The position numbers and the translations under genes were made by a program. A stretch of 64,000 nucleotides of DNA from the NCBI RefSeq assembly GCF_015351105.1, contig NZ_JADKRR010000001.1, positions 2,027,069 to 2,091,068 of the forward strand. Direction: 5' to 3'. A model generated the notes under the pieces. It had not been told where the DNA came from, made no database searches, and saw nothing but the letters and a program-made list of their open reading frames with translations. Shown here piece by piece: positions 1-64,000 of this stretch. Numbering within the stretch: position 1 is the stretch's first letter; each line of letters begins with the position of its first letter. The DNA comes from Clavibacter sp. VKM Ac-2872 (GTDB taxonomy: Bacteria; Actinomycetota; Actinomycetes; Actinomycetales; Microbacteriaceae).

Positions 1-254
1 GTCAGCACCGCGACCGCGCCGCTCGCGGCCGCGTCGGAGGCGAAGCGGGCGCCGTGCGCGCGGGCGCCGCGGAGCCCGACGTAGAGGTCGCCGGGCTGCA
101 CGTCGCCAGAGGCCAGGGTGACGCCGGTGACCTCCACGTCGTCCACGTCGCCCACGACGTCGAGCGCGAAGTCGCTCACCAGGCCGGACAGCGACCGTGC
201 GACGGGATGCTCGGGGCGGAGGGCGGGGGTGGCAGGGGAGGTCATCGCCCTCAT
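1..254 (-). CDS. murE: MurE, UDP-MurNAc-tripeptide ligase, N-terminal part
   Basis: This is the start of a gene that runs off the left edge; about 84 residues are visible. They match the N-terminal domain of Mur ligases, with the typical stretch VTGVTLASGDVQPGDLYVGL, which helps bind the UDP-sugar substrate. The enzyme adds the third amino acid of the peptidoglycan stem peptide in the cytoplasm. It starts 3 bases after the stop of the upstream transpeptidase gene, so the two are co-transcribed in the usual division and cell-wall order. ATG codons at 254 and 245 are both possible starts. The ATP-binding and C-terminal domains are outside the window, so the choice of MurE over MurF rests mainly on gene order. 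Confidence 0.85.
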   Translation of the reverse strand, partial: MRAMTSPATPALRPEHPVARSLSGLVSDFALDVVGDVDDVEVTGVTLASGDVQPGDLYVGLRGARAHGARFASDAAASGAVAVL

Positions 255-257
255 CTC

Positions 258-2039
258 TCAGTAGGTCGTCGGGAGGTTCGGGGACGGCACGGTGGAGGGG
301 GGCACCCGGTACGTCTTCAGGACCTGGGACATGATCTTCTGGAAGACGGGCGCCGCGGCCGCCGAGGACTTCATGGTATCGGGATTGGCGAGGCTGATCG
401 ACACGACGTACTGGGGGTCCTCGGCCGGCGCGAGGCCCGCGATCGACACCAGGTAGTTCTTGCCGTACTTGCCGTCGGCCTCCGCGACCTGCGCCGTGCC
501 GGACTTCGCGGCCACCCGGTAGCCGGGGATCGTGAGGTCCTTGGAGAGGTGCCCGTCGGTGACGACCGTCTCGAGCATGTTGACGGTGGAGTCGGCGGCC
601 TGGGGCGAGACGACCTGCGTGCCCTGCGTCGAGGGCTGGTCCGTGACGGTGCCGTCGGCGGCCTTGCAGCCGGAGACGAGCGAGAGCGGCAGCTTCACCC
701 CGTGGTTGCCGATGGTCTGGTAGATGCTCGCGACCTGGAGGGCCGTGGTCGTGAGGCCCTGGCCGAACATGGTCGCGTAGTTGGTCTGCGGGTCCCACTC
801 CTGGTACGGGCGCACCAGGCCGCTGCTCTCGCCGGGGAAGTCGATGGCCGTCTTCTCGCCGACCCCGAAGGCCTTGAGGTAGCCGTAGCGGTCCTCGGCC
901 GACAGCCGCTCGCCGAGCGTCGAGATGCCCGTGTTCGAGGAGTCCATGAGGACGCCCGCCAGCGTGAAGTGCAGGTCGGGGTGGACGTAGCTGTCGCTGA
1001 GCTTCACGTTCGGGCGCGTGAAGGTGTACGGCGCCACCACGTGCGTGCCCGCGTCGGCCTTGCCGGAGTCGAGGAGCGCGGCGGCCGTCACGGCCTTGAG
1101 CGTGGATCCGGGTTCGAACGGCGAGCTGAAGGCGCGGCTCCCCCGGTCCTCCGGCTTCGTGGCGGACACGTCGTTGGGGTCGACGGACGGGTACTCGGCG
1201 ACCGCGAGGACCTTGCCCGTCTTGACCTCCACGATGGTCGCGTGCCCGTAGTCGGCGCCGACCTTGACGGCCTGCTCCGCGACGGCGGTCTGCGCGAAGT
1301 ACTCGAGGTCCGTGTCGATGTTGGTCATCACGTCGCTGCCGTCCTTGGCCGGCTTCTGCGTGACGGTGCTGCCGGCGATGGGCACGCCGTCCGCGCCGCG
1401 TTCGTACGTCTGCGCGCCGTCCTGGGCGGCGAGGCACGAGTCGTACTCCTGCTCGAGCCCGGCCTTGATCGTGCCGTCGCCCGCGATGTAGCCGAGGATG
1501 CTGCCCGCGATCTGGCCGTTGGGGTAGGTGCGGCTGGAGACGGCCTGGAAGTAGATCCACGGGATCTTCAGGTCCCGGATGGCGAGGTACGCGTCGACGT
1601 CGACGCCCTTGGTCACGTAGCCGAAGAGCGACTTCGGGTCCTTGGCGAGCGAGGACGTGATGAGGCCGTCGATCTCCTCGGGCTTCTGCCCGGTGATCGC
1701 GCCCAGCTGCGCCTCGGCGTCCGCGAGCGACACGTCCTGCTTGGCGGGCTTCCCGTCGTCGCCCGTGACCGTCCGGGTGAACGGCCCCGCCTTGGAGGGG
1801 TCCATCGTCACGTCGTAGCGGAGCACGCTGTCCGCGAGCACCTTGCCGTCGGCGTCGTAGATGCTGCCGCGGACGCCGGGCAGGGTCTGGGAGATGGCCC
1901 GCTTGCCCAGCGCCTCCTCGTTGAGCTCCGAGGCCTGCACGACCTGGATGTCGATCAGCTTGACGACGAAGACCCCGATGACGGCGAGTATCGCGATCAG
2001 GGAGAAGGCGATGCGCCGTCGGTTCGAGATCGTGCTCAC
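258..2039 (-). CDS. ftsI: FtsI/PBP3-type penicillin-binding protein (septal transpeptidase)
   Basis: This 593-residue class B penicillin-binding protein cross-links peptidoglycan, presumably at the division septum. After a short basic start, residues 10-30 form the single membrane anchor. The non-catalytic domain follows, from about residue 50 to 230. The transpeptidase domain carries all three active-site motifs: STLK (312-315, nucleophile Ser312), SSN (367-369) and KSG (512-514). The length fits actinobacterial FtsI. It lies between ftsL and murE on the same strand, as expected for the dcw cluster. About 90 bases separate it from ftsL, more than elsewhere in the operon. An elongation PBP2 is less likely because of the dcw context. 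Confidence 0.94.
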   Translation of the reverse strand: MSTISNRRRIAFSLIAILAVIGVFVVKLIDIQVVQASELNEEALGKRAISQTLPGVRGSIYDADGKVLADSVLRYDVTMDPSKAGPFTRTVTGDDGKPAKQDVSLADAEAQLGAITGQKPEEIDGLITSSLAKDPKSLFGYVTKGVDVDAYLAIRDLKIPWIYFQAVSSRTYPNGQIAGSILGYIAGDGTIKAGLEQEYDSCLAAQDGAQTYERGADGVPIAGSTVTQKPAKDGSDVMTNIDTDLEYFAQTAVAEQAVKVGADYGHATIVEVKTGKVLAVAEYPSVDPNDVSATKPEDRGSRAFSSPFEPGSTLKAVTAAALLDSGKADAGTHVVAPYTFTRPNVKLSDSYVHPDLHFTLAGVLMDSSNTGISTLGERLSAEDRYGYLKAFGVGEKTAIDFPGESSGLVRPYQEWDPQTNYATMFGQGLTTTALQVASIYQTIGNHGVKLPLSLVSGCKAADGTVTDQPSTQGTQVVSPQAADSTVNMLETVVTDGHLSKDLTIPGYRVAAKSGTAQVAEADGKYGKNYLVSIAGLAPAEDPQYVVSISLANPDTMKSSAAAAPVFQKIMSQVLKTYRVPPSTVPSPNLPTTY

Positions 2040-2130
2040 TCGGGGGTTCCTCTCGGTGCCTGCGGTGCGGTGCGGTGCTCCGTCGGAGCGGTGTCGTGCG
2101 ATGCCGGTCGCCCCGCGACGGGGCCCGGCG

Positions 2131-2805
2131 TCATCGGGTCTGCGGGGTCGGGATCGCCGTGGCCGACGCTAGCCCGGAGGCCGCGCCGGACGCGGGAGGC
2201 GCGCTCGGGGTCCCGGCGGTCACCCCGCCTGAGGCCTCGGCGGATCCGGGGATGGCCGAACCCGGGTCGACCGCGGCCGCGCCGTCCTGCGAAGTAGCAG
2301 CCTGGAGGGCCGCCGCGCGCTTCTTCGGGTCGCTCTCGATGGTGAGCGGGACCCCGGAGAGGAGCGAGTTGCCGATGAGCGTGTCGGCGGTGAGCGCCGT
2401 CGTCGCGCCGTCCTTCGCCTGCGGGGTGCCCTGGATGGTGCCGTCGAGCGAGAGGAAGGAGGGCGACGCGCTGGCGACCATGCCGAGGGCCTGCGCGTTC
2501 CGCGCCAGGTTCTGCGGGGACGACAGCCGGTCGACGTCCTCGGTCAGCGCCTGGTGGGTGCGGTCGAGCTCCTTCTGCTGCTGCTGGAGCGACTGGATCG
2601 CGTAGGCCCCGTCGGACAGGCCGATGGAGAGCAGGAGCTGCGCGAGGAGGACGGCGAAGAGCCCGCCGACCACGATCACGGCATAGACGGTGCGCGGTCG
2701 CGCGCGCCGCTGGCCGCGGGTGGCGACGACCTCGATGTGGCGGGTGGGCGGCTCGGCGGACGGCCGGATCCGGGGACGCGCGGTCGCGCGTGCTGCATCG
2801 GTCAT
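2131..2805 (-). CDS. ftsL: FtsL-like septum formation protein
   Basis: This is a 224-residue bitopic membrane protein. A basic, disordered cytoplasmic start (1-39) leads to one membrane helix (about 40-62). A coiled-coil segment (about 66-95) follows, then a Pro/Ala/Ser-rich tail outside the cell. That plan is typical of actinobacterial FtsL, which pairs with FtsB and recruits FtsI at the septum. Sequence similarity in this family is weak, so the name rests on topology and on the position between rsmH and ftsI. The start ATG overlaps the rsmH stop as ATGA, which implies coupled translation. Confidence 0.85.
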
Positions 2806-3758
2806 GCGTGTCGCCTCCTGGCTCGTTCGGCGGCGCGCAACCGGACGGAAGCGGCGCGGGGGTTCTGGGCGATCTCGTGCTGGTCCGCGAGCTCGGCGCC
2901 GCGGACGAGGAGCTTGAGCTCCGGACGGTGCTCGGGGAGCTCGACGGGGAGCCCCACGGGCGCGGTGCTCGTGGACCGGGCGCGCAGCTCGCGCTTCACG
3001 ATGCGGTCCTCGAGCGACTGGTACGACTCCACGACCACGCGTCCCCCGACGGCGAGCCGGTCGATCGCGGCCGGCATCGCGCGCGCCAGCACGCTCAGCT
3101 CCTGGTTGACCTCGATGCGCAGCGCCTGGAACACGCGCTTGGCCGGGTGCCCGGCCCGCTGCACCGCGGCGGGCGTGGCCTGCTGGATGATCTCGACGAG
3201 CCGCGCCGACGTGGTGATCGGCTCCACCTCACGCGCCTGGACGATGCGGCTGGCGTAGCGGGGGGCGAGCTTCTCCTCGCCGTAGTCGTAGAAGATGCGG
3301 CGCAGCTCGAGCTCGTCGTACTCGGCCACGACCTGCGCCGCGGTGAGGCCGGCCGTGCCGTCCATGCGCATGTCGAGCGGCGCGTCCTGCGAGTACGAGA
3401 ACCCGCGCTCGACGCGGTCCAGCTGGAGCGACGAGACGCCGAGGTCGAAGAACACGCCCTGCACCTGCCCGATCCCCAGCCCGTCGAGCGCCCGCCCGAT
3501 GCCGTCGTAGACCGTGTGCACGAGGTGGACCCGGTCGCCGAAGCGCGCGAGACGCTCCCCCGCGATGGCGAGGGCGTCCGGGTCTCGGTCCAGGCCCACC
3601 AGGCGGAGGCCGGGCAGCGCGTCGAGGAACGCCTCGGAGTGGCCGGCCATCCCGAGGGTGGCGTCGACCAGCACGGCGCCCTCGCCCTGGAGGGCGGGGG
3701 CGAGCAGCTCGAGGCACCGCTCGAGGAGGACGGGGGTGTGGATGTCGTCGAGGGCCAT
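2802..3758 (-). CDS. rsmH: RsmH, 16S rRNA m4C1402 N4-methyltransferase
   Basis: RsmH (formerly MraW) methylates N4 of cytidine 1402 in 16S rRNA using S-adenosylmethionine. The 318-residue protein begins with the family hallmark [13 protein letters not shown] (residues 7-19). The SAM-binding stretch [15 protein letters not shown] follows near residue 30, then [12 protein letters not shown], and [16 protein letters not shown] in the C-terminal half. Length and order match the family. It is the second gene of the dcw operon, about 100 bases after mraZ, and its stop overlaps the ftsL start. Confidence 0.96.
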
Positions 3759-3861
3759 GGCATCCCGCTGTCCTGTCCGCGGCTCCTGATCCCCATCCGT
3801 CCCGACCTGCCACCGGGGAAGTGCGGCAGGGCGTCGGACGGCTGGGAGTCAGGGGCCGGGG

Positions 3862-4293
3862 TCAGAACAGGCCGGGGATCACCTCCTCCGCGGTGTCGGC
3901 GAACGCGCTCTCGTTGGCGGTGAGGTAGTCGTCCCACGTGCCGGCGTCCCAGATCTCGACGCGGCTGCCCGCGCCGATGACCGCCAGCTCGCGGTCGAGT
4001 CCCGCGTAGGTGCGGAGCGCCTGCGGGATGGTGATGCGGTGCTGCTTGTCCGGCGTCTCGGCGTTCGCCCCGGACAGGAAGACGCGCATGTAGTCGCGCG
4101 CCTGCTTGCTCGCGAGCGGCGCCTGGCGCATGCGGTCGTGCAGCTCCTCGAACTCGCGCGTCGTGAACACGTAGATGCAGCGGTCCTGGCCGCGGGTCAT
4201 GACGACGCCGCCCTCGAGCTCGTCGCGGAACTTCGCGGGGAGGATGAGCCGCCCCTTGTCGTCGAGACGAGGCGAATGGGTGCCGAGGAACAC
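3862..4293 (-). CDS. mraZ: MraZ, transcriptional regulator of the dcw cluster
   Basis: This 143-residue protein has the two AbrB-like halves of Mra[17 protein letters not shown] (11-26) and [15 protein letters not shown] (about 80-94). MraZ forms a ring and binds a row of short direct repeats in front of its own operon, usually repressing it. The start is GTG at 4293, preceded by a G-rich Shine-Dalgarno stretch about 9 bases upstream. Three direct repeats that fit MraZ boxes lie in the promoter about 40-66 bases upstream. It is the first gene of the division cluster, as in most bacteria. Confidence 0.96.
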
Positions 4294-4333
4294 ACCGACA
4301 CCCCCTGTCTCTCCGGCCGTGGTTCAGGACTTG

Positions 4334-4359
4334 CTCCACTTTACTCCACAGCCCTCCAC
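4334..4359 (-). promoter_or_regulatory. Three MraZ-box-like repeats over the mraZ promoter
   Basis: Read on the minus strand, GTGGAG occurs three times at an exact 10-base period (4354-4359, 4344-4349, 4334-4339), so all copies face one side of the helix. Phased repeats of this type are the known MraZ operator. A TAAAGT hexamer (4338-4343, minus strand) overlaps the boxes and fits an actinobacterial -10 element. That would give a 5' leader of roughly 38 bases before the mraZ GTG. Repression of the promoter by MraZ itself is inferred from this overlap. Confidence 0.85.
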
Positions 4360-4431
4360 CCACCGCCAGGGACGCGGGGTGAATTCGCGGGGACTGTCCC
4401 CCGATCCCAGTGATCTGCTGGCCCTTCTCGC

Positions 4432-4613
4432 GGGGAGGGATGTGGAGGGGAATGTGACGACCGGCGCGCCGCGGGCACGCAGAAGTGCCCCACGGGCGGT
4501 CCGAGGACGGCCGGCGGGGCGCTGGGGAGGGATATGGGCGGTGGAGGGGACAGGAGAAGGGGCCGATCCCGGTTCGGGATCGGCCCCTTCGGGTCGAGTG
4601 GAGGGCGGTGGAG
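4432..4613 (+). promoter_or_regulatory. Extra GTGGAG repeats on the opposite strand
   Basis: The 338-base gap between mraZ and the DUF3040 gene has four more GTGGAG hexamers, all on the plus strand: 4442-4447, 4541-4546, 4598-4603 and 4608-4613. The last two are again exactly 10 bases apart, and a degenerate GGGGAG sits 10 bases before the first. They could be secondary MraZ sites, remnants of a duplicated operator, or part of a looped complex. No gene reads rightward from here, so a promoter role is doubtful. Confidence 0.45.
4556..4590 (-). terminator. Strong hairpin after the DUF3040 gene
   Basis: A perfect 15-bp stem with a 5-base loop lies about 40 bases downstream of the DUF3040 stop. 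The arms are GAAGGGGCCGATCCC and its complement. There is no U-tract on either strand, which is common for actinobacterial terminators. It also insulates the mraZ promoter from upstream transcription. Confidence 0.75.
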
Positions 4614-4631
4614 GACCGCCTCAGCGGGAGG

Positions 4632-5027
4632 TCAGTCCTGACCGCCCTGGCGCTTCTCCCAGCGATCGTTGATGCGGTCCATGAATGAGGACGAGGAGGA
4701 GGGTCGCTTCCCGGCGCCGCGGCCGGGCGATCGAGGCGCACCCGGGGACGAAGCACCGGCAGCCGCCTCACGCGGGCTGAAGATGAGGAGCGCGCCCACG
4801 ATCATGATCGCGAAGCCGAGGATGCCGATGATGGCCAGCTTGGTGATGACGCCGGCGGCCAGCGCGGCGATGCCGAGGACGATGACGAGCACCCCGACCA
4901 CGACCATCGTGTAGTTCGGTCTGCTGCGGCGACCGCTGACGGTCGCCACGAAGTCTGCGTCGTTGTGATAGAGACTGCGCTCCATCTCCTCCAGCAGGCG
5001 CTGCTCTTGCTCGGAAAGCGGCATCAT
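4632..5027 (-). CDS. DUF3040 family membrane protein
   Basis: This 131-residue protein is of the DUF3040 type, common next to the division cluster in actinobacteria. It begins with the conserved PLSEQEQRLLEEMERSLYHN (3-22). Two membrane helices follow (about 40-60 and 65-85), then a charged cytoplasmic tail rich in Ser, Gly and Arg. The function is unknown. The second ATG (5024) is better spaced from the AGGGG ribosome-binding site than the first (5027), so the protein may be one residue shorter. A strong hairpin follows the gene. The polyprenyl synthase gene diverges from it about 80 bases away. Confidence 0.88.
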   Translation of the reverse strand: MMPLSEQEQRLLEEMERSLYHNDADFVATVSGRRSRPNYTMVVVGVLVIVLGIAALAAGVITKLAIIGILGFAIMIVGALLIFSPREAAAGASSPGAPRSPGRGAGKRPSSSSSFMDRINDRWEKRQGGQD

Positions 5028-5092
5028 GTTCCCCTCAGGCTCGGGACGACGCGTTGGTATTCACTCGTGAATTCTAGCTCCCTGCCCCTGGC

Positions 5093-5098
5093 TAGGCT
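5093..5098 (+). promoter_or_regulatory. -10 element of a likely leaderless promoter
   Basis: TAGGCT fits the actinobacterial TANNNT -10 and ends exactly 6 bases before the GTG start at 5105. The predicted transcript would begin at the start codon, and no Shine-Dalgarno sequence is present. Confidence 0.65.
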
Positions 5099-5104
5099 AG
5101 GCGA

Positions 5105-6226
5105 GTGCCCGAAAGCGACCGCCTCGTCAGCCACGTCCAGACCCGCCTCGACGACTTCCTGACGGCGCAGGCGGCGGGACTGCGGGAGATCAGCCCGGAT
5201 CTTGTGCCCATCCAGGAGTTCTCCTCGGATCTGCTGAGAGGCGGGAAGCGGTTCCGCGCGCAGTTCTGCTACTGGGGATGGCGTTCGGTGATCGACCTCG
5301 AGCCCTCGCCCGCGGGGCGCCCGCAGGGCGAGGAGCGACCGGGGTACCGCGCCGTCGTCGGCGTCGCCGCGGGCCTCGAGATCTTCCATGCCGCTGCGCT
5401 CGTGCACGACGACATCATCGACAGGTCCTCCACGCGTCGCGGCCGACCCGCCGCCCACCGGCGCTTCGAGGCGCTGCATGCCGCCGGCGGCTGGGTCGGG
5501 TCCTCGCCGCACTTCGGCGAGGCGGGCGCGATACTCCTCGGCGACCTGCTCCTGGGGTGGAGCGACGAGCTCCTCATCGACTCGCTCCTCGCGCTCGCTG
5601 ACGGGTCGGCGGCCCGCGCCACGCGCGCCGAGCTGGCGACGATGCGGACCGAGGTCACGCTCGGCCAGTACCTCGACGTGCTGGAGGAGGTCGCGTGGCC
5701 GACCGTGCCGGAGGACGACACGCTCGCCCGCGCCCATAACGTGATCGTCTACAAGTCCGCGAAGTACAGCATCGAGGCGCCGCTCGTCGTGGGGGCGAGC
5801 CTCGCCGGGGCGACGCCCGAGCAGGTCGCCGCCCTCCGCGCCGTGGGGCTGCCGCTCGGCGTCGCGTTCCAGCTGCGCGACGACGTGCTCGGCGTCTTCG
5901 GGGACAGCGCCGTGACCGGGAAGCCGAGCGGCGACGATCTCCGCGAGGGCAAGCGCACGGTCCTCATCGCGCTGGCCCGCCGTCGCCTGCCAGACGGGGT
6001 TCGCCGGACGGTCGACGCGCTCCTCGGTGATCCGGACCTCGACGACGAGCAGATCCGCGCGCTCCAGTCGATCCTCCGCGAGAGCGGCGCCCTCGACGAA
6101 GTCGAGGGGATGATCGCCCGCCACGTGCGGGAGTCCCTGGCGGCGTTGCGGGATGCCCCGATCAGCGCCCGGGCGAGAAATCAGCTCGAGCTGCTCGTCG
6201 ACAGCGTCACCCGCCGCGTCACCTGA
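5105..6226 (+). CDS. Polyprenyl diphosphate synthase (GGPP-synthase-like)
   Basis: This trans-isoprenyl diphosphate synthase of 373 residues condenses isopentenyl diphosphate onto an allylic primer in the cytosol. Both aspartate-rich Mg-binding motifs are present: the first at VHDDIIDRSSTRRGRP (Asp102, Asp103 and Asp106) and the second at FQLRDDVLGVFGD (Asp258, Asp259). GGKRFRAQ near residue 46 also fits. Chain length cannot be read safely. Products could be geranylgeranyl diphosphate for carotenoids or a longer chain for menaquinone. The GTG start at 5105 is supported by the -10 box 6 bases upstream, which suggests a leaderless mRNA. No prenyl-using genes are adjacent. Confidence 0.9.
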   Translation: MPESDRLVSHVQTRLDDFLTAQAAGLREISPDLVPIQEFSSDLLRGGKRFRAQFCYWGWRSVIDLEPSPAGRPQGEERPGYRAVVGVAAGLEIFHAAALVHDDIIDRSSTRRGRPAAHRRFEALHAAGGWVGSSPHFGEAGAILLGDLLLGWSDELLIDSLLALADGSAARATRAELATMRTEVTLGQYLDVLEEVAWPTVPEDDTLARAHNVIVYKSAKYSIEAPLVVGASLAGATPEQVAALRAVGLPLGVAFQLRDDVLGVFGDSAVTGKPSGDDLREGKRTVLIALARRRLPDGVRRTVDALLGDPDLDDEQIRALQSILRESGALDEVEGMIARHVRESLAALRDAPISARARNQLELLVDSVTRRVT

Positions 6227-6275
6227 GCGCGACAGGGGCGGCGCGGCGGCAGGCCGAGGACCAGGCGTGCGTCGG

Positions 6276-6617
6276 TCAGGCGCTGGCCTGCGCGACCCGA
6301 CGCACCTCGGCCTTGCGCCCGGCCAGCAGGGCGTCGACGGGGGCCGCTCCGAGGCTCGGCTCCTCGGTGAGGAGCCAGTGCATGGCCTCCTCGTCCGTGA
6401 AGCCGTTGTCGCCGAGCACGATGATCGTGCCACGCAGCTCGGACAGCGGCTCGCCGTCTCGCAGGAAGACAGCCGGCACCTTCAGCACGCCGTCGAGGCG
6501 GACCGCGAGGAGGCGCCTGTCCTCGATGAGCCGGCGCACGCGGCTGACGGTGAGACCCAGGAGGTCGACGAGATCGGGGACGGTCAACCACTCACGGTCG
6601 GCATAGGGCTCGTTCAC
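6276..6617 (-). CDS. Rv2175c-like winged-helix DNA-binding protein
   Basis: This 113-residue protein resembles Mycobacterium tuberculosis Rv2175c. An N-terminal helix-turn-helix (about 10-45, WLTVPDLVDLLGLTVSRVRR) is followed by the family C-terminal domain with the pattern LRGTIIVLGDNGFTDEEAMHWL. Rv2175c is a DNA-binding substrate of the kinase PknL and sits beside pknL in M. tuberculosis. Here a PknL-like kinase lies 1.6 kb away with a LysM gene between them, so the link is partly kept. The start is GTG at 6617. The gene converges on the polyprenyl synthase gene. Confidence 0.85.
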   Translation of the reverse strand: MNEPYADREWLTVPDLVDLLGLTVSRVRRLIEDRRLLAVRLDGVLKVPAVFLRDGEPLSELRGTIIVLGDNGFTDEEAMHWLLTEEPSLGAAPVDALLAGRKAEVRRVAQASA

Positions 6618-6829
6618 GACTCACATGCTGGCACGTCCCGGGTCGACCGGGGAACGGGCGGCCGGCGACCGAGGCGTTCGGCGGCGACGCGCGCCTGCCT
6701 ATCCGCCGAAGGGGCGTGTCGCTGTTCACTCCAGTCACATGCGTCCCTTATGTGTTCTTTTCTCTACCTGCGTGTTAACGTGGAACACCTGCATCAGGGA
6801 ATCGAGCACGACGGCCGGAGTAGACCAGC

Positions 6830-8104
6830 ATGCCCATGAGCGAACCCACTTCCCCTCGCGACCCCCACCGGTCCGCGGACGCCGCCAACGGACGCTCGGC
6901 GAATCGCCGCTCCAAGGCGCTGCTCGCGACGATGCCCATCGTGCTCGTCGGCTCCCTCGCGGTGAGCCTCGGCATGGCGACGCCCGCGGAGGCGGCCCCC
7001 GTCAAGCGCGTGCCCAAGGCCAAGTCCGGTCCGACGCAGACCAAGCTCCCCCGGGTACAGGCTCCGACGGCCGCCCCGACGGCGGCGCCCACCGTGGCCG
7101 CTCCCTCGACGTACGTGGTCGAGCAGGGAGACACCGTGGCCAGCATCGCCGGACGCTACGGCCTCTCCACCGCATCCGTGCTCGCGCAGAACGGCCTCGG
7201 CTGGAAGACCACGATCTTCCCCGGCCAGACGCTCACGCTCGGCGGATCAGGGGCGTCGTCGTCGGCGCCCGCAGCGGCGTCCACGGGATCGGGCGCCAGC
7301 TACACCGTCGTCGCGGGCGACACCGTCTCGGGCATCGCCGGACGGCACGGCGTGTCGGCGTCCTCCGTGCTCCAGGCGAACGGCCTCCAGGCCACCAGCA
7401 CGATCTTCCCCGGCAACCGCCTCACGATCCCCGGCGCCGGATCCACCGCGGCGCCGGCCGCGCCCTCCGTGCCCGCCAGCGCCTCCCCTGCCGCGAAGGA
7501 GGGGCTGTCCGGCACCTACACGATCGAGACCGGCGACACGCTGCACAGCATCGCGAAGGAGTCCGGCGTCACCGTGCAGGACATCCTCAACGCCAACGGC
7601 CTCAACTGGTCGAGCATCATCTACGCGGGCAGGACGCTGACCATCCCCCACGCATCGGCTTCCGTCGTGCAGGTGGCGTCGCTCAACGGGACGACGATCA
7701 TGACCGACGAGATGCGTCGCAACGCGCGCACCATCGTCGAGGTCGGACGCTCCGTCGGCGTGAGCGACTACGGGCTCGTCATCGCGCTCGCGACCGCCGC
7801 GCAGGAGTCGACCCTCCGCAACCTCGACTGGGGCGACCGCGACTCCATCGGCCTGTTCCAGCAGCGCCCGAGCCAGGGATGGGGCACGCCCGACCAGCTC
7901 CACGACACCCGCTACGCGGCGCGGGCGTTCTTCGGCGGCCCCCTGAACCCCAACCCCGGCCTCACCGCCGGGCTCCTCGACATCGCCGGATGGAAGTCCA
8001 TGACCGTCACGCAGGCGGCGCAGGCCGTGCAGTACTCCGCGTACCCCGACGCGTACGCCAAGTGGGAGGCCTCCGCCTGGGCCTGGCTCGACGAGATCGG
8101 CTGA
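6830..8104 (+). CDS. Secreted LysM protein with lysozyme-like C-terminal domain
   Basis: This 424-residue protein has a signal peptide with a basic start, a hydrophobic core (about 34-50) and a likely cleavage after AEA near residue 56. Three LysM peptidoglycan-binding repeats follow at about 92-137, 156-203 and 228-273, each with a GDT core and separated by Ala/Ser/Pro linkers. The C-terminal 130 residues (LVIALATAAQESTLRNLDWG, then GLFQQRPSQGWG) look like a transglycosylase or lysozyme fold, with Glu in AAQES as the candidate catalytic acid. A role in wall remodelling is inferred. The 212-base upstream gap has an unusually AT-rich patch (about 6735-6790) that may be the promoter. No riboswitch was identified there. 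Confidence 0.85.
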   Translation: MPMSEPTSPRDPHRSADAANGRSANRRSKALLATMPIVLVGSLAVSLGMATPAEAAPVKRVPKAKSGPTQTKLPRVQAPTAAPTAAPTVAAPSTYVVEQGDTVASIAGRYGLSTASVLAQNGLGWKTTIFPGQTLTLGGSGASSSAPAAASTGSGASYTVVAGDTVSGIAGRHGVSASSVLQANGLQATSTIFPGNRLTIPGAGSTAAPAAPSVPASASPAAKEGLSGTYTIETGDTLHSIAKESGVTVQDILNANGLNWSSIIYAGRTLTIPHASASVVQVASLNGTTIMTDEMRRNARTIVEVGRSVGVSDYGLVIALATAAQESTLRNLDWGDRDSIGLFQQRPSQGWGTPDQLHDTRYAARAFFGGPLNPNPGLTAGLLDIAGWKSMTVTQAAQAVQYSAYPDAYAKWEASAWAWLDEIG

Positions 8105-8138
8105 CGCCGATCCGCAGGCGCACCCGCCGGGCGGCGCA

Positions 8139-8167
8139 CCGGTGTGCCGGGGAGGCCCCGGCACCGG
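8139..8167 (+). terminator. Hairpin between the LysM gene and the kinase gene
   Basis: CCGGTG-TG-CCGGGG and CCCCGG-CACCGG pair across an AGG loop, giving a 12-bp GC stem with a two-base bulge, 35 bases after the LysM stop. It also ends only 7 bases before the kinase -10 element, so it overlaps that promoter's -35 region. Confidence 0.6.
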
Positions 8168-8174
8168 CGATCCC

Positions 8175-8180
8175 TAGAAT
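8175..8180 (+). promoter_or_regulatory. -10 element of the leaderless kinase gene
   Basis: TAGAAT ends exactly 6 bases before the GTG at 8187. The predicted transcription start is the start codon itself, and no ribosome-binding site is present. Confidence 0.75.
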
Positions 8181-8186
8181 CATCCA

Positions 8187-10136
8187 GTGACCTCCAGCCC
8201 GACCGACCCCATGATCGGCCGTCTCCTCGACGGTCGGTACCAGGTCAGGTCCCGCATCGCGCGCGGCGGCATGGCGACGGTCTACGTGGCGACCGACCTC
8301 CGGCTGGAGCGCCGCGTCGCCGTCAAGGTGATGCACGGGCACCTCGCCGACGACAGCGCGTTCCGCGACCGCTTCATCCAGGAGGCGCGCTCGGCCGCGC
8401 GGCTGGCGCATCCCAACGTCGTGAACGTCTTCGACCAGGGCCAGGACTCGGACATGGCGTACCTCGTCATGGAGTACCTCCCGGGCATGACGCTGCGCGA
8501 GCTGCTGCAGGAGTACGAGCGGCTGACGCCCGAGCAGACCCTCGACATCCTCGAGGCCGTGCTCTCGGGCCTCGCCGCCGCGCACAAGGCCGGCATCGTG
8601 CACCGCGACCTGAAGCCCGAGAACGTGCTGCTCGCCGACGACGGGCGCATCAAGATCGGCGACTTCGGCCTGGCGCGCGCCGTCAGCGCGAACACCGCGA
8701 CCGGGCAGGCCCTGCTCGGCACCATCGCGTACCTCTCCCCCGAGCTCGTCACCCGGGGCATCGCGGACACCCGCAGCGACATCTACGCGGTCGGCATCAT
8801 GATGTACGAGATGCTCGCCGGCGAGCAGCCGTTCAAGGGCGAGCAGCCGATGCAGATCGCGTACCAGCACGCGAACGACCAGGTGCCCACCCCCAGCACG
8901 GCCAACGCGTCCGTGCCGGTCGAGCTCGACGAGCTGGTGCTGTGGGCGACCGCCCGGGATCCCGAGCAGCGGCCGCGCGACGCCCGGGCGCTCCTGGACG
9001 AGCTCTACGCCGTCCAGAACCGCCTGGACGCCCGCTCAGGGGATCCGGCTCCGCTCCAGCGCACCGTCGTCTTCCCGAGCGCACCGGCCCTCCCCTCCGT
9101 CACGACCGGCGAGACGCAGGTCGTGGGCGGTCCGCCCGTGATGACGCGGCAGGAGACGGAGCGCACCGAGCCGGAGTCCGTCGTCGCGCTCGCCGCCGCC
9201 GGATCGCGCCGACGTTCGCGCGGCTGGATGCTGGCGCTGCTCGTCGTGATGCTCGCCGCCCTCGCCGGCGGCACCGGGTGGTACTACGGCCAAGGTCCGG
9301 GCGCGCGGATCCCCGTGCCGCAGGTCACCGCCATGGCGGTCGACGACGCGGCGGGCACGCTCCAGGGCCAGGGCTTCGTCGTGGCGCGCGCCGAGGAGCC
9401 GAGCGTGGACGTCGAGGTGGGGCACGTGACCCGCAGCGTCCCGGCATCGGGGACGCCCGTCGACCAGGGTTCCACCGTGACCGTCTACGCCTCGACCGGA
9501 CCGAGGCTGCTCGACGTGCCCGATGTGGCCGGGGCCGCCGAGGCGGACGCCCGCACGCGCCTGGAGGGCGTGCCCTTCGTGGTGCAGGAGGCGACCATCA
9601 AGCAGTACGGCGACGCCGCCCCGGGCACCGTCGTGCAGGTGCTCGACCCCTCGGGAGCCCCGCTCGGCGCCCAGTACCCGGAACAGCAGCCCGTGACCCT
9701 GGTGGTCGCCGCGGGTCGGATCCCCGACGTCGCCGGGCGCTCGGTGGACCAGGCCGTCGCCACGCTCGCCCAGGCGGGACTCGTCGGCGAGGCGGGCAAG
9801 CAGAGCTTCAGCGACGACGTCGACGCGGGCGAGGTCATCTCGGTCTACCAGCTGGACCAGAACCCGGTGCGCTCCGGCCTCGGCGACGCCCCCGGGAGCA
9901 AGGTGGGGCTCGAGATCTCCAAGGGACCGGACCTCGTCGCGGTTCCGAAGGTCGTCGGCCTCACGCGCGATGGAGCGAAGGCCGAGCTCGACAAGGCGGG
10001 CTTCAAGTACGCGTACTCCGCGTTCTGGGATGCCCTGCCCGACAGCATCACGAAGGTCGCGTCGGCGAGCCCGGATGCGGGGGCCATGGTCCGCCGCGGG
10101 TCCACCGTCAACCTCGGCATCACTGCCTCCGGCTGA
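8187..10136 (+). CDS. pknL: PknL-like Ser/Thr protein kinase with four PASTA domains
   Basis: This is a transmembrane Hanks-type kinase of 649 residues. The N-terminal kinase domain (about 12-280) has the ATP-binding Lys47 (VAVKVM), catalytic HRDLKPEN (His139-Arg140-Asp141) and DFGLAR (Asp159). One membrane helix lies near 345-370. Four tandem PASTA repeats then reach the end; such repeats bind peptidoglycan fragments or lipid II. Nearness to an Rv2175c-like substrate supports PknL, although PknB has the same layout and the substrate gene is not directly adjacent. The mRNA is probably leaderless. A bidirectional terminator follows. Confidence 0.9.
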   Translation: MTSSPTDPMIGRLLDGRYQVRSRIARGGMATVYVATDLRLERRVAVKVMHGHLADDSAFRDRFIQEARSAARLAHPNVVNVFDQGQDSDMAYLVMEYLPGMTLRELLQEYERLTPEQTLDILEAVLSGLAAAHKAGIVHRDLKPENVLLADDGRIKIGDFGLARAVSANTATGQALLGTIAYLSPELVTRGIADTRSDIYAVGIMMYEMLAGEQPFKGEQPMQIAYQHANDQVPTPSTANASVPVELDELVLWATARDPEQRPRDARALLDELYAVQNRLDARSGDPAPLQRTVVFPSAPALPSVTTGETQVVGGPPVMTRQETERTEPESVVALAAAGSRRRSRGWMLALLVVMLAALAGGTGWYYGQGPGARIPVPQVTAMAVDDAAGTLQGQGFVVARAEEPSVDVEVGHVTRSVPASGTPVDQGSTVTVYASTGPRLLDVPDVAGAAEADARTRLEGVPFVVQEATIKQYGDAAPGTVVQVLDPSGAPLGAQYPEQQPVTLVVAAGRIPDVAGRSVDQAVATLAQAGLVGEAGKQSFSDDVDAGEVISVYQLDQNPVRSGLGDAPGSKVGLEISKGPDLVAVPKVVGLTRDGAKAELDKAGFKYAYSAFWDALPDSITKVASASPDAGAMVRRGSTVNLGITASG

Positions 10137-10168
10137 TCCGGCGCTCACCACCGCGGACCAGGCATGAC

Positions 10169-10201
10169 GATGCCCCGTCGCCTCGACGGCGGCGGGGCAT
10201 C
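10169..10201. terminator. Bidirectional terminator between convergent genes
   Basis: GATGCCCCGTCG and CGGCGGGGCATC form a 12-bp stem (one G-U pair) between the stops of the kinase and DAHP synthase genes. It can serve both strands. Confidence 0.85.
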
Positions 10202-10216
10202 ATCGTGCGGGCGGGG

Positions 10217-11587
10217 TCAGCTGCGCGCTGCGGCCAGCTCCTCCGCGACGAGGAACGCGAGCTCGAGGCTCTGCATGTGGTTGAGCCGCGGGTCGCACAG
10301 CGACTCGTAGCGGGTCGCGAGCGTGGCCTCGTCGATGTGCTCGGATCCGCCCAGGCACTCGGTGACGTCGTCGCCCGTGAGCTCGATGTGGATGCCGCCC
10401 GGGTGCGTGCCCGCCGCTCGATGCGCCTGGAAGAAGCCCTGCACCTCGTCCACCACGTCGTCGAAGCGCCGCGTCTTGTAGCCGGTGGGCGTGGTGAGGC
10501 CGTTGCCGTGCATGGGGTCGGTGACCCAGAGCGGGTTCGCGTCCGACGCCTTGACGGCCTCGAGCAGGGGCGGGAGGGCGTCGCGGATCCTTCCCGCGCC
10601 CATGCGCGTGATGAAGGTCAGCCGGCCGGGTTCGCGGTCCGGGTCGAGCTTCTCGATGAGCTCGTGGACCGTCTCCGGCGTGGTGGACGGTCCGAGCTTG
10701 ACGCCCAGCGGGTTGCGGACGCGCGAGAGGAAGTCGACGTGCGCGCCGTCCAGGTCGCGCGTGCGCTCCCCGATCCAGATGAAGTGCGCGGACGTGTTGT
10801 ACGGCGTGCCCGTGCGCGAGTCGATGCGCGTCATGGGGCGCTCGTAGTCCATGAGGAGCCCCTCGTGGCCGGTGTAGAACTCGACGCGCTTGAGGTCGTC
10901 GAAGTCGGCGCCCGCGGCCTCCATGAACTTGATGGCGCGGTCGATGTCGCGCGCGAGCTGCTCGTAGCGCTGGTTCGCCGGGTTCGCGGCGAAGCCCTTG
11001 TTCCAGCTGTGGACCTCGCGGAGGTCGGCGAAGCCGCCCTGCGTGAAGGCGCGGATGAGGTTGAGCGTCGAGGCGGCCGTGTGGTAGCCCTTCACGAGGC
11101 GCGCGGGATCCGCGGCGCGCGACTCCGGCGTGAATTCGTAGCCGTTGACGATGTCGCCGCGGTACGCGGGCAGCGTCAGGTCGCCGCGCGTCTCCGAGTC
11201 GCTCGAGCGGGGCTTCGCGAACTGGCCGGCCATGCGGCCCATCTTGACGACCGGCATGGCCGCGCCGTAGGTGAGGACGACGGCCATCTGGAGCACGGTC
11301 TTCACGCGGTTGCGGATGGCGTCCGCCGTGGCGCCCGCGAAGGTCTCGGCGCAGTCGCCGCCCTGGAGGAGGAACGCGCGGCCGTCCGCGGCGGCGGCGA
11401 GGCGCGAGCGCAGGAGGTCGACCTCGCCGGCGAAGACCAGGGGCGGCAGCAGGGCGATCTCGGCGGACGCGGCGTGGACGGCCGCGGCGTCGGGCCACTG
11501 CGGCTGCTGCTTGACCTCGAGCGTGCGCCAGTGGTCGAGGCCGGCGAGGACGTCGGGATGGGCGGGGACGAGGTGCTCAGAGGCCAC
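10217..11587 (-). CDS. aroG: Class II 3-deoxy-7-phosphoheptulonate (DAHP) synthase
   Basis: The first enzyme of the shikimate pathway condenses phosphoenolpyruvate and erythrose 4-phosphate. The 456-residue length and sequence are those of the plant-type class II enzyme also used by mycobacteria. Conserved segments include FLLQGGDCAETF (near 95), KMGRMAGQFAKPRS (near 135), GHEGLLMDYERPMTR (near 240) and a C-terminal GGIHIELTGDDVTECLGGS. The start is GTG at 11587. The next gene upstream (11647) encodes an acyltransferase. No other aromatic biosynthesis gene is in view. Regulation is not visible. Confidence 0.95.
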   Translation of the reverse strand: MASEHLVPAHPDVLAGLDHWRTLEVKQQPQWPDAAAVHAASAEIALLPPLVFAGEVDLLRSRLAAAADGRAFLLQGGDCAETFAGATADAIRNRVKTVLQMAVVLTYGAAMPVVKMGRMAGQFAKPRSSDSETRGDLTLPAYRGDIVNGYEFTPESRAADPARLVKGYHTAASTLNLIRAFTQGGFADLREVHSWNKGFAANPANQRYEQLARDIDRAIKFMEAAGADFDDLKRVEFYTGHEGLLMDYERPMTRIDSRTGTPYNTSAHFIWIGERTRDLDGAHVDFLSRVRNPLGVKLGPSTTPETVHELIEKLDPDREPGRLTFITRMGAGRIRDALPPLLEAVKASDANPLWVTDPMHGNGLTTPTGYKTRRFDDVVDEVQGFFQAHRAAGTHPGGIHIELTGDDVTECLGGSEHIDEATLATRYESLCDPRLNHMQSLELAFLVAEELAAARS

Positions 11588-11646
11588 GGTGGGATCCCGG
11601 TTCGTGTCGTGCGCGTGGTGCGCGGTGGAGGCGGTGCGGGCGTCGG

Positions 11647-12336
11647 TCAGCGGGCCGCGCTCGCGCGCTTCTCCTTGACCGAGGTCGCATAGACGTCGAC
11701 GTACTCCTGGCCGCTCAGCCTCGAGAGCTCGTACATGATCTCGTCGGTGATGGAGCGGAGGATGAAGCGGTCTCCCTCGAGGCCGGCGAACCTACTGAAA
11801 TCTAGCGGCTCGCCGATGACCACACCAATCCGCCGGACCTTCGGGATGCGGGTGCCGATGGGCATGACCTTCTCGGTGTCGATCATCGCGATCGGGACGA
11901 CCGGGACGTCGCCCTCGAGGATCATGCGCGCCACGCCCGTGCGGCCGCGGTACATGCGCCCGTCGGGGCTGCGGGTGCCCTCGGGGTAGATGCCGAGCAT
12001 GCGGCCCTCGGCGAGCACGCGGAGGCCCGTGTTGAGCGACGCCTCGGACGCCTTGCCGCCGGAGCGGTCGATGGGCAGCATGCCCGTGGCCGTGAAGAAC
12101 ATCTTGGTGGCCCAGCCCTTGAGGCCGGTGCCGGTGAAGTAGTCGCTCTTCGCGAGGAAGACGAGGTTGCGGTCGACCAGGAGCGGCAGGAACACCGAGT
12201 CGATGAACGACAGGTGGTTGCTCGCGAGGATCACGCCGCCCTTGGCGGGGATGTTCTCCAGCCCGGTGACCCACGGTCGGAACGTGCTCCGGAGGAGGGG
12301 TCCGGCGACCAGGTTCTTCATGAACCAGTAGAACAT
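11647..12336 (-). CDS. PlsC-type lysophospholipid acyltransferase
   Basis: This 229-residue protein is of the 1-acylglycerol-3-phosphate acyltransferase family, which adds the second acyl chain to lysophosphatidic acid at the inner membrane face. The HX4D catalytic motif is NHLSFID (His41, Asp46). The acceptor-binding motif EGTRSPDG starts at 119. DVPVVPIAMIDTE marks the third block. An AGGT ribosome-binding site precedes the ATG at 12336. Glucokinase lies upstream and DAHP synthase downstream on the same strand with gaps of about 60-80 bases, so a three-gene transcript is possible but functionally mixed. The exact acyl acceptor is inferred. Confidence 0.9.
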   Translation of the reverse strand: MFYWFMKNLVAGPLLRSTFRPWVTGLENIPAKGGVILASNHLSFIDSVFLPLLVDRNLVFLAKSDYFTGTGLKGWATKMFFTATGMLPIDRSGGKASEASLNTGLRVLAEGRMLGIYPEGTRSPDGRMYRGRTGVARMILEGDVPVVPIAMIDTEKVMPIGTRIPKVRRIGVVIGEPLDFSRFAGLEGDRFILRSITDEIMYELSRLSGQEYVDVYATSVKEKRASAAR

Positions 12337-12414
12337 CGTCGGTCACCTTCCGGGTGGGGTCGCATCCAGCATAGGCGGCCGGGGCGGCGCGACGCCGCAG
12401 GCCGGCGCCCGGGC

Positions 12415-13380
12415 TCAGGCCCCGTGGTGCAACGCGGCGGCGTGACGTCGGGCGAGGTCGGCCGCGCCCACGACGCCGGCGTCGTTCACGAGCTCGGCGA
12501 TGCGGAACTCGGGCTCCGGGTGGTAGCCGCGGGCCGGGAGGTGCGCGAGGTACGCCTCGCGGATGGGGTCGAGCAGCAGGTCGCCCGCCTGCGCGACGCC
12601 GCCGCCGATCACGAACATCTGGGGATCGAGGATCGCGCCGATGCTCGCGGCCGCCTCGCCGAGCCAGCCGCCGAGGCGGCGGAGGGCGAGGAGCGCGCCG
12701 GGGTCGCCGGCCTGGATGAGGTCGCTGACGTCGTGGCCGGTGAGCGTCCCCACCTCGCGGCGGCGGGCGGCGAGGCCCTCCCCGTGCGTCCCGCCGAGGT
12801 CGGCCAGCTCGTCGGCGGTGCGCAGGAGCGCGCGGCCGGATCCGTACTGCTCGATGCATCCGCGGGCGCCGCAGCCGCACGGCAGGCCGTCGGGCACGAC
12901 GCGCATGTGCCCGAGCTCCGCGCCCGCGCCGAAGCCGCCGCGGAAGAGCCGGTCGTCGGCGACGATCGCGCCGCCCACGCCCGTGCCGATCGTGAGGGTC
13001 ACCATGTCGCTGACCAGGCGGCCCGCGCCGTAGCGGAACTCGGCCCACCCGGCGGCGTTCGCGTCGTTCTCGATGACGATGGGGAGGTCGATGCGGCCGC
13101 GCAGCTTCTCCCGCACCGGCTCGTTGCGCCAGTTGATGTTCGGGGCGTAGTAGACGGTGGACTGCGCGGCGTCGATGAAGCCGGCCGCGGCCACGCCGAC
13201 CGCGACGACGTCGGGATGCTGGGCACGGAGCCGCGCGACCATCCCGACGACGGCCTCGACGATCGCGTCGGGGCTGCTCGCCTCGGTGGGCGTGCGCTCC
13301 TCCGCCGTGATGACGCCGAGCTCGTCGACCACGGCTCCCGCGATCTTGGTCCCGCCGATGTCGATCCCTACTGCATGCAC
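12415..13380 (-). CDS. ROK family glucokinase
   Basis: This 321-residue sugar kinase has the ATP-binding DIGGTK (7-12), the catalytic Asp106 in ENDANAAG, EXGH-type ELGHM (His158) and the ROK zinc motif CGCGARGCIEQYGSG (Cys168, Cys170, Cys175). It most likely phosphorylates glucose in the cytosol for glycolysis; other ROK hexokinases cannot be ruled out by sequence alone. It lacks the N-terminal helix-turn-helix of ROK repressors, so it is an enzyme rather than a regulator. It diverges from the acyl-CoA ligase gene, with 132 bases between the starts. Confidence 0.9.
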   Translation of the reverse strand: MHAVGIDIGGTKIAGAVVDELGVITAEERTPTEASSPDAIVEAVVGMVARLRAQHPDVVAVGVAAAGFIDAAQSTVYYAPNINWRNEPVREKLRGRIDLPIVIENDANAAGWAEFRYGAGRLVSDMVTLTIGTGVGGAIVADDRLFRGGFGAGAELGHMRVVPDGLPCGCGARGCIEQYGSGRALLRTADELADLGGTHGEGLAARRREVGTLTGHDVSDLIQAGDPGALLALRRLGGWLGEAAASIGAILDPQMFVIGGGVAQAGDLLLDPIREAYLAHLPARGYHPEPEFRIAELVNDAGVVGAADLARRHAAALHHGA

Positions 13381-13512
13381 TCCGCGGGCCCTTCCTCATC
13401 GTCTCGCCCGTCGATCCTACTGACGCGCCGGACGCCCCCGACCGGGGACGAGCGCCCGGCGGGCCCGGCCCGTAGTCTGATCACATCCATTTCCGGTACC
13501 GAGGGAGTTGCC

Positions 13513-15339
13513 GTGGAACAGCACACCATGCCCGCCGTCGTCGAGGCGAGACCCGACGACAACATCACCGACGTCCTGGTGCACCGCGTGAGGACGAGCC
13601 CCGACGCTCCGCTGTTCGCGCTGCCGGACGGGTCGGGCGGGTGGAGCGACGTCTCGGCGTCCGAGTTCCACCGCCAGGTCGTCGCCCTCGCGAAGGGACT
13701 CGTCGCCGCGGGGATCGAGCCGGGCGAGCGCATCGGCATGATGTGCCGGACGCGCTACGAGTGGACGCTCGTGGACTTCGCGGTGTTCTTCGCCGGAGCC
13801 GTCCTCGTGCCGGTCTACGAGACCTCCTCCCCCGGCCAGGTGCACTGGAACATGCAGGACTCGGGCAGCGTCGCCATGATCCTCGAGTCCGCCGAGCACT
13901 TCTCCCGCTTCGACGAGGTGCACCCGGAGCTGCCCGCCGTCCGCCGCGTCTGGCAGATCGACCTCGGCGACCTGGACAAGCTCGCCGAGCAGGGCGTCGA
14001 CGTGCCGGACGCCGAGATCGAGCGACGCCGGAACATCGCGGTCGGCTCGGATATGGCGACGCTCATCTACACCTCCGGGACCACCGGCCGGCCCAAGGGC
14101 TGCATCCTCACGCACGCGAACTTCGTGGAGCTCGCGCGGAACGCCGAGGTGGCGATGGAGGAGGTCGTGCAGGTCGGCGCCTCGACGCTGCTGTTCATCA
14201 CGACGGCGCACGTGTTCGCGCGCTTCATCTCCATCCTCAACGTGCAGGCGGGCGTGAAGACCGGGCACCAGGCCGACACGACGCAGCTCCTGCCCGCGCT
14301 CGCGTCCTTCCGGCCCACGTTCCTGCTCGCGGTCCCGCGCGTCTTCGAGAAGGTCTACAACTCCTCGGAGCAGAAGGCCGAGGGCGCGGGCCGCGGGAAG
14401 ATCTTCCGCCGGGCGGCCGACGTCGCGTACGCGCACTCGGTCGCGGTCGACGCCGGATCCGTGCCGCTCGCGCTGAAGCTGCAGTACAAGGTCTTCGACG
14501 CGCTCGTGTACTCCAAGATCCGGCAGGCGATGGGCGGGCGCGTGCGCTTCGCCGTCAGCGGGTCCGCGCCGCTGGGCCTCCGGCTCGGGCACTTCTACCG
14601 ATCGCTCGGCCTCACCATCCTCGAGGGCTATGGACTCACGGAGACGACGGCGCCCGTGAGCGTGAACCTCGTGAGGGGCTTCCGCATCGGCACGGTGGGC
14701 CCGGCCATGCCCGGCGTGACCACGCGCATCACCGACGAGGGCGAGATCCAGGTGAAGGGCGTCAACGTCTTCGACGGCTACTGGCAGGACGAGGAGGCGA
14801 CCGCGGCGGTCTTCGACGACGGGTGGTTCCGCACGGGCGACCTCGGCAGCTACGACGCCGACGGCTACCTCACGATCACGGGCCGCAAGAAGGAGATCAT
14901 CGTGACCGCCGGCGGGAAGAACGTCGCCCCGGCCGCGCTCGAGGACCCGATCCGGGCGAACCCGCTCGTCGGGCAGGTCGTGGTGGCGGGCGACCGGCGG
15001 CCGTTCATCTCGGCGCTCATCACGCTGGATCCGGAGATGCTCACGGTCTGGCTCGGGAACAACGGCCAGGACCCGGCCATGTCGCTCGAGCAGGCCTCGC
15101 AGAACCCGGCGGTGCTCGCCGAGGTGCAGCGCGCGGTCGACGCGGCGAACGCGACGGTGTCGCGCGCCGAGTCCATCCGCAAGTTCGTCGTGCTGCCGGT
15201 GGAGCTGACCGAGGCGGCCGGGCACCTGACGCCGAAGCTGAGCATCAAGCGCCAGGTGGTGCTCGACGCCTTCGCCGACGTGATCACCCGGATCTACGAG
15301 GCGGCGCCGACCACCGAGGGGCACTCGCTGGTCCACTGA
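13513..15339 (+). CDS. Long-chain fatty-acid-CoA ligase (AMP-forming, FadD15-like)
   Basis: This 608-residue adenylate-forming enzyme activates long-chain fatty acids with ATP and CoA. The AMP-binding P-loop YTSGTTGRPKG begins at residue 186. EGYGLTETTAPVS follows near 370, the hinge region has DGWFRTGDLG, and GRKKEIIVTAGGKNVAP contains the C-terminal lysine switch. The GTG at 13513 was chosen because GAGGGAG lies about 7 bases upstream; an ATG 15 bases later is possible. A TAGTCT hexamer further upstream is a candidate -10. A perfect terminator hairpin follows. Confidence 0.93.
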   Translation: MEQHTMPAVVEARPDDNITDVLVHRVRTSPDAPLFALPDGSGGWSDVSASEFHRQVVALAKGLVAAGIEPGERIGMMCRTRYEWTLVDFAVFFAGAVLVPVYETSSPGQVHWNMQDSGSVAMILESAEHFSRFDEVHPELPAVRRVWQIDLGDLDKLAEQGVDVPDAEIERRRNIAVGSDMATLIYTSGTTGRPKGCILTHANFVELARNAEVAMEEVVQVGASTLLFITTAHVFARFISILNVQAGVKTGHQADTTQLLPALASFRPTFLLAVPRVFEKVYNSSEQKAEGAGRGKIFRRAADVAYAHSVAVDAGSVPLALKLQYKVFDALVYSKIRQAMGGRVRFAVSGSAPLGLRLGHFYRSLGLTILEGYGLTETTAPVSVNLVRGFRIGTVGPAMPGVTTRITDEGEIQVKGVNVFDGYWQDEEATAAVFDDGWFRTGDLGSYDADGYLTITGRKKEIIVTAGGKNVAPAALEDPIRANPLVGQVVVAGDRRPFISALITLDPEMLTVWLGNNGQDPAMSLEQASQNPAVLAEVQRAVDAANATVSRAESIRKFVVLPVELTEAAGHLTPKLSIKRQVVLDAFADVITRIYEAAPTTEGHSLVH

Positions 15340-15345
15340 CCGACG

Positions 15346-15377
15346 CCGTCGACCCGCGCGAGCGCGCGGGTCGACGG
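15346..15377. terminator. Bidirectional terminator
   Basis: A perfect 14-bp stem (CCGTCGACCCGCGC and its complement) with a GAGC loop sits between the convergent acyl-CoA ligase and deformylase genes. Confidence 0.88.
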
Positions 15378-15388
15378 AGCGGGCGGGG

Positions 15389-15880
15389 TCAGAACCAGTC
15401 GGACTCGCGGACCTGCTTCATGGCCTCGCGGCGGCGCTGCTTGTCGAGCCGGTCGAGGTAGACGAGGCCGTCGAGGTGGTCGACCTCGTGCTGGAAGGCC
15501 TGCGCGAGCACGCCCGTGCCCTCGATGCGGACGGGCTTCCCGTCGAGGTCGAGTCCCGAGATGACGGCCTCGGGGTGGCGCATGGTGGGGAACCAGAGGC
15601 CCGGCACCGAGAGGCAGCCCTCGTCGACGAGGACGGCCTCGCCGCGGAGCTCCTCGATGACGGGGTTGAGGACGTAGCCGAACGCCGGCCCCACGTTGTA
15701 GCTGAATGCCCGGAGGTTGACGCCGATCTGCGCGGCGGCCACCCCGGCACGGCCGTCGGGCCGCACGCTGTCGAGGAGGTCCTCGACCAGGGCGCGCACG
15801 CCCTCGTCGATCTCGTGGATCTCCGAGGAGACGGTCTTCAGCACCGGATCGCCGAACAGGCGGATCTGTCGTTCAGTCAT
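15389..15880 (-). CDS. def: Peptide deformylase
   Basis: The metalloenzyme that removes the formyl group from new proteins. All three family motifs are present: GVAAAQIGV (46-54), EGCLS (87-91, metal ligand Cys89) and QHEVDH (130-135, His131, catalytic Glu132, His135). With the ATG at 15880 the protein has 163 residues, a normal length. An in-frame extension upstream is proline-rich and overlaps the end of the neighbouring gene, so it was not used. The gene follows mycothione reductase by 34 bases on the same strand. Many actinobacteria carry two deformylases; this may be one of a pair. Confidence 0.95.
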   Translation of the reverse strand: MTERQIRLFGDPVLKTVSSEIHEIDEGVRALVEDLLDSVRPDGRAGVAAAQIGVNLRAFSYNVGPAFGYVLNPVIEELRGEAVLVDEGCLSVPGLWFPTMRHPEAVISGLDLDGKPVRIEGTGVLAQAFQHEVDHLDGLVYLDRLDKQRRREAMKQVRESDWF

Positions 15881-15914
15881 TCTCTGCTTCCGTGGGTCCT
15901 CATTCGGCGGCGGG

Positions 15915-17393
15915 TCAGGATCGACCGGCCCCCGCGGGCGCGTCGCCCCGCCCATTCTCCCGTGCCCAGTCGGCCACCGCGGACTCGGCGGCGAGCAGCG
16001 CGTTCTCGACGATCTCCGTCACGGCCGGGTGCGGCCAGTACTGCGCACGCGCGAGACCGGTGACCCGGTGGCCGAGGCTCGCGGCCAGGAGGAGCGGCTG
16101 GATCAGCGCCGCCGAGTCCGAGCCGATGATGTGCGCGCCGAGGAGCGTGCCGCCGTCGCGCGGATCCACCACGAGCTTGCAGAACGACGTCGTGTCCTCG
16201 AGCGCCCAGCCCCATGCGGTGGACGAGTACGGCTGCTCGATCGTGACGACGGGTCCGGCCGCGCGCGCCTCCGCCTCGGTCAGGCCGAAGGACCCGATCT
16301 GCGGGCGCGAGAAGACCGCCTGCGGCACGGGACCGGGCGCTCCCCCGACGAGGTCGTCCGGGTGCAGCAGGTTGTGCTGCACGACGCGGGCCTGGTGGTT
16401 GGCGACGTGCTTGAGCTGGTGGTCGGCGCTGATGTCGCCGAGCGCGAAGACGCCGGGCACCGGCTCGCCGCCCGCGAGCACGCGCTGCCGGTCGTCCACG
16501 ACGATGCGGCCGTCATCGTGCAGGTCGTAGCCCGCGTTCGCGACGGCGAGCGTGTCCGTGTTGGGGACGCGGCCGAGCGCGACGAGCACGGCCTCCGTCT
16601 CGACCAGGTGGCCGGAGGCGAGGCGCGAGCGGAGCACGTCGCCGTCGCGCTCGATCTCCTCGACCTCGCAGTCGGTGATGACGTCCCACTGCGTGCGGGC
16701 GAGCGTGGTGAAGCGCGTCGAGACGTCGGCGTCGAGGTTGCCGAGCAGGTGGGCGGACCGGGCGACCTGCGTCACGTGGACGCCGAGGTGGCTGAATACG
16801 TGCGCGAACTCGGCCGCGACGTAGCCGCCGCCGACGATGAGGAGCGAGGCGGGCAGCTCGGCGATCCGCATGATCGAGTCGGAGTCGTGGATGTCCGGAT
16901 CGGGCGCGTAGGCGGCCTGCAGCGGCCGGGGGCGGGAGCCCGCCGCGAGCACGATGCGGTCGGCGAGGATGCGCTGGCCGCTCGCCGAGACGAGCACGCC
17001 GGGGGCCTCGAAGCCGACGCTCTCGCGCAGCAGCGTGACGTTCTCCATCCCGCTCTCGCGCCACTCGCGACCGCCCTCGCTGATCGCGTCGATGCGGCCG
17101 AAGACGCGCGCGCTGATCGCGGGCCAGTCCACGGCGTCGACCGACGCGCGGATCCCGAGGGCGGCGCCGTCGCGCGTCTCCGCCGCCACGTCCGCCACGT
17201 GGACGAGCATCTTCGTCGGGATGCAGCCCGCGTTGAGGCACGTGCCGCCGAAGTGCTCGCCGTCGTCGACGAGCAGCACGCGCTGGTCGGCGAAGCGCTC
17301 GTCGGCGATCGAGTTGCCGGATCCGGCCCCCACGATCACGAGGTCGTAGCGCTCGTCCTGCTGCGGGTCTCGGTCCGTCATGTCCTGGCTCAT
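15915..17393 (-). CDS. mtr: Mycothione reductase
   Basis: This FAD/NAD(P)H disulfide reductase of 492 residues recycles oxidised mycothiol, the actinobacterial counterpart of glutathione. The FAD site VIVGAGSGNS (19-28) is followed by the redox pair GGTCLNAGCIPTK (Cys52, Cys57). An NAD(P) site LLIVGGGYVAAEFA lies near 195, and the dimer-interface YWPHPAVTEI (452-461) carries His455 and Glu460. The GAGSGN form of the FAD motif and the YWPHP end favour mycothione reductase over lipoamide dehydrogenase. The gene starts 3 bases after the pyruvate carboxylase stop. Confidence 0.88.
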   Translation of the reverse strand: MSQDMTDRDPQQDERYDLVIVGAGSGNSIADERFADQRVLLVDDGEHFGGTCLNAGCIPTKMLVHVADVAAETRDGAALGIRASVDAVDWPAISARVFGRIDAISEGGREWRESGMENVTLLRESVGFEAPGVLVSASGQRILADRIVLAAGSRPRPLQAAYAPDPDIHDSDSIMRIAELPASLLIVGGGYVAAEFAHVFSHLGVHVTQVARSAHLLGNLDADVSTRFTTLARTQWDVITDCEVEEIERDGDVLRSRLASGHLVETEAVLVALGRVPNTDTLAVANAGYDLHDDGRIVVDDRQRVLAGGEPVPGVFALGDISADHQLKHVANHQARVVQHNLLHPDDLVGGAPGPVPQAVFSRPQIGSFGLTEAEARAAGPVVTIEQPYSSTAWGWALEDTTSFCKLVVDPRDGGTLLGAHIIGSDSAALIQPLLLAASLGHRVTGLARAQYWPHPAVTEIVENALLAAESAVADWARENGRGDAPAGAGRS

Positions 17394-17396
17394 CTC

Positions 17397-20300
17397 CTAC
17401 TGCTCGACGACCACGAGCAGGTCGCCCGCGTCGACCTGCTGGGTGGTCGGCACCGCGAGGCGCGCGACGCGTCCCGCGACGGGCGACGTGATGGCCGCCT
17501 CCATCTTCATCGCCTCGATGGATGCGACGGGCTGGCCGGCGGCGACGACCTGGCCCTCCTCGACCTTCAGCGTGACGACGCCGGAGAACGGCGCCGACAC
17601 GTGGCCGGGGTTCGTCGGGTCGCCGCGCTCGGCGACGGCGGTCGTGACGGCGATGCCGCGGTCGCGCACGAACACCGGGCGGAGCTGGCCGTTCATGACG
17701 ACCATGACGGTGCGCATGCCCGACTCGTCGGCGTCGCCCACGGCTTCCAGCCCGATGAGGACCTCGACGCCCCTGCTGATCCGCACCGCGTGCTCCTGCC
17801 CCGGGCGCAGGCCGTGCAGGTAGTCGTCCGTGTCGAGCACGGAGAGGTCGCCGAACAGCTCGCGGATGGTCTCGAACTGCTCCGTCGGCTGCGGGAAGAG
17901 GAGGTGGTTGAGCGTGCGGCGCCGGGCGGCCCCCGGCACCTCGAGGGCGGCGCGGTCCTCGGCGGACACCGGCGTGACGCCGATGCGCACGTCGCGTCCC
18001 TGGAGCACGCGGGTGCGGAAGGGCTCCGGCCAGCCGCCGGGCAGGTCGCCCAGCTCGCCGGCCATGAAGCCGACCACCGAGTCGGGGATGTCGTAGTCCT
18101 GGGGGTTCCGCTCGAAGTCGGCCGGATCGGCCTTCGCGGCCGCGAGCTGGAGGGCGAGGTCGCCGACCACCTTCGAGGACGGCGTGACCTTGGGGATCCG
18201 GCCGAGGATCCGGTCGGCCGCGGCGTACATGTCCTCGATCAGCTCGAAGTCGTCGGCGAGCCCGAGCGCGATCGCCTGCTGCCGGAGGTTCGAGAGCTGG
18301 CCCCCCGGGATCTCATGCCGGTACACGCGCCCGGTCGGCCCCGCGAGCCCGGACTCGAACGGCCGGTACAGGCGGCGCACGGCCTCCCAGTACGGCTCGA
18401 GGTCGCTGACCGCGTCGAGCGAGAGGCCCGTGTCGCGCTCGGTGTCCGCGAGGGCGGCGACGAGCGCGGACGCCGAGGGCTGGCTCGTGGTGCCCGACAT
18501 GGGCGCGCTCGCGACGTCCACCGCGTCGGCGCCGGCGTGGCTCGCCGCCAGCAGGGTCGCGAGCTGGCCGCCCGCGGTGTCGTGCGTGTGGACGTGGACG
18601 GGGAGGTCGAACTCGCGGCGGAGCGCGGTGACGAGCTTCTCGGCGGCGGCGGGACGCAGGAGCCCGGCCATGTCCTTGATCGCGAGGATGTGCGCGCCCG
18701 CCGCCACGCTGCGCTCGGCCAGCCGCACGTAGTAGTCGAGCGTGTAGAGCTCCTCCGACGGGTCGAGCAGGTTGCCCGTGTAGCAGAGGGCGACCTCGGC
18801 GACCGTGGTGCCGGTGGCGAGCACGGAGTCGATCGCGGGCCGCATCCGCTCGACGTCGTTGAGCGCGTCGAAGATGCGGAACACGTCGACGCCCGTGGCC
18901 GCCGCCTCCCGCACGAACGCGTCGGTGACCTCGGTGGGGTACGGCGTGTAGCCGACGGTGTTCGCGCCGCGCAGCAGCATCTGGATCGCGACGTTCGGGA
19001 GCGCATCGCGCAGCGACGCGAGCCGTTCCCACGGGTCCTCCCCGAGGAAGCGCAGCGCCACGTCGTAGGTGGCGCCACCCCAGGCCTCGACGGAGAGGAG
19101 CTCGGGCGTCGTGCGCGCGACGTACGGGGCCACCGCCACCAGGTCGCGCGTGCGGACGCGCGTGGCCAGCAGCGACTGGTGGGCGTCGCGGAAGGTCGTC
19201 TCCGTGACCGCGAGGGCGGTCTGCGCGCGCAGGGCCTCGGCGAAGCCGCGCGGTCCGAGCTCGAGGAGCCGCTGGCGGGATCCCGCGGGGGCCGGCAGCC
19301 GGAGGTCCACGTCGGGCAGCTTGTCGGCGGGCCGGACGACCGCGGTGCGCGGCCCGTTCGGCTGGTTGACGGTGACGTCGGCGAGCCAGTTGAGGATCTT
19401 CGTGCCGCGGTCCTTCGACACGTTGCTGCGGACGAGGCCGGGACGCTCGTCGATGAAGGACGTGCTGATGTCGCCCGCCTGGAAGTCGGGGTCGTCGAGC
19501 ACGCCCTGCAGGAACGGGATGTTCGTGGACACGCCCCGGATCCGGAACTCGGCGAGGGCGCGCTTGGCGCGTGTGACGGCGGCCGGGAAGTCGCGGCCGC
19601 GGCACGTGAGCTTCGCGAGCATCGAGTCGAAGTGGGGGCTGATCTGCGCGCCGGTCGCGACCGTGCCGCCGTCGATGCGGATCCCGCCGCCGCCCGGCGA
19701 GCGGTACGTCGTGATCTTGCCGGTGTCCGGCCGGAAGCCCTGGGTGGGATCCTCCGTCGTGATCCGGCACTGCAGCGCCGCGCCGCGCAGCACGATCGCG
19801 TCCTGTCGGAGGCCGAGCTCCGTGAGGGTCTCCCCCGCCGCGATGCGCATCTGCGACTGGACGAGGTCGACGTCCGTCACCTCCTCGGTCACGGTGTGCT
19901 CGACCTGGATGCGCGGGTTCATCTCGATGAAGACGTGCTGGCCCGCCCGCGGCCCGTCGGTGTCGAGCAGGAACTCGACCGTGCCGGCGTTGACGTAGCC
20001 GATGCTGCGCGCGAAGGCGACGGCGTGCGCGTGCATGGCGTCGCGGATCGCGGGATCGAGGTTCGGCGCGGGCGCGATCTCGACGACCTTCTGGTGCCGG
20101 CGCTGCACCGAGCAGTCGCGCTCGAAGAGGTGCACGGTCTCCCCCGTGGCGTCGGCGAGGATCTGCACCTCGATGTGCCGCGGCCGGAGCACGGCCTGCT
20201 CGAGGAACATGGTCGGGTCGCCGAACGCGCTGTCCGCCTCGCGCATCGCGGCGCGGAGCGCGTCCTCCAGGTCCTCCGCGCGTTCGACGCGCCGCATGCC

Positions 20301-20798
20301 GCGGCCTCCGCCGCCCGCGACGGCCTTGGCGAAGATCGGGAAGCCGATGCCCGCCGCCTGCTCGAGCAGCAGCTCCACGTCGGTCGACGGCGGCGTGGAC
20401 GCGAGCACCGGCACGCCGGCCGCGGTCGCGTGCTCCTTGGCCGTGACCTTGTTGCCGGCCATCTCGAGCGCCCCGGCGTCGGGGCCGATGAAAACGATGC
20501 CGTTCGCCGCCGCGGCGCGCGCCAGGTCCGGGTTCTCCGACAGGAAGCCGTACCCCGGGTAGATGGCGTCGGCGCCCGACTCCTTCGCCACGCGGATGAT
20601 CTCGTCGACGTCGAGGTACGCGCGGACCGGATGGCCCTCCTCGCCGATCAGGTACGCCTCGTCCGCCTTGAGCCGGTGCAGCGAGTGCCGGTCCTCGTGC
20701 GGGTAGACGGCGACCGTGCGGGCGCCCAGCTCGACGGCGGCCCGGAACGCGCGGATCGCGATCTCCCCGCGGTTGGCGACCAGGATCTTCTCGAACAT
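17397..20798 (-). CDS. pyc: Pyruvate carboxylase
   Basis: This single-chain biotin enzyme (1133 residues) makes oxaloacetate from pyruvate and bicarbonate to refill the TCA cycle. Biotin carboxylase comes first (about 1-450; MFEKILVANRGEIAIRAFRA at the start, GGGGRGMR glycine loop). The carboxyltransferase barrel (about 530-800) follows, with the metal-binding region near HVHTHDT. The C-terminal biotin carrier domain has EAMKM with biotinylated Lys1098. The ATG at 20798 gives the standard N-terminus; longer in-frame extensions overlap the divergent parA-like gene and were rejected. The ParA-like gene starts 79 bases away on the other strand. Confidence 0.96.
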   Translation of the reverse strand: MFEKILVANRGEIAIRAFRAAVELGARTVAVYPHEDRHSLHRLKADEAYLIGEEGHPVRAYLDVDEIIRVAKESGADAIYPGYGFLSENPDLARAAAANGIVFIGPDAGALEMAGNKVTAKEHATAAGVPVLASTPPSTDVELLLEQAAGIGFPIFAKAVAGGGGRGMRRVERAEDLEDALRAAMREADSAFGDPTMFLEQAVLRPRHIEVQILADATGETVHLFERDCSVQRRHQKVVEIAPAPNLDPAIRDAMHAHAVAFARSIGYVNAGTVEFLLDTDGPRAGQHVFIEMNPRIQVEHTVTEEVTDVDLVQSQMRIAAGETLTELGLRQDAIVLRGAALQCRITTEDPTQGFRPDTGKITTYRSPGGGGIRIDGGTVATGAQISPHFDSMLAKLTCRGRDFPAAVTRAKRALAEFRIRGVSTNIPFLQGVLDDPDFQAGDISTSFIDERPGLVRSNVSKDRGTKILNWLADVTVNQPNGPRTAVVRPADKLPDVDLRLPAPAGSRQRLLELGPRGFAEALRAQTALAVTETTFRDAHQSLLATRVRTRDLVAVAPYVARTTPELLSVEAWGGATYDVALRFLGEDPWERLASLRDALPNVAIQMLLRGANTVGYTPYPTEVTDAFVREAAATGVDVFRIFDALNDVERMRPAIDSVLATGTTVAEVALCYTGNLLDPSEELYTLDYYVRLAERSVAAGAHILAIKDMAGLLRPAAAEKLVTALRREFDLPVHVHTHDTAGGQLATLLAASHAGADAVDVASAPMSGTTSQPSASALVAALADTERDTGLSLDAVSDLEPYWEAVRRLYRPFESGLAGPTGRVYRHEIPGGQLSNLRQQAIALGLADDFELIEDMYAAADRILGRIPKVTPSSKVVGDLALQLAAAKADPADFERNPQDYDIPDSVVGFMAGELGDLPGGWPEPFRTRVLQGRDVRIGVTPVSAEDRAALEVPGAARRRTLNHLLFPQPTEQFETIRELFGDLSVLDTDDYLHGLRPGQEHAVRISRGVEVLIGLEAVGDADESGMRTVMVVMNGQLRPVFVRDRGIAVTTAVAERGDPTNPGHVSAPFSGVVTLKVEEGQVVAAGQPVASIEAMKMEAAITSPVAGRVARLAVPTTQQVDAGDLLVVVEQ

Positions 20799-20864
20799 GG
20801 CGGGGCCTCTCGTCGGATGGGGCTCGGGCACCCCCGCGTTTAGGTCTTCCCAGAGTATCGACGG

Positions 20865-20870
20865 TAGCCT
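20865..20870 (+). promoter_or_regulatory. -10 element of a likely leaderless promoter
   Basis: TAGCCT ends 7 bases before the GTG of the ParA-like gene at 20878, in the 79-base divergent gap with pyruvate carboxylase. No ribosome-binding site is present. Confidence 0.6.
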
Positions 20871-20877
20871 CTCCCAC

Positions 20878-21690
20878 GTGCATGTACTGAGCGTCAGCTC
20901 CCTCAAGGGGGGCGTGGGAAAGACCACAGTGACCCTGGGACTGGCGTCCGCCGCCTTCTCCCGCGGCTTGAGGACCCTCGTGGTCGACCTCGACCCGCAG
21001 GCCGACGTGTCCACGGGCATGGACATCCAGGTCGCCGGGCACCTCAACGTGGCCGACGTCCTCGCCTCGCCCAAGGAGAAGATCGTCCGCGCGGCCATCG
21101 CGCCCAGCGGGTGGACCAAGGGCCGCCCCGGCACGATCGACGTCATGATCGGCAGCCCGTCGGCCATCAACTTCGACGGACCGCACCCCAGCATCCGCGA
21201 CATCTGGAAGCTCGAGGAGGCCCTCGCGAACGTCGAGGCCGACTACGACCTCGTGCTCATCGACTGCGCGCCCTCGCTCAACGCCCTCACGCGCACCGCG
21301 TGGGCGGCCAGCGACCGCGTCACCGTCGTCACCGAGCCCGGCCTCTTCTCCGTCGCCGCCGCCGACCGCGCGCTGCGCGCCATCGAGGAGATCCGCCGCG
21401 GCCTCTCCCCGCGCCTGCAGCCCCTCGGCATCATCGTCAACCGCGCCCGCGTCCAGTCGCTGGAGCACCAGTTCCGCATCAAGGAGCTCCGCGACATGTT
21501 CGGCCCGCTCGTGCTGAGCCCGCAGCTGCCCGAGCGCACCTCGCTCCAGCAGGCGCAGGGCGCCGCCAAGCCGCTGCACGTGTGGCCCGGCGAGAGCGCG
21601 CAGGAGATGGCGCGCAACTTCGACCAGCTGCTCGAGCGCATCATGCGCACGGCGAAGATCGGCGACTACGCGGAGAACGCAGCGCGCTGA
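20878..21690 (+). CDS. ParA/MinD-like P-loop ATPase
   Basis: This 270-residue ATPase of the ParA/Soj family has the deviant Walker A box KGGVGKTT (10-17), with a signature lysine in front. VVDLDPQADVSTGMD is the Walker A' region and YDLVLIDCAPS the Walker B region. Such proteins position chromosomes, plasmids or other cargo. No parB gene or parS site is visible nearby, and the MerR and FHA genes next to it are convergent. It is therefore probably an orphan ParA, not the chromosome-partition copy. The GTG at 20878 is preferred because a -10 box sits 7 bases upstream; the protein then starts just before its first strand. Confidence 0.88.
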   Translation: MHVLSVSSLKGGVGKTTVTLGLASAAFSRGLRTLVVDLDPQADVSTGMDIQVAGHLNVADVLASPKEKIVRAAIAPSGWTKGRPGTIDVMIGSPSAINFDGPHPSIRDIWKLEEALANVEADYDLVLIDCAPSLNALTRTAWAASDRVTVVTEPGLFSVAAADRALRAIEEIRRGLSPRLQPLGIIVNRARVQSLEHQFRIKELRDMFGPLVLSPQLPERTSLQQAQGAAKPLHVWPGESAQEMARNFDQLLERIMRTAKIGDYAENAAR

Positions 21691-21706
21691 CCCGTCCGCT
21701 CCCGAT

Positions 21707-21731
21707 CGCCGCTCCTCCTCGAGGGGCGGCG
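21707..21731. terminator. Bidirectional terminator
   Basis: CGCCGCTCC and GGGGCGGCG form a 9-bp stem with a 7-base loop between the convergent ParA-like and MerR genes. Confidence 0.7.
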
Positions 21732-21780
21732 TTCGTCGTCTCCGAGGCCGGGCGGGAGTACCGCCGACCCGGGCTCGGGT

Positions 21781-22323
21781 CTAGGACGCCTTGACGGCGC
21801 GACGCGCGGCGAGCTCGTCGGTGGGATCCACGGTCTGCGTGTCGATCTCGACGAGGGAGTGCTCGACCTCGCGGAGGACCTTGCCGACGGCGATGCCGAA
21901 GACGCCCTGACCGCGGCTCACGAGGTCGATGACCTCGTCGTTGCTGGTGCAGAGGTAGACGCTGGCGCCGTCGCTCATGAGCGTGGTCTGCGCGAGGTCG
22001 ACGACGCCGGACTCGCGGAGCTGGTTCACGGCGGTGCGGATCTGCTGCAGGGAGATGCCGGTGTCGAGGAGGCGCTTGACGAGCTTGAGCACGAGGATGT
22101 CGCGGAAGCCGTAGAGGCGCTGCGTGCCGGAGCCGGATGCCCCGCGGACGGTGGGCTCGACCAGGCCGGTGCGGGCCCAGTAGTCGAGCTGGCGGTAGGT
22201 GATCCCCGCGGCACGCGCGGCCACGGCACCACGGTAGCCGGCGCTCGCGTCCATCTCCGGGAGGCCGTCGGTGAAGAGCAGACCGAGGTCGTAGCGCCCG
22301 GAGTCCGGGGTGGAGTCGCTCAT
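21781..22323 (-). CDS. MerR family regulator (Rv1830-like)
   Basis: This 180-residue MerR-type regulator has a winged helix-turn-helix at about 30-100: GITYRQLDYWARTGLVEPTV, then LYGFRDILVLKLVKRLLDTG. The C-terminal part binds no obvious ligand and is of the type encoded next to garA and ftsR in mycobacteria (Rv1830). The ATG at 22323 has a GGAAGG site about 8 bases upstream, better than an in-frame GTG at 22338. In mycobacteria a bifunctional nuclease gene lies between the two MerR genes; here there is only a 265-base gap. Confidence 0.85.
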   Translation of the reverse strand: MSDSTPDSGRYDLGLLFTDGLPEMDASAGYRGAVAARAAGITYRQLDYWARTGLVEPTVRGASGSGTQRLYGFRDILVLKLVKRLLDTGISLQQIRTAVNQLRESGVVDLAQTTLMSDGASVYLCTSNDEVIDLVSRGQGVFGIAVGKVLREVEHSLVEIDTQTVDPTDELAARRAVKAS

Positions 22324-22588
22324 CGTTCTGCCTTCCACCCCTCAGCGCTCGCCCCGGTGGGGTTCGCGCGCTGCTCGGGTCGGTTCGTCGGGTTCGTGTT
22401 CTCACGGTAGCGGGGCCCGCGGGCCCGATCAACGACATCCGGCGGAAGCGCCCGGCGTGTCGTCCCGGCCCTCCACCGCGCCCCCGTCGGGGGTGCGCAT
22501 CGACCGGTCCCGACGGATCCCTCCGGCATGCGGATGGCCCCGTGCGGACACGTCAGCCTATCGGCCCCGCTCGTCGACGCGAACGCGG
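22324..22588 (-). other. Intergenic region between the two MerR genes
   Basis: This 265-base stretch carries the ribosome-binding site of the downstream MerR gene. I see no convincing reading frame, hairpin or conserved promoter in the rest. It takes the place of the DUF151 nuclease gene found here in mycobacteria. Confidence 0.5.
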
Positions 22589-23290
22589 TCAGGACGAGAG
22601 GCGGCCGAGCGCGGAGCGGATGAGGCTCCCCCGCACGACCTCGAGCTGCGTGGCGATCTCGCGGGCGAGCTCCGCGGCGTGCGCGCGGCTCGACGCGTCG
22701 CGGCGGCGGGACACGGGCACCAGGGCGGACTCGATGAGGCTCAGCTCACGCTCCGCCGCCTGGCGGAATCCGCGGAGGTGGCGCGGCTCGATGCCGGTGC
22801 GCTGCAGCTCGACGAGCGCGCGCATCACCTGCACGGCCTCCTCGCCGTAGACCTCCGCCGGCATGAGCACGCCCGCCGTGATGGCGTCGCCGAGGAGCGG
22901 GGCGGTGGCGCCGGACTCGCGCACGAGCTCGGCGCGGCTGTAGCGGCGCTCCTGGTCGAGCATGGAGGCCGACGGGACGGGCGCGCCGCCGGGGAGCGCG
23001 GGTGAGAGCCCGGCGTCGACGTCGTGCAGGTAGGAGCGGATGACCTTGAGCGGGAGGTAGTGGTCGCGCTGCATCCCGAGGACGGTGCGCAGGCGCTCGA
23101 CGTCGGCGGGACTGAACTTGCGGTAGCCGGACTCCGTGCGGGACGGCTGGACCAGTCCCTGCTCCTCGAGGAAGCGGAGCTTGCTGTTGGTCAGGTCGGG
23201 GAACTCCGGCGTGAGGCGCGCCAGCACCTGCCCGATGCTGAGGAGACCGGGGGTGCGGGCTGGCGTCGACCGGGCGGCGGACGCCGGCAC
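22589..23290 (-). CDS. ftsR: FtsR-like MerR family regulator (Rv1828-like)
   Basis: A 233-residue MerR-type activator. The DNA-binding part is GLLSIGQVLARLTPEFPDLT (15-34), then SKLRFLEEQGLVQPSRTESG and YRKFSPADVERLRTVL. A longer C-terminal effector or dimer domain follows. The homologue in Corynebacterium glutamicum, FtsR, activates ftsZ; M. tuberculosis Rv1828 sits directly after garA, as here. The GTG start overlaps the garA stop by one base (TAGTG), so the two are translationally coupled. The regulatory target in this organism is inferred. Confidence 0.87.
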   Translation of the reverse strand: MPASAARSTPARTPGLLSIGQVLARLTPEFPDLTNSKLRFLEEQGLVQPSRTESGYRKFSPADVERLRTVLGMQRDHYLPLKVIRSYLHDVDAGLSPALPGGAPVPSASMLDQERRYSRAELVRESGATAPLLGDAITAGVLMPAEVYGEEAVQVMRALVELQRTGIEPRHLRGFRQAAERELSLIESALVPVSRRRDASSRAHAAELAREIATQLEVVRGSLIRSALGRLSS

Positions 23291-23772
23291 TACTCGGTCG
23301 TCCGGCCGACGAGGTCGGTGCGCGACGCGTAGAACGTGAGACGGAACTTGCCGACCTGCACCTCCGCGCCGTCCTGGAGGAGAGCGGTGTCGATCCGCAC
23401 GCCGTCGAAGTAGGTGCCGTTGAGGGAACCGAGGTCCTTGACCTGGAACGACGTGCCCTGGCGGACGAACTCCGCATGGCGGCGCGACACGGTGACGTCG
23501 TCGAGGAAGATGTCGGCGTCCGGGTGGCGGCCGGCGACCGTGACGTCGGCATCGAGGAGGAAGCGCGCGCCCTGGTTGGGGCCACGGCGGACGACGAGGA
23601 GGGCGGATCCCGAGGGGAGCGCCGTGACGGCGTCCTTCTCCTCCGCGGAGATGGCGCCGTCGAGGCCCGCGAGCGCCGCCCCGAGCTCATCGCGGAAGGT
23701 GGCCGTGGTGTCCGTGCTCGTGTACTGCTCGGGCACGCGCGTGGCGCCGTGACCCTCTTCGCGTCCATCCAT
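23290..23772 (-). CDS. garA: GarA/OdhI-type FHA domain protein
   Basis: This is a 160-residue forkhead-associated protein. GarA and OdhI hold back 2-oxoglutarate dehydrogenase and steer glutamate metabolism; phosphorylation of an N-terminal ETTS motif makes the FHA domain bind its own tail and release the target. Here the motif is DTTATF (21-26), a conservative variant with Thr22 and Thr23 available. The FHA domain (about 70-145) has GRHPDADIFLDDVTVSRRH and LGSLNGTYFDG. The ATG at 23772 follows a strong GGAGGT site. It heads the garA-ftsR pair, and the PknL-like kinase of this window is a possible upstream kinase. Confidence 0.92.
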   Translation of the reverse strand: MDGREEGHGATRVPEQYTSTDTTATFRDELGAALAGLDGAISAEEKDAVTALPSGSALLVVRRGPNQGARFLLDADVTVAGRHPDADIFLDDVTVSRRHAEFVRQGTSFQVKDLGSLNGTYFDGVRIDTALLQDGAEVQVGKFRLTFYASRTDLVGRTTE

Positions 23773-23860
23773 GGTGGTACCTCCTGTGACCTGACAGCGT
23801 AACGGATCGGACACGGCCGGGACCACGGTGGACGGCACCCGGGCGTGGCCCCGTTCGGGG

Positions 23861-25246
23861 TCAGCGGGAGGAGGCGCGCGGCTCGTCGCCGAGCTCGCCC
23901 GAGCGCGTGACGTCCGCCTCGAGGGCCTGGGCCGGGGCCGCGAGCCGGGCGTCGTGCTCGGTGCCCATGCTCTTCTCGTCGAAGGGGTCGCCGCCGCCGA
24001 GGACGAGCGCGACCCGGTCGGCGTCGATGCCGCGGGTCCAGGTGCCGATGAGGAGGGTCGCGACCGCGTTGCCGGTGAAGTTCGTGAGGGCGCGCGCCTC
24101 CGACATGAAGCGGTCGATGCCGACGATGAGCCCGACGCCGTCCACCAGGTCGGGGCGGTGCGACTGCAGGCCGCCCGCGAGGGTCGCGAGGCCCGCTCCC
24201 GTGACGCCCGCCGCGCCCTTCGACGCGATGATCATGAAGACGAGGAGCGACACCTGCTCGCCGAGGGCCAGCGGGCTGCCGAGCGCGCGCGCGATGAAGA
24301 GCGACGCCATCGTGAGGTAGATCGCCGTGCCGTCGAGGTTGAACGAGTAGCCCGTGGGCACGGTGATGCCGACGACGGGCTTGGAGACGCCCACGTGCTC
24401 CATCTTCGCGATGAGGCGCGGCAGCGCGACCTCCGACGACGACGTCGAGACGATGAGGAGGTACTCGCGGCCGAGGTACCGCATGAGCTTGAAGATGTTG
24501 ACGCGGGCGACGAGCCACAGGAGCGTGCCCAGGATCACCACGATGAACAGCGCGCACGTGATGTAGAAGCCGATCATGAGGGTCGCGAGGCTGATGACGG
24601 CCTGGAACCCGGTGGCGCCGACGACCGCGGCGATGGCGCCGAACGCGCCGACAGGGGCCACCCACATCACCATGCTCAGGATGCGGAACACGAGGACCTG
24701 GATGTTGCGGATCCCCTCGAGCACGGGCTCGCCGCGCTTCCCCAGCTGCTGCAGCGCGAAGCCGACGAGGAGCGCCACGAAGAGGGTCTGCAGGATGCTG
24801 CCCGAGGTGAGCGACGAGAGCAGCGACGTCGGGATGATCGAGAGGAGGAAGTCCGTCTCGCCGGTCGCCTCCGTCGAGCCCGCCGGCGCGCGCAGGCCGC
24901 TCAGGTCGAGGCCGTCGCCCGGGTGGATGAGGTTGCCGACGACGAGGCCGATCGCGAGCGCGAACGTCGACATGACGATGAAGTAGAGGAGCGCGAGGCC
25001 GCCGACGCGACCCACGGTGGCCGCCTTCGCGACCGAGCCGACACCGAGCACGATGGTGCAGAAGATGATGGGCGCGATCATCATCTTGATGAGGGCCACG
25101 AACGCGTCGCCGATGGGCTTCAGCGCCACGCCCGTCTCGGGGGCGACGAGCCCGACCGTGACGCCCAGGATCACCGCGACGATGACGGCGATGTAGAGGT
25201 AGTGCTGGCGGTCCAGGCGGCGGAGCGCGGCGATGGGGTGGGTCAT
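23861..25246 (-). CDS. dctA: DctA-type C4-dicarboxylate/cation symporter
   Basis: This 461-residue member of the dicarboxylate/amino acid:cation symporter family has eight or so membrane segments and two re-entrant hairpins. Family marks include SSSEVALPRLIAKMEHVGV, then VVGITVPTGYSFNLDGTAIY and the C-terminal TNFTGNAVATLLIGTW. Likely substrates are succinate, fumarate and malate taken up with cations. The ATG at 25246 was chosen because the first membrane helix follows at residue 16; longer in-frame extensions overlap the divergent sensor gene. A two-component system of the dicarboxylate-sensing type is transcribed divergently 138 bases away and probably controls it. Confidence 0.92.
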   Translation of the reverse strand: MTHPIAALRRLDRQHYLYIAVIVAVILGVTVGLVAPETGVALKPIGDAFVALIKMMIAPIIFCTIVLGVGSVAKAATVGRVGGLALLYFIVMSTFALAIGLVVGNLIHPGDGLDLSGLRAPAGSTEATGETDFLLSIIPTSLLSSLTSGSILQTLFVALLVGFALQQLGKRGEPVLEGIRNIQVLVFRILSMVMWVAPVGAFGAIAAVVGATGFQAVISLATLMIGFYITCALFIVVILGTLLWLVARVNIFKLMRYLGREYLLIVSTSSSEVALPRLIAKMEHVGVSKPVVGITVPTGYSFNLDGTAIYLTMASLFIARALGSPLALGEQVSLLVFMIIASKGAAGVTGAGLATLAGGLQSHRPDLVDGVGLIVGIDRFMSEARALTNFTGNAVATLLIGTWTRGIDADRVALVLGGGDPFDEKSMGTEHDARLAAPAQALEADVTRSGELGDEPRASSR

Positions 25247-25384
25247 GGGACGTCCTTGTCTCGTGAGCGGCGCCGGCGCACGGGTGCACCAGGCGGTCCT
25301 CGCCAGGATGGCCCACGCGCGGGGGCGCTCCGGCGTTGTGTTCATAATGTTCCTGCCGGGTGTCGGCGGACGCGAGGGGGCAGC

Positions 25385-27145
25385 ATGGCGCGACGCGCGC
25401 TCGCCGAGCCGCCCCGTCCCCCGCGGACGGTCCGCCCCCGGGTGGGCCTCCCCCGCGGCATCGCCGCCCGGCTGCTGGTCGTCCAGCTCGCGGTCCTGCT
25501 CCTCGTCGCCGTCGTCGCGACCACGGCGCTCTGGGCCGACTCGCGGCAGCGCGCCGAGCAGGCCGCGGCGGACCGGAGCCTGGCCGTCGCGACGACCGTG
25601 GCCGACTCGCCGCGGGTGGCGGAGGGGCTCGCGTCCGCGGATCCCACGGCCGCCCTGCTCGACTACTCGCTCGACGTGACGCGCGACACCGGGGTCGACT
25701 TCGTCACGATCATGGACCGCGACACCGTGCGCGTGACCCACCCGGACCCCGACGAGATCGGCCGCAGGTACCTCGGCACGACGGGACCCGCGCTCGCCGG
25801 GCGGTCGCTGACCGAGACCTTCACGGGGACGCTCGGGCCGAGCGTGCGCGCGGTGGTGCCCGTGCGCGGCGCGGACGGCGGCATCGTGGGGCTGGTCGCG
25901 GCCGGCGTCACCGTCGACCGCGTCACGGAGGTGCTCGGCGCGCGCCTGCCGGGGCTCGTCGGCACGGTCGGGGCGCTCGCGCTCCTCCTCGCGGCCGGGG
26001 CCGTGCTCCTCAGCCGCTCGCTCGAGCGGACGACGTGGGGGCTGGGGCCCGAGGAGATGGCGCGCATGCTCGCGTACTACGAGTCGGTGCTGCACTCCGT
26101 CGGCGAGGGGATCGTGCTCGTCGACCGCGACCGTCGGCTCGTGCTGCACAACGACCAGGCGGCCGAGCTGCTCGACCTGGAGCTCGATCCCGCCTCAGGT
26201 CCCGTCGAGGTCCGCGCGCTGGGGCTGCCGCCCGCGATCGAGCGGCTGCTCCTCGAGGGCGCCACGGCCGACGAGGTCGTGCACCTGCCGGGAGGGCGCG
26301 TCCTCGTCGTGACGCAGCGGCCCGCGCTGCCCACCGGCCGCACCGGGAGCGCCGCGCGGCTCGGCACGGTGACGACGCTGCGCGACCGGACCGAGATCCA
26401 GCGCCTCTCGGGCGAGCTCGCGACGCTGCGCACCCTCTCCGACGCCATGCGCGCGCAGACCCACGAGTTCGCCAACCGGCTGCACACGATCGTGTCGCTC
26501 ATCGAGCTGGAGCGGCCCCGCGAGGCGCTCGCCCTCGCGGCGGCGGAGCTCGAGACGGATCGCCGCGCGTCGGAGGGCGGGCTGGCGGCGGAGGCGGATC
26601 CCGTGGTGCGGGCGCTCGTGCGCGGCAAGACGGCGCAGGCGGCCGAGCGCGGCGTGGAGCTGTCGGTGCGCGTCGCCGCGGGGACGGGCGACCCGGCCGT
26701 GCCCGCGACGGAGCTCGTGACGATCGTGGGGAACCTCGTGGACAACGCCATCGACGCGGCCGCCGACCCGTCCGTCGCGACGGCGCGCGGGGACGACCGC
26801 GGGCGGGTGGAGCTGTCGCTGTCGCGGACGGAGGCGGGCGGGCTCGTCGTCGAGGTGGCGGACGACGGGCCGGGCGTGGATCCCGCGGTGCGGCCGCGCG
26901 TGCTGGAGTTCGGGGTCACGACCAAGTCGGGCGACGGCGGACCGCGCGGAGTGGGGCTGGCGCTCGTGGCGCGCTCGGCCGCGCGGCTCGGCGGGCGGGT
27001 GGAGGTGGGCGACGCCGACGCGCCGCTGGGCGGGGCGCGCGTGCGGGTCGTGCTGCCCGCGGATCCCGCCGCCGACTCCCGGGCGGACGACCCGACCGGC
27101 CTCCGCGACGGCGACGGCGCCCACGACGGCGGGGTCCCCGCGTGA
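25385..27145 (+). CDS. CitA/DcuS-type sensor histidine kinase
   Basis: A membrane sensor kinase of 586 residues. One membrane helix (about 29-51) is followed by an extracytoplasmic PAS-like sensor domain, a second helix (about 195-215) and a cytoplasmic PAS domain. The dimerisation helix carries the phospho-accepting His360 in THEFANRLHT. The ATPase domain has NLVDNAIDAA (N box) and GDGGPRGVGLALV (G box). This layout matches kinases that sense citrate or C4-dicarboxylates outside the cell. GGGGGCAGC precedes the ATG at 25385. The divergent dctA gene supports a dicarboxylate signal; the exact ligand is inferred. Confidence 0.9.
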   Translation: MARRALAEPPRPPRTVRPRVGLPRGIAARLLVVQLAVLLLVAVVATTALWADSRQRAEQAAADRSLAVATTVADSPRVAEGLASADPTAALLDYSLDVTRDTGVDFVTIMDRDTVRVTHPDPDEIGRRYLGTTGPALAGRSLTETFTGTLGPSVRAVVPVRGADGGIVGLVAAGVTVDRVTEVLGARLPGLVGTVGALALLLAAGAVLLSRSLERTTWGLGPEEMARMLAYYESVLHSVGEGIVLVDRDRRLVLHNDQAAELLDLELDPASGPVEVRALGLPPAIERLLLEGATADEVVHLPGGRVLVVTQRPALPTGRTGSAARLGTVTTLRDRTEIQRLSGELATLRTLSDAMRAQTHEFANRLHTIVSLIELERPREALALAAAELETDRRASEGGLAAEADPVVRALVRGKTAQAAERGVELSVRVAAGTGDPAVPATELVTIVGNLVDNAIDAAADPSVATARGDDRGRVELSLSRTEAGGLVVEVADDGPGVDPAVRPRVLEFGVTTKSGDGGPRGVGLALVARSAARLGGRVEVGDADAPLGGARVRVVLPADPAADSRADDPTGLRDGDGAHDGGVPA

Positions 27146-27846
27146 TCCGGGTGCTGGTCGTGGACGACGACGCGCTGACCGCCGAGGCCCACGCCCTCTA
27201 CGTCGGTCGGCTCGAGGGATTCCAGGTCGCCGGCGTCGCGCACACGGGCGGTGAGGCGCTCCGGCGCGTGGCGGAGGCCGGGCCGGACGGGATCGACCTG
27301 GTCCTGCTCGACATGACGCTGCCCGACATGCACGGCCTCGAGGTGTGCCGCCGCCTCCGCGCCGCCGGACGCGCGACCGACGTCGTGGCCGTGACCGCGG
27401 TGCGCGACCAGGCCGTCGTCCGCAGCTCGGTGACGGCGGGCATCGTGCAGTACCTCATCAAGCCGTTCACGTTCGCGGCCTTCGCCGAGAAGATGGCGGC
27501 GTACGTCGGCTACCGCGAGGGGCTCGGCGCGGGCAGCGGCAGCACGACCCAGCTGCAGGTGGACCGGGCGCTCGCGGCGCTGCGCTCCCCCGCGGCCGAC
27601 GCGCGCCTCCCCAAGGGCATGTCGGCGGAGACGCTCGACCTCGTGCGCGGGATCGCGCAGGGCGACGGATCCGCGAGGGCTGCCGCCGAGGGCGTCTCGG
27701 CCGCGGAGGTGTCGGGCGCGCTCGACGTGTCGCGCGTGACGGCGCGTCGGTACCTCGAGTACCTGGCCGACGTGGGTCAGGTGGAGCGGGTGCCGCGCTA
27801 CGGCACGCCCGGCCGGCCCGAGCTCGGGTACCGCTGGACGAGCTGA
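27142..27846 (+). CDS. CitB/DcuR-type response regulator
   Basis: This 234-residue response regulator starts at a GTG that overlaps the kinase stop (GTGA). The receiver domain has the acidic pocket VVDDD (7-10), phosphorylated Asp57 in LVLLDMTLPDMHG and a conserved Lys in YLIKPF near 107. The C-terminal helix-turn-helix (VSAAEVSGALDVSRVTARRY) is of the DcuR/CitB kind, not OmpR or NarL. With the adjoining kinase it should activate dctA, which faces the other way beyond the sensor gene. Confidence 0.92.
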   Translation: MIRVLVVDDDALTAEAHALYVGRLEGFQVAGVAHTGGEALRRVAEAGPDGIDLVLLDMTLPDMHGLEVCRRLRAAGRATDVVAVTAVRDQAVVRSSVTAGIVQYLIKPFTFAAFAEKMAAYVGYREGLGAGSGSTTQLQVDRALAALRSPAADARLPKGMSAETLDLVRGIAQGDGSARAAAEGVSAAEVSGALDVSRVTARRYLEYLADVGQVERVPRYGTPGRPELGYRWTS

Positions 27847-27939
27847 GGCACCGTACGCGACGGGACGCGATCGCGCGACCCCCGCCCCGGATCCGCTGCG
27901 ACCCGGGACGATGTCGCCGCCCCGTGCGAGTCTCGGACC

Positions 27940-28986
27940 ATGAGACGCACCATCCTCCCGCCGTACCTGCTGACCCGCCTCGCCGAGGCCGACCCCGATC
28001 ACCTGGCCGCCGCCCGCCAGGCCGCCCGCCGCGCCCTCCGCGACCAGGGGCCCCTCATCCACGACCGGCGCGGGCCGGGCGCCGAGCCGGACCCGTCGGC
28101 GCTCGCGGAGCGGGACCCGTCGGGGATCCACCGCACCATCTCCGACGCGGGGAACCGCGAGGAGCTGCCCGGCCGCACGGTGCGCGTCGAGGGCGCGCCC
28201 GACACGGGCGACGCCCAGGTCGACGAGGCCTACGCGGGGCTCGGCGCGACGTACTCCCTCTTCTCCGAGGTCTACGGCAGGGAGTCGCTCGACGACCGCG
28301 GCCTGCCGCTGCTCGCGACCGTGCACTACGGCGAGGAGTACGACAACGCCTTCTGGGACGGCACGCGCATGGTCTTCGGCGACGGCGACGGCGAGGTCTT
28401 CGCGCCCTTCACGCGCTCGCTCACGGTCATCGGGCACGAGCTGGCCCACGGGGTCACCGAGCTCACCCTCGGCCTCGTCTACCAGGGGCAGTCGGGCGCG
28501 CTCAACGAGTCCATCTCCGACGTCTTCGGCGTGCTCGTGGAGCAGCACGCGCTCGGCCAGACGGCGGACGCGGCGACCTGGCTCGTCGGGGCGGAGCTGT
28601 TCCTCGACCGGTCGACGGGCCTCGCGCTCCGCTCGATGCGCGCGCCCGGGACGGCCTACGACGACGACGTGCTCGGCAAGGACCCGCAGCCCGCGCACAT
28701 GGACGACTACGTGGAGACCCGGGAGGACAACGGCGGCGTGCACATCAACTCCGGGATCCCGAACCGCGCCTTCTTCCTCGCGGCCACCGGGATCGGCGGC
28801 GAGGCCTGGGAGGGCGCCGGCCGCGTCTGGTACGACGTGATCGAAGCCGGCGCCGTGCGCGCCGACGCCGACTTCCGGGCCTTCGCGCGGGCCACGGTCG
28901 ACGCCGCCGCGGCGCGGTACGGTGAGGGCGCGTCCGAGGTCGCCGCGGTCCAGGCGGCGTGGGAGGGCGTCGGGATCGAGGTCTAG
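27940..28986 (+). CDS. M4 (protealysin/thermolysin-like) metalloprotease
   Basis: This 348-residue zinc protease has the short protealysin-type N-terminal propeptide with the PPYLL motif (7-11). The zinc site is HELAHG (His166, His170, catalytic Glu167), with the third ligand Glu190 in LNESISDVFG and the proton donor His in GGVHINSGIPNRAF. No signal peptide is visible, as in protealysins, which are thought to work inside the cell or leave it by an unusual route. The next gene starts right after the stop and encodes an emfourin-like inhibitor, so protease and inhibitor form one operon. Confidence 0.93.
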   Translation: MRRTILPPYLLTRLAEADPDHLAAARQAARRALRDQGPLIHDRRGPGAEPDPSALAERDPSGIHRTISDAGNREELPGRTVRVEGAPDTGDAQVDEAYAGLGATYSLFSEVYGRESLDDRGLPLLATVHYGEEYDNAFWDGTRMVFGDGDGEVFAPFTRSLTVIGHELAHGVTELTLGLVYQGQSGALNESISDVFGVLVEQHALGQTADAATWLVGAELFLDRSTGLALRSMRAPGTAYDDDVLGKDPQPAHMDDYVETREDNGGVHINSGIPNRAFFLAATGIGGEAWEGAGRVWYDVIEAGAVRADADFRAFARATVDAAAARYGEGASEVAAVQAAWEGVGIEV

Positions 28987-29259
28987 GTGGAGATCGCCGT
29001 GTCGCGCACGGGCGGGGTGACGGGCATGACCCGCACCTGGTCGGTGCGCGTGGACGACGGCGCGGCCGAGTGGGACGACCTCGTGGACGCCTGCCCGTGG
29101 GACGAGCCCGCCGTGCCCGCGCCGGGCGCCGACCGCTTCGTCTACCTCGTGCGCGCGGGCGACCGCGAGGCGCGCCTCGGCGAGGCCGCGGTCGACGGCC
29201 CGTGGCGTCGGCTCGTCGACCGGGTGCGCGACGCGTCCCGTGAGAGCCTCGGAGGATGA
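28987..29259 (+). CDS. Emfourin-like inhibitor of M4 proteases
   Basis: This 90-residue protein starts with GTG directly after the protease stop codon. The pattern (IAVSRTGGVTGMTRTWSV near the start, then PAPGADRFVYLV and a helical end PWRRLVDRVRDASRE) fits emfourin, a slow tight-binding inhibitor encoded beside protealysins. Its likely role is to keep the neighbouring M4 protease inactive in the cytoplasm. The assignment rests on sequence pattern and operon context. The zero-base spacing points to translational coupling and matched amounts of enzyme and inhibitor. The next gene overlaps its stop by 4 bases. Confidence 0.85.
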   Translation: MEIAVSRTGGVTGMTRTWSVRVDDGAAEWDDLVDACPWDEPAVPAPGADRFVYLVRAGDREARLGEAAVDGPWRRLVDRVRDASRESLGG

Positions 29260-30116
29260 CGCCGCCTCCTCCCGCCGACGACCGCTACGGACAGGACGTG
29301 CTCGCCGCCGGCTGGCGCGGCCCCGCGAAGAAGGCCCCGCGGCCGCAGGACGCGACGCGCGACCTCGTGGTCGAGGAGCTGTCCACCGGGTTCTGCGGCG
29401 CGATCGTCCGCGTCGAGTCGGGGATGGTCGTGCTCGAGGACTACAAGCGGAAGCAGCGCACGTTCCCGCTCGGCGGGTCCTTCCTGCTCGAGGGCGAGCC
29501 CGTCGCCCTGCGCGTGCCCCGCGCCGCGCCCGCCGGTCCTGCGCGGACGGCCTCCGGATCGCTCGCGGTCGCCGACCGGCAGGCCCGCGTGGCGCTGCCC
29601 AGCCGGATCTTCGTGGAGGGCCGGCACGACGCCGAGCTCGTGGAGAAGGTGTGGGGCGAGGACCTCCGCATCGAGGGCGTCGTCGTCGAGTACCTCGAGG
29701 GCGTCGACCACCTCGACGAGGAGCTCGACCGCTTCCGCCCCGGGAAGGGGCGCCGCGTGGGCGTGCTCGTCGACCACCTCGTGCCCGGGTCCAAGGAGAG
29801 CCGGATCGCCGAGGCCGTCGCCCGCGGACCGCACCGGGCGCACGCGCTCGTGGTCGGGCACCCCTACGTGGACGTCTGGCAGTCGGTGAAGCCCGGGCGG
29901 CTCGGCCTCCGCGAGTGGCCCGTGATCCCGCGGAACGTCGAGTGGAAGCACGGCATCTGCGCTGCGCTCGGCTGGCCGCACGACGAGCAGGCGGACATCG
30001 CGCGGGCGTGGCAGCGGATCCTCGGGCAGGTGCGCTCGTACCAGGACCTCGAGCCGGCGCTGCTCGGCCGGGTGGAGCAGCTCATCGACTTCGTGACGGA
30101 CCCCGCGGGGCGCTAG
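29256..30116 (+). CDS. DUF3097 family protein
   Basis: This 286-residue protein belongs to DUF3097, a conserved actinobacterial family of unknown function. Recognisable segments are DYKRKQRTFPLGGSFLLEG in the N-terminal half, RIFVEGRHDAELVEKVWGED in the middle and GVLVDHLVPGSKES. The central part has the look of a Toprim-like nuclease or primase fold, with its acidic residues in VEGRHDAE and VLVDH, but activity has not been shown to my knowledge. The start ATG overlaps the emfourin stop (ATGA), although no functional link to the protease pair is evident. Confidence 0.87.
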   Translation: MTPPPPADDRYGQDVLAAGWRGPAKKAPRPQDATRDLVVEELSTGFCGAIVRVESGMVVLEDYKRKQRTFPLGGSFLLEGEPVALRVPRAAPAGPARTASGSLAVADRQARVALPSRIFVEGRHDAELVEKVWGEDLRIEGVVVEYLEGVDHLDEELDRFRPGKGRRVGVLVDHLVPGSKESRIAEAVARGPHRAHALVVGHPYVDVWQSVKPGRLGLREWPVIPRNVEWKHGICAALGWPHDEQADIARAWQRILGQVRSYQDLEPALLGRVEQLIDFVTDPAGR

Positions 30117-30125
30117 CGCCGCGGA

Positions 30126-31199
30126 TCAGGCGGGCGCGGCCGCCGTGTCGCCGATGCGCACGTGCACCGGCAGCACGACGTCCGCCGGCGCCCGGCCCGC
30201 GAGCAGCTCGCCGACCATGCGCCCGGCGCGCACCCCGCGGTCGTGCAGCGGCTGCTCCACGGTCGTGAGCTGGCGCTCGAGCCACGGCAGGTGCGCGCCG
30301 TCGAAGCCCGTGACGGTGAGGTCCTCGGGCACGCGCAGGCCGCGGGCCGCGGCGGCGCGGATGGCGCTCGCGGCGAGCATGTCGTTCTGCGCGAGGATCG
30401 CCGTGGGCCGCGACGGCAGGTCGAGCAGCACGCCCGCGGCGCGCTCCCCCGCCTCCAGGTCGCGCCCGCCCGCCTCGACGCGCACGGCGTCGGGGAAGAC
30501 GCTGCGCGCGGCGCGGAGCCGCTCGCGGATCGTGCGGTTGACGATCTCCTCGAGACCGCGTCCCACGGGGATCACGGGGCCGGGCGGGCCGTCCTCCTCG
30601 ATCCGCGTGGTGCGCATCAGCACGGCGACGCGGCGGTGGCCGAGGGCGCGCACATGACGGGCGAGCTCGCCCATGCCGCGGGCGTCGTCGATGTCGACCA
30701 CGGCGACGCCCTCCCCGTGCGGGCCCTCGACGCCGACCATGGGGATCCGTCGCGCGCGCAGCCCGGGCAGGAGCGCGTCCACCTCCTCGCCGCGGGTGAG
30801 GAACACGACGGCGTCGACGGGCATGCCCTCGAGCAGGGGCGCGGATCCCTCGCGCGGCTCCCGTCGGCCCGGCAGCAGCAGCTGGCCCACGTCGAGCTCG
30901 TCGAGCGCCTCGCTGAGGCCCGCCATCGTCGCGAGCGCCACCGGGTTCTGGAACGCCCGGCGGATGCTGCCGGCGACCACGACGCCGACGATGCCGGTGC
31001 GGCCGCTCTTGAGGGACCTGGCCGTGGGATCCGGCCCCGCGTAGCCGATGCTGGCCGCGGCGCGCAGGATCCGGGCGCGGGTGGCGGGCGTGATCGAGCC
31101 GGTGCTGCGGTACGCGAGCGACGCCGTGGAGGTCGAGACGCCCGCGAGGGCGGCCACGTCGGCGAGGGTCACGGAGGTGCGCGGCGAGTTCCTCCTCAT
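30126..31199 (-). CDS. LacI family transcriptional regulator
   Basis: This 357-residue repressor-type regulator starts with a helix-turn-helix at about 10-35 (VTLADVAALAGVSTSTASLA). The hinge follows near 60 and a periplasmic-binding-protein-like ligand domain fills the rest. Such proteins control nearby uptake genes in response to a sugar-like ligand. It is divergent from the ABC import operon and probably represses it. The ATG at 31199 lies 7 bases after a TAGGGT -10 element, so its mRNA is probably leaderless. Two overlapping palindromes in the gap are candidate operators. The ligand is unknown; a polyol or glycerophosphodiester would fit the operon. Confidence 0.9.
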   Translation of the reverse strand: MRRNSPRTSVTLADVAALAGVSTSTASLAYRSTGSITPATRARILRAAASIGYAGPDPTARSLKSGRTGIVGVVVAGSIRRAFQNPVALATMAGLSEALDELDVGQLLLPGRREPREGSAPLLEGMPVDAVVFLTRGEEVDALLPGLRARRIPMVGVEGPHGEGVAVVDIDDARGMGELARHVRALGHRRVAVLMRTTRIEEDGPPGPVIPVGRGLEEIVNRTIRERLRAARSVFPDAVRVEAGGRDLEAGERAAGVLLDLPSRPTAILAQNDMLAASAIRAAAARGLRVPEDLTVTGFDGAHLPWLERQLTTVEQPLHDRGVRAGRMVGELLAGRAPADVVLPVHVRIGDTAAAPA

Positions 31200-31206
31200 G
31201 CGCCCC

Positions 31207-31212
31207 ACCCTA
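31207..31212 (-). promoter_or_regulatory. -10 element of the LacI-type regulator gene
   Basis: TAGGGT on the minus strand ends 7 bases before the ATG at 31199, again predicting a leaderless transcript. Confidence 0.6.
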
Positions 31213-31301
31213 TTGAGGCCCGGTCGGCCGCCGCGCGCGTTCGCCGCCGGGGACCGCGATCGCCACGTCCCGTTCACCCGCGGGCCACCGCGGCACCGCA
31301 C

Positions 31302-31326
31302 CATCGAAACGATGCGATCCGCATCG
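31302..31326. promoter_or_regulatory. Candidate operator: two overlapping palindromes
   Basis: CATCG-AAA-CGATG (31302-31314) and CGATGCG-ATC-CGCATCG (31310-31326) are two perfect inverted repeats that share five bases. They lie in the divergent gap between the LacI-type regulator and the ABC operon, 28 bases before the binding-protein start. The size suits a LacI-family operator. Binding is inferred from position only. Confidence 0.5.
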
Positions 31327-31353
31327 CTCCCCCAGCAGAAGGACACCCGACCC

Positions 31354-32520
31354 GTGATCCCCCGCCGTTCCCTCCTCGCCCTCGCCGCCGCCGCGTCCGC
31401 CGCGGTCGCGCTCGCGGGCTGCGCTCCCACCACGAGCACGCAGGCCCAGGCCCAGAACCACGCCGTCACCGACGCATCGGGTACCGCCCGCGTCTTCATC
31501 TCCGGCGACACCAACGTCCAGGCCCTCTGGGACGACGGGATCATCCCCGCGTTCGAGAAGGCGAACCCCGGCGCGTCCGTCACCACGACGCTCGACCTCC
31601 ACGGCGAGCACGACGCCCAGACCATGGCCACGCTCACCAGCTCGGTGCAGGGCGGATCCGACCCCGGCTACGACCTCATCGACGCGGGCTTCACCGCCGC
31701 GGCCGGCACCGGCGGGCTCCTCGCGCCCGTCTCCGCCGACACCATCCCGAACCTCGCGACCGTGCCCGACGCGACCGTCCAGTCCGGCGGCGGCTTCGGG
31801 ATCCCCTACCGCGCCTCGTCCGTGCTGCTCGCCTACGACTCCACGAAGGTGACCGACCCGCCCAAGACGCTCTCCGACCTGCTCTCCTGGATCCGCGCCA
31901 ACCCCGGCCAGTTCGCCTACAACTCCCCCTCCACCGGCGGATCCGGCCAGGCCTTCGTCACGACCGTCCTCGACACCCACGTCGACGACGCCACGCGCGA
32001 GAAGATGACGACCGGCTACGACCAGTCGCTCGAGAGCGCGTGGGACGCGGGCTTCGACGAGCTCAAGGGACTGAACTCCGCCATGTACCAGGGCGGCGTC
32101 TACCCCAACGGCAACAACCAGGTGCTCGACCTCCTGGGCACGGGCGCCATCGAGATGGCCCCGGTCTGGAGCGACCAGGTCATCACCGCGCAGAAGTCGG
32201 GCACGCTCCCGGCGACCGTCAAGTACGCGCAGATCTCCGACCCGGCGTTCACCGGCCACGCGTCCTTCCTGGGCATCCCCAAGACCGCCGAGCACCAGGA
32301 CGTCGCGCAGAAGCTCGCCGACTACGTGCTCTCCGCCGAGGGCCAGGCCATCATCGCCAGCACCATCGCGGGCTACCCGGTGATCTCCCTCGACCAGGTG
32401 CCCGCGGACCTCAAGGACCAGTTCGCCTCGGCCGACCCGTCGACGCTGCGCCCCGGCTACTACAGCCAGATGGCGTCGGACATGTCGAACCTCTGGGACC
32501 AGAAGGTCCCCGGCCAGTGA
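31354..32520 (+). CDS. ABC transporter substrate-binding lipoprotein
   Basis: This 388-residue extracellular solute-binding protein (family 1 type) has a short signal peptide ending in the lipobox LAGC (Cys23 from the GTG at 31354). An AGAAGGA ribosome-binding site lies about 9 bases upstream; an ATG further upstream lacks one. The mature protein captures the substrate outside the membrane. Ligand-contact segments such as GFGIPYRASSVLLAYDSTKV and AYNSPSTGGSG do not identify the substrate. The operon context (two permeases, an ATPase and a GDPD-IMPase fusion) suggests a glycerophosphodiester. It overlaps the permease start as GTGA. Confidence 0.88.
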   Translation: MIPRRSLLALAAAASAAVALAGCAPTTSTQAQAQNHAVTDASGTARVFISGDTNVQALWDDGIIPAFEKANPGASVTTTLDLHGEHDAQTMATLTSSVQGGSDPGYDLIDAGFTAAAGTGGLLAPVSADTIPNLATVPDATVQSGGGFGIPYRASSVLLAYDSTKVTDPPKTLSDLLSWIRANPGQFAYNSPSTGGSGQAFVTTVLDTHVDDATREKMTTGYDQSLESAWDAGFDELKGLNSAMYQGGVYPNGNNQVLDLLGTGAIEMAPVWSDQVITAQKSGTLPATVKYAQISDPAFTGHASFLGIPKTAEHQDVAQKLADYVLSAEGQAIIASTIAGYPVISLDQVPADLKDQFASADPSTLRPGYYSQMASDMSNLWDQKVPGQ

Positions 32521-33470
32521 CGGCCGTCCGGACGGCGGATCCCGCCGCCCGGGCCGCCCGCGCGCGGCGGGTCTCCCCGGAGACCCGCCGCGCCGGCGTC
32601 GGCCTGGCGCTCGCCCTCCCGCCCGCGCTCCTGCTGGCGTTCTTCGTCGGGATCCCCGTCGTGCTCGCCATCGGATTCAGCCTCGGCCACACGGGCGGCC
32701 TCAACAGCACGATCGCCACGATCGGCCTCGGGACCCGCACCGCGACGAGCTGGTGGGGGACGTTCGACGCCTACGTCGACGTGTTCACCGACCCGCGGTT
32801 CCTCCGCGACCTCGGCGTGACGGTCGTCGTGACCGTCCTCTCGACCGCGATCGTCATCGCCCTGTCCCTGGCGATCGCCCTCAATCTCCGCCTCCGCGGT
32901 GGCCGGCTCGCGTCCCTGTTCGCCGGGCTCGCGATCGTTCCCCTCTTCATCCCCGTGGTCATCGCGTCGTGGGCGATCCTCACCTTCTACTCGGGCGACG
33001 GCTTCGTGCGCACGGTCTTCGCGCTCGTCGGCCTCGACGGGCCGACGTGGGGCTACACGACCGTCGCGGTGGTCATCGGATCCGTGTGGACGAGCCTCCC
33101 GTTCGCCACGCTCATGGCGACCTCCGGCGTGCAGGGCATCCCGGACGCCATGATCGAGGCCGCGCGCGACGCGGGCGCCTCGACGTGGGCCATCGTCACG
33201 CGGGTGCTCGTGCCGCTCGCCGCCATCCCGCTCGTCATCGCGACGACGTTCACGGCGATCGGCGTGCTCGGCTCCTTCACGGTGCCGTACTTCACCGGGC
33301 CGAACGCGCCCAGCATGCTCGGCGTCGACATCTCGAAGTACTTCACGGGCTTCAACCACCCGCAGCAGTCGATCGTGATGGCGGTCGTGGTGTTCGTCCT
33401 CGCATCGGGCATCGCGTTCCTCTACGTCCGGGCCAACTTCCGGTCCGCGAAGAAGGAGGGCCGGGTCTGA
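32517..33470 (+). CDS. ABC transporter permease, first subunit
   Basis: A 317-residue inner-membrane permease with about six helices. The conserved cytoplasmic loop that docks the ATPase reads EAARDAGASTWAIVTRVLVP near residue 215. It starts with a GTG overlapping the binding-protein stop by 4 bases and ends overlapping the second permease by one base (TGATG), so the subunits are made together. The fold is that of importers for polyols, thiamine, iron, phosphonates and glycerol phosphates; the sequence alone does not choose between them. Confidence 0.9.
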   Translation: MTAVRTADPAARAARARRVSPETRRAGVGLALALPPALLLAFFVGIPVVLAIGFSLGHTGGLNSTIATIGLGTRTATSWWGTFDAYVDVFTDPRFLRDLGVTVVVTVLSTAIVIALSLAIALNLRLRGGRLASLFAGLAIVPLFIPVVIASWAILTFYSGDGFVRTVFALVGLDGPTWGYTTVAVVIGSVWTSLPFATLMATSGVQGIPDAMIEAARDAGASTWAIVTRVLVPLAAIPLVIATTFTAIGVLGSFTVPYFTGPNAPSMLGVDISKYFTGFNHPQQSIVMAVVVFVLASGIAFLYVRANFRSAKKEGRV

Positions 33471-34285
33471 TGCGCGCTCTCCTCTCCGCCCGCGGGTGGA
33501 TCCAGGCGGCCCTGTTCGCGGTCGTCGCGGTCTTCATCCTCGGCCCGCTGCTCTGGCTCGCGGCGCACGCGTTCGCGACGAGCTGGGACTACCCGAGCCT
33601 CGTGCCCGCCGGCCTCACGCTCGACTGGTGGCGCGTGGTGTTCGAGGACGCCGAGCTCGCCGCGGCCGTCCGCAACTCGCTGTACTTCGCGCCCATCACG
33701 GTGCTCGTCTCGGCCCTGGTGTGCCTGCCGGCCGCGTACGCGTTCTCGCGGTTCTCGTTCCCGGGCCGGCGGATCCTGCTGGTGGGCCTGTTCGCCACCA
33801 ACGCGTTCCCCAAGATGGGCCTCTTCGTGTCGATGGCGTCCCTGTTCTACGGGCTGCACCTCATGAACACGATCACGGGCATCGTCATCGTGCAGCTCAT
33901 CGGGACCGTCGTGTTCATGACCTGGATCCCGGCCGCCGCGTTCAGCGCCGTGCCGCGCTCCCTCGAGGAGGCCGCGCGCGACGCGGGCGCCGGACGCGTG
34001 CGGACGTTCCTGCACGTGACCCTGCCGCTCGCGCTGCCCGGGATCCTCGTGGCCGTGCTCATGTCGTTCCTCGCCGCGTTCGACGAGGCGCAGGGCACCT
34101 ACCTCGTGGGCGCGCCCGTCTACATGACGATGCCGACCGAGATGTACTCGCTCGTCCTCAACCACCCGAAGCAGGTCGCCGCCGTGTTCGCGATCCTCCT
34201 CTCCGTCCCCTCCGTCGCCCTCCTCCTGCTCGCCCGCCGCCACATCATGGGCGGGCGTCTGGCCGAGGGCTTCCAGATCCGTTAG
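33470..34285 (+). CDS. ABC transporter permease, second subunit
   Basis: This 271-residue permease has six predicted helices and the ATPase-docking loop EEAARDAGAGRVRTFLHVTLPL near residue 170. It pairs with the preceding permease to form the membrane pore. The C-terminus (GGRLAEGFQIR) is that of MalG/UgpE-like subunits, which handle sugars and glycerol phosphates, consistent with the last gene of the operon. Seven bases separate it from the ATPase gene. Confidence 0.9.
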   Translation: MRALLSARGWIQAALFAVVAVFILGPLLWLAAHAFATSWDYPSLVPAGLTLDWWRVVFEDAELAAAVRNSLYFAPITVLVSALVCLPAAYAFSRFSFPGRRILLVGLFATNAFPKMGLFVSMASLFYGLHLMNTITGIVIVQLIGTVVFMTWIPAAAFSAVPRSLEEAARDAGAGRVRTFLHVTLPLALPGILVAVLMSFLAAFDEAQGTYLVGAPVYMTMPTEMYSLVLNHPKQVAAVFAILLSVPSVALLLLARRHIMGGRLAEGFQIR

Positions 34286-34292
34286 GCCGGCC

Positions 34293-35489
34293 ATGACCGC
34301 ATCCGCCCCATCCACCACCACCGCCGCTCCCCCGCGCGTCCACGACGACGGCACCGCTGGCGCCTCGCCGTCCGGCCTCGTCGTCCAGGGCCTGTCCAAG
34401 GACCTCGGCGGCCGCACCATCGTCGACGACCTCCACCTCGACGTCGCGCGCGGCGAGCTCGTCGCGCTCCTCGGCCCGTCGGGCTGCGGCAAGACCACGA
34501 CGCTCCGCATGATCGCCGGGTTCCTCGAGCCCGACCGCGGATCCGTGGTCATCGGCGGCCGGGACGTCACCGCGTCCGGCCCCGACAAGCGGCCGAGCGC
34601 GATGGTGTTCCAGAACTACGCGCTCTGGCCGCACCTCACGGTGTTCAAGAACGTCGCCTTCCCGCTCACGCTGCGGAAGCTGCCGAAGGACGAGGTCGCC
34701 CGTCGGGTCATGGCCGCGCTCGAGACCGTGAACCTCGCGCACCACGCGCACTCGCGGCCCGCGCACATCTCGGGCGGCGAGCAGCAGCGCGCGGCACTCG
34801 CCCGCGCGATCGTGCAGGAGCCCGACCTGCTGCTCCTCGACGAGCCGCTGTCGAACCTCGACGCGAAGCTGCGCGTGAAGGTGCGCGAGGAGATCCGCGA
34901 CATCCAGCAGCGGCTGGGGATCACGACCGTCATGGTCACGCACGACCAGGACGAGGCGCTCGCGATCTCCGACCGCGTCGCCGTGATGCACCAGGGCCGC
35001 ATCGAGCAGGTGTCGGCCCCGACCGAGCTCTACGCCCGGCCGCGGACCCTCGTGGTCGCGTCGTTCATCGGCAGCATGAACCTGCTGCCGACGCCGCGCC
35101 TGCAGGGCACGACGCCCGAGACGCTCACGGCCGGCCCGCCCCAGGCCTTCGTCCCGACCTCCGCGGACGCGGACGTCTGGGCCGTCCGCCCCGAGGACGT
35201 GTCCTACGCGCCGCGCGGGACGCGTCCCGAGCCCGACGCGACGTCCGTCGTCGTGCGCCGCGTGCTGCCGCACGGCCACTTCCAGGAGCTCGTGCTCGAC
35301 GCGGGCGGCGTGGAGGTCCGCGCGCTCGTCACCGGATCCGCGCCCGCGGTCGGCGAGGCCGGCACCGTGACGCTCCGGGCGGTGCGGCACTACCGGGACG
35401 GGATCCTCGTGCCCGACCGGGCAACGCCCGTGGCATCCGACGCGCCCGCCGCATCCACCGCGACCGCCGCATCGGACGACGCGCGATGA
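34293..35489 (+). CDS. ABC transporter ATP-binding protein
   Basis: This 398-residue ATPase powers the importer. It has Walker A GPSGCGKTT (61-69), signature ISGGEQQR (159-166), Walker B LLLLDEP (179-185) and a His switch in MVTHDQDEALAISD. A C-terminal TOBE-type domain (about 260-380) is present, as in MalK and UgpC, where it takes part in regulation. About 30 low-complexity residues come before the fold. The stop overlaps the start of the GDPD-IMPase gene (ATGA). Confidence 0.92.
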   Translation: MTASAPSTTTAAPPRVHDDGTAGASPSGLVVQGLSKDLGGRTIVDDLHLDVARGELVALLGPSGCGKTTTLRMIAGFLEPDRGSVVIGGRDVTASGPDKRPSAMVFQNYALWPHLTVFKNVAFPLTLRKLPKDEVARRVMAALETVNLAHHAHSRPAHISGGEQQRAALARAIVQEPDLLLLDEPLSNLDAKLRVKVREEIRDIQQRLGITTVMVTHDQDEALAISDRVAVMHQGRIEQVSAPTELYARPRTLVVASFIGSMNLLPTPRLQGTTPETLTAGPPQAFVPTSADADVWAVRPEDVSYAPRGTRPEPDATSVVVRRVLPHGHFQELVLDAGGVEVRALVTGSAPAVGEAGTVTLRAVRHYRDGILVPDRATPVASDAPAASTATAASDDAR

Positions 35490-37093
35490 CGGCCGCGACC
35501 GCGCACCGCGGCGACTCCTCCCGTCACCGCGAGAACACGCTCGCCGCCATCCGCTCGGCGGCCGAGGCCGGCGCGCGGACGGTGGAGGTCGACGTCCAGG
35601 TGACGCGCGACGGCGCGGTCGTCCTCCTCCACGACGACACGCTCGACCGCCTCTGGGGCGTCGACGCGCGGGTCCGGGACCTCGACCTCGCCGACGTGCG
35701 CGCGCTCGGCGGCGGCCAGCTGCGGATCCCCCTGCTCGCCGAGGCGCTCGAGCTCCTCGCCGGCACGGACGTCGAGCTCGTGATCGACATGGCGTCCGGG
35801 GATCCGGCCGCCGCCGCCCTCGCGGTCGTGGCCGCCGCGCCGCGCACGCCGCGCGTCGCCTGGTGCGGTCACCTCGACGGGATGCGCACCATCCGCGAGC
35901 TCGACCCGGCCGCCGTGATCTGGCTGCCCTGGGCCGACCCGCAGCCGCCCACCGCGGACGACCTCGCGGAGCTCCGGCCGGCGGTCGTCAACATGCCGCA
36001 CCTGATCGTCGGGCGCGCCCTCGTGGACGCCGTGCACGCCCTCGGCGCCGGCGTCACCTGCTGGACCGTCGACGAGCCGTCGCAGATGGAGTGGCTCGCG
36101 TCCATCGGCGTGGACGCGATCACGACGAACGAGCTGGCGACGCTCCTCGACGTGCTCGCGCGCCGGGCCGCGGATCCCGCCGCCGCGGATGCCCGCGCGT
36201 CCGCCCCCTCCGCCGAGCGCGCCCGGGCCCGCGCCGCGGCGCGCGACCTCGCGGCGCGCGCCGTGCACCACGTCCGCTCGCACGCGGTCGGCGCCGTCAC
36301 GACGAAGGCGAACCCCGCCGACCACGTCACGGAGATCGACCGGGCCGTCGAGCGCGACGTGCGCGCGGTCGTCGGTGCGCAGTTCCCGCACCACGTGCTC
36401 GTCGGGGAGGAGTACGGCGGCGAGGCCGTGCCCGGTCGCCCGTGCTGGTACCTGGACCCGGTCGACGGCACCGCGAACCTCGCGAACGGCGTGCCGTGGA
36501 CGAGCTTCTCGCTCGCCCTCGTGGTCGACGGCGAACCCGTGGTGGGCGTCGTGGCGGACCCCTGGCGCGGCACGGTCGTCGAGGCCGCTGCCGGCGAGGG
36601 CGCGTGGTCCGCCGGCGCGCGCCTCGACCTGTCGACCGAGCCGGGCGGCGTGCACGCGCCCGACGCGGATCCGCTGCGCGGCCGGATGGTGAGCACCGAG
36701 CTCGCCGGGCACGCGCCCTGGCCGGGCATGCTGCCGCTGCTCGACGCGCTCGCCGCGCGCTGGTGCACGCTGCGGATCATGGGGTCCGGCACGCTCACGG
36801 TCGCCGGCATCGCGCTCGGCCACGGCGCGGGCGCGGTGATCGGCTCGTTCGGGCCCGTCGACCACCTCGCCGCGACGCTCATCGTGCGGGAGGCCGGAGG
36901 CGTGGTGCTCGACGCGGACGGCGAGGACACGCTGTTCCCGGCATCGGGGGGCGTGCTCGCGGCCCGCGACCGCCCGACCGCGGAGGCCCTGCACGCGCTC
37001 TGGCGCACGGGGATCGTCGAGGCGACGTCCGCCGCCGTGGCCATGGGCGCGACGGCCGGGTCGGCGACGGCCGAGCGGGCTCCCGCGGCCTAG
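35486..37093 (+). CDS. Fusion of glycerophosphodiester phosphodiesterase and inositol monophosphatase
   Basis: A 535-residue two-domain enzyme. Residues 1-225 are a GDPD barrel that hydrolyses glycerophosphodiesters. Its catalytic set is visible: HRGDSS with His7 and Arg8, the ENT at 16-18, Glu35 and Asp37 (VEVD), and His50. Residues 240-520 are an inositol-monophosphatase fold with GEEYGG (metal-binding Glu), DPVDGT (324-329) and the distal Asp459 in GPVDHLAA. There is no signal peptide, so both steps occur in the cytosol after import. The fusion suggests glycerophosphoinositol is split to an inositol phosphate and then dephosphorylated; other phosphodiesters are possible. It ends in a CTAG shared with the convergent gene. 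Confidence 0.88.
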   Translation: MTAATAHRGDSSRHRENTLAAIRSAAEAGARTVEVDVQVTRDGAVVLLHDDTLDRLWGVDARVRDLDLADVRALGGGQLRIPLLAEALELLAGTDVELVIDMASGDPAAAALAVVAAAPRTPRVAWCGHLDGMRTIRELDPAAVIWLPWADPQPPTADDLAELRPAVVNMPHLIVGRALVDAVHALGAGVTCWTVDEPSQMEWLASIGVDAITTNELATLLDVLARRAADPAAADARASAPSAERARARAAARDLAARAVHHVRSHAVGAVTTKANPADHVTEIDRAVERDVRAVVGAQFPHHVLVGEEYGGEAVPGRPCWYLDPVDGTANLANGVPWTSFSLALVVDGEPVVGVVADPWRGTVVEAAAGEGAWSAGARLDLSTEPGGVHAPDADPLRGRMVSTELAGHAPWPGMLPLLDALAARWCTLRIMGSGTLTVAGIALGHGAGAVIGSFGPVDHLAATLIVREAGGVVLDADGEDTLFPASGGVLAARDRPTAEALHALWRTGIVEATSAAVAMGATAGSATAERAPAA

Positions 37094-38052
37094 CCCGCGT
37101 CGCGGTCCGCGCGCGCGTCGAGCAGCGCGCGGATCCGCCCGGGGCCCATGACGCGCGCGCCGAGCGCCTCGACCCGGGCGACGAGCCCGCGGTCCGCCGT
37201 GACCACCACGACCTCGCGGCCGGCGTCCCGGGCGGCGCCGACGACACGCACGATCTCGCCGTCGCCGTCGCCGTCCGCCGCGGCCTCGACCACGGCGACG
37301 CCGGGTGCCCGCAGCGTCGGCGAGGAGGGATCCGCGGCGTGCTCCGCGGGCCGCGCCGCGTCGCGCGCGAGCCCCTCCACGACGGCCACGACGTCCGGCC
37401 ACCGCACGTCGCCGGGCAGGCCGAGGTCGGCGGCGGGCAGGCCGTCGCGCGCCAGGGCGTCGAGCTCGCCGAGGAGGCGGGAGGTGGATCCGGCGCGGTC
37501 GCGCCACCAGCCGTCCGGCCGGGAGCCGAGCAGGTTGGCGGTGTCCACGACCAGCGTGACCTCGCGCGTCAGCTCGTCGCGCAGGATCGGCCAGGCGCGC
37601 CCGAAGCCCGGGTGCAGCTCGCGGCCGTCGACGTCCTCGACGGGCACCCAGCGCAGCTCGATGCTCTCCGCGTCCGCGACGCGGGGCTCGAAGGGCCGGA
37701 CGACGCGGGCCGTGACGGTGGTGTAGCTCCAGAAGCCGAGGTCGAGCACGGTCGCGAGCACGGGCCGGATCCCCGCGGGCGGCACCCCCGCTTCCTCGGC
37801 CGCCTCGCGCGCGGCGCCGTCGACCGCGGACTCTCCCGCGTGACGCGCGCCGCCGGGAAGGCCCCACGTGCCGCCGTGGTGGCTCCACGCGACCCGGTGC
37901 TGGAGGAGGACGCCGCGATCCGGGTCGTGCACCAGCAGGCCCGACGCGCCGAACGCGCCCCAGAAGCGCTGGCCGTCGGGGCCCTCGACCCACGCGTCGC
38001 CGCTGTCGCGATGCGCCCCGCGCGGGGGCTCGGGCGGGCGCTCAGCGGTCAT
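37090..38052 (-). CDS. NUDIX hydrolase fused to an NYN/PIN-like nuclease domain
   Basis: A 320-residue protein with two parts. Residues 25-160 are a NUDIX hydrolase with a complete box (68-90: Gly68, Glu74, Arg82-Glu83, Glu86-Glu87, Gly89). From about 165 onward lies an NYN/PIN-like domain. It opens with LVVDTANLLGSRPDGWW and ends with VVVVTADRGLVARVEALGA, which carry the acidic residues expected of such RNases. A role in cleaning or turning over nucleotides or capped RNA is a guess. It converges on the GDPD-IMPase gene with a 4-base CTAG overlap. Confidence 0.85.
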   Translation of the reverse strand: MTAERPPEPPRGAHRDSGDAWVEGPDGQRFWGAFGASGLLVHDPDRGVLLQHRVAWSHHGGTWGLPGGARHAGESAVDGAAREAAEEAGVPPAGIRPVLATVLDLGFWSYTTVTARVVRPFEPRVADAESIELRWVPVEDVDGRELHPGFGRAWPILRDELTREVTLVVDTANLLGSRPDGWWRDRAGSTSRLLGELDALARDGLPAADLGLPGDVRWPDVVAVVEGLARDAARPAEHAADPSSPTLRAPGVAVVEAAADGDGDGEIVRVVGAARDAGREVVVVTADRGLVARVEALGARVMGPGRIRALLDARADRDAG

Positions 38053-38080
38053 GGACCCACCATCTCACGGGCACCTTCGA

Positions 38081-38086
38081 TAGCGT
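38081..38086 (+). promoter_or_regulatory. -10 element of a likely leaderless promoter
   Basis: TAGCGT ends exactly 6 bases before the ATG at 38093. The gap to the divergent NUDIX gene is only 40 bases. Confidence 0.6.
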
Positions 38087-38092
38087 CGGGGC

Positions 38093-38572
38093 ATGTCGTG
38101 CATCAGGTTCACCACCGCCGCGCAGCTCGAGGCCCTGCACCGGACCGCGCCCGCCGTCCTCACCGCGGAGCAGGCCGCGGCGCTGCATCCCGCGCCCGAG
38201 GTCACGCCCAGCAAGATCCGCCGGCTGCGCCTGCTCGCCGAGCACCGCGACCCCAAGGTGCGGGAGAGCGTGGCGAGCAGCCTGCACGCGCCGCTCGACG
38301 TGCAGCAGGCGCTCGCGCGCGACGCCGACGAGGGCGTCCGCGCGTGCCTCGCCCGCAACCCGCAGGTGCCGGCGGCCGTGCTCACGATGCTGGTGGGCGA
38401 CACGTCCGAACGCGTGCGCTCCTGGCTCGCCGTCAACGACGCGACGCCGCGTGCCGCCGTCGCGATGCTCGAGTGCGACGAGTCGCCCGCGGTGCGCGAC
38501 CTGCTGCGCTGGCGCGAGGCGCACATCGAGGCCCCGGCCGAGCCGGAGCCCGCGGAGGTCGTCGCGCGCTGA
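38093..38572 (+). CDS. Small variant leucine-rich/HEAT-like repeat protein
   Basis: This 159-residue protein is made mostly of short alpha-helical repeats of the variant leucine-rich type. Four or so units near residues 45-140 each start with a phrase like DPKVRESVASS, DEGVRACLARN, SERVRSWLAVN or SPAVRDLLRW. Such repeats form a protein-binding surface. The first 40 residues are not repeat-like. The function is unknown. The start is set by the -10 box 6 bases upstream. Neighbours face away and give no clue. Confidence 0.8.
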   Translation: MSCIRFTTAAQLEALHRTAPAVLTAEQAAALHPAPEVTPSKIRRLRLLAEHRDPKVRESVASSLHAPLDVQQALARDADEGVRACLARNPQVPAAVLTMLVGDTSERVRSWLAVNDATPRAAVAMLECDESPAVRDLLRWREAHIEAPAEPEPAEVVAR

Positions 38573-38612
38573 CCGGCGCGCGCCCCGCCCGGCGGGCGTC
38601 ACCCGATCCGGG

Positions 38613-39629
38613 TCAGGCGCGTCCCTCCGCCACGTCGCGCGCCTTCGCGGTGCTGCGCCGGTCGCCCGGGTAGTGCACCGGCCGCATGCCGAGCACGATC
38701 TTGCCGCGAGCATGCCGGCGCTCCAGGTCGTCGAACGCCTCCTGCACCTCGGCCAGCGGGTAGAAGCCCGAGACGAGCACGTCGACGTCGCGCTTGGCCG
38801 CGAGGTCCGCGACGGTCGCGAGCGTGCGGGAGCGGTGGACGTCGTCCTCCTCCACGGGAGGCAGGACGGCCTCGAGCTCGAGCTCCCGGCGGTCGTCGCT
38901 CGAGCTGAAGCGCTTGCCCGCCACGCCCAGCTCCTCGGCCACGTGCTCGCCGCCGCCGAAGTTGTCGACGAAGCCCTGCACGCCGTTCGGGGCGGCCTTC
39001 CGGATCCGGTCGGCGAGGCCGTCGCCGTAGACGACCGGGGTGACGCCGATCTGGCGCAGGTAGTCGAAGTTGCGCTCACCGCACGTGCCGATCACCCGGG
39101 CGCCGCGCCGCATGGCGAGCTGCGCCTCGATGCTGCCGACGCCGCCGGCCGCCGCGGTGACGACGAGCGTGTCGCCCTCGCCGACCGTGACGGCGTGCAG
39201 CACGTCGTGCGCGACGAGGCCCGCGAGGAACAGTCCGCCCGCGACCTCCCACGGGAGCTGCGCGGGCTTCAGCACGACGTTGCCCGCGGGCACGACCACG
39301 TGCGTCGCGTGGGCGGCCATGACGGTGTGGCCGAGGACGTCCTGACCCTTCTTGAAGCGCGTGACGCCCTCGCCGACGGCCGCGATGCAGCCGGCGAAGT
39401 CGCTCCCCTGGCCGTTGGGGAACGCGGTCGGCACCTCGTCGGGGAACCTCCCCTGGCGGATGTAGGCCTCGATGTGGTTGATGCCCGCCGCGAAGACCTC
39501 GACGAGCACCTCGCCGGGGCCGGGCGACGGCCGGGGGACGTCGACGACCTCGAGGACGTCGACGCCGCCGAAGGATCCGAACTGCACCTGCTGGCTGGTG
39601 GATCGCGATGAAGGGCTCATGCGCGTCAT
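38613..39629 (-). CDS. Zinc-independent medium-chain (quinone-type) oxidoreductase
   Basis: This 338-residue NADPH:quinone-reductase-like protein of the medium-chain dehydrogenase/reductase family has a GroES-like N-terminal half (GPGEVLVEVFAAGINHIEAY). The Rossmann half binds NADPH (VTAAAGGVGSIEAQLA near residue 170). The zinc-binding residues of true alcohol dehydrogenases are absent. The substrate is unknown; a role against reactive carbonyls or quinones is typical. ATG codons at 39629 and 39620 are both plausible. The gene stands alone. Confidence 0.87.
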   Translation of the reverse strand: MTRMSPSSRSTSQQVQFGSFGGVDVLEVVDVPRPSPGPGEVLVEVFAAGINHIEAYIRQGRFPDEVPTAFPNGQGSDFAGCIAAVGEGVTRFKKGQDVLGHTVMAAHATHVVVPAGNVVLKPAQLPWEVAGGLFLAGLVAHDVLHAVTVGEGDTLVVTAAAGGVGSIEAQLAMRRGARVIGTCGERNFDYLRQIGVTPVVYGDGLADRIRKAAPNGVQGFVDNFGGGEHVAEELGVAGKRFSSSDDRRELELEAVLPPVEEDDVHRSRTLATVADLAAKRDVDVLVSGFYPLAEVQEAFDDLERRHARGKIVLGMRPVHYPGDRRSTAKARDVAEGRA

Positions 39630-39736
39630 CCTGCCGCTCCCGCGCGCGACGCGCGAGGGCACGGAGCCGATCGTGAGACCTCGTTCGTAGACTGGACGCG
39701 GCGGACCTGCCCGGAGTCGGCCGCGATCGGAGACAC

Positions 39737-40522
39737 GTGCAGAGGATCCTCGGTGGCGTGCGCCTGGTCGCCGCGATCGTCGTGGTCGCCGCGCTGGTCG
39801 CCGACTTCGACTACGTGCAGGGCTTCACGTCCTTCGCCGCCGAGAACTGGTTCAGCTACTTCACGACGCAGAGCGGGATGGCCGGCGTCGTCGTCCTCGC
39901 GGCGTCCGGAGCGCATGCGCTGCTCGGCCGCGTGGAGCCGCCCCTCATGGCCGCCGTGCGCGCCGTGGTGCTGAGCTACGTCGTGGTGTCCGGCGTGGTC
40001 TTCGGCCTCATCGTGCTCGAGTCGAGCTCGCAGGCGTACTACGTCGAGGTGCCGTGGTCGAGCCGGCTGCTGCACTTCGTGATCCCCGCGTACGCGCTCC
40101 TCGACTGGACCCTCGCGCCGGGCCGCCCCCGCGTCACGTGGAAGGCCGTCGGCTGGGCGATGCTCTTCCCGGTCGCGTGGTGCGCGTTCACGGAGGTCCG
40201 CGGACCGCGCGTCGGCTGGTACCCGTACTTCTTCCTGGACCCCGCGCAGGTCGGCGTCCCGTTCGAGATCGCCGCGTGGCTGGCGCTCGTGGCGGGCGTC
40301 TTCGCGGGCGTGTCCACGCTCGTCGTGGCGCTGAGCCGCGTGCGGCCGGCGGATGCCGGGACGCGGAGGCGGACGCCCCATTCCGACGCGCCGCGCGGGA
40401 CGACACCCTCTCAGCCCGCGCCGTCGGATGCCGAGGACGAATCGGTGGCGGAGACCGCGGGGACGCCAGCGCCCCGGCGGGCACGGGGATCCGCGGGCGA
40501 CAGGGAGGCCGTCCGCCGCTGA
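39737..40522 (+). CDS. Pr6Pr family six-helix membrane protein
   Basis: A 261-residue integral membrane protein with about six helices and the family pattern NWFSYFTTQSG near residue 38 and LLHFVIPAYALLDW near 112. The last 65 residues are charged and disordered. The Pr6Pr (FAR-17a/AIG1-like) family is common in actinobacteria. Eukaryotic relatives include serine or threonine hydrolases of lipid esters, but no bacterial function is settled. The GTG start at 39737 has a CGGAG site 6 bases upstream. Confidence 0.8.
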   Translation: MQRILGGVRLVAAIVVVAALVADFDYVQGFTSFAAENWFSYFTTQSGMAGVVVLAASGAHALLGRVEPPLMAAVRAVVLSYVVVSGVVFGLIVLESSSQAYYVEVPWSSRLLHFVIPAYALLDWTLAPGRPRVTWKAVGWAMLFPVAWCAFTEVRGPRVGWYPYFFLDPAQVGVPFEIAAWLALVAGVFAGVSTLVVALSRVRPADAGTRRRTPHSDAPRGTTPSQPAPSDAEDESVAETAGTPAPRRARGSAGDREAVRR

Positions 40523-40663
40523 GCCGCGGACGACGGCAGCCGCCGCTCCCTCCGGCGCCCCGCTGTCGCGTGACAGCATGGACGGATGGTCACCGACGAC
40601 GGACGCTCCGCTGCCTGACCCGACGACGCGGCAGGGCCGGCGCTCGAGCTGCGCTGGCCGTCG

Positions 40664-41326
40664 GTGGTGCGGGACGACCCCGATCCGGAGGCCCTCGTGG
40701 TCGACGTGGTCGACGTCGGCGACGCACGCTGGGTGCCCGTCGCGTCGTTCCACACGGTCGGCAGCCTGACGCCGCGCGGCGGCGTCGCCCGCGGCATCGA
40801 CTTCGCGTTCGTCGGCGGGACGCCCGGCGCCGTGCCGCTGGATCCGGGTGACAGCACGCGCGTGCCCGTCCACGTGGCCACGTCGCAGTGGAGCGACCTG
40901 GAGCCCGGCGAGCACGAGGCGCGCGCGACGATGCCCGCCCTGGGGATCCGCACGGCCGACCCGCTTCAGGTGCGGGTCACGGCCGCGATGATCGCGCGAC
41001 ACGTCCCGGGAGCTGTCACCGCTCTCGGAGCGGCCGCCGAACGCAGCGCCGTCGAGACGCAGATCTCCGCCGACCGGGCACGGCTCGCCGCCGGCGCCGA
41101 CCTGGAGGCGCTGGGCGCGACGCTCGCGCGGGCGGAGTCCCACGAGGACGCGATGGCGCGCATCATCGACCTCGTCGGAGTCGACCGCGACGGAGCCCAG
41201 CAGGTGCTCAGCAGCTTCGTCCGCTGGCTGCTGCCGTACGAGATGGCCGAGACCCGGCGTCGCCTGGCGCGCAGCGAGAGCCGACGCGACGCGCTCGGCG
41301 ACGGCCCGGCGGGCACCGCGGCCTAG
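40664..41326 (+). CDS. Hypothetical protein, N-terminus possibly lost to a stop codon
   Basis: The function is not recognised. From the GTG at 40664 the protein has 220 residues. The first 110 form beta-like segments (VVDVVDVGDARWVPVASF). The end is helical (EDAMARIIDLVGVDRDGAQQ) and faintly recalls the coiled-coil of type II topoisomerase A subunits. Coding signal runs upstream of this GTG in the same frame: 16 sense codons read back to a TGA at 40616, and an ATG at 40586 lies in frame 10 codons before it. The gene may therefore have a recent nonsense mutation, or start at this GTG. It ends in CTAG shared with the convergent oxidase gene. Confidence 0.6.
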   Translation: MVRDDPDPEALVVDVVDVGDARWVPVASFHTVGSLTPRGGVARGIDFAFVGGTPGAVPLDPGDSTRVPVHVATSQWSDLEPGEHEARATMPALGIRTADPLQVRVTAAMIARHVPGAVTALGAAAERSAVETQISADRARLAAGADLEALGATLARAESHEDAMARIIDLVGVDRDGAQQVLSSFVRWLLPYEMAETRRRLARSESRRDALGDGPAGTAA

Positions 41327-42816
41327 GGGGTCGGCTCGGCGCTCGGGCCGGGATCCGGGGTCGCCGTCCCCGTCGCGAGGAGCGCCGGATCCGCGAACGG
41401 CGCGAGGCTGCGCAGCGCGGCCGCCCGCAGCGCGTCGTCGTCCAAGGCCGCGATGCGCTCCGCGGCCGCGGCGCCCACCTCGGCCATGAGCACGGGCTCG
41501 CCGGAGATCGGCATGAGGTTGTACCAGCGGGTGTAGCGGCCGTCCGCGTCGGACGAGGTCCAGACCGTGGCCGTCGTCGACCAGAACGGCTCGGCGAAGC
41601 GCAGCCAGATGCGGTCGGCGCGGCCGGGACCGAGCGCGCGGATGGCGACGTCGTGCGAGGACGGCAGCGCCGGGTCGAAGGCGATCGCGCCCTCCTGCAG
41701 CACGCCGAGCGGCACGGTGACGACCACGCGGTCGACCGACAGCGACTCGCCGGATCCGAGCCGCAGCCCCACCCGGCCGTTGCCGTACGCGATGCGGGTC
41801 ACGGTGGACTCGCGCAGCACGTCGATGTCCTGGTCGCGCAGCAGGTGCTGCACGAGGCCCGCGAAGCCGCCCGTGACGGCGACGTTGCCGACGGGCGCCG
41901 GCTCGTCGAGGCCACGGGCTCCCGAGAGCTCGTCGGGCGCCGCGCCGTGGGCGATCGCGACGTCGGTCGCGAGGAGCGCGGCGAGGCGGGCGGCGGGCGA
42001 GGCGGCGCCGCCCTCGGTGGAGAGCGCGTCGGCGCCGGTCGCGCGGAGGGCGGCGGCGAGGCTCACGGCGCCCGGCTGCGCGAGGGCCCAGGCGCGCGCG
42101 GCGGCGACGGCGTCGGATCCGGCGCTCGACGGATCCAGCACGGCCCCGTCGGCGCCGCGGTCCTCGGCGACGAGCGCGAGGCCGTAGCGCGTGATGCCGG
42201 CGGCCTCGAGCGCGTCGCGCAGCAGGTCGTCGGGGTCGGCAGCGATCCAGAGGGCGCCGAGCTCCGCGGGGTGCGGCCAGCCGGTTCCGCCGGCCGCCCG
42301 GATCCGGCCGCCCAGGTCCGCGCGCGCCTCCACGAGGACGACGTCGTGCCCGGCGTCGCGGAGGGCGCGGGCCGCCGCCGTGCCCGCGATGCCGGCGCCG
42401 ACGACCGCGACGCGCTCGGATCCGGCGCCCGCGCGATCGACCTCGCCCGCCGCGCGGAGCCCCGATGCGTGGGCCCCCGCGACCGTGCCGGGGCGGTCGG
42501 CGCTCGTCGCCTCGCCGGCGAAGAACACGCGGTCCTCGATGGGGCGGGCGAGCGCCTCCCGGTCGGCGGTCGTGGCGCCCGGTCGGAGGAAGCTGCCGGA
42601 TCCGCGCGCGAAGGGATCGCCGGCCCAGTCGGAGCGCGCGAAGGCGACCGGGTCCGGGACGCCGGCCGCGCCCGCGGTGGGCGTGGGGGCCGGCGTCGTC
42701 GACGGCACGGCCGTGGGGGTCGCGGGCGTCGGCGTCGTCCGCGTGCACGCCGCGAGCCCGAGGAGCGACAGCCCCGACACGGACGCGGTGAGGAGGGTGC
42801 GGCGGGAGATCGACAT
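41323..42816 (-). CDS. Flavin amine oxidase lipoprotein, apparently circularly permuted
   Basis: This 497-residue protein has a Tat-type lipoprotein signal (SRRTLL, then LAAC with Cys24). It has all the parts of a flavin monoamine oxidase, but in rotated order. The segment normally found at the C-terminus (WAGDPFARGSGSF at 64-76 and FFAGEATS at 98-105, which closes the FAD site) comes first. The usual N-terminal Rossmann fold (VAVVGAGIAGT from 136, then VLVEARADLGGRI) follows. The chain ends where the ordinary enzyme would continue into the moved segment. It would act outside the cytoplasmic membrane, oxidising an amine to an aldehyde. The substrate is unknown. Confidence 0.82.
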   Translation of the reverse strand: MSISRRTLLTASVSGLSLLGLAACTRTTPTPATPTAVPSTTPAPTPTAGAAGVPDPVAFARSDWAGDPFARGSGSFLRPGATTADREALARPIEDRVFFAGEATSADRPGTVAGAHASGLRAAGEVDRAGAGSERVAVVGAGIAGTAAARALRDAGHDVVLVEARADLGGRIRAAGGTGWPHPAELGALWIAADPDDLLRDALEAAGITRYGLALVAEDRGADGAVLDPSSAGSDAVAAARAWALAQPGAVSLAAALRATGADALSTEGGAASPAARLAALLATDVAIAHGAAPDELSGARGLDEPAPVGNVAVTGGFAGLVQHLLRDQDIDVLRESTVTRIAYGNGRVGLRLGSGESLSVDRVVVTVPLGVLQEGAIAFDPALPSSHDVAIRALGPGRADRIWLRFAEPFWSTTATVWTSSDADGRYTRWYNLMPISGEPVLMAEVGAAAAERIAALDDDALRAAALRSLAPFADPALLATGTATPDPGPSAEPTP

Positions 42817-42847
42817 GCTCGGGCCAGCGTACCGGGGAGGCGTCGCC

Positions 42848-42853
42848 TAGGGT
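42848..42853 (+). promoter_or_regulatory. -10 element of a likely leaderless promoter
   Basis: TAGGGT ends exactly 6 bases before the ATG at 42860, within the 43-base gap to the divergent oxidase gene. Confidence 0.6.
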
Positions 42854-42859
42854 CGGAGC

Positions 42860-43288
42860 ATGCCGTCCGACGCCGCCCCGCCTCCCGCGGGCGCCGCGCC
42901 GTCCGCGCAGGCCGCCGTCCGGGTCGACAGCTGGCTCTGGGCCGTGCGGATCTACAAGACCCGGTCGCAGGCGACGGCCGCCTGCCGGGCCGGGCACGTG
43001 AGGGTCGGCGACGAGCGCGCGAAGGCGTCGCAGTCGGTGCGGCCGGGCGACGAGGTGCGCGTGCGCGTGGCCGGTGCCGAGCGGATCCTCGTGGTGCGAC
43101 GCACGCTCGTGAAGCGCGTGGGTCCCGCGATCGCCGCGGAGGCCATGACCGACCTCACTCCCCCGCCGCCGCCGCGCGACGCCGCGCCGGCCACGATCGT
43201 GCGCGACCGCGGCGCGGGACGCCCGACGAAGCGCGACCGCCGGGAGATCGAGCGGCTGCGCGACCCCGAGGGGATGCGCGGGCGCTAG
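42860..43288 (+). CDS. S4-domain RNA-binding protein (Hsp15/RqcP-like)
   Basis: This 142-residue protein has an N-terminal S4 RNA-binding domain: VRVDSWLWAVRIYKTRSQA, AGHVRVGDERAKASQSVRPG. Its basic C-terminus ends with GRPTKRDRREIERLR. Relatives are Hsp15, which frees stalled 50S subunits carrying peptidyl-tRNA, and RqcP in Gram-positives. Binding to blocked ribosomes is therefore likely, although which of the two it copies is unclear. The start is set by the -10 box 6 bases upstream. It shares the stop tetranucleotide CTAG with the next, convergent gene. Confidence 0.85.
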   Translation: MPSDAAPPPAGAAPSAQAAVRVDSWLWAVRIYKTRSQATAACRAGHVRVGDERAKASQSVRPGDEVRVRVAGAERILVVRRTLVKRVGPAIAAEAMTDLTPPPPPRDAAPATIVRDRGAGRPTKRDRREIERLRDPEGMRGR

Positions 43289-44250
43289 AGCCCGGCGGCG
43301 GCCACGCGGCGGGCGTGCGCGAGCTCGTCCAGGATCCGCGCCCGCAGCGCGTTCGACCGCTCCGCGAACCCGCGCTGCTCGGCCGCGTACCGCGCCTTGC
43401 CCGCGGGCTCCTCGATCCGGACGGCCTCGAGCCCGAGGCCGGACACGTCGTACGGGCTCGCGCGCATGTCGAGCGAGCGGATGTCGCGGGCCAGCTCGAA
43501 CGCGTCGAGCAGGAGCTCGCCGGGCACGAGCGGGCCGAGCTTGGTCGCCCACTTGTAGACGTCCATCCCGGCATGTAGGCAGCCGGGCTGCTCGAGGTCA
43601 GGCTGTGTCTCCCGGGTGGGGGCGAGCGCGTTCCGCGGCACGGCCTCGGACGTGAAGAAGCGGAACGCGTCGATGTGGGTGCACGCGAGCTTGTGCGCCT
43701 CGACGACCTCGTCGGTGGCGGCGGATCCGAGGCGCAGCGGCAGCCTCTCGTGCCGCTGCTCGCCGGGACCGACCCTGTAGACCATGGCCCACTCGTGCAG
43801 GCCGAAGCAGGAGAAGCGGCCGGGGCGCGCGGCGGTGCGGCCGAGGATCCGCTCGATGAAGGACGCGGTGGATCCGCGCGCCTCGAGGTACCCGGCCGCG
43901 TCGACCCGCACGCCGCCGGCTGCCCGGTCGGCGTCCGGGAGGTACCAGCGCCACGCCGCGCGCTCGTCGCCCGCCGCGTCCTGGAGCACCGCGCCCGCGC
44001 CCGGGTGCCAGCGCTTCAGGAGCGACGGCTTGTGCGGGTAGTAGGTGAAGAGGAAGTCGTCGACCTCGTGGGTGCGTCCGGCGAGGCGGCGCGCGCGGAA
44101 GCCCGCGGAGAAGGCGTCGGCGCGGTCCGCGTGGCGGGCCGCGCGCTCGCGCCAGGCGGCGGGATCCAGGACCGCGGGCAGGTCGCTCGCGGCCGCAGCT
44201 GTCGGCGAGGCCGCGGCCGCGGAGGGCGCGGCGTCGGCGGCGGGGGTCAT
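43285..44250 (-). CDS. Conserved actinobacterial protein, often labelled 3-methyladenine DNA glycosylase
   Basis: This 321-residue protein, after an Ala/Ser-rich start, has conserved segments VDDFLFTYYPHKPSLLKRWH, FSCFGLHEWAMVYR and QPGCLHAGMDVYKWATKLGP. Homologues in related actinobacteria are frequently annotated as 3-methyladenine DNA glycosylase, but I see no helix-hairpin-helix or other feature of known glycosylases. The true function is best treated as unknown. The conserved His and Cys residues (HEW, CLHAGMD) hint at a metal site. The ATG at 44250 is 6 bases from a TAGCCT -10 box. It faces away from the next small gene. Confidence 0.75.
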   Translation of the reverse strand: MTPAADAAPSAAAASPTAAAASDLPAVLDPAAWRERAARHADRADAFSAGFRARRLAGRTHEVDDFLFTYYPHKPSLLKRWHPGAGAVLQDAAGDERAAWRWYLPDADRAAGGVRVDAAGYLEARGSTASFIERILGRTAARPGRFSCFGLHEWAMVYRVGPGEQRHERLPLRLGSAATDEVVEAHKLACTHIDAFRFFTSEAVPRNALAPTRETQPDLEQPGCLHAGMDVYKWATKLGPLVPGELLLDAFELARDIRSLDMRASPYDVSGLGLEAVRIEEPAGKARYAAEQRGFAERSNALRARILDELAHARRVAAAGL

Positions 44251-44256
44251 CCGTCG

Positions 44257-44262
44257 AGGCTA
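44257..44262 (-). promoter_or_regulatory. -10 element of a likely leaderless promoter
   Basis: TAGCCT on the minus strand ends 6 bases before the ATG at 44250. It forms a divergent pair with the plus-strand -10 at 44330. Confidence 0.6.
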
Positions 44263-44329
44263 CCCGCGGGAGACGCCCGGATCCGCGCGGCACCGCGGGA
44301 CTCCGGGCCCGCCGGAGGTCCCGCCCGGA

Positions 44330-44335
44330 TAGCAT
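44330..44335 (+). promoter_or_regulatory. -10 element of a likely leaderless promoter
   Basis: TAGCAT ends exactly 6 bases before the ATG at 44342. Confidence 0.6.
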
Positions 44336-44341
44336 GAGCGC

Positions 44342-44776
44342 ATGGATGACGACTCCCTTCTCACGCCTCCCGGCGTCGCCGGCTACACGATCACCGAGAT
44401 CGTCGAGAGCGAGTCGGGTGGCGAGCCCCTCTTCATCTCGGCGATCCACCTCGACGGCGAGCACGTCGCCAACTGGATCTCCACGGACCTCGACGAGGAC
44501 GACGGCATCGTCGCCGACCTCGACCACGCGTTCGGCGGCCCGGCCACCGACCGCATGTTCCGCCAGGCCGCGGCGATCTTCCCGGACGCCGTGCTGTCGG
44601 AGATCCTCCCCGAGCTGGTCAGCTTCCTCTGGGTCGTGGCCGACGTCGCGGGCGTCGCCGACGACCAGGACCTCGACTTCGAGGCCGCCATCCGCATCGT
44701 CGCCGCCGAGGGCGACCTCGACGCGCAGGACCGCGACCTCCTCGGCCGCCTGGATAGCCTGAAGCGCATCGACTGA
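44342..44776 (+). CDS. Acidic hypothetical protein
   Basis: This 144-residue soluble, very acidic protein is not recognised. The first half is beta-rich (GYTITEIVESESGGEPLFIS, then HVANWISTDLDEDDG) and the second half helical (ILPELVSFLWVVADVAGVAD). No signal peptide or membrane segment is present. It is probably transcribed alone from a leaderless promoter and is closed by a strong terminator. Good codon usage and clear boundaries support a real gene. Confidence 0.75.
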   Translation: MDDDSLLTPPGVAGYTITEIVESESGGEPLFISAIHLDGEHVANWISTDLDEDDGIVADLDHAFGGPATDRMFRQAAAIFPDAVLSEILPELVSFLWVVADVAGVADDQDLDFEAAIRIVAAEGDLDAQDRDLLGRLDSLKRID

Positions 44777-44788
44777 ACCACCGTCTCC

Positions 44789-44821
44789 GAGCGCGCCGTC
44801 CGCATCGCGGGCGGCGCGCTC
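44789..44821 (+). terminator. Strong terminator hairpin
   Basis: GAGCGCGCCGTCCGC and GCGGGCGGCGCGCTC form a 15-bp stem (one G-U pair) with a 3-base loop, 12 bases after the stop at 44776. Confidence 0.85.
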
Positions 44822-44998
44822 GTGCGTGGGCCGCGGGTGTGGACGGGACGGGCGCCCCGCGGCGCGTGCGGCCTACCGTGGGCTTGCCGTCCCGATCCGG
44901 CCAGCGACCCCGCCCACGGCCGTCGGGACGCGGGGCGCCCGACGGCGCGACACGAGCGCCGGACTGCCGGCGCCCCACGGGAAGAGGCCGGCCACCGC

Positions 44999-46027
44999 AT
45001 GATCAACGAGACCCTCATCGACACGCCCCCGCAGCTGTGGCGCACCTCGGAGCTGGTCGACAACGCCCGGCGCTACGTCGACGGCGTCGACGACCGCACG
45101 CCCGACCACCTGTTCCTCGCGCTGAACACGCTCACGCTGGTGCTGGCCCGGGCGGGCGAGGCCGGGCGGGCGTCCGCGCTGCTGGACCGCGGGATCGCCG
45201 CGGCCGACCGGCTCCTGCGCACGGACGCCGACGCGATCCGGTACGGCGTCGAATGCGTCATCAACCACGCCGACCTCCTGCGGTACGCCGGTCAGCCGCG
45301 CGCCGCGATCGCGCTCCTGCGCGAGGTCCACGAGCTGTCCAGCGGCCGGCAGCCGGATCGCGACGAGATCCTGGGGGTCGACCTCGCGCGCGGCCGGGAC
45401 GCGAGTCCGGCGGTGCTCGGGGGCGCCATGTTCATGCTGCGGCTGCGCAGCCGCATCTCCCTGCTCAAGACGCTGGTCGCCGTCGGCGACGAGCGCGCGG
45501 CGCTCGAGCTCGCGCAGCGCTCGGCCGAGGACAGCCGCGAGGGCGGCGGCCCGCTGCTCGACGCGGCGCTCGACTACGTCGCGGCGCTCGACGACGATGC
45601 GCCCGCCGCCGCACCGGGCTCGCCTCCCGCCACGGCCGTCGAGGTCTGCCAGCTGATCCGCGCCCAAGCCCGGCTGGACCGGACGATCCTCCCCGTCGAG
45701 GAGTTCGACGCGGCCGTCGACCGCGTCGTGGCGAGCACCACGCTCCACAACCCGCGCACCCCGATCCTCTGGCGGGTGGCGCACGCCCGCGCGGCGGGCC
45801 TCGAGGCGCGGGCCGATCACCACCTGGGCGCCATGGGCGAGGCCTGCGTCTCCGCCGGGGACAAGCGGCTGCACGAGCGCGCCCTGGTGTTCGCCGGTCG
45901 GGACGCCGGGGAGGCGCGGGCGCTCTTCCCGGATCCGCGCCCGGATGCCCGGGAGCTCGAGGTGCTCGCCGACGCGTTCTCCCGCTGCGTCGACGAGATC
46001 GCCTCGCCGCTCTCCCCCGCCGCCTGA
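44999..46027 (+). CDS. Helical repeat (TPR-like) hypothetical protein
   Basis: This 342-residue soluble protein is almost wholly alpha-helical. Ala- and Leu-rich helices come in pairs (NTLTLVLARAGEAGRASALL, then VINHADLLRYAGQPRAAIAL, then RSRISLLKTLVAVGDERAAL), a pattern typical of tetratricopeptide-like repeats that bind proteins. No catalytic motif is visible. The ATG at 44999 has a GAAGAGG site about 10 bases upstream. The function is unknown, and the neighbours (a small acidic protein downstream) do not help. Confidence 0.72.
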   Translation: MINETLIDTPPQLWRTSELVDNARRYVDGVDDRTPDHLFLALNTLTLVLARAGEAGRASALLDRGIAAADRLLRTDADAIRYGVECVINHADLLRYAGQPRAAIALLREVHELSSGRQPDRDEILGVDLARGRDASPAVLGGAMFMLRLRSRISLLKTLVAVGDERAALELAQRSAEDSREGGGPLLDAALDYVAALDDDAPAAAPGSPPATAVEVCQLIRAQARLDRTILPVEEFDAAVDRVVASTTLHNPRTPILWRVAHARAAGLEARADHHLGAMGEACVSAGDKRLHERALVFAGRDAGEARALFPDPRPDARELEVLADAFSRCVDEIASPLSPAA

Positions 46028-46080
46028 GCCGCGGTCCGGGCGCCCATCTCGCCGAGCCGGACGCGCGCCGGGCTGCAGCG

Positions 46081-46086
46081 TACGGT
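46081..46086 (+). promoter_or_regulatory. -10 element of a likely leaderless promoter
   Basis: TACGGT ends exactly 6 bases before the ATG at 46093. Confidence 0.5.
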
Positions 46087-46092
46087 CGAGTG

Positions 46093-46350
46093 ATGAGCGA
46101 CTCCGACATCGATCCCCTGTCCACCGTCCAGGGCGCCCCCGGCGTCACGCAGGCCGTGCCCGGCGAGGGCGACTCCGACGCGAGCGTCGGCGGCACCGTC
46201 CCCGACGGCGAGAGCATCCAGCACGTCGACGACGACGAGGCGCCCGGCGACGGCGGCCTCTCCAGCGGCGGCGACTCGCTCGGCAGCGACGAGGACGCGG
46301 CCGACTCGGGAGCCGGCGCGGGCGACGCGCCCACCGACCTGCCCGCCTGA
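46093..46350 (+). CDS. Small acidic, low-complexity protein
   Basis: This 85-residue protein consists almost only of Asp, Glu, Gly, Ser, Ala and Pro, with no hydrophobic core, so it is probably disordered. The function is unknown. Similar short acidic proteins occur in many actinobacteria. It is probably made from a leaderless mRNA and ends 7 bases before the convergent J-domain gene. Confidence 0.65.
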   Translation: MSDSDIDPLSTVQGAPGVTQAVPGEGDSDASVGGTVPDGESIQHVDDDEAPGDGGLSSGGDSLGSDEDAADSGAGAGDAPTDLPA

Positions 46351-46357
46351 TCCGGCG

Positions 46358-47338
46358 TCAGCCCGCGGCGGGTCCGAGCAGCGTCAGGCGCTCGCGGAGC
46401 AGGGCGCGGACGGCGTAGGGATCCGCGACGCTGAGCCGCCCCTCCTCCGAGACGCCGTCGCGCAGCACGAGCGGCAGGACGGAGCGGCGGACGACGAGGG
46501 CACCGCGATTGCGGCCCCTCTCGACCCGCTCGACGGGATGCGCGAGCGCGTCGTCCGGCACGACGACCACCGCGGCGGCGAACCGCACGCCCGCCGAGGC
46601 GGCGAGGGCGCGCGCGGCGCCGACGAGCCAGGTCACGGGCGCGTCGCCCGGGGCGAGGGCGCCGTCGGGATCCGGGGCGACCGGCTGCAGCTCGCCGCGC
46701 ACCAGCTGGACGGACGCGCCCCAGTCCTCGGAGCTGAGCGCGAAGAGGCCTGCGGGCGCGAGCACGACGTGGTCGACCTTGCCCGCGCCGTCGAGCGGCC
46801 GCACGTCGTGGAAGATCGTGGCGCCCATGCCGAGCGACGCCGCGGCGCGCGCGGTCGCCTCCTCGGCCAGCGCCTTCGCGAGCAGCCAGCGGATGTCGCG
46901 CGGGGCGCGGCGCACCAGCTCGGGCGACCAGGGATCCACGCCGAGGTCGGTGCCCGGAGCGACCGACTGCCACGCGGCGACGCGGTCGAGGTAGTGGGCG
47001 CGGGCGAGCGCGCCCGCGACGCCATGCACGGACGCGCCGATGCGGGTGCCGGATCCGGGAGCGGGCGCGTACCCGGCGTCGTCCGGGCCGAGCGGGTCGT
47101 CGTCCGCGGTGCTCGCCCGGCCCTGCCCGCGGTCGTACGCCGCGCGATCGGCCGGGTCCCCCACGAGCTCCCACGCGCGCTGCACCTGGTGGAAGAGGTG
47201 CGCCTCCCCGCCCGTGTCCGGGTGCGTCGCCCGGACGAGCCGGCGGTACGCCGCGCGGAGCGTGGCGGCGTCGCCCGCGGGATCCACGCCGAGCACCTCG
47301 TACGGCGTGCGGTCGGCGGGGCTCCCCGCGCGGCTCAC
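46358..47338 (-). CDS. J-domain protein with NERD-like region
   Basis: A 326-residue protein. The N-terminal J domain (about 8-70: TPYEVLGVDPAGDAATLRAA, then the HPD motif in ATHPDTGG) would stimulate an Hsp70 (DnaK). The central and C-terminal part (KVDHVVLAPAGLFALSSEDW) resembles a NERD-type nuclease-related domain. This is not DnaJ itself: the Gly/Phe and zinc-finger parts are missing. The GTG at 47338 overlaps the stop of the upstream Stealth gene (GTGA), so the two are co-translated, although a shared task is not obvious. Confidence 0.78.
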   Translation of the reverse strand: MSRAGSPADRTPYEVLGVDPAGDAATLRAAYRRLVRATHPDTGGEAHLFHQVQRAWELVGDPADRAAYDRGQGRASTADDDPLGPDDAGYAPAPGSGTRIGASVHGVAGALARAHYLDRVAAWQSVAPGTDLGVDPWSPELVRRAPRDIRWLLAKALAEEATARAAASLGMGATIFHDVRPLDGAGKVDHVVLAPAGLFALSSEDWGASVQLVRGELQPVAPDPDGALAPGDAPVTWLVGAARALAASAGVRFAAAVVVVPDDALAHPVERVERGRNRGALVVRRSVLPLVLRDGVSEEGRLSVADPYAVRALLRERLTLLGPAAG

Positions 47339-49026
47339 TCGGCGGGAGGGGCGGGAGCCGCGGGAGCGGCGGGAGCGGCGGGCGACGCGGCGTCGGCGGT
47401 GTCCTGGACCTCCGCCTCCCACGGCGCGGGGATCCCGTAGTACCGCTCGAGGAAGTCCTGCACGCGCGCCTGGCGCTCGTCGGCCGGCACCTCAGGGAAG
47501 GAGCCGTCGTTGAGGCAGAAGAAGTCCTGCGAGCGGCGCTTGAGGAGGCCGGGCAGCAGGTCCAGCCCCGCGCGCGACGTGGTGTCGACGTACGTGACCT
47601 TGGCGCTCTCCTGCTGCACCGCGCGCGCGGTCATCTGCGCGTAGTAGTGGTACAGCGAGTTGGTGACCGAGATGTCGGTGCTCGAGCGGAAGCGGCTGAG
47701 CTGCGTGCGGTGGAAGTCCTCGGCGAACTCCCGCTCGAGCTCCAGCAGGACGCTCTTGCGCAGCGGCGTGGCCGCGTGCTCGAGGTGGCGCGTGATGAGG
47801 CGGCCGAAGCGCTCCATCAGCAGGCGCCGGTTGACGCGCGCGGAGTTCTCGAACCCGCTGCGGTCGGAGTCGTTGTCGCCGAGGCCGATGCGCGTGGCCG
47901 CCTCGATGAACTTGGTGATCCCGCCGGGCGAGAAGAACATGCCCGGCTGCACGGGGCGGCCGAAGAACATGTCGTCGTTCGAGTAGAGGAAGTGCTCGCT
48001 GAGCCCCGGGATGTGCTGGAGCTGCGACTCGACGGCCTGCGAGTTGTGCGTGGGCAGCGCGGCGGGGTCCGTGAAGAACTCCTCGCTGCGCACGAACGTG
48101 ACGCCGGGGTGCTCGGCCAGCCAGGCGGGCTTCGGGGAGTCGGTGACGATGAAGATCCGGCGCACCCACGGCGCGAAGAGGTACACGGAGCGGAGCGCGT
48201 ACTTGAGCTCGTCGATCTGGCGGAAGCGGGCCTCGGAGTCGTCGCCCTCGCCGACCACGACGTCCTTCATGCGCTCGGCGCGGCGCTTCTGGAACTCGGG
48301 GTCGTTGCCGTCGACCCAGGAGAAGACCATGTCGATGTCGAACGTGATGTCGGACGCCTGCGCGTCGAACATGCCGCGCAGCGTCTTCCACTCGTGGCCG
48401 TACATCTCGACCGTGGCGGGCACGACCTCGGCCGCGGGGAGGATCTCGCGCGTGAGCGAGTTCTCGACCGGCCAGACGATGTTCTCGCCCTCGAAGCGGA
48501 AGAACTGCAGCTCGACCGCGGTGGACGCGCCGTAGGCCAGGAGGCCGGCCGGCTCGATGCGCGGGCGGTAGAGGCGGAAGATCCCGGCGTCGGGGTTGTC
48601 GGTGAGGCGGCCGTCGGCAACGAGCAGCGGCGGGCGGCGGCGGCCGTCGACGGTCTTGGCGTACAGGGGCTCGTCGGCGCACGCGGCGACGAGGGCGCGG
48701 ACGACGGTGTCGCGGTTCGCCACGTCGATGGCGATGACCGGGCGCTCGTCGTTGCCGCGGATGAGCCAGAAGTCGATGCCGGTCGCGAGGAGCGCGTCCC
48801 GGATGAAGAGGAGGTCGGTCACGAGCGCCTGGTGCGGCGTGAGCGTGCGGTTGACCAGCGTGGCGAGGCCCTTGCGGATGACGACGTCCGGGCGGTGGTG
48901 CGTGGTGGGCCACGTGGCGGGCGCGGGCGCCACCGCGTCGTCCTGGCGGGAGTACTCCTCCTCGCTGGTGGCCGGATCGACCGTCGGCTCGAGCGCTACG
49001 TTGAACTGCCGTGCGCTGCCCGCCAT
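47335..49026 (-). CDS. Stealth family sugar-phosphate transferase
   Basis: This 563-residue protein is of the Stealth family, enzymes that move hexose-1-phosphate from a nucleotide sugar onto a glycan to build phosphodiester-linked surface polymers. The conserved regions are visible in order: DIDMVFSWVDGNDPEFQKRR (CR1), ELKYALRSVYLFAPWVRRIF (CR2 start), YSNDDMFFGRPVQPGMFF (CR2 end) and later SVTNSLYHYYAQ with further conserved blocks. An extra 200-residue N-terminal domain comes first. No other capsule genes are adjacent, so the polymer it serves is unknown. Confidence 0.88.
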   Translation of the reverse strand: MAGSARQFNVALEPTVDPATSEEEYSRQDDAVAPAPATWPTTHHRPDVVIRKGLATLVNRTLTPHQALVTDLLFIRDALLATGIDFWLIRGNDERPVIAIDVANRDTVVRALVAACADEPLYAKTVDGRRRPPLLVADGRLTDNPDAGIFRLYRPRIEPAGLLAYGASTAVELQFFRFEGENIVWPVENSLTREILPAAEVVPATVEMYGHEWKTLRGMFDAQASDITFDIDMVFSWVDGNDPEFQKRRAERMKDVVVGEGDDSEARFRQIDELKYALRSVYLFAPWVRRIFIVTDSPKPAWLAEHPGVTFVRSEEFFTDPAALPTHNSQAVESQLQHIPGLSEHFLYSNDDMFFGRPVQPGMFFSPGGITKFIEAATRIGLGDNDSDRSGFENSARVNRRLLMERFGRLITRHLEHAATPLRKSVLLELEREFAEDFHRTQLSRFRSSTDISVTNSLYHYYAQMTARAVQQESAKVTYVDTTSRAGLDLLPGLLKRRSQDFFCLNDGSFPEVPADERQARVQDFLERYYGIPAPWEAEVQDTADAASPAAPAAPAAPAPPAE

Positions 49027-49141
49027 GGATCATCCCCTTGGTGCTTCTCGTGTGCCTGGTGCGGTCGGCCGACCCGACGGGTGGCGACGGATCATTCTAC
49101 CGAGCGCGGGTGCGCGCCCCCGCTCGGGGGCCCTCGGCGGA

Positions 49142-49591
49142 TCAGGCGCGGTCGGTGGGGCTCAGCGCGGAGCGCACCGCGCCCGTCGCGTCGCGTCCGA
49201 GCCGCGCGTGCAGGAGGAGCACGAGGGCCGTGCCGGAGAGCACGCCGTCGAGGAGCCCGGCGGGCAGCAGGAACACCATCAGGACGAGCGTGACGACGCA
49301 CATCACGCAGGCGAGGGCGAGCCCCCAGAGCCGGTCCCGCCAGAGGCCGACGGCCGCGGTGATGCGGAGGGCGGCGAAGATCCCGCTCATCGCCATCATC
49401 GGGTAGAGGTTCTCGCGGAGGTACGGCAGCGCGAAGACCTCGGCGTGGTCCGTGATGGCGGCCTGCGGGATCCCGAGCGCGAGCAGGACGACGAGCCCCA
49501 CGGCGACCAGGCCCTCCATGAGCACGCCCTGCACGAGGAGCAGCACGGCGGCGACCCGGAGCTCGCGGCGCGCGCGGCGCGGTGGCGTCAT
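49142..49591 (-). CDS. Small four-helix membrane protein
   Basis: This 149-residue protein has about four membrane helices (VAAVLLLVQGVLMEGLVAVG; then near 70-85, 90-112 and 112-130). No known family was recognised. The ATG at 49591 overlaps the stop of the upstream lipoprotein gene (ATGA), so it is likely a membrane partner of that lipoprotein. A function cannot be assigned. Confidence 0.72.
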   Translation of the reverse strand: MTPPRRARRELRVAAVLLLVQGVLMEGLVAVGLVVLLALGIPQAAITDHAEVFALPYLRENLYPMMAMSGIFAALRITAAVGLWRDRLWGLALACVMCVVTLVLMVFLLPAGLLDGVLSGTALVLLLHARLGRDATGAVRSALSPTDRA

Positions 49592-50316
49592 CCCTCGGCC
49601 TCGGTGGAGGCCGCGGGCAGGGCGTCGACCTCCCAGACGACGGGGGCGGCGAGGAACGGGTGCGTCGCGGGATCCGGCGTCTCGAGGATGGTGCGCGGGA
49701 CGTCGTGCCAGCGCAGCTCGGCGAGCTCCTCGCCTTCCGGCACGGCGTAGACGACGCACTCGAGGTGCTCCTCGGCGGCGTAGCCGTCGTCCCGGCGGAG
49801 GACGGGCATCTCGTACGGGCACTCCGCGGACGCGCTGACGCCGCCGACCTGCCGCTGGATGATGTCGACCTCGGTGCCGTCGGCGAGGAAGGGGCGGAGC
49901 ACCGGACCGGTGGCCGGAGCGCGCTCGCCCTCGAGCCACCGCGTCTGGACGAACGCGAAGTACGGGATCCGGTCGGCGAAGCGCGCGCCGTCCTCGAAGC
50001 CGGACCAGTAGGAGGGGTGGCCCTCGGTGACGCCCCGCACGGAGGTGGCGACGACCGGCCCGTCGATGCCGTCCGCGTCCACGCTCGCGAGGGCGACGAC
50101 CTCGCCCGCCGCGACGCGCTGGTCCGGGACCGCGGTGGGCGCTTCGGGCGGCAGGGCGACGGCGTCGAACGGCGGTACGGGCGGTCCGTCGGGAGCGGGT
50201 GCGCAGCCGGCGAGGAGCAGGGACGCGGCGAGCGCGGATCCGGTCGCGGCGAGCGCGGATCCGCCGCGGGATCGGCGGCGGGGACGGGCGGCGCTGGCGG
50301 TGGTGCGGATGCTCAT
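49588..50316 (-). CDS. Lipoprotein of unknown function
   Basis: This 242-residue protein has a long basic start, a hydrophobic stretch and the lipobox LLAGC near residue 37, so it is anchored outside the membrane. The mature part (about 200 residues) is rich in beta-strands, with no recognised domain; two Cys residues (AECPYE and LECVVY) could form a disulfide. It is the first gene of a two-gene operon with a small membrane protein. A run of 13 guanines (minus strand) lies 15 bases upstream of the ATG, next to the ribosome-binding site, and could alter expression by slippage. Confidence 0.75.
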   Translation of the reverse strand: MSIRTTASAARPRRRSRGGSALAATGSALAASLLLAGCAPAPDGPPVPPFDAVALPPEAPTAVPDQRVAAGEVVALASVDADGIDGPVVATSVRGVTEGHPSYWSGFEDGARFADRIPYFAFVQTRWLEGERAPATGPVLRPFLADGTEVDIIQRQVGGVSASAECPYEMPVLRRDDGYAAEEHLECVVYAVPEGEELAELRWHDVPRTILETPDPATHPFLAAPVVWEVDALPAASTEAEG

Positions 50317-50331
50317 GGTCTCCCCGGGTCT

Positions 50332-50344
50332 CCCCCCCCCCCCC
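50332..50344. repeat. Homopolymer of 13 cytosines (plus strand)
   Basis: A 13-base C-run (G-run on the minus strand) lies in the 5' region of the lipoprotein gene, ending 15 bases before its ATG. It is the longest homopolymer I see in the window. Such runs change length by replication slippage. A sequencing artefact in its length is possible. Confidence 0.9.
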
Positions 50345-50493
50345 GAGCGTGGCAGCGCGTCCCGACGTCGGCAACTCGGGGGCGCGCGGGCGGGGGCGGC
50401 GCCCGGCGGATGCGAGGATCGCTGTCACACCCCCACGCACGGCCGCGCTCCCCGGATCCGCGACCGTCCCGCGGGACGCCCGGGAGGAGACCC

Positions 50494-51405
50494 ATGGACC
50501 AGCCGACCGTCCGCTCCGTCGTGCCCGCCCGGACGCGCGACGACCTCGCCGCCCTCGGGCCGAGCGTCGCCGCGCTCGCGGGCGGATCCGGCATCTTCGC
50601 CGAGCCGCACCCGCACCTCACCGGTCTCGTCGACCTGCACGCGCTCGGCTGGGAGCCGCTCGTGGTCACGGACGCCGGGCTGGAGATCGCCGCGACGTGC
50701 ACCATCGCCCGGGTGGCCGGCATCGCGCCGGGGGATGGCGGGGCAGCGCATCCCCTCTTCCTCCAGGCGTGCACGGCGCTGTTCGGGTCGACGAAGGTCT
50801 GGCGGGTGGCGACCGTGGGCGGGAACATCTGCTCGGCGCTGCCCGCGGGCCCGATGACGGCGCTCGCGTCCGCGCTCGACGCGGAGGCGCTGATCTGGCG
50901 GGCGGCGACGGCCGACGCGCCCGTGCAGGACGAGCGGATGCCGGTCGCCGAGCTCGTGACCGGCGACCGCACCACCGCGCTCCGACCGGGCGACGTGCTC
51001 CGCTCGATCCACGTGCCGGCGGCGTCGCTGCGCGCGCGGACGGCGTTCCGCAAGATCGCGCTGTCGCCCATCGGGCGGTCCGGGTCCGTGGTGATCGGCC
51101 GGCTCGACGAGGGCGGCGCGTTCACGCTCACCGTGACCGGCGCCACCCTCCGGCCCGAGCAGCTGCGCTACCCCGCGCTCCCGGCCGCCGCGGCGCTCGC
51201 CGACGACGTGCGGGGCATCGGATCCTGGTTCACCGACGCGCACGGCGCGGCCGACTGGCGCCGGGCCGTGAGCGCGCTGCTCGCGGAGGAGATCCGCGCG
51301 GAGCTGGCCGGCGATGCGGCGGGCTCGGGCGACGGGCCGGCATCCGGCGAGCGCGGCACCCCACCCGGCGCCGCGACCACGACGACGGCAGGAGCCCGCC
51401 CGTGA
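50494..51405 (+). CDS. FAD-binding subunit of a molybdenum hydroxylase (xanthine-dehydrogenase type)
   Basis: This 303-residue protein is of the CoxM/CutM FAD-binding family. The FAD-contact segments are ALAGGSGIFAEPHPHLTGLV (near 30) and RVATVGGNICSALPAGPMTA (near 110). It passes electrons from the iron-sulfur clusters to NAD or another acceptor. GGAGGAG precedes the ATG at 50494. It overlaps the start of the next gene (GTGA), which holds the other two functions, so the complex is encoded by two genes rather than the usual three. Confidence 0.88.
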   Translation: MDQPTVRSVVPARTRDDLAALGPSVAALAGGSGIFAEPHPHLTGLVDLHALGWEPLVVTDAGLEIAATCTIARVAGIAPGDGGAAHPLFLQACTALFGSTKVWRVATVGGNICSALPAGPMTALASALDAEALIWRAATADAPVQDERMPVAELVTGDRTTALRPGDVLRSIHVPAASLRARTAFRKIALSPIGRSGSVVIGRLDEGGAFTLTVTGATLRPEQLRYPALPAAAALADDVRGIGSWFTDAHGAADWRRAVSALLAEEIRAELAGDAAGSGDGPASGERGTPPGAATTTTAGARP

Positions 51406-54263
51406 GCATGAACGTCGACGGCCGCGAGATCCCGGGGGAGCCGGCCCCCGGGCAGAGCCTGCGCACGTGGCTGCGGGCGCACGAGGTGTTCAGCGTCAAG
51501 AAGGGCTGCGACTCGGGCGACTGCGGGGCCTGCTCGGTGCTCCTCGACGGCGAGGCCGTGCAGTCGTGCATCCTGCCGGCGTTCCGGGCGGCCGGGCGGG
51601 AGGTCACGACGGCGGCCGGGCTCGGGACCCCGGGGGACCTGCATCCGGTGCAGGAGCGGTTCGTGGAGGCGGCCGGGTTCCAGTGCGGGTTCTGCACGCC
51701 CGGCATGGTCGTCACGGCGGCCTCCCTCGCCGAGGACGAGCTCGACGACCTCCCGCGGCTGATGAAGAGCAGCCTCTGCCGGTGCACCGGGTACCGGGCG
51801 ATCGACGAGGCGATCCGCGGGGAGCACGGCGGCCCCGACCACGCGCACGCGGACGGCTGCGGCGGGCCGCGACCCGAGGGGCTGGGGCCGGTGCGGACGA
51901 CGGGATCCCCGACCGCGGCCGACGACGCCCGCGCCGCCGAGCGCGCCCAGACCGGTCGCGTCGGCACGTCGCTGCACGCGCCCGCGAGCGAGCGCGTCGT
52001 CAGCGGCCTCGAGCCGTACACGCTCGACGTCCAGGTCCCGGGCCTCCTGCACGCGAGCCTGGTGCGGAGCCCGCACCCGCACGCGCGCATCCGCTCCATC
52101 GACACGACGGACGCGCTCGCGCTGCCGGGCGTGCACGCGGTCCTCACGCACCACGACTCCCCCGCCACGCTCTACTCGTCCGCGCGGCACGAGGACCGCT
52201 TCGACGATCCGGACGACAGCCGCGTGTTCGACGACGTGGTGCGGTTCCGCGGGCAGCGCGTGGCGGCGGTGATCGCCGACGACGTCGGGATCGCGGAGGC
52301 CGCCGTGCGCCTGGTGCGGGTCGAGTACGAGGTGCTCCCCGCCGTCTTCGACCCGGAGGAGGCCCGGCGGCCGGGCGCTCCCCTGGTGCACGGCGACAAG
52401 GATCCCGCCGTCTCGCGCCTCGCCGACCCGCAGCGCAACATCGTGGCGGAGATGCACGGCGAGCACGGCGACGTGGCGGCCGGCCTGGCGCGCGCCGACG
52501 CGGTCGTGACCGGCACGTGGTCCACGCAGCGTGTCGCCCACACGCACCTGGAGACGCACGCGACCGTCGGCTGGATGGAGGAGGGCCGCCTGATCCTCCG
52601 CACCAGCTCGCAGGTGCCCTTCCTCGTGCAGCGCGAGATCTGCCGGCTGTTCGAGCTCTCGCCGGATCAGGTGCGCGTGTTCACCGCGCGCGTCGGCGGC
52701 GGGTTCGGCGGCAAGCAGGAGATCCTCACCGAGGACGTCGTCACCCTCGCGGTGCTCGCCACCGGGCGCCCGGTGCAGCTGGAGTTCACGCGGTCGGACG
52801 AGTTCACGCTCTCCCCTGCGCGGCACCCGATGCGGGTGGGCGTCACCGTCGGCGCGACCTCGGACGGCGTCCTCACGGCGCTCGCCGTCGACGTGCTGAG
52901 CGACACGGGCGCGTACGGCAACCACGGGCCCGGCGTCATGTTCCACGGCTGCAACGAGTCGATCGCGCTCTACCGCTCGCCGGCCAAGCGCGTGGACGCG
53001 CAGAGCGTCTACACGAACAACCTGCCGTCCGGCGCGTTCCGCGGCTACGGCCTCGGTCAGGTGATCTTCGCCATCGAGTCCGCGCTCGACGAGCTGGCGC
53101 GGGAGCTCGGCATCTCTGGCTTCGAGATCCGGCGGCGGAACGCCGTCGTGCCGGGCGACCCGCTGATCATCACGCACGCGGAGGGCCCCGACCTCGGCTT
53201 CGGCGGCAGCTACGGGCTCGACCAGTGCCTCGACCTCGCGGAGGCGGCGCTGGCGGACGGCGGCGGGGATCCGGTGCCGGACGGCGACCGCTGGCTCGTG
53301 GGCGAGGGCATGGCCGCCGCGATGATCGCGACCATGCCGCCGCGCGGGCACTTCGCCGACGTGACCGTGGCGATGGCCGCCGACGGCGTCGTGACGGTGT
53401 CGGTGGGCACGGCCGAGTTCGGCAACGGCACGACCACCGTGCACGCCCAGCTCGCCGCGACCGCGCTCGGGACGACGCCCGACCGGATCCGCATCCGCCA
53501 GTCCGACACCGACGTCACGCGCTACGACACGGGCGCGTTCGGATCCGCGGGCACGGTCGTCGCCGGGAAGGCCGTGCACGTGGCCGCGACCGCGCTCGCC
53601 GGGACGCTGCGCGCGGCGGCCGCGGCGCGGACGGGGCTGGCCGCAGAGGCCTTCGCGCTCACGCCGGACGCGCTCGTCGCGGACTCCGTCTCCATCCCCG
53701 TCGCCGAGCTGGTGGGCCCCGACGGCCTCTCCGCCCCGGCGCACGAGGACGGCGCGCTCCGCTCCCTCGCCTTCAACGTGCACGCCTTCCGGGTGGCCGT
53801 GGATCCCGCGACCGGCGAGGTCCGCATCCTCCGCTCGGTGCAGGCCGTCGACGCCGGCACGGTGCTCAACCCCGCGCAGCTGCGGGGCCAGGTGGAGGGC
53901 GGCACGGCCCAGGCGATCGGCACGGCCCTGTTCGAGGAGGTCGTGCACGACGGCGAGGGGCGGATCCTCACCGACGTGCTGCGGAACTACCACATCCCCC
54001 AGCTCGCCGACCTGCCCGTGACCGAGGTGCTGTTCGCCGACACGCACGACGACAACGGGCCGCACGGCGCGAAGTCGATGAGCGAGGCGCCCTACAACCC
54101 GGTCGCGCCGGCGCTCGCGAACGCGGTGCGGGACGCGATCGGGATTCGCCCGCACGACCTGCCGATGTCGCGCGACCGCGTGTGGCGGCTGCTGAACGGC
54201 GGCGGTCCGCAGCCGCGGTTCGACAGCCCGACGACGCTCGGGGAGCGCGGGACGCGGGAGTAG
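51402..54263 (+). CDS. Molybdenum hydroxylase: 2Fe-2S domains fused to the molybdopterin subunit
   Basis: A 953-residue protein. The first 140 residues are a two-cluster 2Fe-2S domain: Cys36, Cys41, Cys44 and Cys56 in KKGCDSGDCGACSVLLDG, and Cys95, Cys98, Cys126 and Cys128 (QCGFCTPGM, LCRCTG). The rest is the molybdopterin-binding part, with GGGFGGKQE, GAFRGYGLGQ and the likely catalytic Glu in KSMSEAPYNP near the end. Xanthine is a likely substrate because XdhC, guanine deaminase and a MocA-like enzyme lie nearby. Related aldehyde or nicotinate hydroxylases cannot be excluded. The GTG start is coupled to the FAD subunit. Confidence 0.88.
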   Translation: MSMNVDGREIPGEPAPGQSLRTWLRAHEVFSVKKGCDSGDCGACSVLLDGEAVQSCILPAFRAAGREVTTAAGLGTPGDLHPVQERFVEAAGFQCGFCTPGMVVTAASLAEDELDDLPRLMKSSLCRCTGYRAIDEAIRGEHGGPDHAHADGCGGPRPEGLGPVRTTGSPTAADDARAAERAQTGRVGTSLHAPASERVVSGLEPYTLDVQVPGLLHASLVRSPHPHARIRSIDTTDALALPGVHAVLTHHDSPATLYSSARHEDRFDDPDDSRVFDDVVRFRGQRVAAVIADDVGIAEAAVRLVRVEYEVLPAVFDPEEARRPGAPLVHGDKDPAVSRLADPQRNIVAEMHGEHGDVAAGLARADAVVTGTWSTQRVAHTHLETHATVGWMEEGRLILRTSSQVPFLVQREICRLFELSPDQVRVFTARVGGGFGGKQEILTEDVVTLAVLATGRPVQLEFTRSDEFTLSPARHPMRVGVTVGATSDGVLTALAVDVLSDTGAYGNHGPGVMFHGCNESIALYRSPAKRVDAQSVYTNNLPSGAFRGYGLGQVIFAIESALDELARELGISGFEIRRRNAVVPGDPLIITHAEGPDLGFGGSYGLDQCLDLAEAALADGGGDPVPDGDRWLVGEGMAAAMIATMPPRGHFADVTVAMAADGVVTVSVGTAEFGNGTTTVHAQLAATALGTTPDRIRIRQSDTDVTRYDTGAFGSAGTVVAGKAVHVAATALAGTLRAAAAARTGLAAEAFALTPDALVADSVSIPVAELVGPDGLSAPAHEDGALRSLAFNVHAFRVAVDPATGEVRILRSVQAVDAGTVLNPAQLRGQVEGGTAQAIGTALFEEVVHDGEGRILTDVLRNYHIPQLADLPVTEVLFADTHDDNGPHGAKSMSEAPYNPVAPALANAVRDAIGIRPHDLPMSRDRVWRLLNGGGPQPRFDSPTTLGERGTRE

Positions 54264-54277
54264 CGGGCGCGGAGCGG

Positions 54278-55564
54278 TCAGCGGGAGACGGCGCGACGCC
54301 GGCGCGCGAGGACGAACGCTCGCCCGCCCACGCCGACCAGCAGCACGAGCGCACCCGCCGCGATCGAGGTCGCGGGCAGCGTCGCCACGAGCACCAGGCA
54401 GCCGACGACGCCGAGCACCTGCAGCGCCCGCGGGTACCGCCGGTCCGCGCGCTCCTGCGTGAAGGCCGCGGCGTTCGCGACCACGTAGTACAGGAGCACG
54501 CCGAAGGACGAGAAGCCGACGACGCCGCGGAGGTCCACCGTGAGCACGAGCGCCACGACCACCGCGGCGACCGCGATCTCGGCCCGCTGCGGCACCCGGT
54601 ACCGCGGGTGCACGACGGCGAGCGATCGCGGCAGGTCGCCCTCGCGCGCCATCGCGAGCGACGTGCGTCCGATCCCGGCGAGCAGCGCCAGCAGCGCGCC
54701 GAGGCACGCGGCCGCCGCGCCCACGCCGACCACCGGAACCGCCCACGCCCAGCCCGCGTCGCGCACGAGGTCGGCGAGCGGCGCGGTGGATCCGGCGAGC
54801 CGCGCCTCCCCGAGCACCCCGAGGAGCGTCACGGCGACGAGCGCGTAGACGACGAGGGCGCCGCCGAGCGCGAGGAGGATCGCGCGCGGGATGGTGCGGG
54901 CGGGATCCCGCACCTCCTCCCCCATGGTCGCGATGCGCGCGTACCCCGCGAAGGCGAAGAACAGCAGCCCCGCCGACTGGAGGACGCCGTAGGGGGTGGT
55001 GTCGGCGACGTCGACGCTCGGTCCCGCGGCGGCCGGCCCGCCCGCGACGAGGCCGGCGACCAGCACGAGGGCGATCACGGCGAGGACGACCGCGATGATC
55101 ACGCGGGCCAGCCGGGCCGTGCGGGTCACGCCGAGGCAGCCGACCGTGGCGAGCGCGACGACGGCGAGCGCCGCCACCGGCCGCTGCCACGCCGCGGGCA
55201 CCGCGTACGCGGCGAAGGTCAACGCCATGGCGGCGCAGCTCGCGGTCTTGCCGATGACGAACGACCAGCCCGCGAGGAAGCCCGGCCACGCCCCGAGCCG
55301 CTCCCGGCCGTACAGGTAGGAGCCGCCGGAGGACGGGTAGCGGGCGGCGAGCTGCGCGGACGCGGTGGCGTTGCAGGACGCGACGACGGCCGCGATCGCG
55401 AGGCCGACGAGGAGGCCGCCGCCCGCCGCGCGGGCCGCCGCGGGCATGACGGCGAAGATCCCCGCGCCGATCATCGCGCCGAGGCCGAGCACGGTGGCGT
55501 CGAGGAGGCCGAGGCGGCGGGCGAGGCCGGGCTGCGCCGCGGCGGATGCGGATGCGGCGGTCAT
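54278..55564 (-). CDS. APC superfamily amino acid permease
   Basis: A 428-residue transporter with 11-12 membrane helices and the family start GLGAMIGAGIFAVMPAAARA near residue 27. ARYPSSGGSYLYGRERLG follows near 75, and GYARIATMGEEVRDPARTIP is the conserved loop after helix 6. It probably imports an amino acid or amine with protons. The substrate is not readable; linkage to xdhC suggests a nitrogen-scavenging role. Its ATG overlaps the xdhC stop (ATGA). It converges on the molybdenum hydroxylase gene with a 14-base gap. Confidence 0.88.
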   Translation of the reverse strand: MTAASASAAAQPGLARRLGLLDATVLGLGAMIGAGIFAVMPAAARAAGGGLLVGLAIAAVVASCNATASAQLAARYPSSGGSYLYGRERLGAWPGFLAGWSFVIGKTASCAAMALTFAAYAVPAAWQRPVAALAVVALATVGCLGVTRTARLARVIIAVVLAVIALVLVAGLVAGGPAAAGPSVDVADTTPYGVLQSAGLLFFAFAGYARIATMGEEVRDPARTIPRAILLALGGALVVYALVAVTLLGVLGEARLAGSTAPLADLVRDAGWAWAVPVVGVGAAAACLGALLALLAGIGRTSLAMAREGDLPRSLAVVHPRYRVPQRAEIAVAAVVVALVLTVDLRGVVGFSSFGVLLYYVVANAAAFTQERADRRYPRALQVLGVVGCLVLVATLPATSIAAGALVLLVGVGGRAFVLARRRRAVSR

Positions 55565-56667
55565 GCGGGCTCCCCGTGGATCGGTCCGGTAGTCGTGGTC
55601 AGCGGCGCGCCCGCGGATCCGGCGCGCGCGGCGAGCACCTCCGCGAGGATGGAGACGGCGGTCTCCTCGGGCGTCGACGCGCCGATGTCGAGGCCGATGG
55701 GCGAGCGCAGGCGCGCGAGCTCCGCGTCCGTCAGGCCCTCCTCCACGAGCAGCGCGCGGCGGCGCACGTCGGTGGTGCGGGATCCCATCGCCCCGACGAA
55801 CGCGACAGGCAGGCGCAGCGCCTCCACCAGCAGCGGCACGTCGAAGCGGTCGTCGTGGGTGAGCACGCAGATCACGGTGCGGGCGTCGACCGCGGTGCGC
55901 GCGAGGTACTCGTCGGGCCACTCGGCGACGACCTCGTGGGCCGACGGGAAGCGGGCGCGGGTCGCGAAGGCGGGTCGGGCGTCGCACACCGTCACGCGGT
56001 AGCCGAGCAGCGCGGCCGCGTCGGCGAGCGCGGCGGAGAAGTCGACGGCGCCGAAGACCAGCAGCCGGGGCGGCGGGGCGGCCACGAGGTGCAGGACGCG
56101 CAGGGGCCCGTCGGCGCAGTCGACCTCCGTGGTGCCCGATCGGCCGGTGGCGAGGCGCGCCGTGAGCCCGGCGCGGATCCGCCGGGCGGGGTCGGCGCCG
56201 ACGACCGCGTCCACAGCGGGATCGGGCGCGCCGGTGACCCACGTGCCGGCCGCCGGTCCGTCGAGCACGAGCGCCAGCGACGCGGCACGTCCGGTGCGGG
56301 CGTCCTCGAGGGCGGCGCGCACGGCGGCGGGCACGGGCGATCGCGTGTCGCCGGCGGGAGCGACCTCCACGACCACCACGCCGATCCGCCCGCCGCACGT
56401 GAGGCCGACCTGGAACGCGTCGTCGTCGCTGACGCCGAACGACGTGAGCGCGGGCACCCCGTCCTCGAGCACGCCCGCCGCGACCTCGACGACCGCGCCC
56501 TCGACGCAGCCGCCGGAGATGGATCCGATCACGCGGCCCCGGTCGTCGACCGCCATCGCCGTGCCCGCCGTGCGCGGGGCGCTGCCGAGCACGTCGGTGA
56601 CGCACGCGACGGCGAGGCGGCGGCCGTCGGCGAGGGCGTCGAGCACCTCGGCGGCGATCTCGAGCAC
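55561..56667 (-). CDS. xdhC: XdhC family molybdenum cofactor insertion protein
   Basis: This 368-residue XdhC/CoxI-type protein binds molybdopterin, adds the essential sulfur and inserts the cofactor into xanthine dehydrogenase. The N-terminal domain has VTDVLGSAPRTAGTAMAV and GSISGGCVEGAV with a conserved Cys. The C-terminal Rossmann domain has LLVFGAVDFSAALADAAALL and AFVGAMGSRTTDVRRRALL. The start is GTG at 56667 behind GGAGGTGCC. It lies opposite the molybdenum hydroxylase it should serve, beyond the APC permease. Two XdhC sub-domains are merged in one protein, as is common. Confidence 0.92.
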   Translation of the reverse strand: MLEIAAEVLDALADGRRLAVACVTDVLGSAPRTAGTAMAVDDRGRVIGSISGGCVEGAVVEVAAGVLEDGVPALTSFGVSDDDAFQVGLTCGGRIGVVVVEVAPAGDTRSPVPAAVRAALEDARTGRAASLALVLDGPAAGTWVTGAPDPAVDAVVGADPARRIRAGLTARLATGRSGTTEVDCADGPLRVLHLVAAPPPRLLVFGAVDFSAALADAAALLGYRVTVCDARPAFATRARFPSAHEVVAEWPDEYLARTAVDARTVICVLTHDDRFDVPLLVEALRLPVAFVGAMGSRTTDVRRRALLVEEGLTDAELARLRSPIGLDIGASTPEETAVSILAEVLAARAGSAGAPLTTTTGPIHGEPA

Positions 56668-56849
56668 GGCACCTCCGGTGGAGCGCCGGCGAGCGGGCGC
56701 GGGACGGGCGGGAGGGCGACGGCCGGACGGCGCGCGATGGTATCGCCCGCGTCAAGCCTCGCACGGCCCCTGCGTAGGGTGGGACACGGATGCCGGGGGG
56801 ATCCTCCCCCGGTGCCGCGCGACCATCCGACGCCGTCCGAGGGGGACCC

Positions 56850-57485
56850 ATGGCATCGACCGCACCCGACCGCCCGCAGCCGCTGTACCGGCGGATCCGC
56901 CGCGCCTGGGCCGACGCGCCCGCGGTCGTGCAGGTGCTCGCCGTCGCCGTCCTGGTCTTCGCGTGGCTGACGGCGCTCGACCTCGATCGGCCGCCGGAGG
57001 GCCTAGGGTCGATCATCCTGCGCGGCCTCGTCGCGGTGCTCGTGGGCATCGCGAGGGTGGCTGCGCTCTGGATGCGCCGCCTCAGCTGGCCCGGGGCGCC
57101 GCGCGAGGTCGAGGTGTCGGAGGCGGCGGAGGACGGCGAGCTGCCGTCAGGGGCCGATCCGATCGCCTGGCAGGGCGCGCTCGAGCGACGGCGCCGCGAG
57201 ATCCGGCTGGAGGCGTGGGCCCTGCCGCTCACGCTCGCGCTCCTCGTCGCGTTGGCGCTCCTGCCGCGCTCGCGCGCGTTCGACGCCCCCGATGCGGCGT
57301 ACCTCGTGTTCCTCGCCGTCTTCGCCTCCTACACCGCGACGCTCCTCGTCTCGCGCTCCCGCCGCCGCGACGGCGTCGACGCCCTGCTCATCCCGCTGCA
57401 GGAGCAGGTGCGCGCGGACGACGCCCGACGCGCCGAGTGGGCGCCGCCCGCCCCCGACGACCGGATTCCCCCGGCTGCTGGATAA
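56850..57485 (+). CDS. Membrane protein, first of three tandem paralogues
   Basis: A 211-residue protein with about four membrane helices in two pairs. A soluble stretch between them has the shared signature EVEVSEAAEDGELPSGADP, then W and a run of arginines. The same plan recurs in the next two genes. The ATG at 56850 follows GAGGGGGAC. The function is unknown and no characterised family was recognised. An in-frame upstream ATG at 56790 lacks a ribosome-binding site. Confidence 0.78.
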   Translation: MASTAPDRPQPLYRRIRRAWADAPAVVQVLAVAVLVFAWLTALDLDRPPEGLGSIILRGLVAVLVGIARVAALWMRRLSWPGAPREVEVSEAAEDGELPSGADPIAWQGALERRRREIRLEAWALPLTLALLVALALLPRSRAFDAPDAAYLVFLAVFASYTATLLVSRSRRRDGVDALLIPLQEQVRADDARRAEWAPPAPDDRIPPAAG

Positions 57486-57535
57486 TGTGCTCCGCGTCCG
57501 ACGATCGGCGCCCGACCGACCCCGAGGAGCCGACC

Positions 57536-57580
57536 ATGACATCGACGACGACGCGCATCACCCGGGGCACCACCGCATGA
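57536..57580 (+). CDS. 14-residue leader peptide coupled to the next gene
   Basis: A short reading frame (ATG, 14 residues MTSTTTRITRGTTA, TGA) follows a good GAGGAG site. Its stop overlaps the start ATG of the second paralogue as ATGA. The larger gene has no strong ribosome-binding site of its own at normal spacing, so translation probably passes from the leader. The Thr/Arg-rich content does not look like a typical amino-acid attenuator. The frame may instead be the remnant of a longer protein. Confidence 0.55.
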   Translation: MTSTTTRITRGTTA

Positions 57581-58164
57581 AGGCCCTGTCCGATCGGTTC
57601 CAGCGGGCTCCCCTGGGGATCGTCTTCCTCGTCCTCGCGCTCACGGTCTTCCTCGTCCGCACCCTGTTCGGGCCCCTCCTGCTCGACGACGCCCTGTCAC
57701 CCGGCCGCACGGTCGCGACCCTCGTCAGCTCGCTGCTCATCGCCGGCGTGATGACGTTCGTCGTCGCCCGCCAGCGCCGCCGCAGCGGCGGCGCCCACAC
57801 GATGGCCGAGGTGACCACCGCCGTGAGGACGCGCCAGCTCCCGCGCGACGCCGACCCCGCCGCGTGGATCCCCGCCCTCGAGTGGCGGCGCCGGCAGTTC
57901 CGCCGGTCGATGTGGCTCATGCCCGTGCTCGTCGCGGTGCTGGTCGCGATGGGCGGGGCGGCGATCGTCCTCGCCCCCGGCTCGTCCGCCGGGTGGATCA
58001 TCGTGGTCGTCTTCCTCGCCCTCGGCACCGTGAGCGTGATCCAGGCGCGCCGCACGATCCCCCGCATCGACGACCTCCTGAGCCAGCTCCGCGAGCGTGA
58101 CGCGTCCCGCGGATCCGCCACGGACCCCGCCGCCGCCATCCCGACGCGCCCCGCCGGCGCCTGA
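57577..58164 (+). CDS. Membrane protein, second of three tandem paralogues
   Basis: A 195-residue protein with two helix pairs and the middle signature AEVTTAVRTRQLPRDADPAA followed by W, PALEWRRRQFRRS and a second helix pair. It aligns with its two neighbours over the whole length despite limited identity. Its start overlaps a 14-codon leader. The repeated Asp-Ala-Asp-Pro plus Trp and Arg-Arg motif is probably a cytoplasmic interaction site. The function is unknown. Confidence 0.75.
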   Translation: MKALSDRFQRAPLGIVFLVLALTVFLVRTLFGPLLLDDALSPGRTVATLVSSLLIAGVMTFVVARQRRRSGGAHTMAEVTTAVRTRQLPRDADPAAWIPALEWRRRQFRRSMWLMPVLVAVLVAMGGAAIVLAPGSSAGWIIVVVFLALGTVSVIQARRTIPRIDDLLSQLRERDASRGSATDPAAAIPTRPAGA

Positions 58165-58179
58165 TCCGCGCCCAACACC

Positions 58180-58782
58180 GTGACCGGCACCGCACGCCCC
58201 GCGCACGGCAGGCTGCGGCGCGCCCGACGCCGACTCGCCGACGCGCCCGCGGTCGTGCCCGCGATGGGCGTCGCCGTCGCCTACGCCGTGATCCGGACGT
58301 ACTGGTCCGTCGTGCTCGGCCAGGATGTGAGCCCCGAGCGCATCCTGGGGACGCTCACGGTCGGCGTCGTCGTCGGCCTCATCCTCACGGGGGCCCTCTC
58401 CCTCCGGCGCCGCGGCACCCCGTCCCGGACGCGCGGGGTCGACGTCTCCGAGGCGATCGACGACGGCCGGCTCCCCGCGGACGCCGACGCGGACTCGTGG
58501 CGGTTCCTGCTGCTCCGCCGCCGCGAGGTCTACGACCAGCTCGGCGGACCGTGGGCGATGCTCGTCGCCGCGGCGCTCCTCGGCGGCGCCGTGGCCGTGG
58601 GCGTGCTCGGCGGGCCGCCCCTCGCCTGGACCCTGCCCGCGGTGATCGCCGTGGCCGTCGCCGGTCTGGCCCTCGTCCGGCGCCGTCGGGTCGCCCGCAT
58701 CGACGAGCTCCTCCAGCCGCTGCTCCATGCGGACTCGCCGGGAGGCGCCGGCGCGGGACCGACCCGGCGGCCCCCGACCTGA
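58180..58782 (+). CDS. Membrane protein, third of three tandem paralogues
   Basis: A 200-residue protein with the same plan. The arginine-rich start and LADAPAVVPAMGVAVAYAVI are close to the first copy (WADAPAVVQVLAVAVLVFAW). The signature is DVSEAIDDGRLPADADADSW, then FLLLRRREVYDQ. A second helix pair and a short tail follow. The GTG start has no clear ribosome-binding site. It is 15 bases after the second copy, so all three are probably one transcript. The function is unknown. Confidence 0.75.
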   Translation: MTGTARPAHGRLRRARRRLADAPAVVPAMGVAVAYAVIRTYWSVVLGQDVSPERILGTLTVGVVVGLILTGALSLRRRGTPSRTRGVDVSEAIDDGRLPADADADSWRFLLLRRREVYDQLGGPWAMLVAAALLGGAVAVGVLGGPPLAWTLPAVIAVAVAGLALVRRRRVARIDELLQPLLHADSPGGAGAGPTRRPPT

Positions 58783-58992
58783 CGACGCCGAGAAGGGTCA
58801 CCGCTTCCTGAGCGCCGCCGCGCCTCACGGCGTGTCGGACCTCACGCCCCGTCCCGAGGTCGACGATCGACCGGGTTCCCGATCCCGCGCGACGCGACGC
58901 CGCGCCGCAGCAGGATCCGGCCCCGCGTGATGCCCTCGGGCTCCCGCCGTCCAGCACCGCCGCGCACCAGTCGAGCGAACGGATCCCCCCGC

Positions 58993-60444
58993 ATGAGCGA
59001 ACCCCGGACCACCCATCCCGCGCCGCCCGCCACCGCCGGGCGCCGCGCCGTCCACCGCGGCCACGTCCTCCACATCACGGGCTCGCCGCTCGTGCAGGAC
59101 GCCCGCCGCCACCTCGTCTCCGTCCCCGACGGCGCGCTCGCGGTCGACGACGCCGGCCGGATCGCGTGGGTCGGCCCGTTCCGCGCGCTCCCGGCCGCGT
59201 TCGCCGACGCGCCCGTGCACGGCTCCGCGTCCGACTTCCTCATCCCCGGCTTCGTCGACGCGCACGTGCACTTCCCGCAGACGTACACGACGAGCGCCCA
59301 CGGCGGCGGCCAGCTCCTCGAGTGGCTCGACTCGTGCGTGTTCCCCTCCGAGGCGCGCCTCGCGGACGAGGGCTTCGCGCGCATGATCGCCGCCGACTTC
59401 ACGCGCCGCCGGATCATGGCCGGCACGACGAGCGCGCTCGTCTTCGGATCCGCGTTCCCGCACGCGCAGGACGCCCTGTTCGAGGCCTCCCGCGACGCGG
59501 GGCTGCGGCTCGTCAGCGGCCGCGGGATCCAGACGGTCGGCTCCGGCCCCGCGACCCCGCTCCTCACCTCGGAGGAGGACGCGATCGCGCTGTCGTGCGC
59601 GGAGATCGACCGCTGGCACGCCGTGGACACGGGCGACGCGACGACGGCGACGCTGCAGGTCGCGATCGTCCCGCGCTTCAGCCTCTCGGTCACGCCCGCG
59701 ACGCTGCGCGGCCTCGGCGAGCTGTACGACGTGGCCCGAGGCGAGGGCGTGCACTTCCACTCGCACCTCAACGAGAACGACCGGCCGGGCACGGGCGAGA
59801 TCGCCGCCGTCCGCGAGGTCTTCGGCACCGACACCTACCTCGACACCTACGACGGGCTCTTCCTGCCCGGGTCGGAGCGGGGCGGATCCAGCCTCCTCGG
59901 CCGCCGCAGCGTGTTCGCGCACGCGGTGCACTGCCAGGACTCCGAGCTCGCGCGGCTCGCCGAGACGGGCAGCAGCATCGCGCACTGCCCGACGTCGCAG
60001 CAGTTCCTCGGATCCGGCACCATGCCGTGGCGGCGCACGGTCGCGTCGGGCGTGAACGTGGCGATCGGATCCGACGTCGGTGCCGGCGACGAGTGGCTCG
60101 TCTCCCGCGTGCTCAACGACGCGTTCAAGGTGCACCTGTCGGAGCCGGGCGACGCGGGCGTGGAGATCGACGCCGCCGAGCTCCTCTTCACCGGCACGCT
60201 CGCGGGCGCCCGCGCGCTCGACATGGAGGAGCGCTACGGCAACCTCGACGTGGGCAAGGACGCCGACTTCCTGACGATCACGCCCGACCGCTGGGAGCCG
60301 CTCGCCCTCACGCTCGCCCACGGCATCCGCGCGGACGACGACGAGCGCGCCACCGACCAGATCCTCTTCACCCTCCTGATGGGCCTGCGCGAGCCCGCCA
60401 TCGCGGGCGTGCACGTGCAGGGGCGGCGGGTGTCGGCGGGCTGA
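58993..60444 (+). CDS. guaD: Guanine deaminase
   Basis: This 483-residue amidohydrolase converts guanine to xanthine and ammonia. The zinc site is visible at PGFVDAHVHFPQT (His91, His93), HFHSHLNEN, FAHAVHC and the Asp in IGSDVGAG. The product is the substrate expected for the molybdenum hydroxylase encoded 5 kb upstream, so the two steps give urate from guanine. The ATG at 58993 was chosen because conserved sequence begins about 20 residues in. The gene has several Gly-Ser pairs written GGA TCC, unlike its other Gly codons. Confidence 0.92.
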   Translation: MSEPRTTHPAPPATAGRRAVHRGHVLHITGSPLVQDARRHLVSVPDGALAVDDAGRIAWVGPFRALPAAFADAPVHGSASDFLIPGFVDAHVHFPQTYTTSAHGGGQLLEWLDSCVFPSEARLADEGFARMIAADFTRRRIMAGTTSALVFGSAFPHAQDALFEASRDAGLRLVSGRGIQTVGSGPATPLLTSEEDAIALSCAEIDRWHAVDTGDATTATLQVAIVPRFSLSVTPATLRGLGELYDVARGEGVHFHSHLNENDRPGTGEIAAVREVFGTDTYLDTYDGLFLPGSERGGSSLLGRRSVFAHAVHCQDSELARLAETGSSIAHCPTSQQFLGSGTMPWRRTVASGVNVAIGSDVGAGDEWLVSRVLNDAFKVHLSEPGDAGVEIDAAELLFTGTLAGARALDMEERYGNLDVGKDADFLTITPDRWEPLALTLAHGIRADDDERATDQILFTLLMGLREPAIAGVHVQGRRVSAG

Positions 60445-60458
60445 CGAGGCCCGCCAGT

Positions 60459-61259
60459 TCAGGTGTCTTCCCGGGCGTCCCGCTCGCGCGCATCCCTCAG
60501 CCGCAGCCGCACGCGATGCGCCACGACGAGGAGCGCCAGCCACGCGAGCGCCAGCAGCCAGCCCGCGATCGCGTCGGTGAGCCAGTGGTGGCCGAGGTAG
60601 ACGCGGCTGAGGCTCACGGAGGCGGCGAACGCGATCGCGACCACGTAGGTGAGCACGCGCGTCGCCCGCCGCATCTGCCGGAGCACCAGCAGGTACGCGA
60701 CGATCCCGGCGACGACGCTCGCGTTGAGGGTGTGCCCGGACGGGAACGAGGGCGACGTCTCGTAGGGCGGCACGGCGTCGGCGCGCGGCGGGCGGTCGCG
60801 GCCGACGAGCTCCTTGCCGACCTCGGTCGTGAGCAGGGATCCGGCGCCCGCGGTGATCCCGAGCACGACCGGAACCCACTGGCGCCGACGGATCGCGAGC
60901 GCGACGACGACCGCGACGCCCACGATCGGCACGGCGTAGACGCCCGCGGCCTCCGTGAAGACGGTGACGGCGGTGTCGAGCCAGGGCGAGCGGACGTCCA
61001 TCGCGAGGTGCAGCGCGGGCTCGTCGAGGAGCGCGACGCTGTCGTCGTCGACGACCGCGACGTAGAGGCCCGCGAACAGGCTCGACGCGGCGGTGATGAC
61101 GAGGAGGCCGAGGACCAGGAACGCGGCGAAGGTCCCGGTCGGGCCGACGCGGGTGGCGACGCCCGTCGCCGCGCGGGTGACGCGGCCGGGAGGGCGGGTC
61201 CGATCGGGGCGGCGGCGCGGCGGCAGGCGGTCGCCTGTGGAGGCGATTCCGTCGGGCAT
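60459..61259 (-). CDS. PAP2 family membrane phosphatase
   Basis: This 266-residue protein has about six helices and the three PAP2 motifs: KELVGRDRP (KX6RP), PSFPSGHT and SRVYLGHHWLTD (SRX5HX3D). It dephosphorylates lipid phosphates on the outer face of the membrane; undecaprenyl diphosphate or phosphatidic acid are typical substrates. A 48-residue basic N-terminus precedes the first helix, so a shorter start is possible. Two tiny membrane-protein frames lie directly upstream on the same strand and may be co-transcribed. Confidence 0.85.
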   Translation of the reverse strand: MPDGIASTGDRLPPRRRPDRTRPPGRVTRAATGVATRVGPTGTFAAFLVLGLLVITAASSLFAGLYVAVVDDDSVALLDEPALHLAMDVRSPWLDTAVTVFTEAAGVYAVPIVGVAVVVALAIRRRQWVPVVLGITAGAGSLLTTEVGKELVGRDRPPRADAVPPYETSPSFPSGHTLNASVVAGIVAYLLVLRQMRRATRVLTYVVAIAFAASVSLSRVYLGHHWLTDAIAGWLLALAWLALLVVAHRVRLRLRDARERDAREDT

Positions 61260-61333
61260 CGGGCGGTCGGACGCGGTCGCGGATCCGGCTGCGGGCGCCG
61301 CGGCGCGACGGTCGTGCACAGGGTCGCGCCGGA

Positions 61334-61601
61334 TCAGCCGTGGACCAGGGCGGAGGACGGCACGCGGTCGCGACGGCGGACGGCGGACGCGATGAGGCCG
61401 GCGGTGCCCGCGATGAGCCCGATGACGAATGTCGCGACGCCGCCGATGACGCCCATCAGCACGATCCCGAAGGCGCCGGCGCCCCCGTCGGGCTGCTCGA
61501 CGACGTCCCGCGTCGCCCACGCGGCGAGCACGGCGAGACCCAGGGCCAGGACGAGCGCGACGATCGTGCTCCCGACGAGGTACCAACCCCAGCCGGATCA
61601 C
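61334..61601 (-). pseudogene. Small membrane protein with a probable one-base insertion
   Basis: Reading back from the stop at 61334, a two-helix membrane protein is clear (LVLALGLAVLAAWATRDVVE, then GAFGIVLMGVIGGVATFVIG). Its frame continues upstream through WYLVGSTIVAL but then runs into the stop of the preceding tiny gene without a start. A GTG that overlaps that stop (61599-61601, GTGA) is out of frame by exactly one base. Removing one base of the AA at about 61584-61585 would join GTG-ATC-CGG-CTG-GGG to TGG-TAC, giving an 88-residue protein. This is either a frameshifted gene or a sequence error. Confidence 0.6.
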
Positions 61602-61702
61602 CGGGCCTTGGCGACGGCGAGGACGACTGCCACGAGGATCACGAGCACCGGCACGCCGAGCGTCAGGGTGAGGGCGAGCGCGAACGCGGTGTCGGGATCC
61701 AT
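61598..61702 (-). CDS. 34-residue single-helix membrane peptide
   Basis: A short frame from ATG 61702 encodes MDPDTAFALALTLTLGVPVL followed by a second hydrophobic stretch ending in AVAKAR. It is one membrane helix with an acidic N-terminus and a basic C-terminus. Its TGA overlaps the GTG of the next small gene, the usual sign of coupled translation. The function is unknown. It is supported by the operon-like arrangement more than by similarity. Confidence 0.5.
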   Translation of the reverse strand: MDPDTAFALALTLTLGVPVLVILVAVVLAVAKAR

Positions 61703-61757
61703 CTATCGAGCGCGTCCCGCGCGACCGGGCACGGCGAGGGCGCGGCGGGCGCGCTCC

Positions 61758-61763
61758 TAGCAT
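61758..61763 (+). promoter_or_regulatory. -10 element of a likely leaderless promoter
   Basis: TAGCAT ends exactly 6 bases before the ATG of the MocA-like gene at 61770. Confidence 0.6.
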
Positions 61764-61769
61764 GGGCGG

Positions 61770-62393
61770 ATGGCGGGATCACGGGGCGCGGACGACGACG
61801 GGCGCTCGGCGACGCGGATCGCGGGCGTGGTGCTCGCCGCCGGCGCGGGCACCAGGTTCGGCGGTCCCAAGGCGCTCGCGACGCATCCCGACGGCACGCC
61901 GTGGCTCGCGACCGCGATCCGCGCGCTCGCCGACGGCGGCTGCTCCCCCGTGCTCGTGGTGCTCGGCGCGTCCGCCGACGAGGCGGCGGCGCTGCTCGGC
62001 CCGCTTCCCGAGGCCGACCACGCGGTCGTCGTCCGCGCCGACGACTGGGCCGACGGCATGTCCGCCTCCCTCCGCGCGGCGCTCCGGGCCGCGGAGGCCC
62101 TGGATCCGCCGCCCGTCGCGCTGGCCGTCGTCCCGGTCGACGTGCCCGACCTCGACGCGTCCACGATCCGTCGGGTGGTCGACACGGCACCGGTGGATCC
62201 GTCGACGCTCCGCCAGGCCGTGTTCCGCGGCCGGCCCGGGCACCCCACCGTCCTCGGCCGCGACCACTGGCAGTCGCTCGCCGCATCCGTGCGCGGCGAC
62301 GAGGGCGCGCGCCGCTACCTGGCCGCCCACGACGCCCGGCTCGTCGAGGCCGCCGACCTCAGCACGGGCGCGGACGTCGACCTACGACCCTGA
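61770..62393 (+). CDS. MocA-like molybdenum cofactor cytidylyltransferase
   Basis: This 207-residue nucleotidyltransferase has the signature GVVLAAGAGTRFGGPKAL near residue 19, an acidic metal site in VPVDVPDLD and GRPGHPTVLGRDHW. MocA attaches CMP to the molybdenum cofactor, and MobA attaches GMP; both share this fold. Xanthine dehydrogenases usually need plain or CMP-linked cofactor, and the nearby hydroxylase, xdhC and guaD genes favour MocA or a related maturation role. The -10 box 6 bases upstream fixes the start and predicts a leaderless mRNA. Confidence 0.83.
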   Translation: MAGSRGADDDGRSATRIAGVVLAAGAGTRFGGPKALATHPDGTPWLATAIRALADGGCSPVLVVLGASADEAAALLGPLPEADHAVVVRADDWADGMSASLRAALRAAEALDPPPVALAVVPVDVPDLDASTIRRVVDTAPVDPSTLRQAVFRGRPGHPTVLGRDHWQSLAASVRGDEGARRYLAAHDARLVEAADLSTGADVDLRP

Positions 62394-62673
62394 CGGATGG
62401 CAGTCGCAGTCGGACGGCTGCCGACCTCTCACCCTCGCGTGGCTCGGACGCTCCTCGGCAGTCAGCTCCACGCAAGAGCCACGTGGACCCTCGGGCCAGG
62501 TCCGGGCGCTTTCACCACAAGCGGAATCCACCCGGCGATCGTCCGTTCCAGCACGAGAAGAAAAACATCATGATGCACCGCGGAATTCCGTTGGCGAGGG
62601 ATGACAGAAGCGCGTCCCACCGATCGCGCCGCGCTCCCTGTGCATAAGTGCAGATCTCAGTGACCGTCGTCAT
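62394..62673 (+). other. Intergenic region upstream of the secreted protein gene
   Basis: This 280-base gap has no convincing gene. CGTGGCTC (62438-62445) can pair with GAGCCACG (62476-62483) across a 30-base loop, a weak terminator candidate for the MocA-like gene. From about 62540 the base composition becomes clearly less GC-rich than in the rest of the window. Confidence 0.5.
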
Positions 62674-62721
62674 TACCGTTCCCCTCGAGGGCCAAGGAGG
62701 TCCGAGAATGGGGTTTCACGA
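62674..62721 (+). promoter_or_regulatory. Promoter and leader of the secreted protein gene, first copy
   Basis: TACCGT (62674-62679) fits a -10 box. A near-perfect AAGGAGG (62694-62700) follows, and 7 bases later an ATG (62708) that opens an out-of-frame 26-codon frame. The signal-peptide gene itself starts at ATG 62722, 21 bases from that ribosome-binding site. The block from about 62671 recurs at the right end of the window. Confidence 0.65.
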
Positions 62722-63270
62722 ATGGCATCCGCACGACTTCTCCCACGCATGGCGATCATCACGGGGATCATCGCCGCCGCATGTCTGACGCAGGCGCCCG
62801 CCGCAATGGCCGCTGATGCGGGACACGTTCCCACAGCACCGGAATCATCTCTGTCGTCGACGACGGACCACGACACCAAGGCCACGACCTCGTCGCCCGA
62901 GGTGAGCACGTCGGATGCCGCCTCGCGTTACTGCAATGAGCACTACTCGTATCTGCAGGGCGGAGACCCCTCGACCGTCAACTACATCCCGGCGTACGAG
63001 GACGCGAGCGTCGAGACGGGCCGCTGCATCCTGGAGAAGGGTACGCGAGGCGAAGGCGTTGCGACGCTCCAGGCGTCACTCAACCAGTGCTATCACCGCG
63101 GCCTGACCGAGGACGGCATCTTCGGAGCCGCGACGTACAACGCGCTGCTCGCCGTGCAGCGGCAGGTCGGCGTGACCGTCGACGGCGTATACGGCCCGAA
63201 CACCGGATCCGCGATGCTGCACACCGGCAACGCCTGCCGACGCGTCCCGTCCGCCGTGTTTCGCCAGTAA
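62722..63270 (+). CDS. Secreted peptidoglycan-binding domain protein
   Basis: This 182-residue protein has a signal peptide (MASARLLPRMAIITGIIAAA, cleavage near AMAA at about 30). A 40-residue Ser/Thr linker follows, then a mature domain with four Cys residues (SRYCNEHYSY, GRCILEKG, NQCYHRG, NACRR) that probably form disulfides. The C-terminal PG_binding_1-type motif is GEGVATLQASLNQCY, then GLTEDGIFGAATYNAL and VGVTVDGVYGPNTG. No catalytic domain is present. It probably binds the wall outside the cell or modulates a hydrolase. A second copy starts at the window edge. Confidence 0.82.
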   Translation: MASARLLPRMAIITGIIAAACLTQAPAAMAADAGHVPTAPESSLSSTTDHDTKATTSSPEVSTSDAASRYCNEHYSYLQGGDPSTVNYIPAYEDASVETGRCILEKGTRGEGVATLQASLNQCYHRGLTEDGIFGAATYNALLAVQRQVGVTVDGVYGPNTGSAMLHTGNACRRVPSAVFRQ

Positions 63271-63282
63271 AGGAACACCCTG

Positions 63283-63316
63283 GCGCGGGCACGTGTCCGA
63301 GAATGCGTGCCCGCGC
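63283..63316 (+). terminator. Terminator after the secreted protein gene
   Basis: A perfect 11-bp stem (GCGCGGGCACG and CGTGCCCGCGC) with a 12-base loop starts 12 bases after the stop, followed by a short pyrimidine-rich stretch. Confidence 0.75.
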
Positions 63317-63914
63317 TCTCCTATTCGATGGTCGTACCGTGTCGCCGCGTCACAGATCCGACGAACGCAGCGTCCCGACATCGCACGGATTCCCCTCGCT
63401 TTGACTACGACCTGGAGCCCCGAGACCCGCGACGAACCCGCAGGACGGGACGCACCCAGACAGACCCATCGCGTACGAGGCCCGAATCGGCGGGAACATC
63501 ACGGCACGGTCGGCTCCGTCGCTCACCTGCCATCCGCTCCGTCGCCGTCACTGCTGCCGCGCTGGTGGCGGTCGCCGCTATCGGCGCCGAGTCGATCGCG
63601 GCCATCGCCGGCTCGCCCATGAACAGCGCCGTCACCGGACGACGGCGCGGGGGCGAAGTCGGGCGATCTCGCGCGATCAGAAGGCACTGTCTGCGTGAGT
63701 CGACGAATCCCGCGCCATCGACCCGAGGGCGAGTCTGCCCGTGGAGGCCGGATTCCACCAGAAACCGACCTCTTGCGGAGTTTCTCCATTTCGACATTCA
63801 AGAAATAATTGCACGACGGAGAGAGGTCCTCCAGGAGCGAGAAAGAGGACCCGGTTCCCGAGGACCACGCGCCCGCTCCTGTGCACAGAAATCAATCCGG
63901 AGAGCCGGCAGCAT
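63317..63914 (+). other. Long spacer without a clear gene
   Basis: About 600 bases between the two secreted-protein copies hold no convincing gene. A frame from 63307 to 63951 has one hydrophobic, signal-like stretch (RSVAVTAAALVAVAAIGAES) among Arg-rich sequence, and overlapping antisense frames are equally long. It may be the wreck of another small secreted-protein gene. Composition is less GC-rich than the rest of the window, most clearly after 63700. Confidence 0.45.
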
Positions 63915-63961
63915 TACGGTTCAGCCGAGGACCAAGGAGGTCCGAGAATGAGGTTCTGCAC
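63915..63961 (+). promoter_or_regulatory. Promoter and leader of the second secreted-protein copy
   Basis: TACGGT (63915-63920), CCAAGGAGGTCCGAGAATG (63932-63950) and a 5-codon frame MRFCT repeat the layout of the first copy. Here the leader stop TGA overlaps the main ATG (63962) as ATGA, which allows coupled restart. In the first copy the same position reads TGG, so the coupling is lost. Confidence 0.7.
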
Positions 63962-64000
63962 ATGACATCCGTATCGTTTCTCCCACGCCTTGCGATCATC
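63962..64000 (+). CDS. Second secreted peptidoglycan-binding-like protein, N-terminal fragment
   Basis: Only 13 codons are inside the window. They read MTSVSFLPRLAII, matching MASARLLPRMAII of the protein at 62722, and follow the same promoter and leader arrangement. It is almost certainly a tandem paralogue with a signal peptide; its domains lie beyond the edge. Confidence 0.75.
   Translation, partial: MTSVSFLPRLAII

What the first reader, a model, noticed from the sequence alone, without database searches (positions are those of the whole stretch)
30126..37093. LacI-controlled importer ending in a GDPD-inositol monophosphatase fusion: a possible glycerophosphoinositol uptake and degradation system
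Seen: a lipoprotein binding protein, two permeases, an ATPase and one 535-residue protein with complete GDPD and IMPase catalytic motifs, linked by stop-start overlaps or a 7-base gap, plus a divergent LacI-type regulator. Known: GDPD splits glycerophosphodiesters and IMPase frees inositol from inositol phosphate. Inference: the fusion would channel glycerophosphoinositol, a breakdown product of plant and fungal phosphoinositides, to inositol, glycerol phosphate and phosphate. I do not know of this exact five-gene unit being described. It would suit a plant-associated actinobacterium.
Basis: partly seen in the sequence, partly recalled or inferred. Interest (0 to 1): 0.75.

Follow-up and report, generated by a model that had tools for sequence, protein, structure and literature searches.

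The report
Phosphodiester importer with fused two-step hydrolase
A bacterium of the plant-dwelling genus Clavibacter carries a compact gene set that most likely imports a small phosphate-linked molecule, perhaps one containing inositol, and takes it apart with one two-headed enzyme; related bacteria share the set, but its cargo has not been measured.

Summary
In detail: a divergent LacI regulator, lipoprotein binding protein, two permeases, ATPase and a 535-residue GDPD-IMPase fusion. Named relatives place the window in Clavibacter. The unit is not chance: 53 of 62 loci holding a fusion, or one of its halves, have the importer beside it, and the LacI gap holds operator sites that, in nine genomes, occur 15 times there and once elsewhere.

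Relatives of the importer in Deinococcus, Enterococcus and Alphaproteobacteria sit by GDPD, IMPase, CehA/McbA or another phosphodiesterase gene in six of seven plasmid loci opened, so the cargo is probably a phosphodiester.

Inositol is favoured because some relatives place the operon by iol genes. Against: the IMPase half lacks the glutamate that contacts inositol in canonical enzymes (24 of 24), and some holders lack iolD. The logic resembles the agrocinopine acc operon. Verdict: new variant of a known kind; substrate unproven.

The parts
30126..31199 (-). LacI-family repressor, 357 aa, divergent from the operon
   Evidence: Pfam LacI and Peripla_BP_3 over cut-off; ATG start read from the sequence; at 50% identity or more beside the operon in 30 of 62 loci
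31259..31274 (.). upstream LacI-type operator site, weakened copy (2 mismatches to ATCGMAACGDTBCGWT)
   Evidence: alone not beyond chance, but at the same 44-base spacing as sites in relatives
31303..31318 (.). main LacI-type operator ATCGAAACGATGCGAT
   Evidence: 0 mismatches; only exact match in the own genome; a 0-mismatch site in all 30 LacI-bearing rows
31357..32520 (+). lipoprotein solute-binding protein, SBP_bac_8/YnjB-like
   Evidence: alignment A1
32517..33470 (+). permease A
33470..34285 (+). permease B
34293..35489 (+). ATPase; best NCBIfam PhnT2 (345.4 bits, below its cut-off of 457.7)
35486..37093 (+). GDPD-IMPase fusion, 535 aa
35504..36136 (+). GDPD domain (residues 7-217): H7, E34, D36, H49; third metal position is D101, not the usual E
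36236..37000 (+). IMPase-type domain (residues 251-505): E308/E309, D324-P-V-D327-G-T, D459; I452 in place of the inositol-contacting Glu

Best explanation
A locally regulated phosphodiester uptake and two-step breakdown unit. The lipoprotein captures a small phosphodiester outside the cell; permeases A and B with the ATPase bring it in intact; the GDPD half cuts one ester bond and the IMPase half removes the phosphate left on one product, so that one polypeptide yields two alcohols plus phosphate. LacI, sitting on sites between the divergent genes, keeps the unit off until an inducer (the cargo or its monophosphate product) binds. The most likely cargo is an inositol phosphodiester, simplest glycerophosphoinositol from phosphatidylinositol of plants, fungi or other actinobacteria, giving glycerol, myo-inositol and phosphate, the inositol entering the iol pathway encoded elsewhere in the same genome. 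Shown: gene content, order, conservation, conserved catalytic residues, operator-like sites, iol genes in the genome. Inferred: phosphodiester cargo (about 0.85), inositol-containing cargo (about 0.5), exactly glycerophosphoinositol (about 0.35), the order of the two cuts, repression and induction.
For: Unit conserved and its genes diverge in step (distance correlations 0.69-0.93 between separate genes, or between a gene and either half of the fusion; 22 loci; inflated by shared species history). Catalytic residues lost only in rows without the importer: 2 of 3 such rows against 0 of 21 with it. Homologous importers in other phyla beside phosphoesterases in 6 of 7 plasmid loci that I opened, picked by hand for taxonomic spread out of 140 records (A. 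vitis is the exception). Ketogulonicigenium has the same design unfused: divergent LacI-type gene, SBP, two permeases, ATPase, GDPD, convergent IMPase. An actinobacterial MAG keeps GDPD and IMPase as separate neighbouring ORFs behind the same importer (L095). Inositol: in G240 the operon follows iolC (379 bits) and iolB (214 bits), both over cut-off, iolD in two pieces, an IolE-like and an IolG-like gene; IolE/IolG-like genes also near it in L074 and L082 and, more weakly, L069. The own genome has iolC, MMSDH, iolB, iolD and IolG over cut-offs and an IolE-like gene. iolD over cut-off in 19 of 24 match-bearing genomes against 6 of 15 others (the 15 were taken from the head of a list, not at random, and kinship is not corrected for).
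Against: The Glu that contacts inositol in canonical IMPases (role recalled) is Ile or Val in 24 of 24, whereas the separate IMPases of the Rhizobium, Marinovum and pAtAG67 operons keep it. The GDPD half lacks the insertion seen in AccF-type enzymes and has Asp for the third metal Glu, so its cut is not predictable. G017 (same genus) and three of the four Agreia genomes tested keep the fusion without iolD over cut-off. In Clavibacter the iol cluster lies about 1.3 Mb away on the same contig. Only 4 of 62 rows have iol-type genes in the stretch examined, one of them weakly. No solved structure is close enough to read a ligand. No structure model could be made.
Confidence: 0.52

Rival explanations
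1. General glycerophosphodiester scavenger: the GDPD half makes glycerol 3-phosphate plus any alcohol and the IMPase half acts as a glycerol-phosphate phosphatase, so the unit feeds on phosphate and glycerol whatever the head group.
For: Explains the missing inositol Glu and holders without iolD; a route of glycerophosphodiesterase then glycerol-3-phosphate phosphatase is described for M. tuberculosis (PMC12722247, passages seen); in G1068 the operon lies near dihydroxyacetone kinase-like genes and in G1020 near a secreted GDPD-like gene (named by eye from the sequence).
Against: iol genes beside the operon in a few relatives; a LacI with private operator sites rather than a phosphate-starvation switch; the GDPD half lacks the segment seen in 2pz0- and AccF-type enzymes.
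Confidence: 0.22
2. Sugar-phosphodiester (opine-like) catabolism, as in the acc operon: the cargo is a sugar-phosphate-sugar compound, cut by GDPD to a sugar phosphate and dephosphorylated by the IMPase half.
For: acc genes have the same enzyme pair, overlapping (L101); pAtAG67 has ATPase, two permeases, SBP, GDPD, IMPase and a sucrose phosphorylase (L102), its SBP a distant relative of the window's (26% over 191 residues); AccG also lacks the inositol Glu; AvrBs2, a GDPD-derived enzyme, makes a sugar phosphodiester in plants (PMC12807533, parts 1-2 of 5 read).
Against: GDPD half is not AccF-like; the closer importer relatives are not the acc or pAtAG67 ones; spread over many genera not known to me as gall or plant pathogens; iol neighbours.
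Confidence: 0.15
3. The importer carries something else (ferric iron, polyamine, aminoethylphosphonate) and the fusion is a loosely attached housekeeping enzyme.
For: Best solved-structure matches of the SBP profile are ferric-binding HitA (E 1.4e-6), a family-1 SBP of unstated ligand and polyamine-binding proteins, all weak; nearest NCBIfam model of the ATPase is PhnT2.
Against: Conserved coupling of fusion and importer, catalytic damage only where the importer is gone, phosphoesterase neighbours in other phyla.
Confidence: 0.06

Closest known systems
acc operon of agrocinopine catabolism (AccR, AccA-E, AccF, AccG), Agrobacterium
   Same: Repressor, ABC importer, GDPD-type phosphodiesterase and IMPase-type phosphatase in one unit, the two enzyme genes overlapping by 8 bases; AccF cuts the imported phosphodiester and a product phosphate binds the repressor AccR (PMC4526662, passages seen)
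   Different: Importer is of the dipeptide type with five subunits, regulator DeoR/GlpR-type, enzymes unfused; AccF has the usual ELK motif and insertion that the fusion lacks
Importer relatives with GDPD and IMPase in Ketogulonicigenium vulgare (L134) and with GDPD and CehA/McbA in Deinococcus aetherius (L130)
   Same: Homologous SBP (33.5% and 40%), permeases and ATPase; GDPD next to the ATPase; in L134 a divergent LacI-type gene and a neighbouring IMPase
   Different: GDPD and IMPase separate, or IMPase absent; GDPDs not close to the fusion's; their function is not described in any paper listing I saw
UgpB/UgpABCE glycerophosphodiester importers
   Same: ABC import of glycerophosphodiesters; Mtb UgpB is reported to bind glycerophosphodiesters (PMC8603345, passages seen)
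   Different: Ugp models fall below cut-off and are not the best matches of these permeases and ATPase; here the binding protein is SBP_bac_8/YnjB-like
GpxB glycerol-1-phosphate importer of marine bacteria
   Same: A transporter for a lipid-derived organophosphate outside the Ugp family (PMC12718374, part 1 of 6 and search passages)
   Different: Its structures 9LF9/9LFB do not appear among the 31 matches of the SBP profile as listed; cargo is a monoester

Membership tests
GDPD (glycerophosphodiester phosphodiesterase family) | Pfam GDPD domain with HR..EN, ExD and HD motifs | tested here: met
   137.7 bits; H7 23, E34 24, D36 24, H49 24 of 24
GDPD (glycerophosphodiester phosphodiesterase family) | Third metal ligand Glu with E-x-K motif, and the insertion after the HD motif | tested here: not met
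   D101 in 23 of 24 and no Lys two on; insertion absent next to AccF and pAtAG67 GDPD and 2pz0; lowers the claim of a canonical glycerophosphodiesterase, not of GDPD-type chemistry
GDPD (glycerophosphodiester phosphodiesterase family) | Hydrolysis of glycerophosphodiesters | not testable with these tools
   needs assay
Inositol monophosphatase (EC 3.1.3.25) | Metal motifs EE, DPxDGT and late Asp | tested here: met
   E308 23, E309 24, D324 24, D327 24, D459 24 of 24
Inositol monophosphatase (EC 3.1.3.25) | Glu (human 213, recalled) seven before the late Asp, contacting inositol | tested here: not met
   I452: Ile 15, Val 9 of 24; 2qfl, an inositol-1-monophosphatase, has Glu there
Inositol monophosphatase (EC 3.1.3.25) | NCBIfam cut-off for a named IMPase-type enzyme | tested here: not met
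   best are HisN 103.1 bits (cut-off 275.15) and inositol-1-monophosphatase 81.3 bits (cut-off 332)
acc-type agrocinopine system | importer + GDPD + IMPase under a local repressor | tested here: met
acc-type agrocinopine system | AccA-type (cluster C) binding protein and DeoR/GlpR repressor | tested here: not met
   SBP_bac_8 and LacI; AccA gave no match to the SBP at E up to 1
Ugp glycerol-3-phosphate importer | UgpA/E/B/C models over cut-off | tested here: not met
   UgpA 28.7 (permease A), UgpE 25.2 (permease B), UgpC 306.9 bits, all below cut-off; no UgpB match listed
2-aminoethylphosphonate importer (PhnS, PhnT2, PhnU2) | equivalog models over cut-off | tested here: not met
   PhnT2 345.4 against 457.7; PhnU2 60.8 against 593.25; PhnS 24.4 against 395.3
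LacI-family local repressor | LacI HTH plus ligand domain, and palindromic sites at its own operon | tested here: met
   binding and repression themselves not testable here

The most novel reading that the evidence does not exclude
A dedicated bacterial uptake and mineralisation system for inositol phosphodiesters: a little-studied importer family plus a single bifunctional enzyme whose modified GDPD half works as an inositol phosphodiesterase and hands inositol phosphate (or glycerol phosphate) to its own phosphatase half, feeding free inositol to the iol pathway. It would join phosphatidylinositol turnover in soil and on plants to bacterial carbon and phosphate nutrition.
Probability: 0.3. 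Interest if true: 0.65.

Novelty: new variant of a known kind. Interest (0 to 1): 0.45.

Why it matters
It turns an ABC transporter family without an assigned cargo, found here in actinobacteria, Deinococcus, Enterococcus and Alphaproteobacteria, into a concrete prediction: phosphodiester uptake. If the cargo is glycerophosphoinositol it would give a bacterial route for using the head group of phosphatidylinositol, a lipid of plants, fungi and actinobacteria themselves, and a directly testable link between lipid turnover, inositol catabolism and phosphate supply.

Tried and rejected
Sugar-phosphodiester reading as first choice: I began with the acc operon and xanthosan as models. Weakened when the GDPD half proved unlike AccF and iol genes turned up beside the operon in some relatives; kept as a rival.

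Palindrome CGATGCGATCCGCATCG upstream of the binding protein as operator: set aside; a scan for palindromes found it or a near copy only in some Clavibacter and Agreia rows. The 16-base sites replaced it. Their pattern was drawn from the same gaps, so its presence there is partly by construction; the test is the genome search. In the window alone, allowing 2 mismatches, 2 of 100 shuffles gave as many matches.

Reading the ligand from solved structures: led nowhere, only weak matches.

Phylum-wide SBP search: 2 of 396 genomes, one of them the own genome, but only 4 candidates per genome were scored among dozens, so I take no absence from it. The family and order searches scored at most 4 and 3 candidates per genome.

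Plasmid search with the fusion: no fused relative, 0 of 70 records with 80% coverage. Papers: nothing on this five-gene unit or on the fusion in the listings; one search found no paper; on YnjBCD gave nothing of use. I saw these as listings with the starts of abstracts, and they cover only an open-licence library.

Single odd operator match in G251: it lies inside a predicted coding frame, so it is not read as a regulon member.


Full report
What is there. The window holds a divergent LacI gene (30126-31199, minus) and a tightly packed five-gene operon: lipoprotein binding protein (31357-32520), permease A (32517-33470), permease B (33470-34285), ATPase (34293-35489) and a GDPD-IMPase fusion (35486-37093). 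Pfam assigns each part over its cut-off. The own genome has 3.5 Mb in 12 contigs. The genus is Clavibacter, judged from the nearest named relatives, whose fusions are 84-94% identical; the species is not given.

How widespread. Counting the own genome, a match is found in 16 of 18 genomes of the genus (one of the 16, a fragmented assembly, shows only the first 248 residues), 24 of 299 sampled genomes of the family in 8 of 85 genera (one, G257, has the GDPD half only) and 8 of 396 of the order (two of these already counted). A scan of named genomes gave 42 loci: Clavibacter, Agreia, Frondihabitans, Cryobacterium, Arthrobacter, Paenarthrobacter, Pseudarthrobacter, Sinomonas, Microbacterium, Tessaracoccus, Occultella, Microlunatus, several MAGs, and two Streptomyces with only a GDPD match. 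Of 62 loci examined (L036-L097, some the same genome twice), 53 have importer genes in the same order beside it. The nine without are L050-L053, L081, L092, L094, L096, L097. Of six more loci five have the importer (L147 does not). In Microlunatus (L094) GDPD and IMPase are two genes overlapping by 4 bases, and in a MAG (L095) they are separate neighbouring ORFs behind the same importer (genes called by my own script), so the fusion may have joined two already neighbouring genes.

Is the enzyme intact? In 24 aligned fusions, the window's included (L040 left out), the GDPD positions H7, E34, D36, H49 and the IMPase positions E308, E309, D324, D327, D459 are each kept in 23 or 24 rows. Only L052 (H7, N17 and D101 changed) and L081 (E308 changed) deviate, and both lack the importer; of the three importer-less rows in that alignment two are damaged (L050 is not), of the 21 others none. 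That ties the enzyme's use to the importer, on small numbers.

Is the enzyme what its name says? Two departures. The third metal position of the GDPD half is Asp (D101, 23 of 24) where the solved GDPD 2pz0 has Glu, and the half lacks the insertion seen in AccF and the pAtAG67 GDPD. The IMPase half has Ile or Val (15 and 9 of 24) where the solved inositol-1-monophosphatase 2qfl has Glu, seven residues before the late Asp. From memory, the human counterpart, Glu213, contacts inositol. The separate IMPases of the Rhizobium, Marinovum and pAtAG67 operons keep this Glu; AccG does not. NCBIfam finds no named IMPase over cut-off; the best is HisN with 103 bits against 275. So the fold and metal chemistry are kept, while the substrate pocket is not the textbook one.

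Regulation. Between LacI and the binding protein gene lie two sites fitting ATCGMAACGDTBCGWT: 31303-31318 exact and 31259-31274 with two mismatches, 44 bases apart (with two mismatches allowed, 2 of 100 shuffled windows gave as many matches). All 30 rows with a LacI of at least 50% identity have a site without mismatch, and 27 of 30 have two or more sites within 2 mismatches (L055, L057 and L085 show one), spaced 33, 44, 58, 77 or 82 bases in the two-site rows. The pattern was drawn from these gaps, so the independent test is the genome search: in nine whole genomes the exact pattern occurs 16 times, 15 of them in this gap; the sixteenth lies inside a predicted coding frame; the reversed control pattern occurs 0 times. 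The LacI thus looks private to this operon. Arthrobacter, Paenarthrobacter and Cryobacterium loci have no such LacI; in G240 and L082 a GntR regulator sits upstream instead, and a 67% identical GntR lies in the iol region of the window's own genome (L112).

What the importer carries. Its nearest NCBIfam relatives (PhnT2, PotC, YnjB-type, PhnU2) all fall below their cut-offs and solved structures match weakly, so I looked at what its relatives in other phyla live beside. A plasmid search found 140 records; I opened seven, picked by hand for taxonomic spread. Deinococcus aetherius: SBP, permeases, ATPase, GDPD, divergent CehA/McbA metallohydrolase. Enterococcus faecium: GDPD, permease, ATPase, SBP, permease, then CehA/McbA. 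Rhizobium leguminosarum: SBP, permeases, ATPase, convergent IMPase. Ketogulonicigenium: divergent LacI-type gene, SBP, permeases, ATPase, GDPD, convergent IMPase. Phyllobacterium: ATPase, SBP, permeases, LacI, phosphodiesterase. Haematobacter: SBP, permeases, ATPase, CehA/McbA. Agrobacterium vitis: no phosphoesterase, but an isomerase and a Gfo/Idh dehydrogenase. So six of seven have a phosphoesterase or a likely one at hand, of different kinds. Identity to the window's SBP is 27-40% for the six compared by BLAST, and to permease B 43-53% where compared. Different phosphodiesterases beside one importer family argue that the shared thing is a phosphodiester cargo.

Why inositol. In G240 the operon directly follows an iol cluster: iolC (379 bits, over cut-off), a gene without a NCBIfam match, iolB (214 bits, over cut-off), iolD (in two pieces of 418 and 414 bits), an IolE-like gene (145 bits against a cut-off of 290) and an IolG-like gene (61 bits against 355), then the GntR regulator and the binding protein. 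The same IolE-like and IolG-like types lie near the operon in Paenarthrobacter DKR-5 (L074, about 9 kb on, past a second importer) and a Microbacterium MAG (L082); L069 has weaker matches. That is 4 of the 62 rows. The own genome has iolC, methylmalonate-semialdehyde dehydrogenase, iolB, iolD and IolG over cut-offs and an IolE-like gene, about 1.3 Mb from the operon. iolD is over cut-off in 19 of 24 match-bearing genomes and 6 of 15 others (the 15 were not a random draw). Against: G017 of the same genus and G093, G206 and G290 keep the fusion without iolD over cut-off, and 58 of 62 rows have no iol match in the stretch held (some stretches are short).

Chemistry. Glycerophosphoinositol has a single phosphate. 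A usual GDPD cut gives glycerol 3-phosphate and inositol; an inositol-phosphodiesterase cut gives glycerol and inositol phosphate. A following phosphatase removes the phosphate, so the end products are glycerol, inositol and phosphate. The missing inositol Glu leaves open that the phosphatase half acts on glycerol phosphate. Glycerophosphoinositol is not only a plant or fungal product: a glpQ1 mutant of M. tuberculosis accumulates it (PMC12722247, passages).

Known parallels. The acc operon carries importer, GDPD AccF and IMPase-like AccG with overlapping genes; AccF releases arabinose-2-phosphate, which binds the repressor AccR, and AccG is called a putative phosphatase (PMC4526662, passages). 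By analogy the LacI here may respond to the monophosphate. Plasmid pAtAG67 has a GDPD-IMPase pair overlapping by 53 bases behind an importer, and Rhizobium and Marinovum plasmids have importer, GDPD, regulator (LacI-type in Rhizobium) and IMPase in one run with another importer type. So importer + GDPD + IMPase seems to have been assembled more than once; the fusion, the importer family and the private paired sites are what is particular here. I saw no paper on the unit in the listings.

Verdict. Observation confirmed; interpretation partly supported; new variant of a known kind. Phosphodiester import about 0.85, inositol-containing cargo about 0.5, glycerophosphoinositol itself about 0.35. 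These are judgements, not computed values.

Noticed in passing
L052 (5046-6545), L081 (9941-11536): Two fusion copies without the importer show changed catalytic residues (GDPD half in L052, IMPase half in L081), as if the enzyme decays once the importer is gone; a third importer-less copy, L050, is intact.
   Followed up: partly
window 29256-30116 and L050 7790-8764, L052 8250-9194: The gene upstream of the LacI looks, by eye, like one near the fusion in importer-less L050 and L052, which suggests a shared chromosomal place and loss of the importer there in some species of genus g32.
   Followed up: no
L066 11521-12315; also L064, L067, L072, L074, L143 and others: A DUF6454 gene follows the fusion in the Arthrobacter, Pseudarthrobacter and Cryobacterium loci and in L074 and L143; its role in the unit is unknown.
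   Followed up: no
L082 18740-19993, L074 18849-20033, L130, L131, L136: CehA/McbA metallohydrolases turn up beside several importers of this family and beside a second importer next to the operon in L074 and L082; they may be an alternative phosphodiesterase.
   Followed up: partly
L099 (4311-11511), L103, L104: Rhizobium and Marinovum plasmids carry SBP, two permeases, ATPase, GDPD, a regulator and IMPase in one run with a different importer type: another version of the same design.
   Followed up: partly
L113 (G017:C1:700000-719000) against L112: One Clavibacter genome lacks iolD while genes beside its place in the window's genome are kept: apparent loss of inositol catabolism genes with the fusion operon retained.
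   Followed up: partly
window 23861-27846: A DctA-like dicarboxylate carrier divergent from a sensor kinase and response regulator pair (named by eye); ordinary.
   Followed up: no
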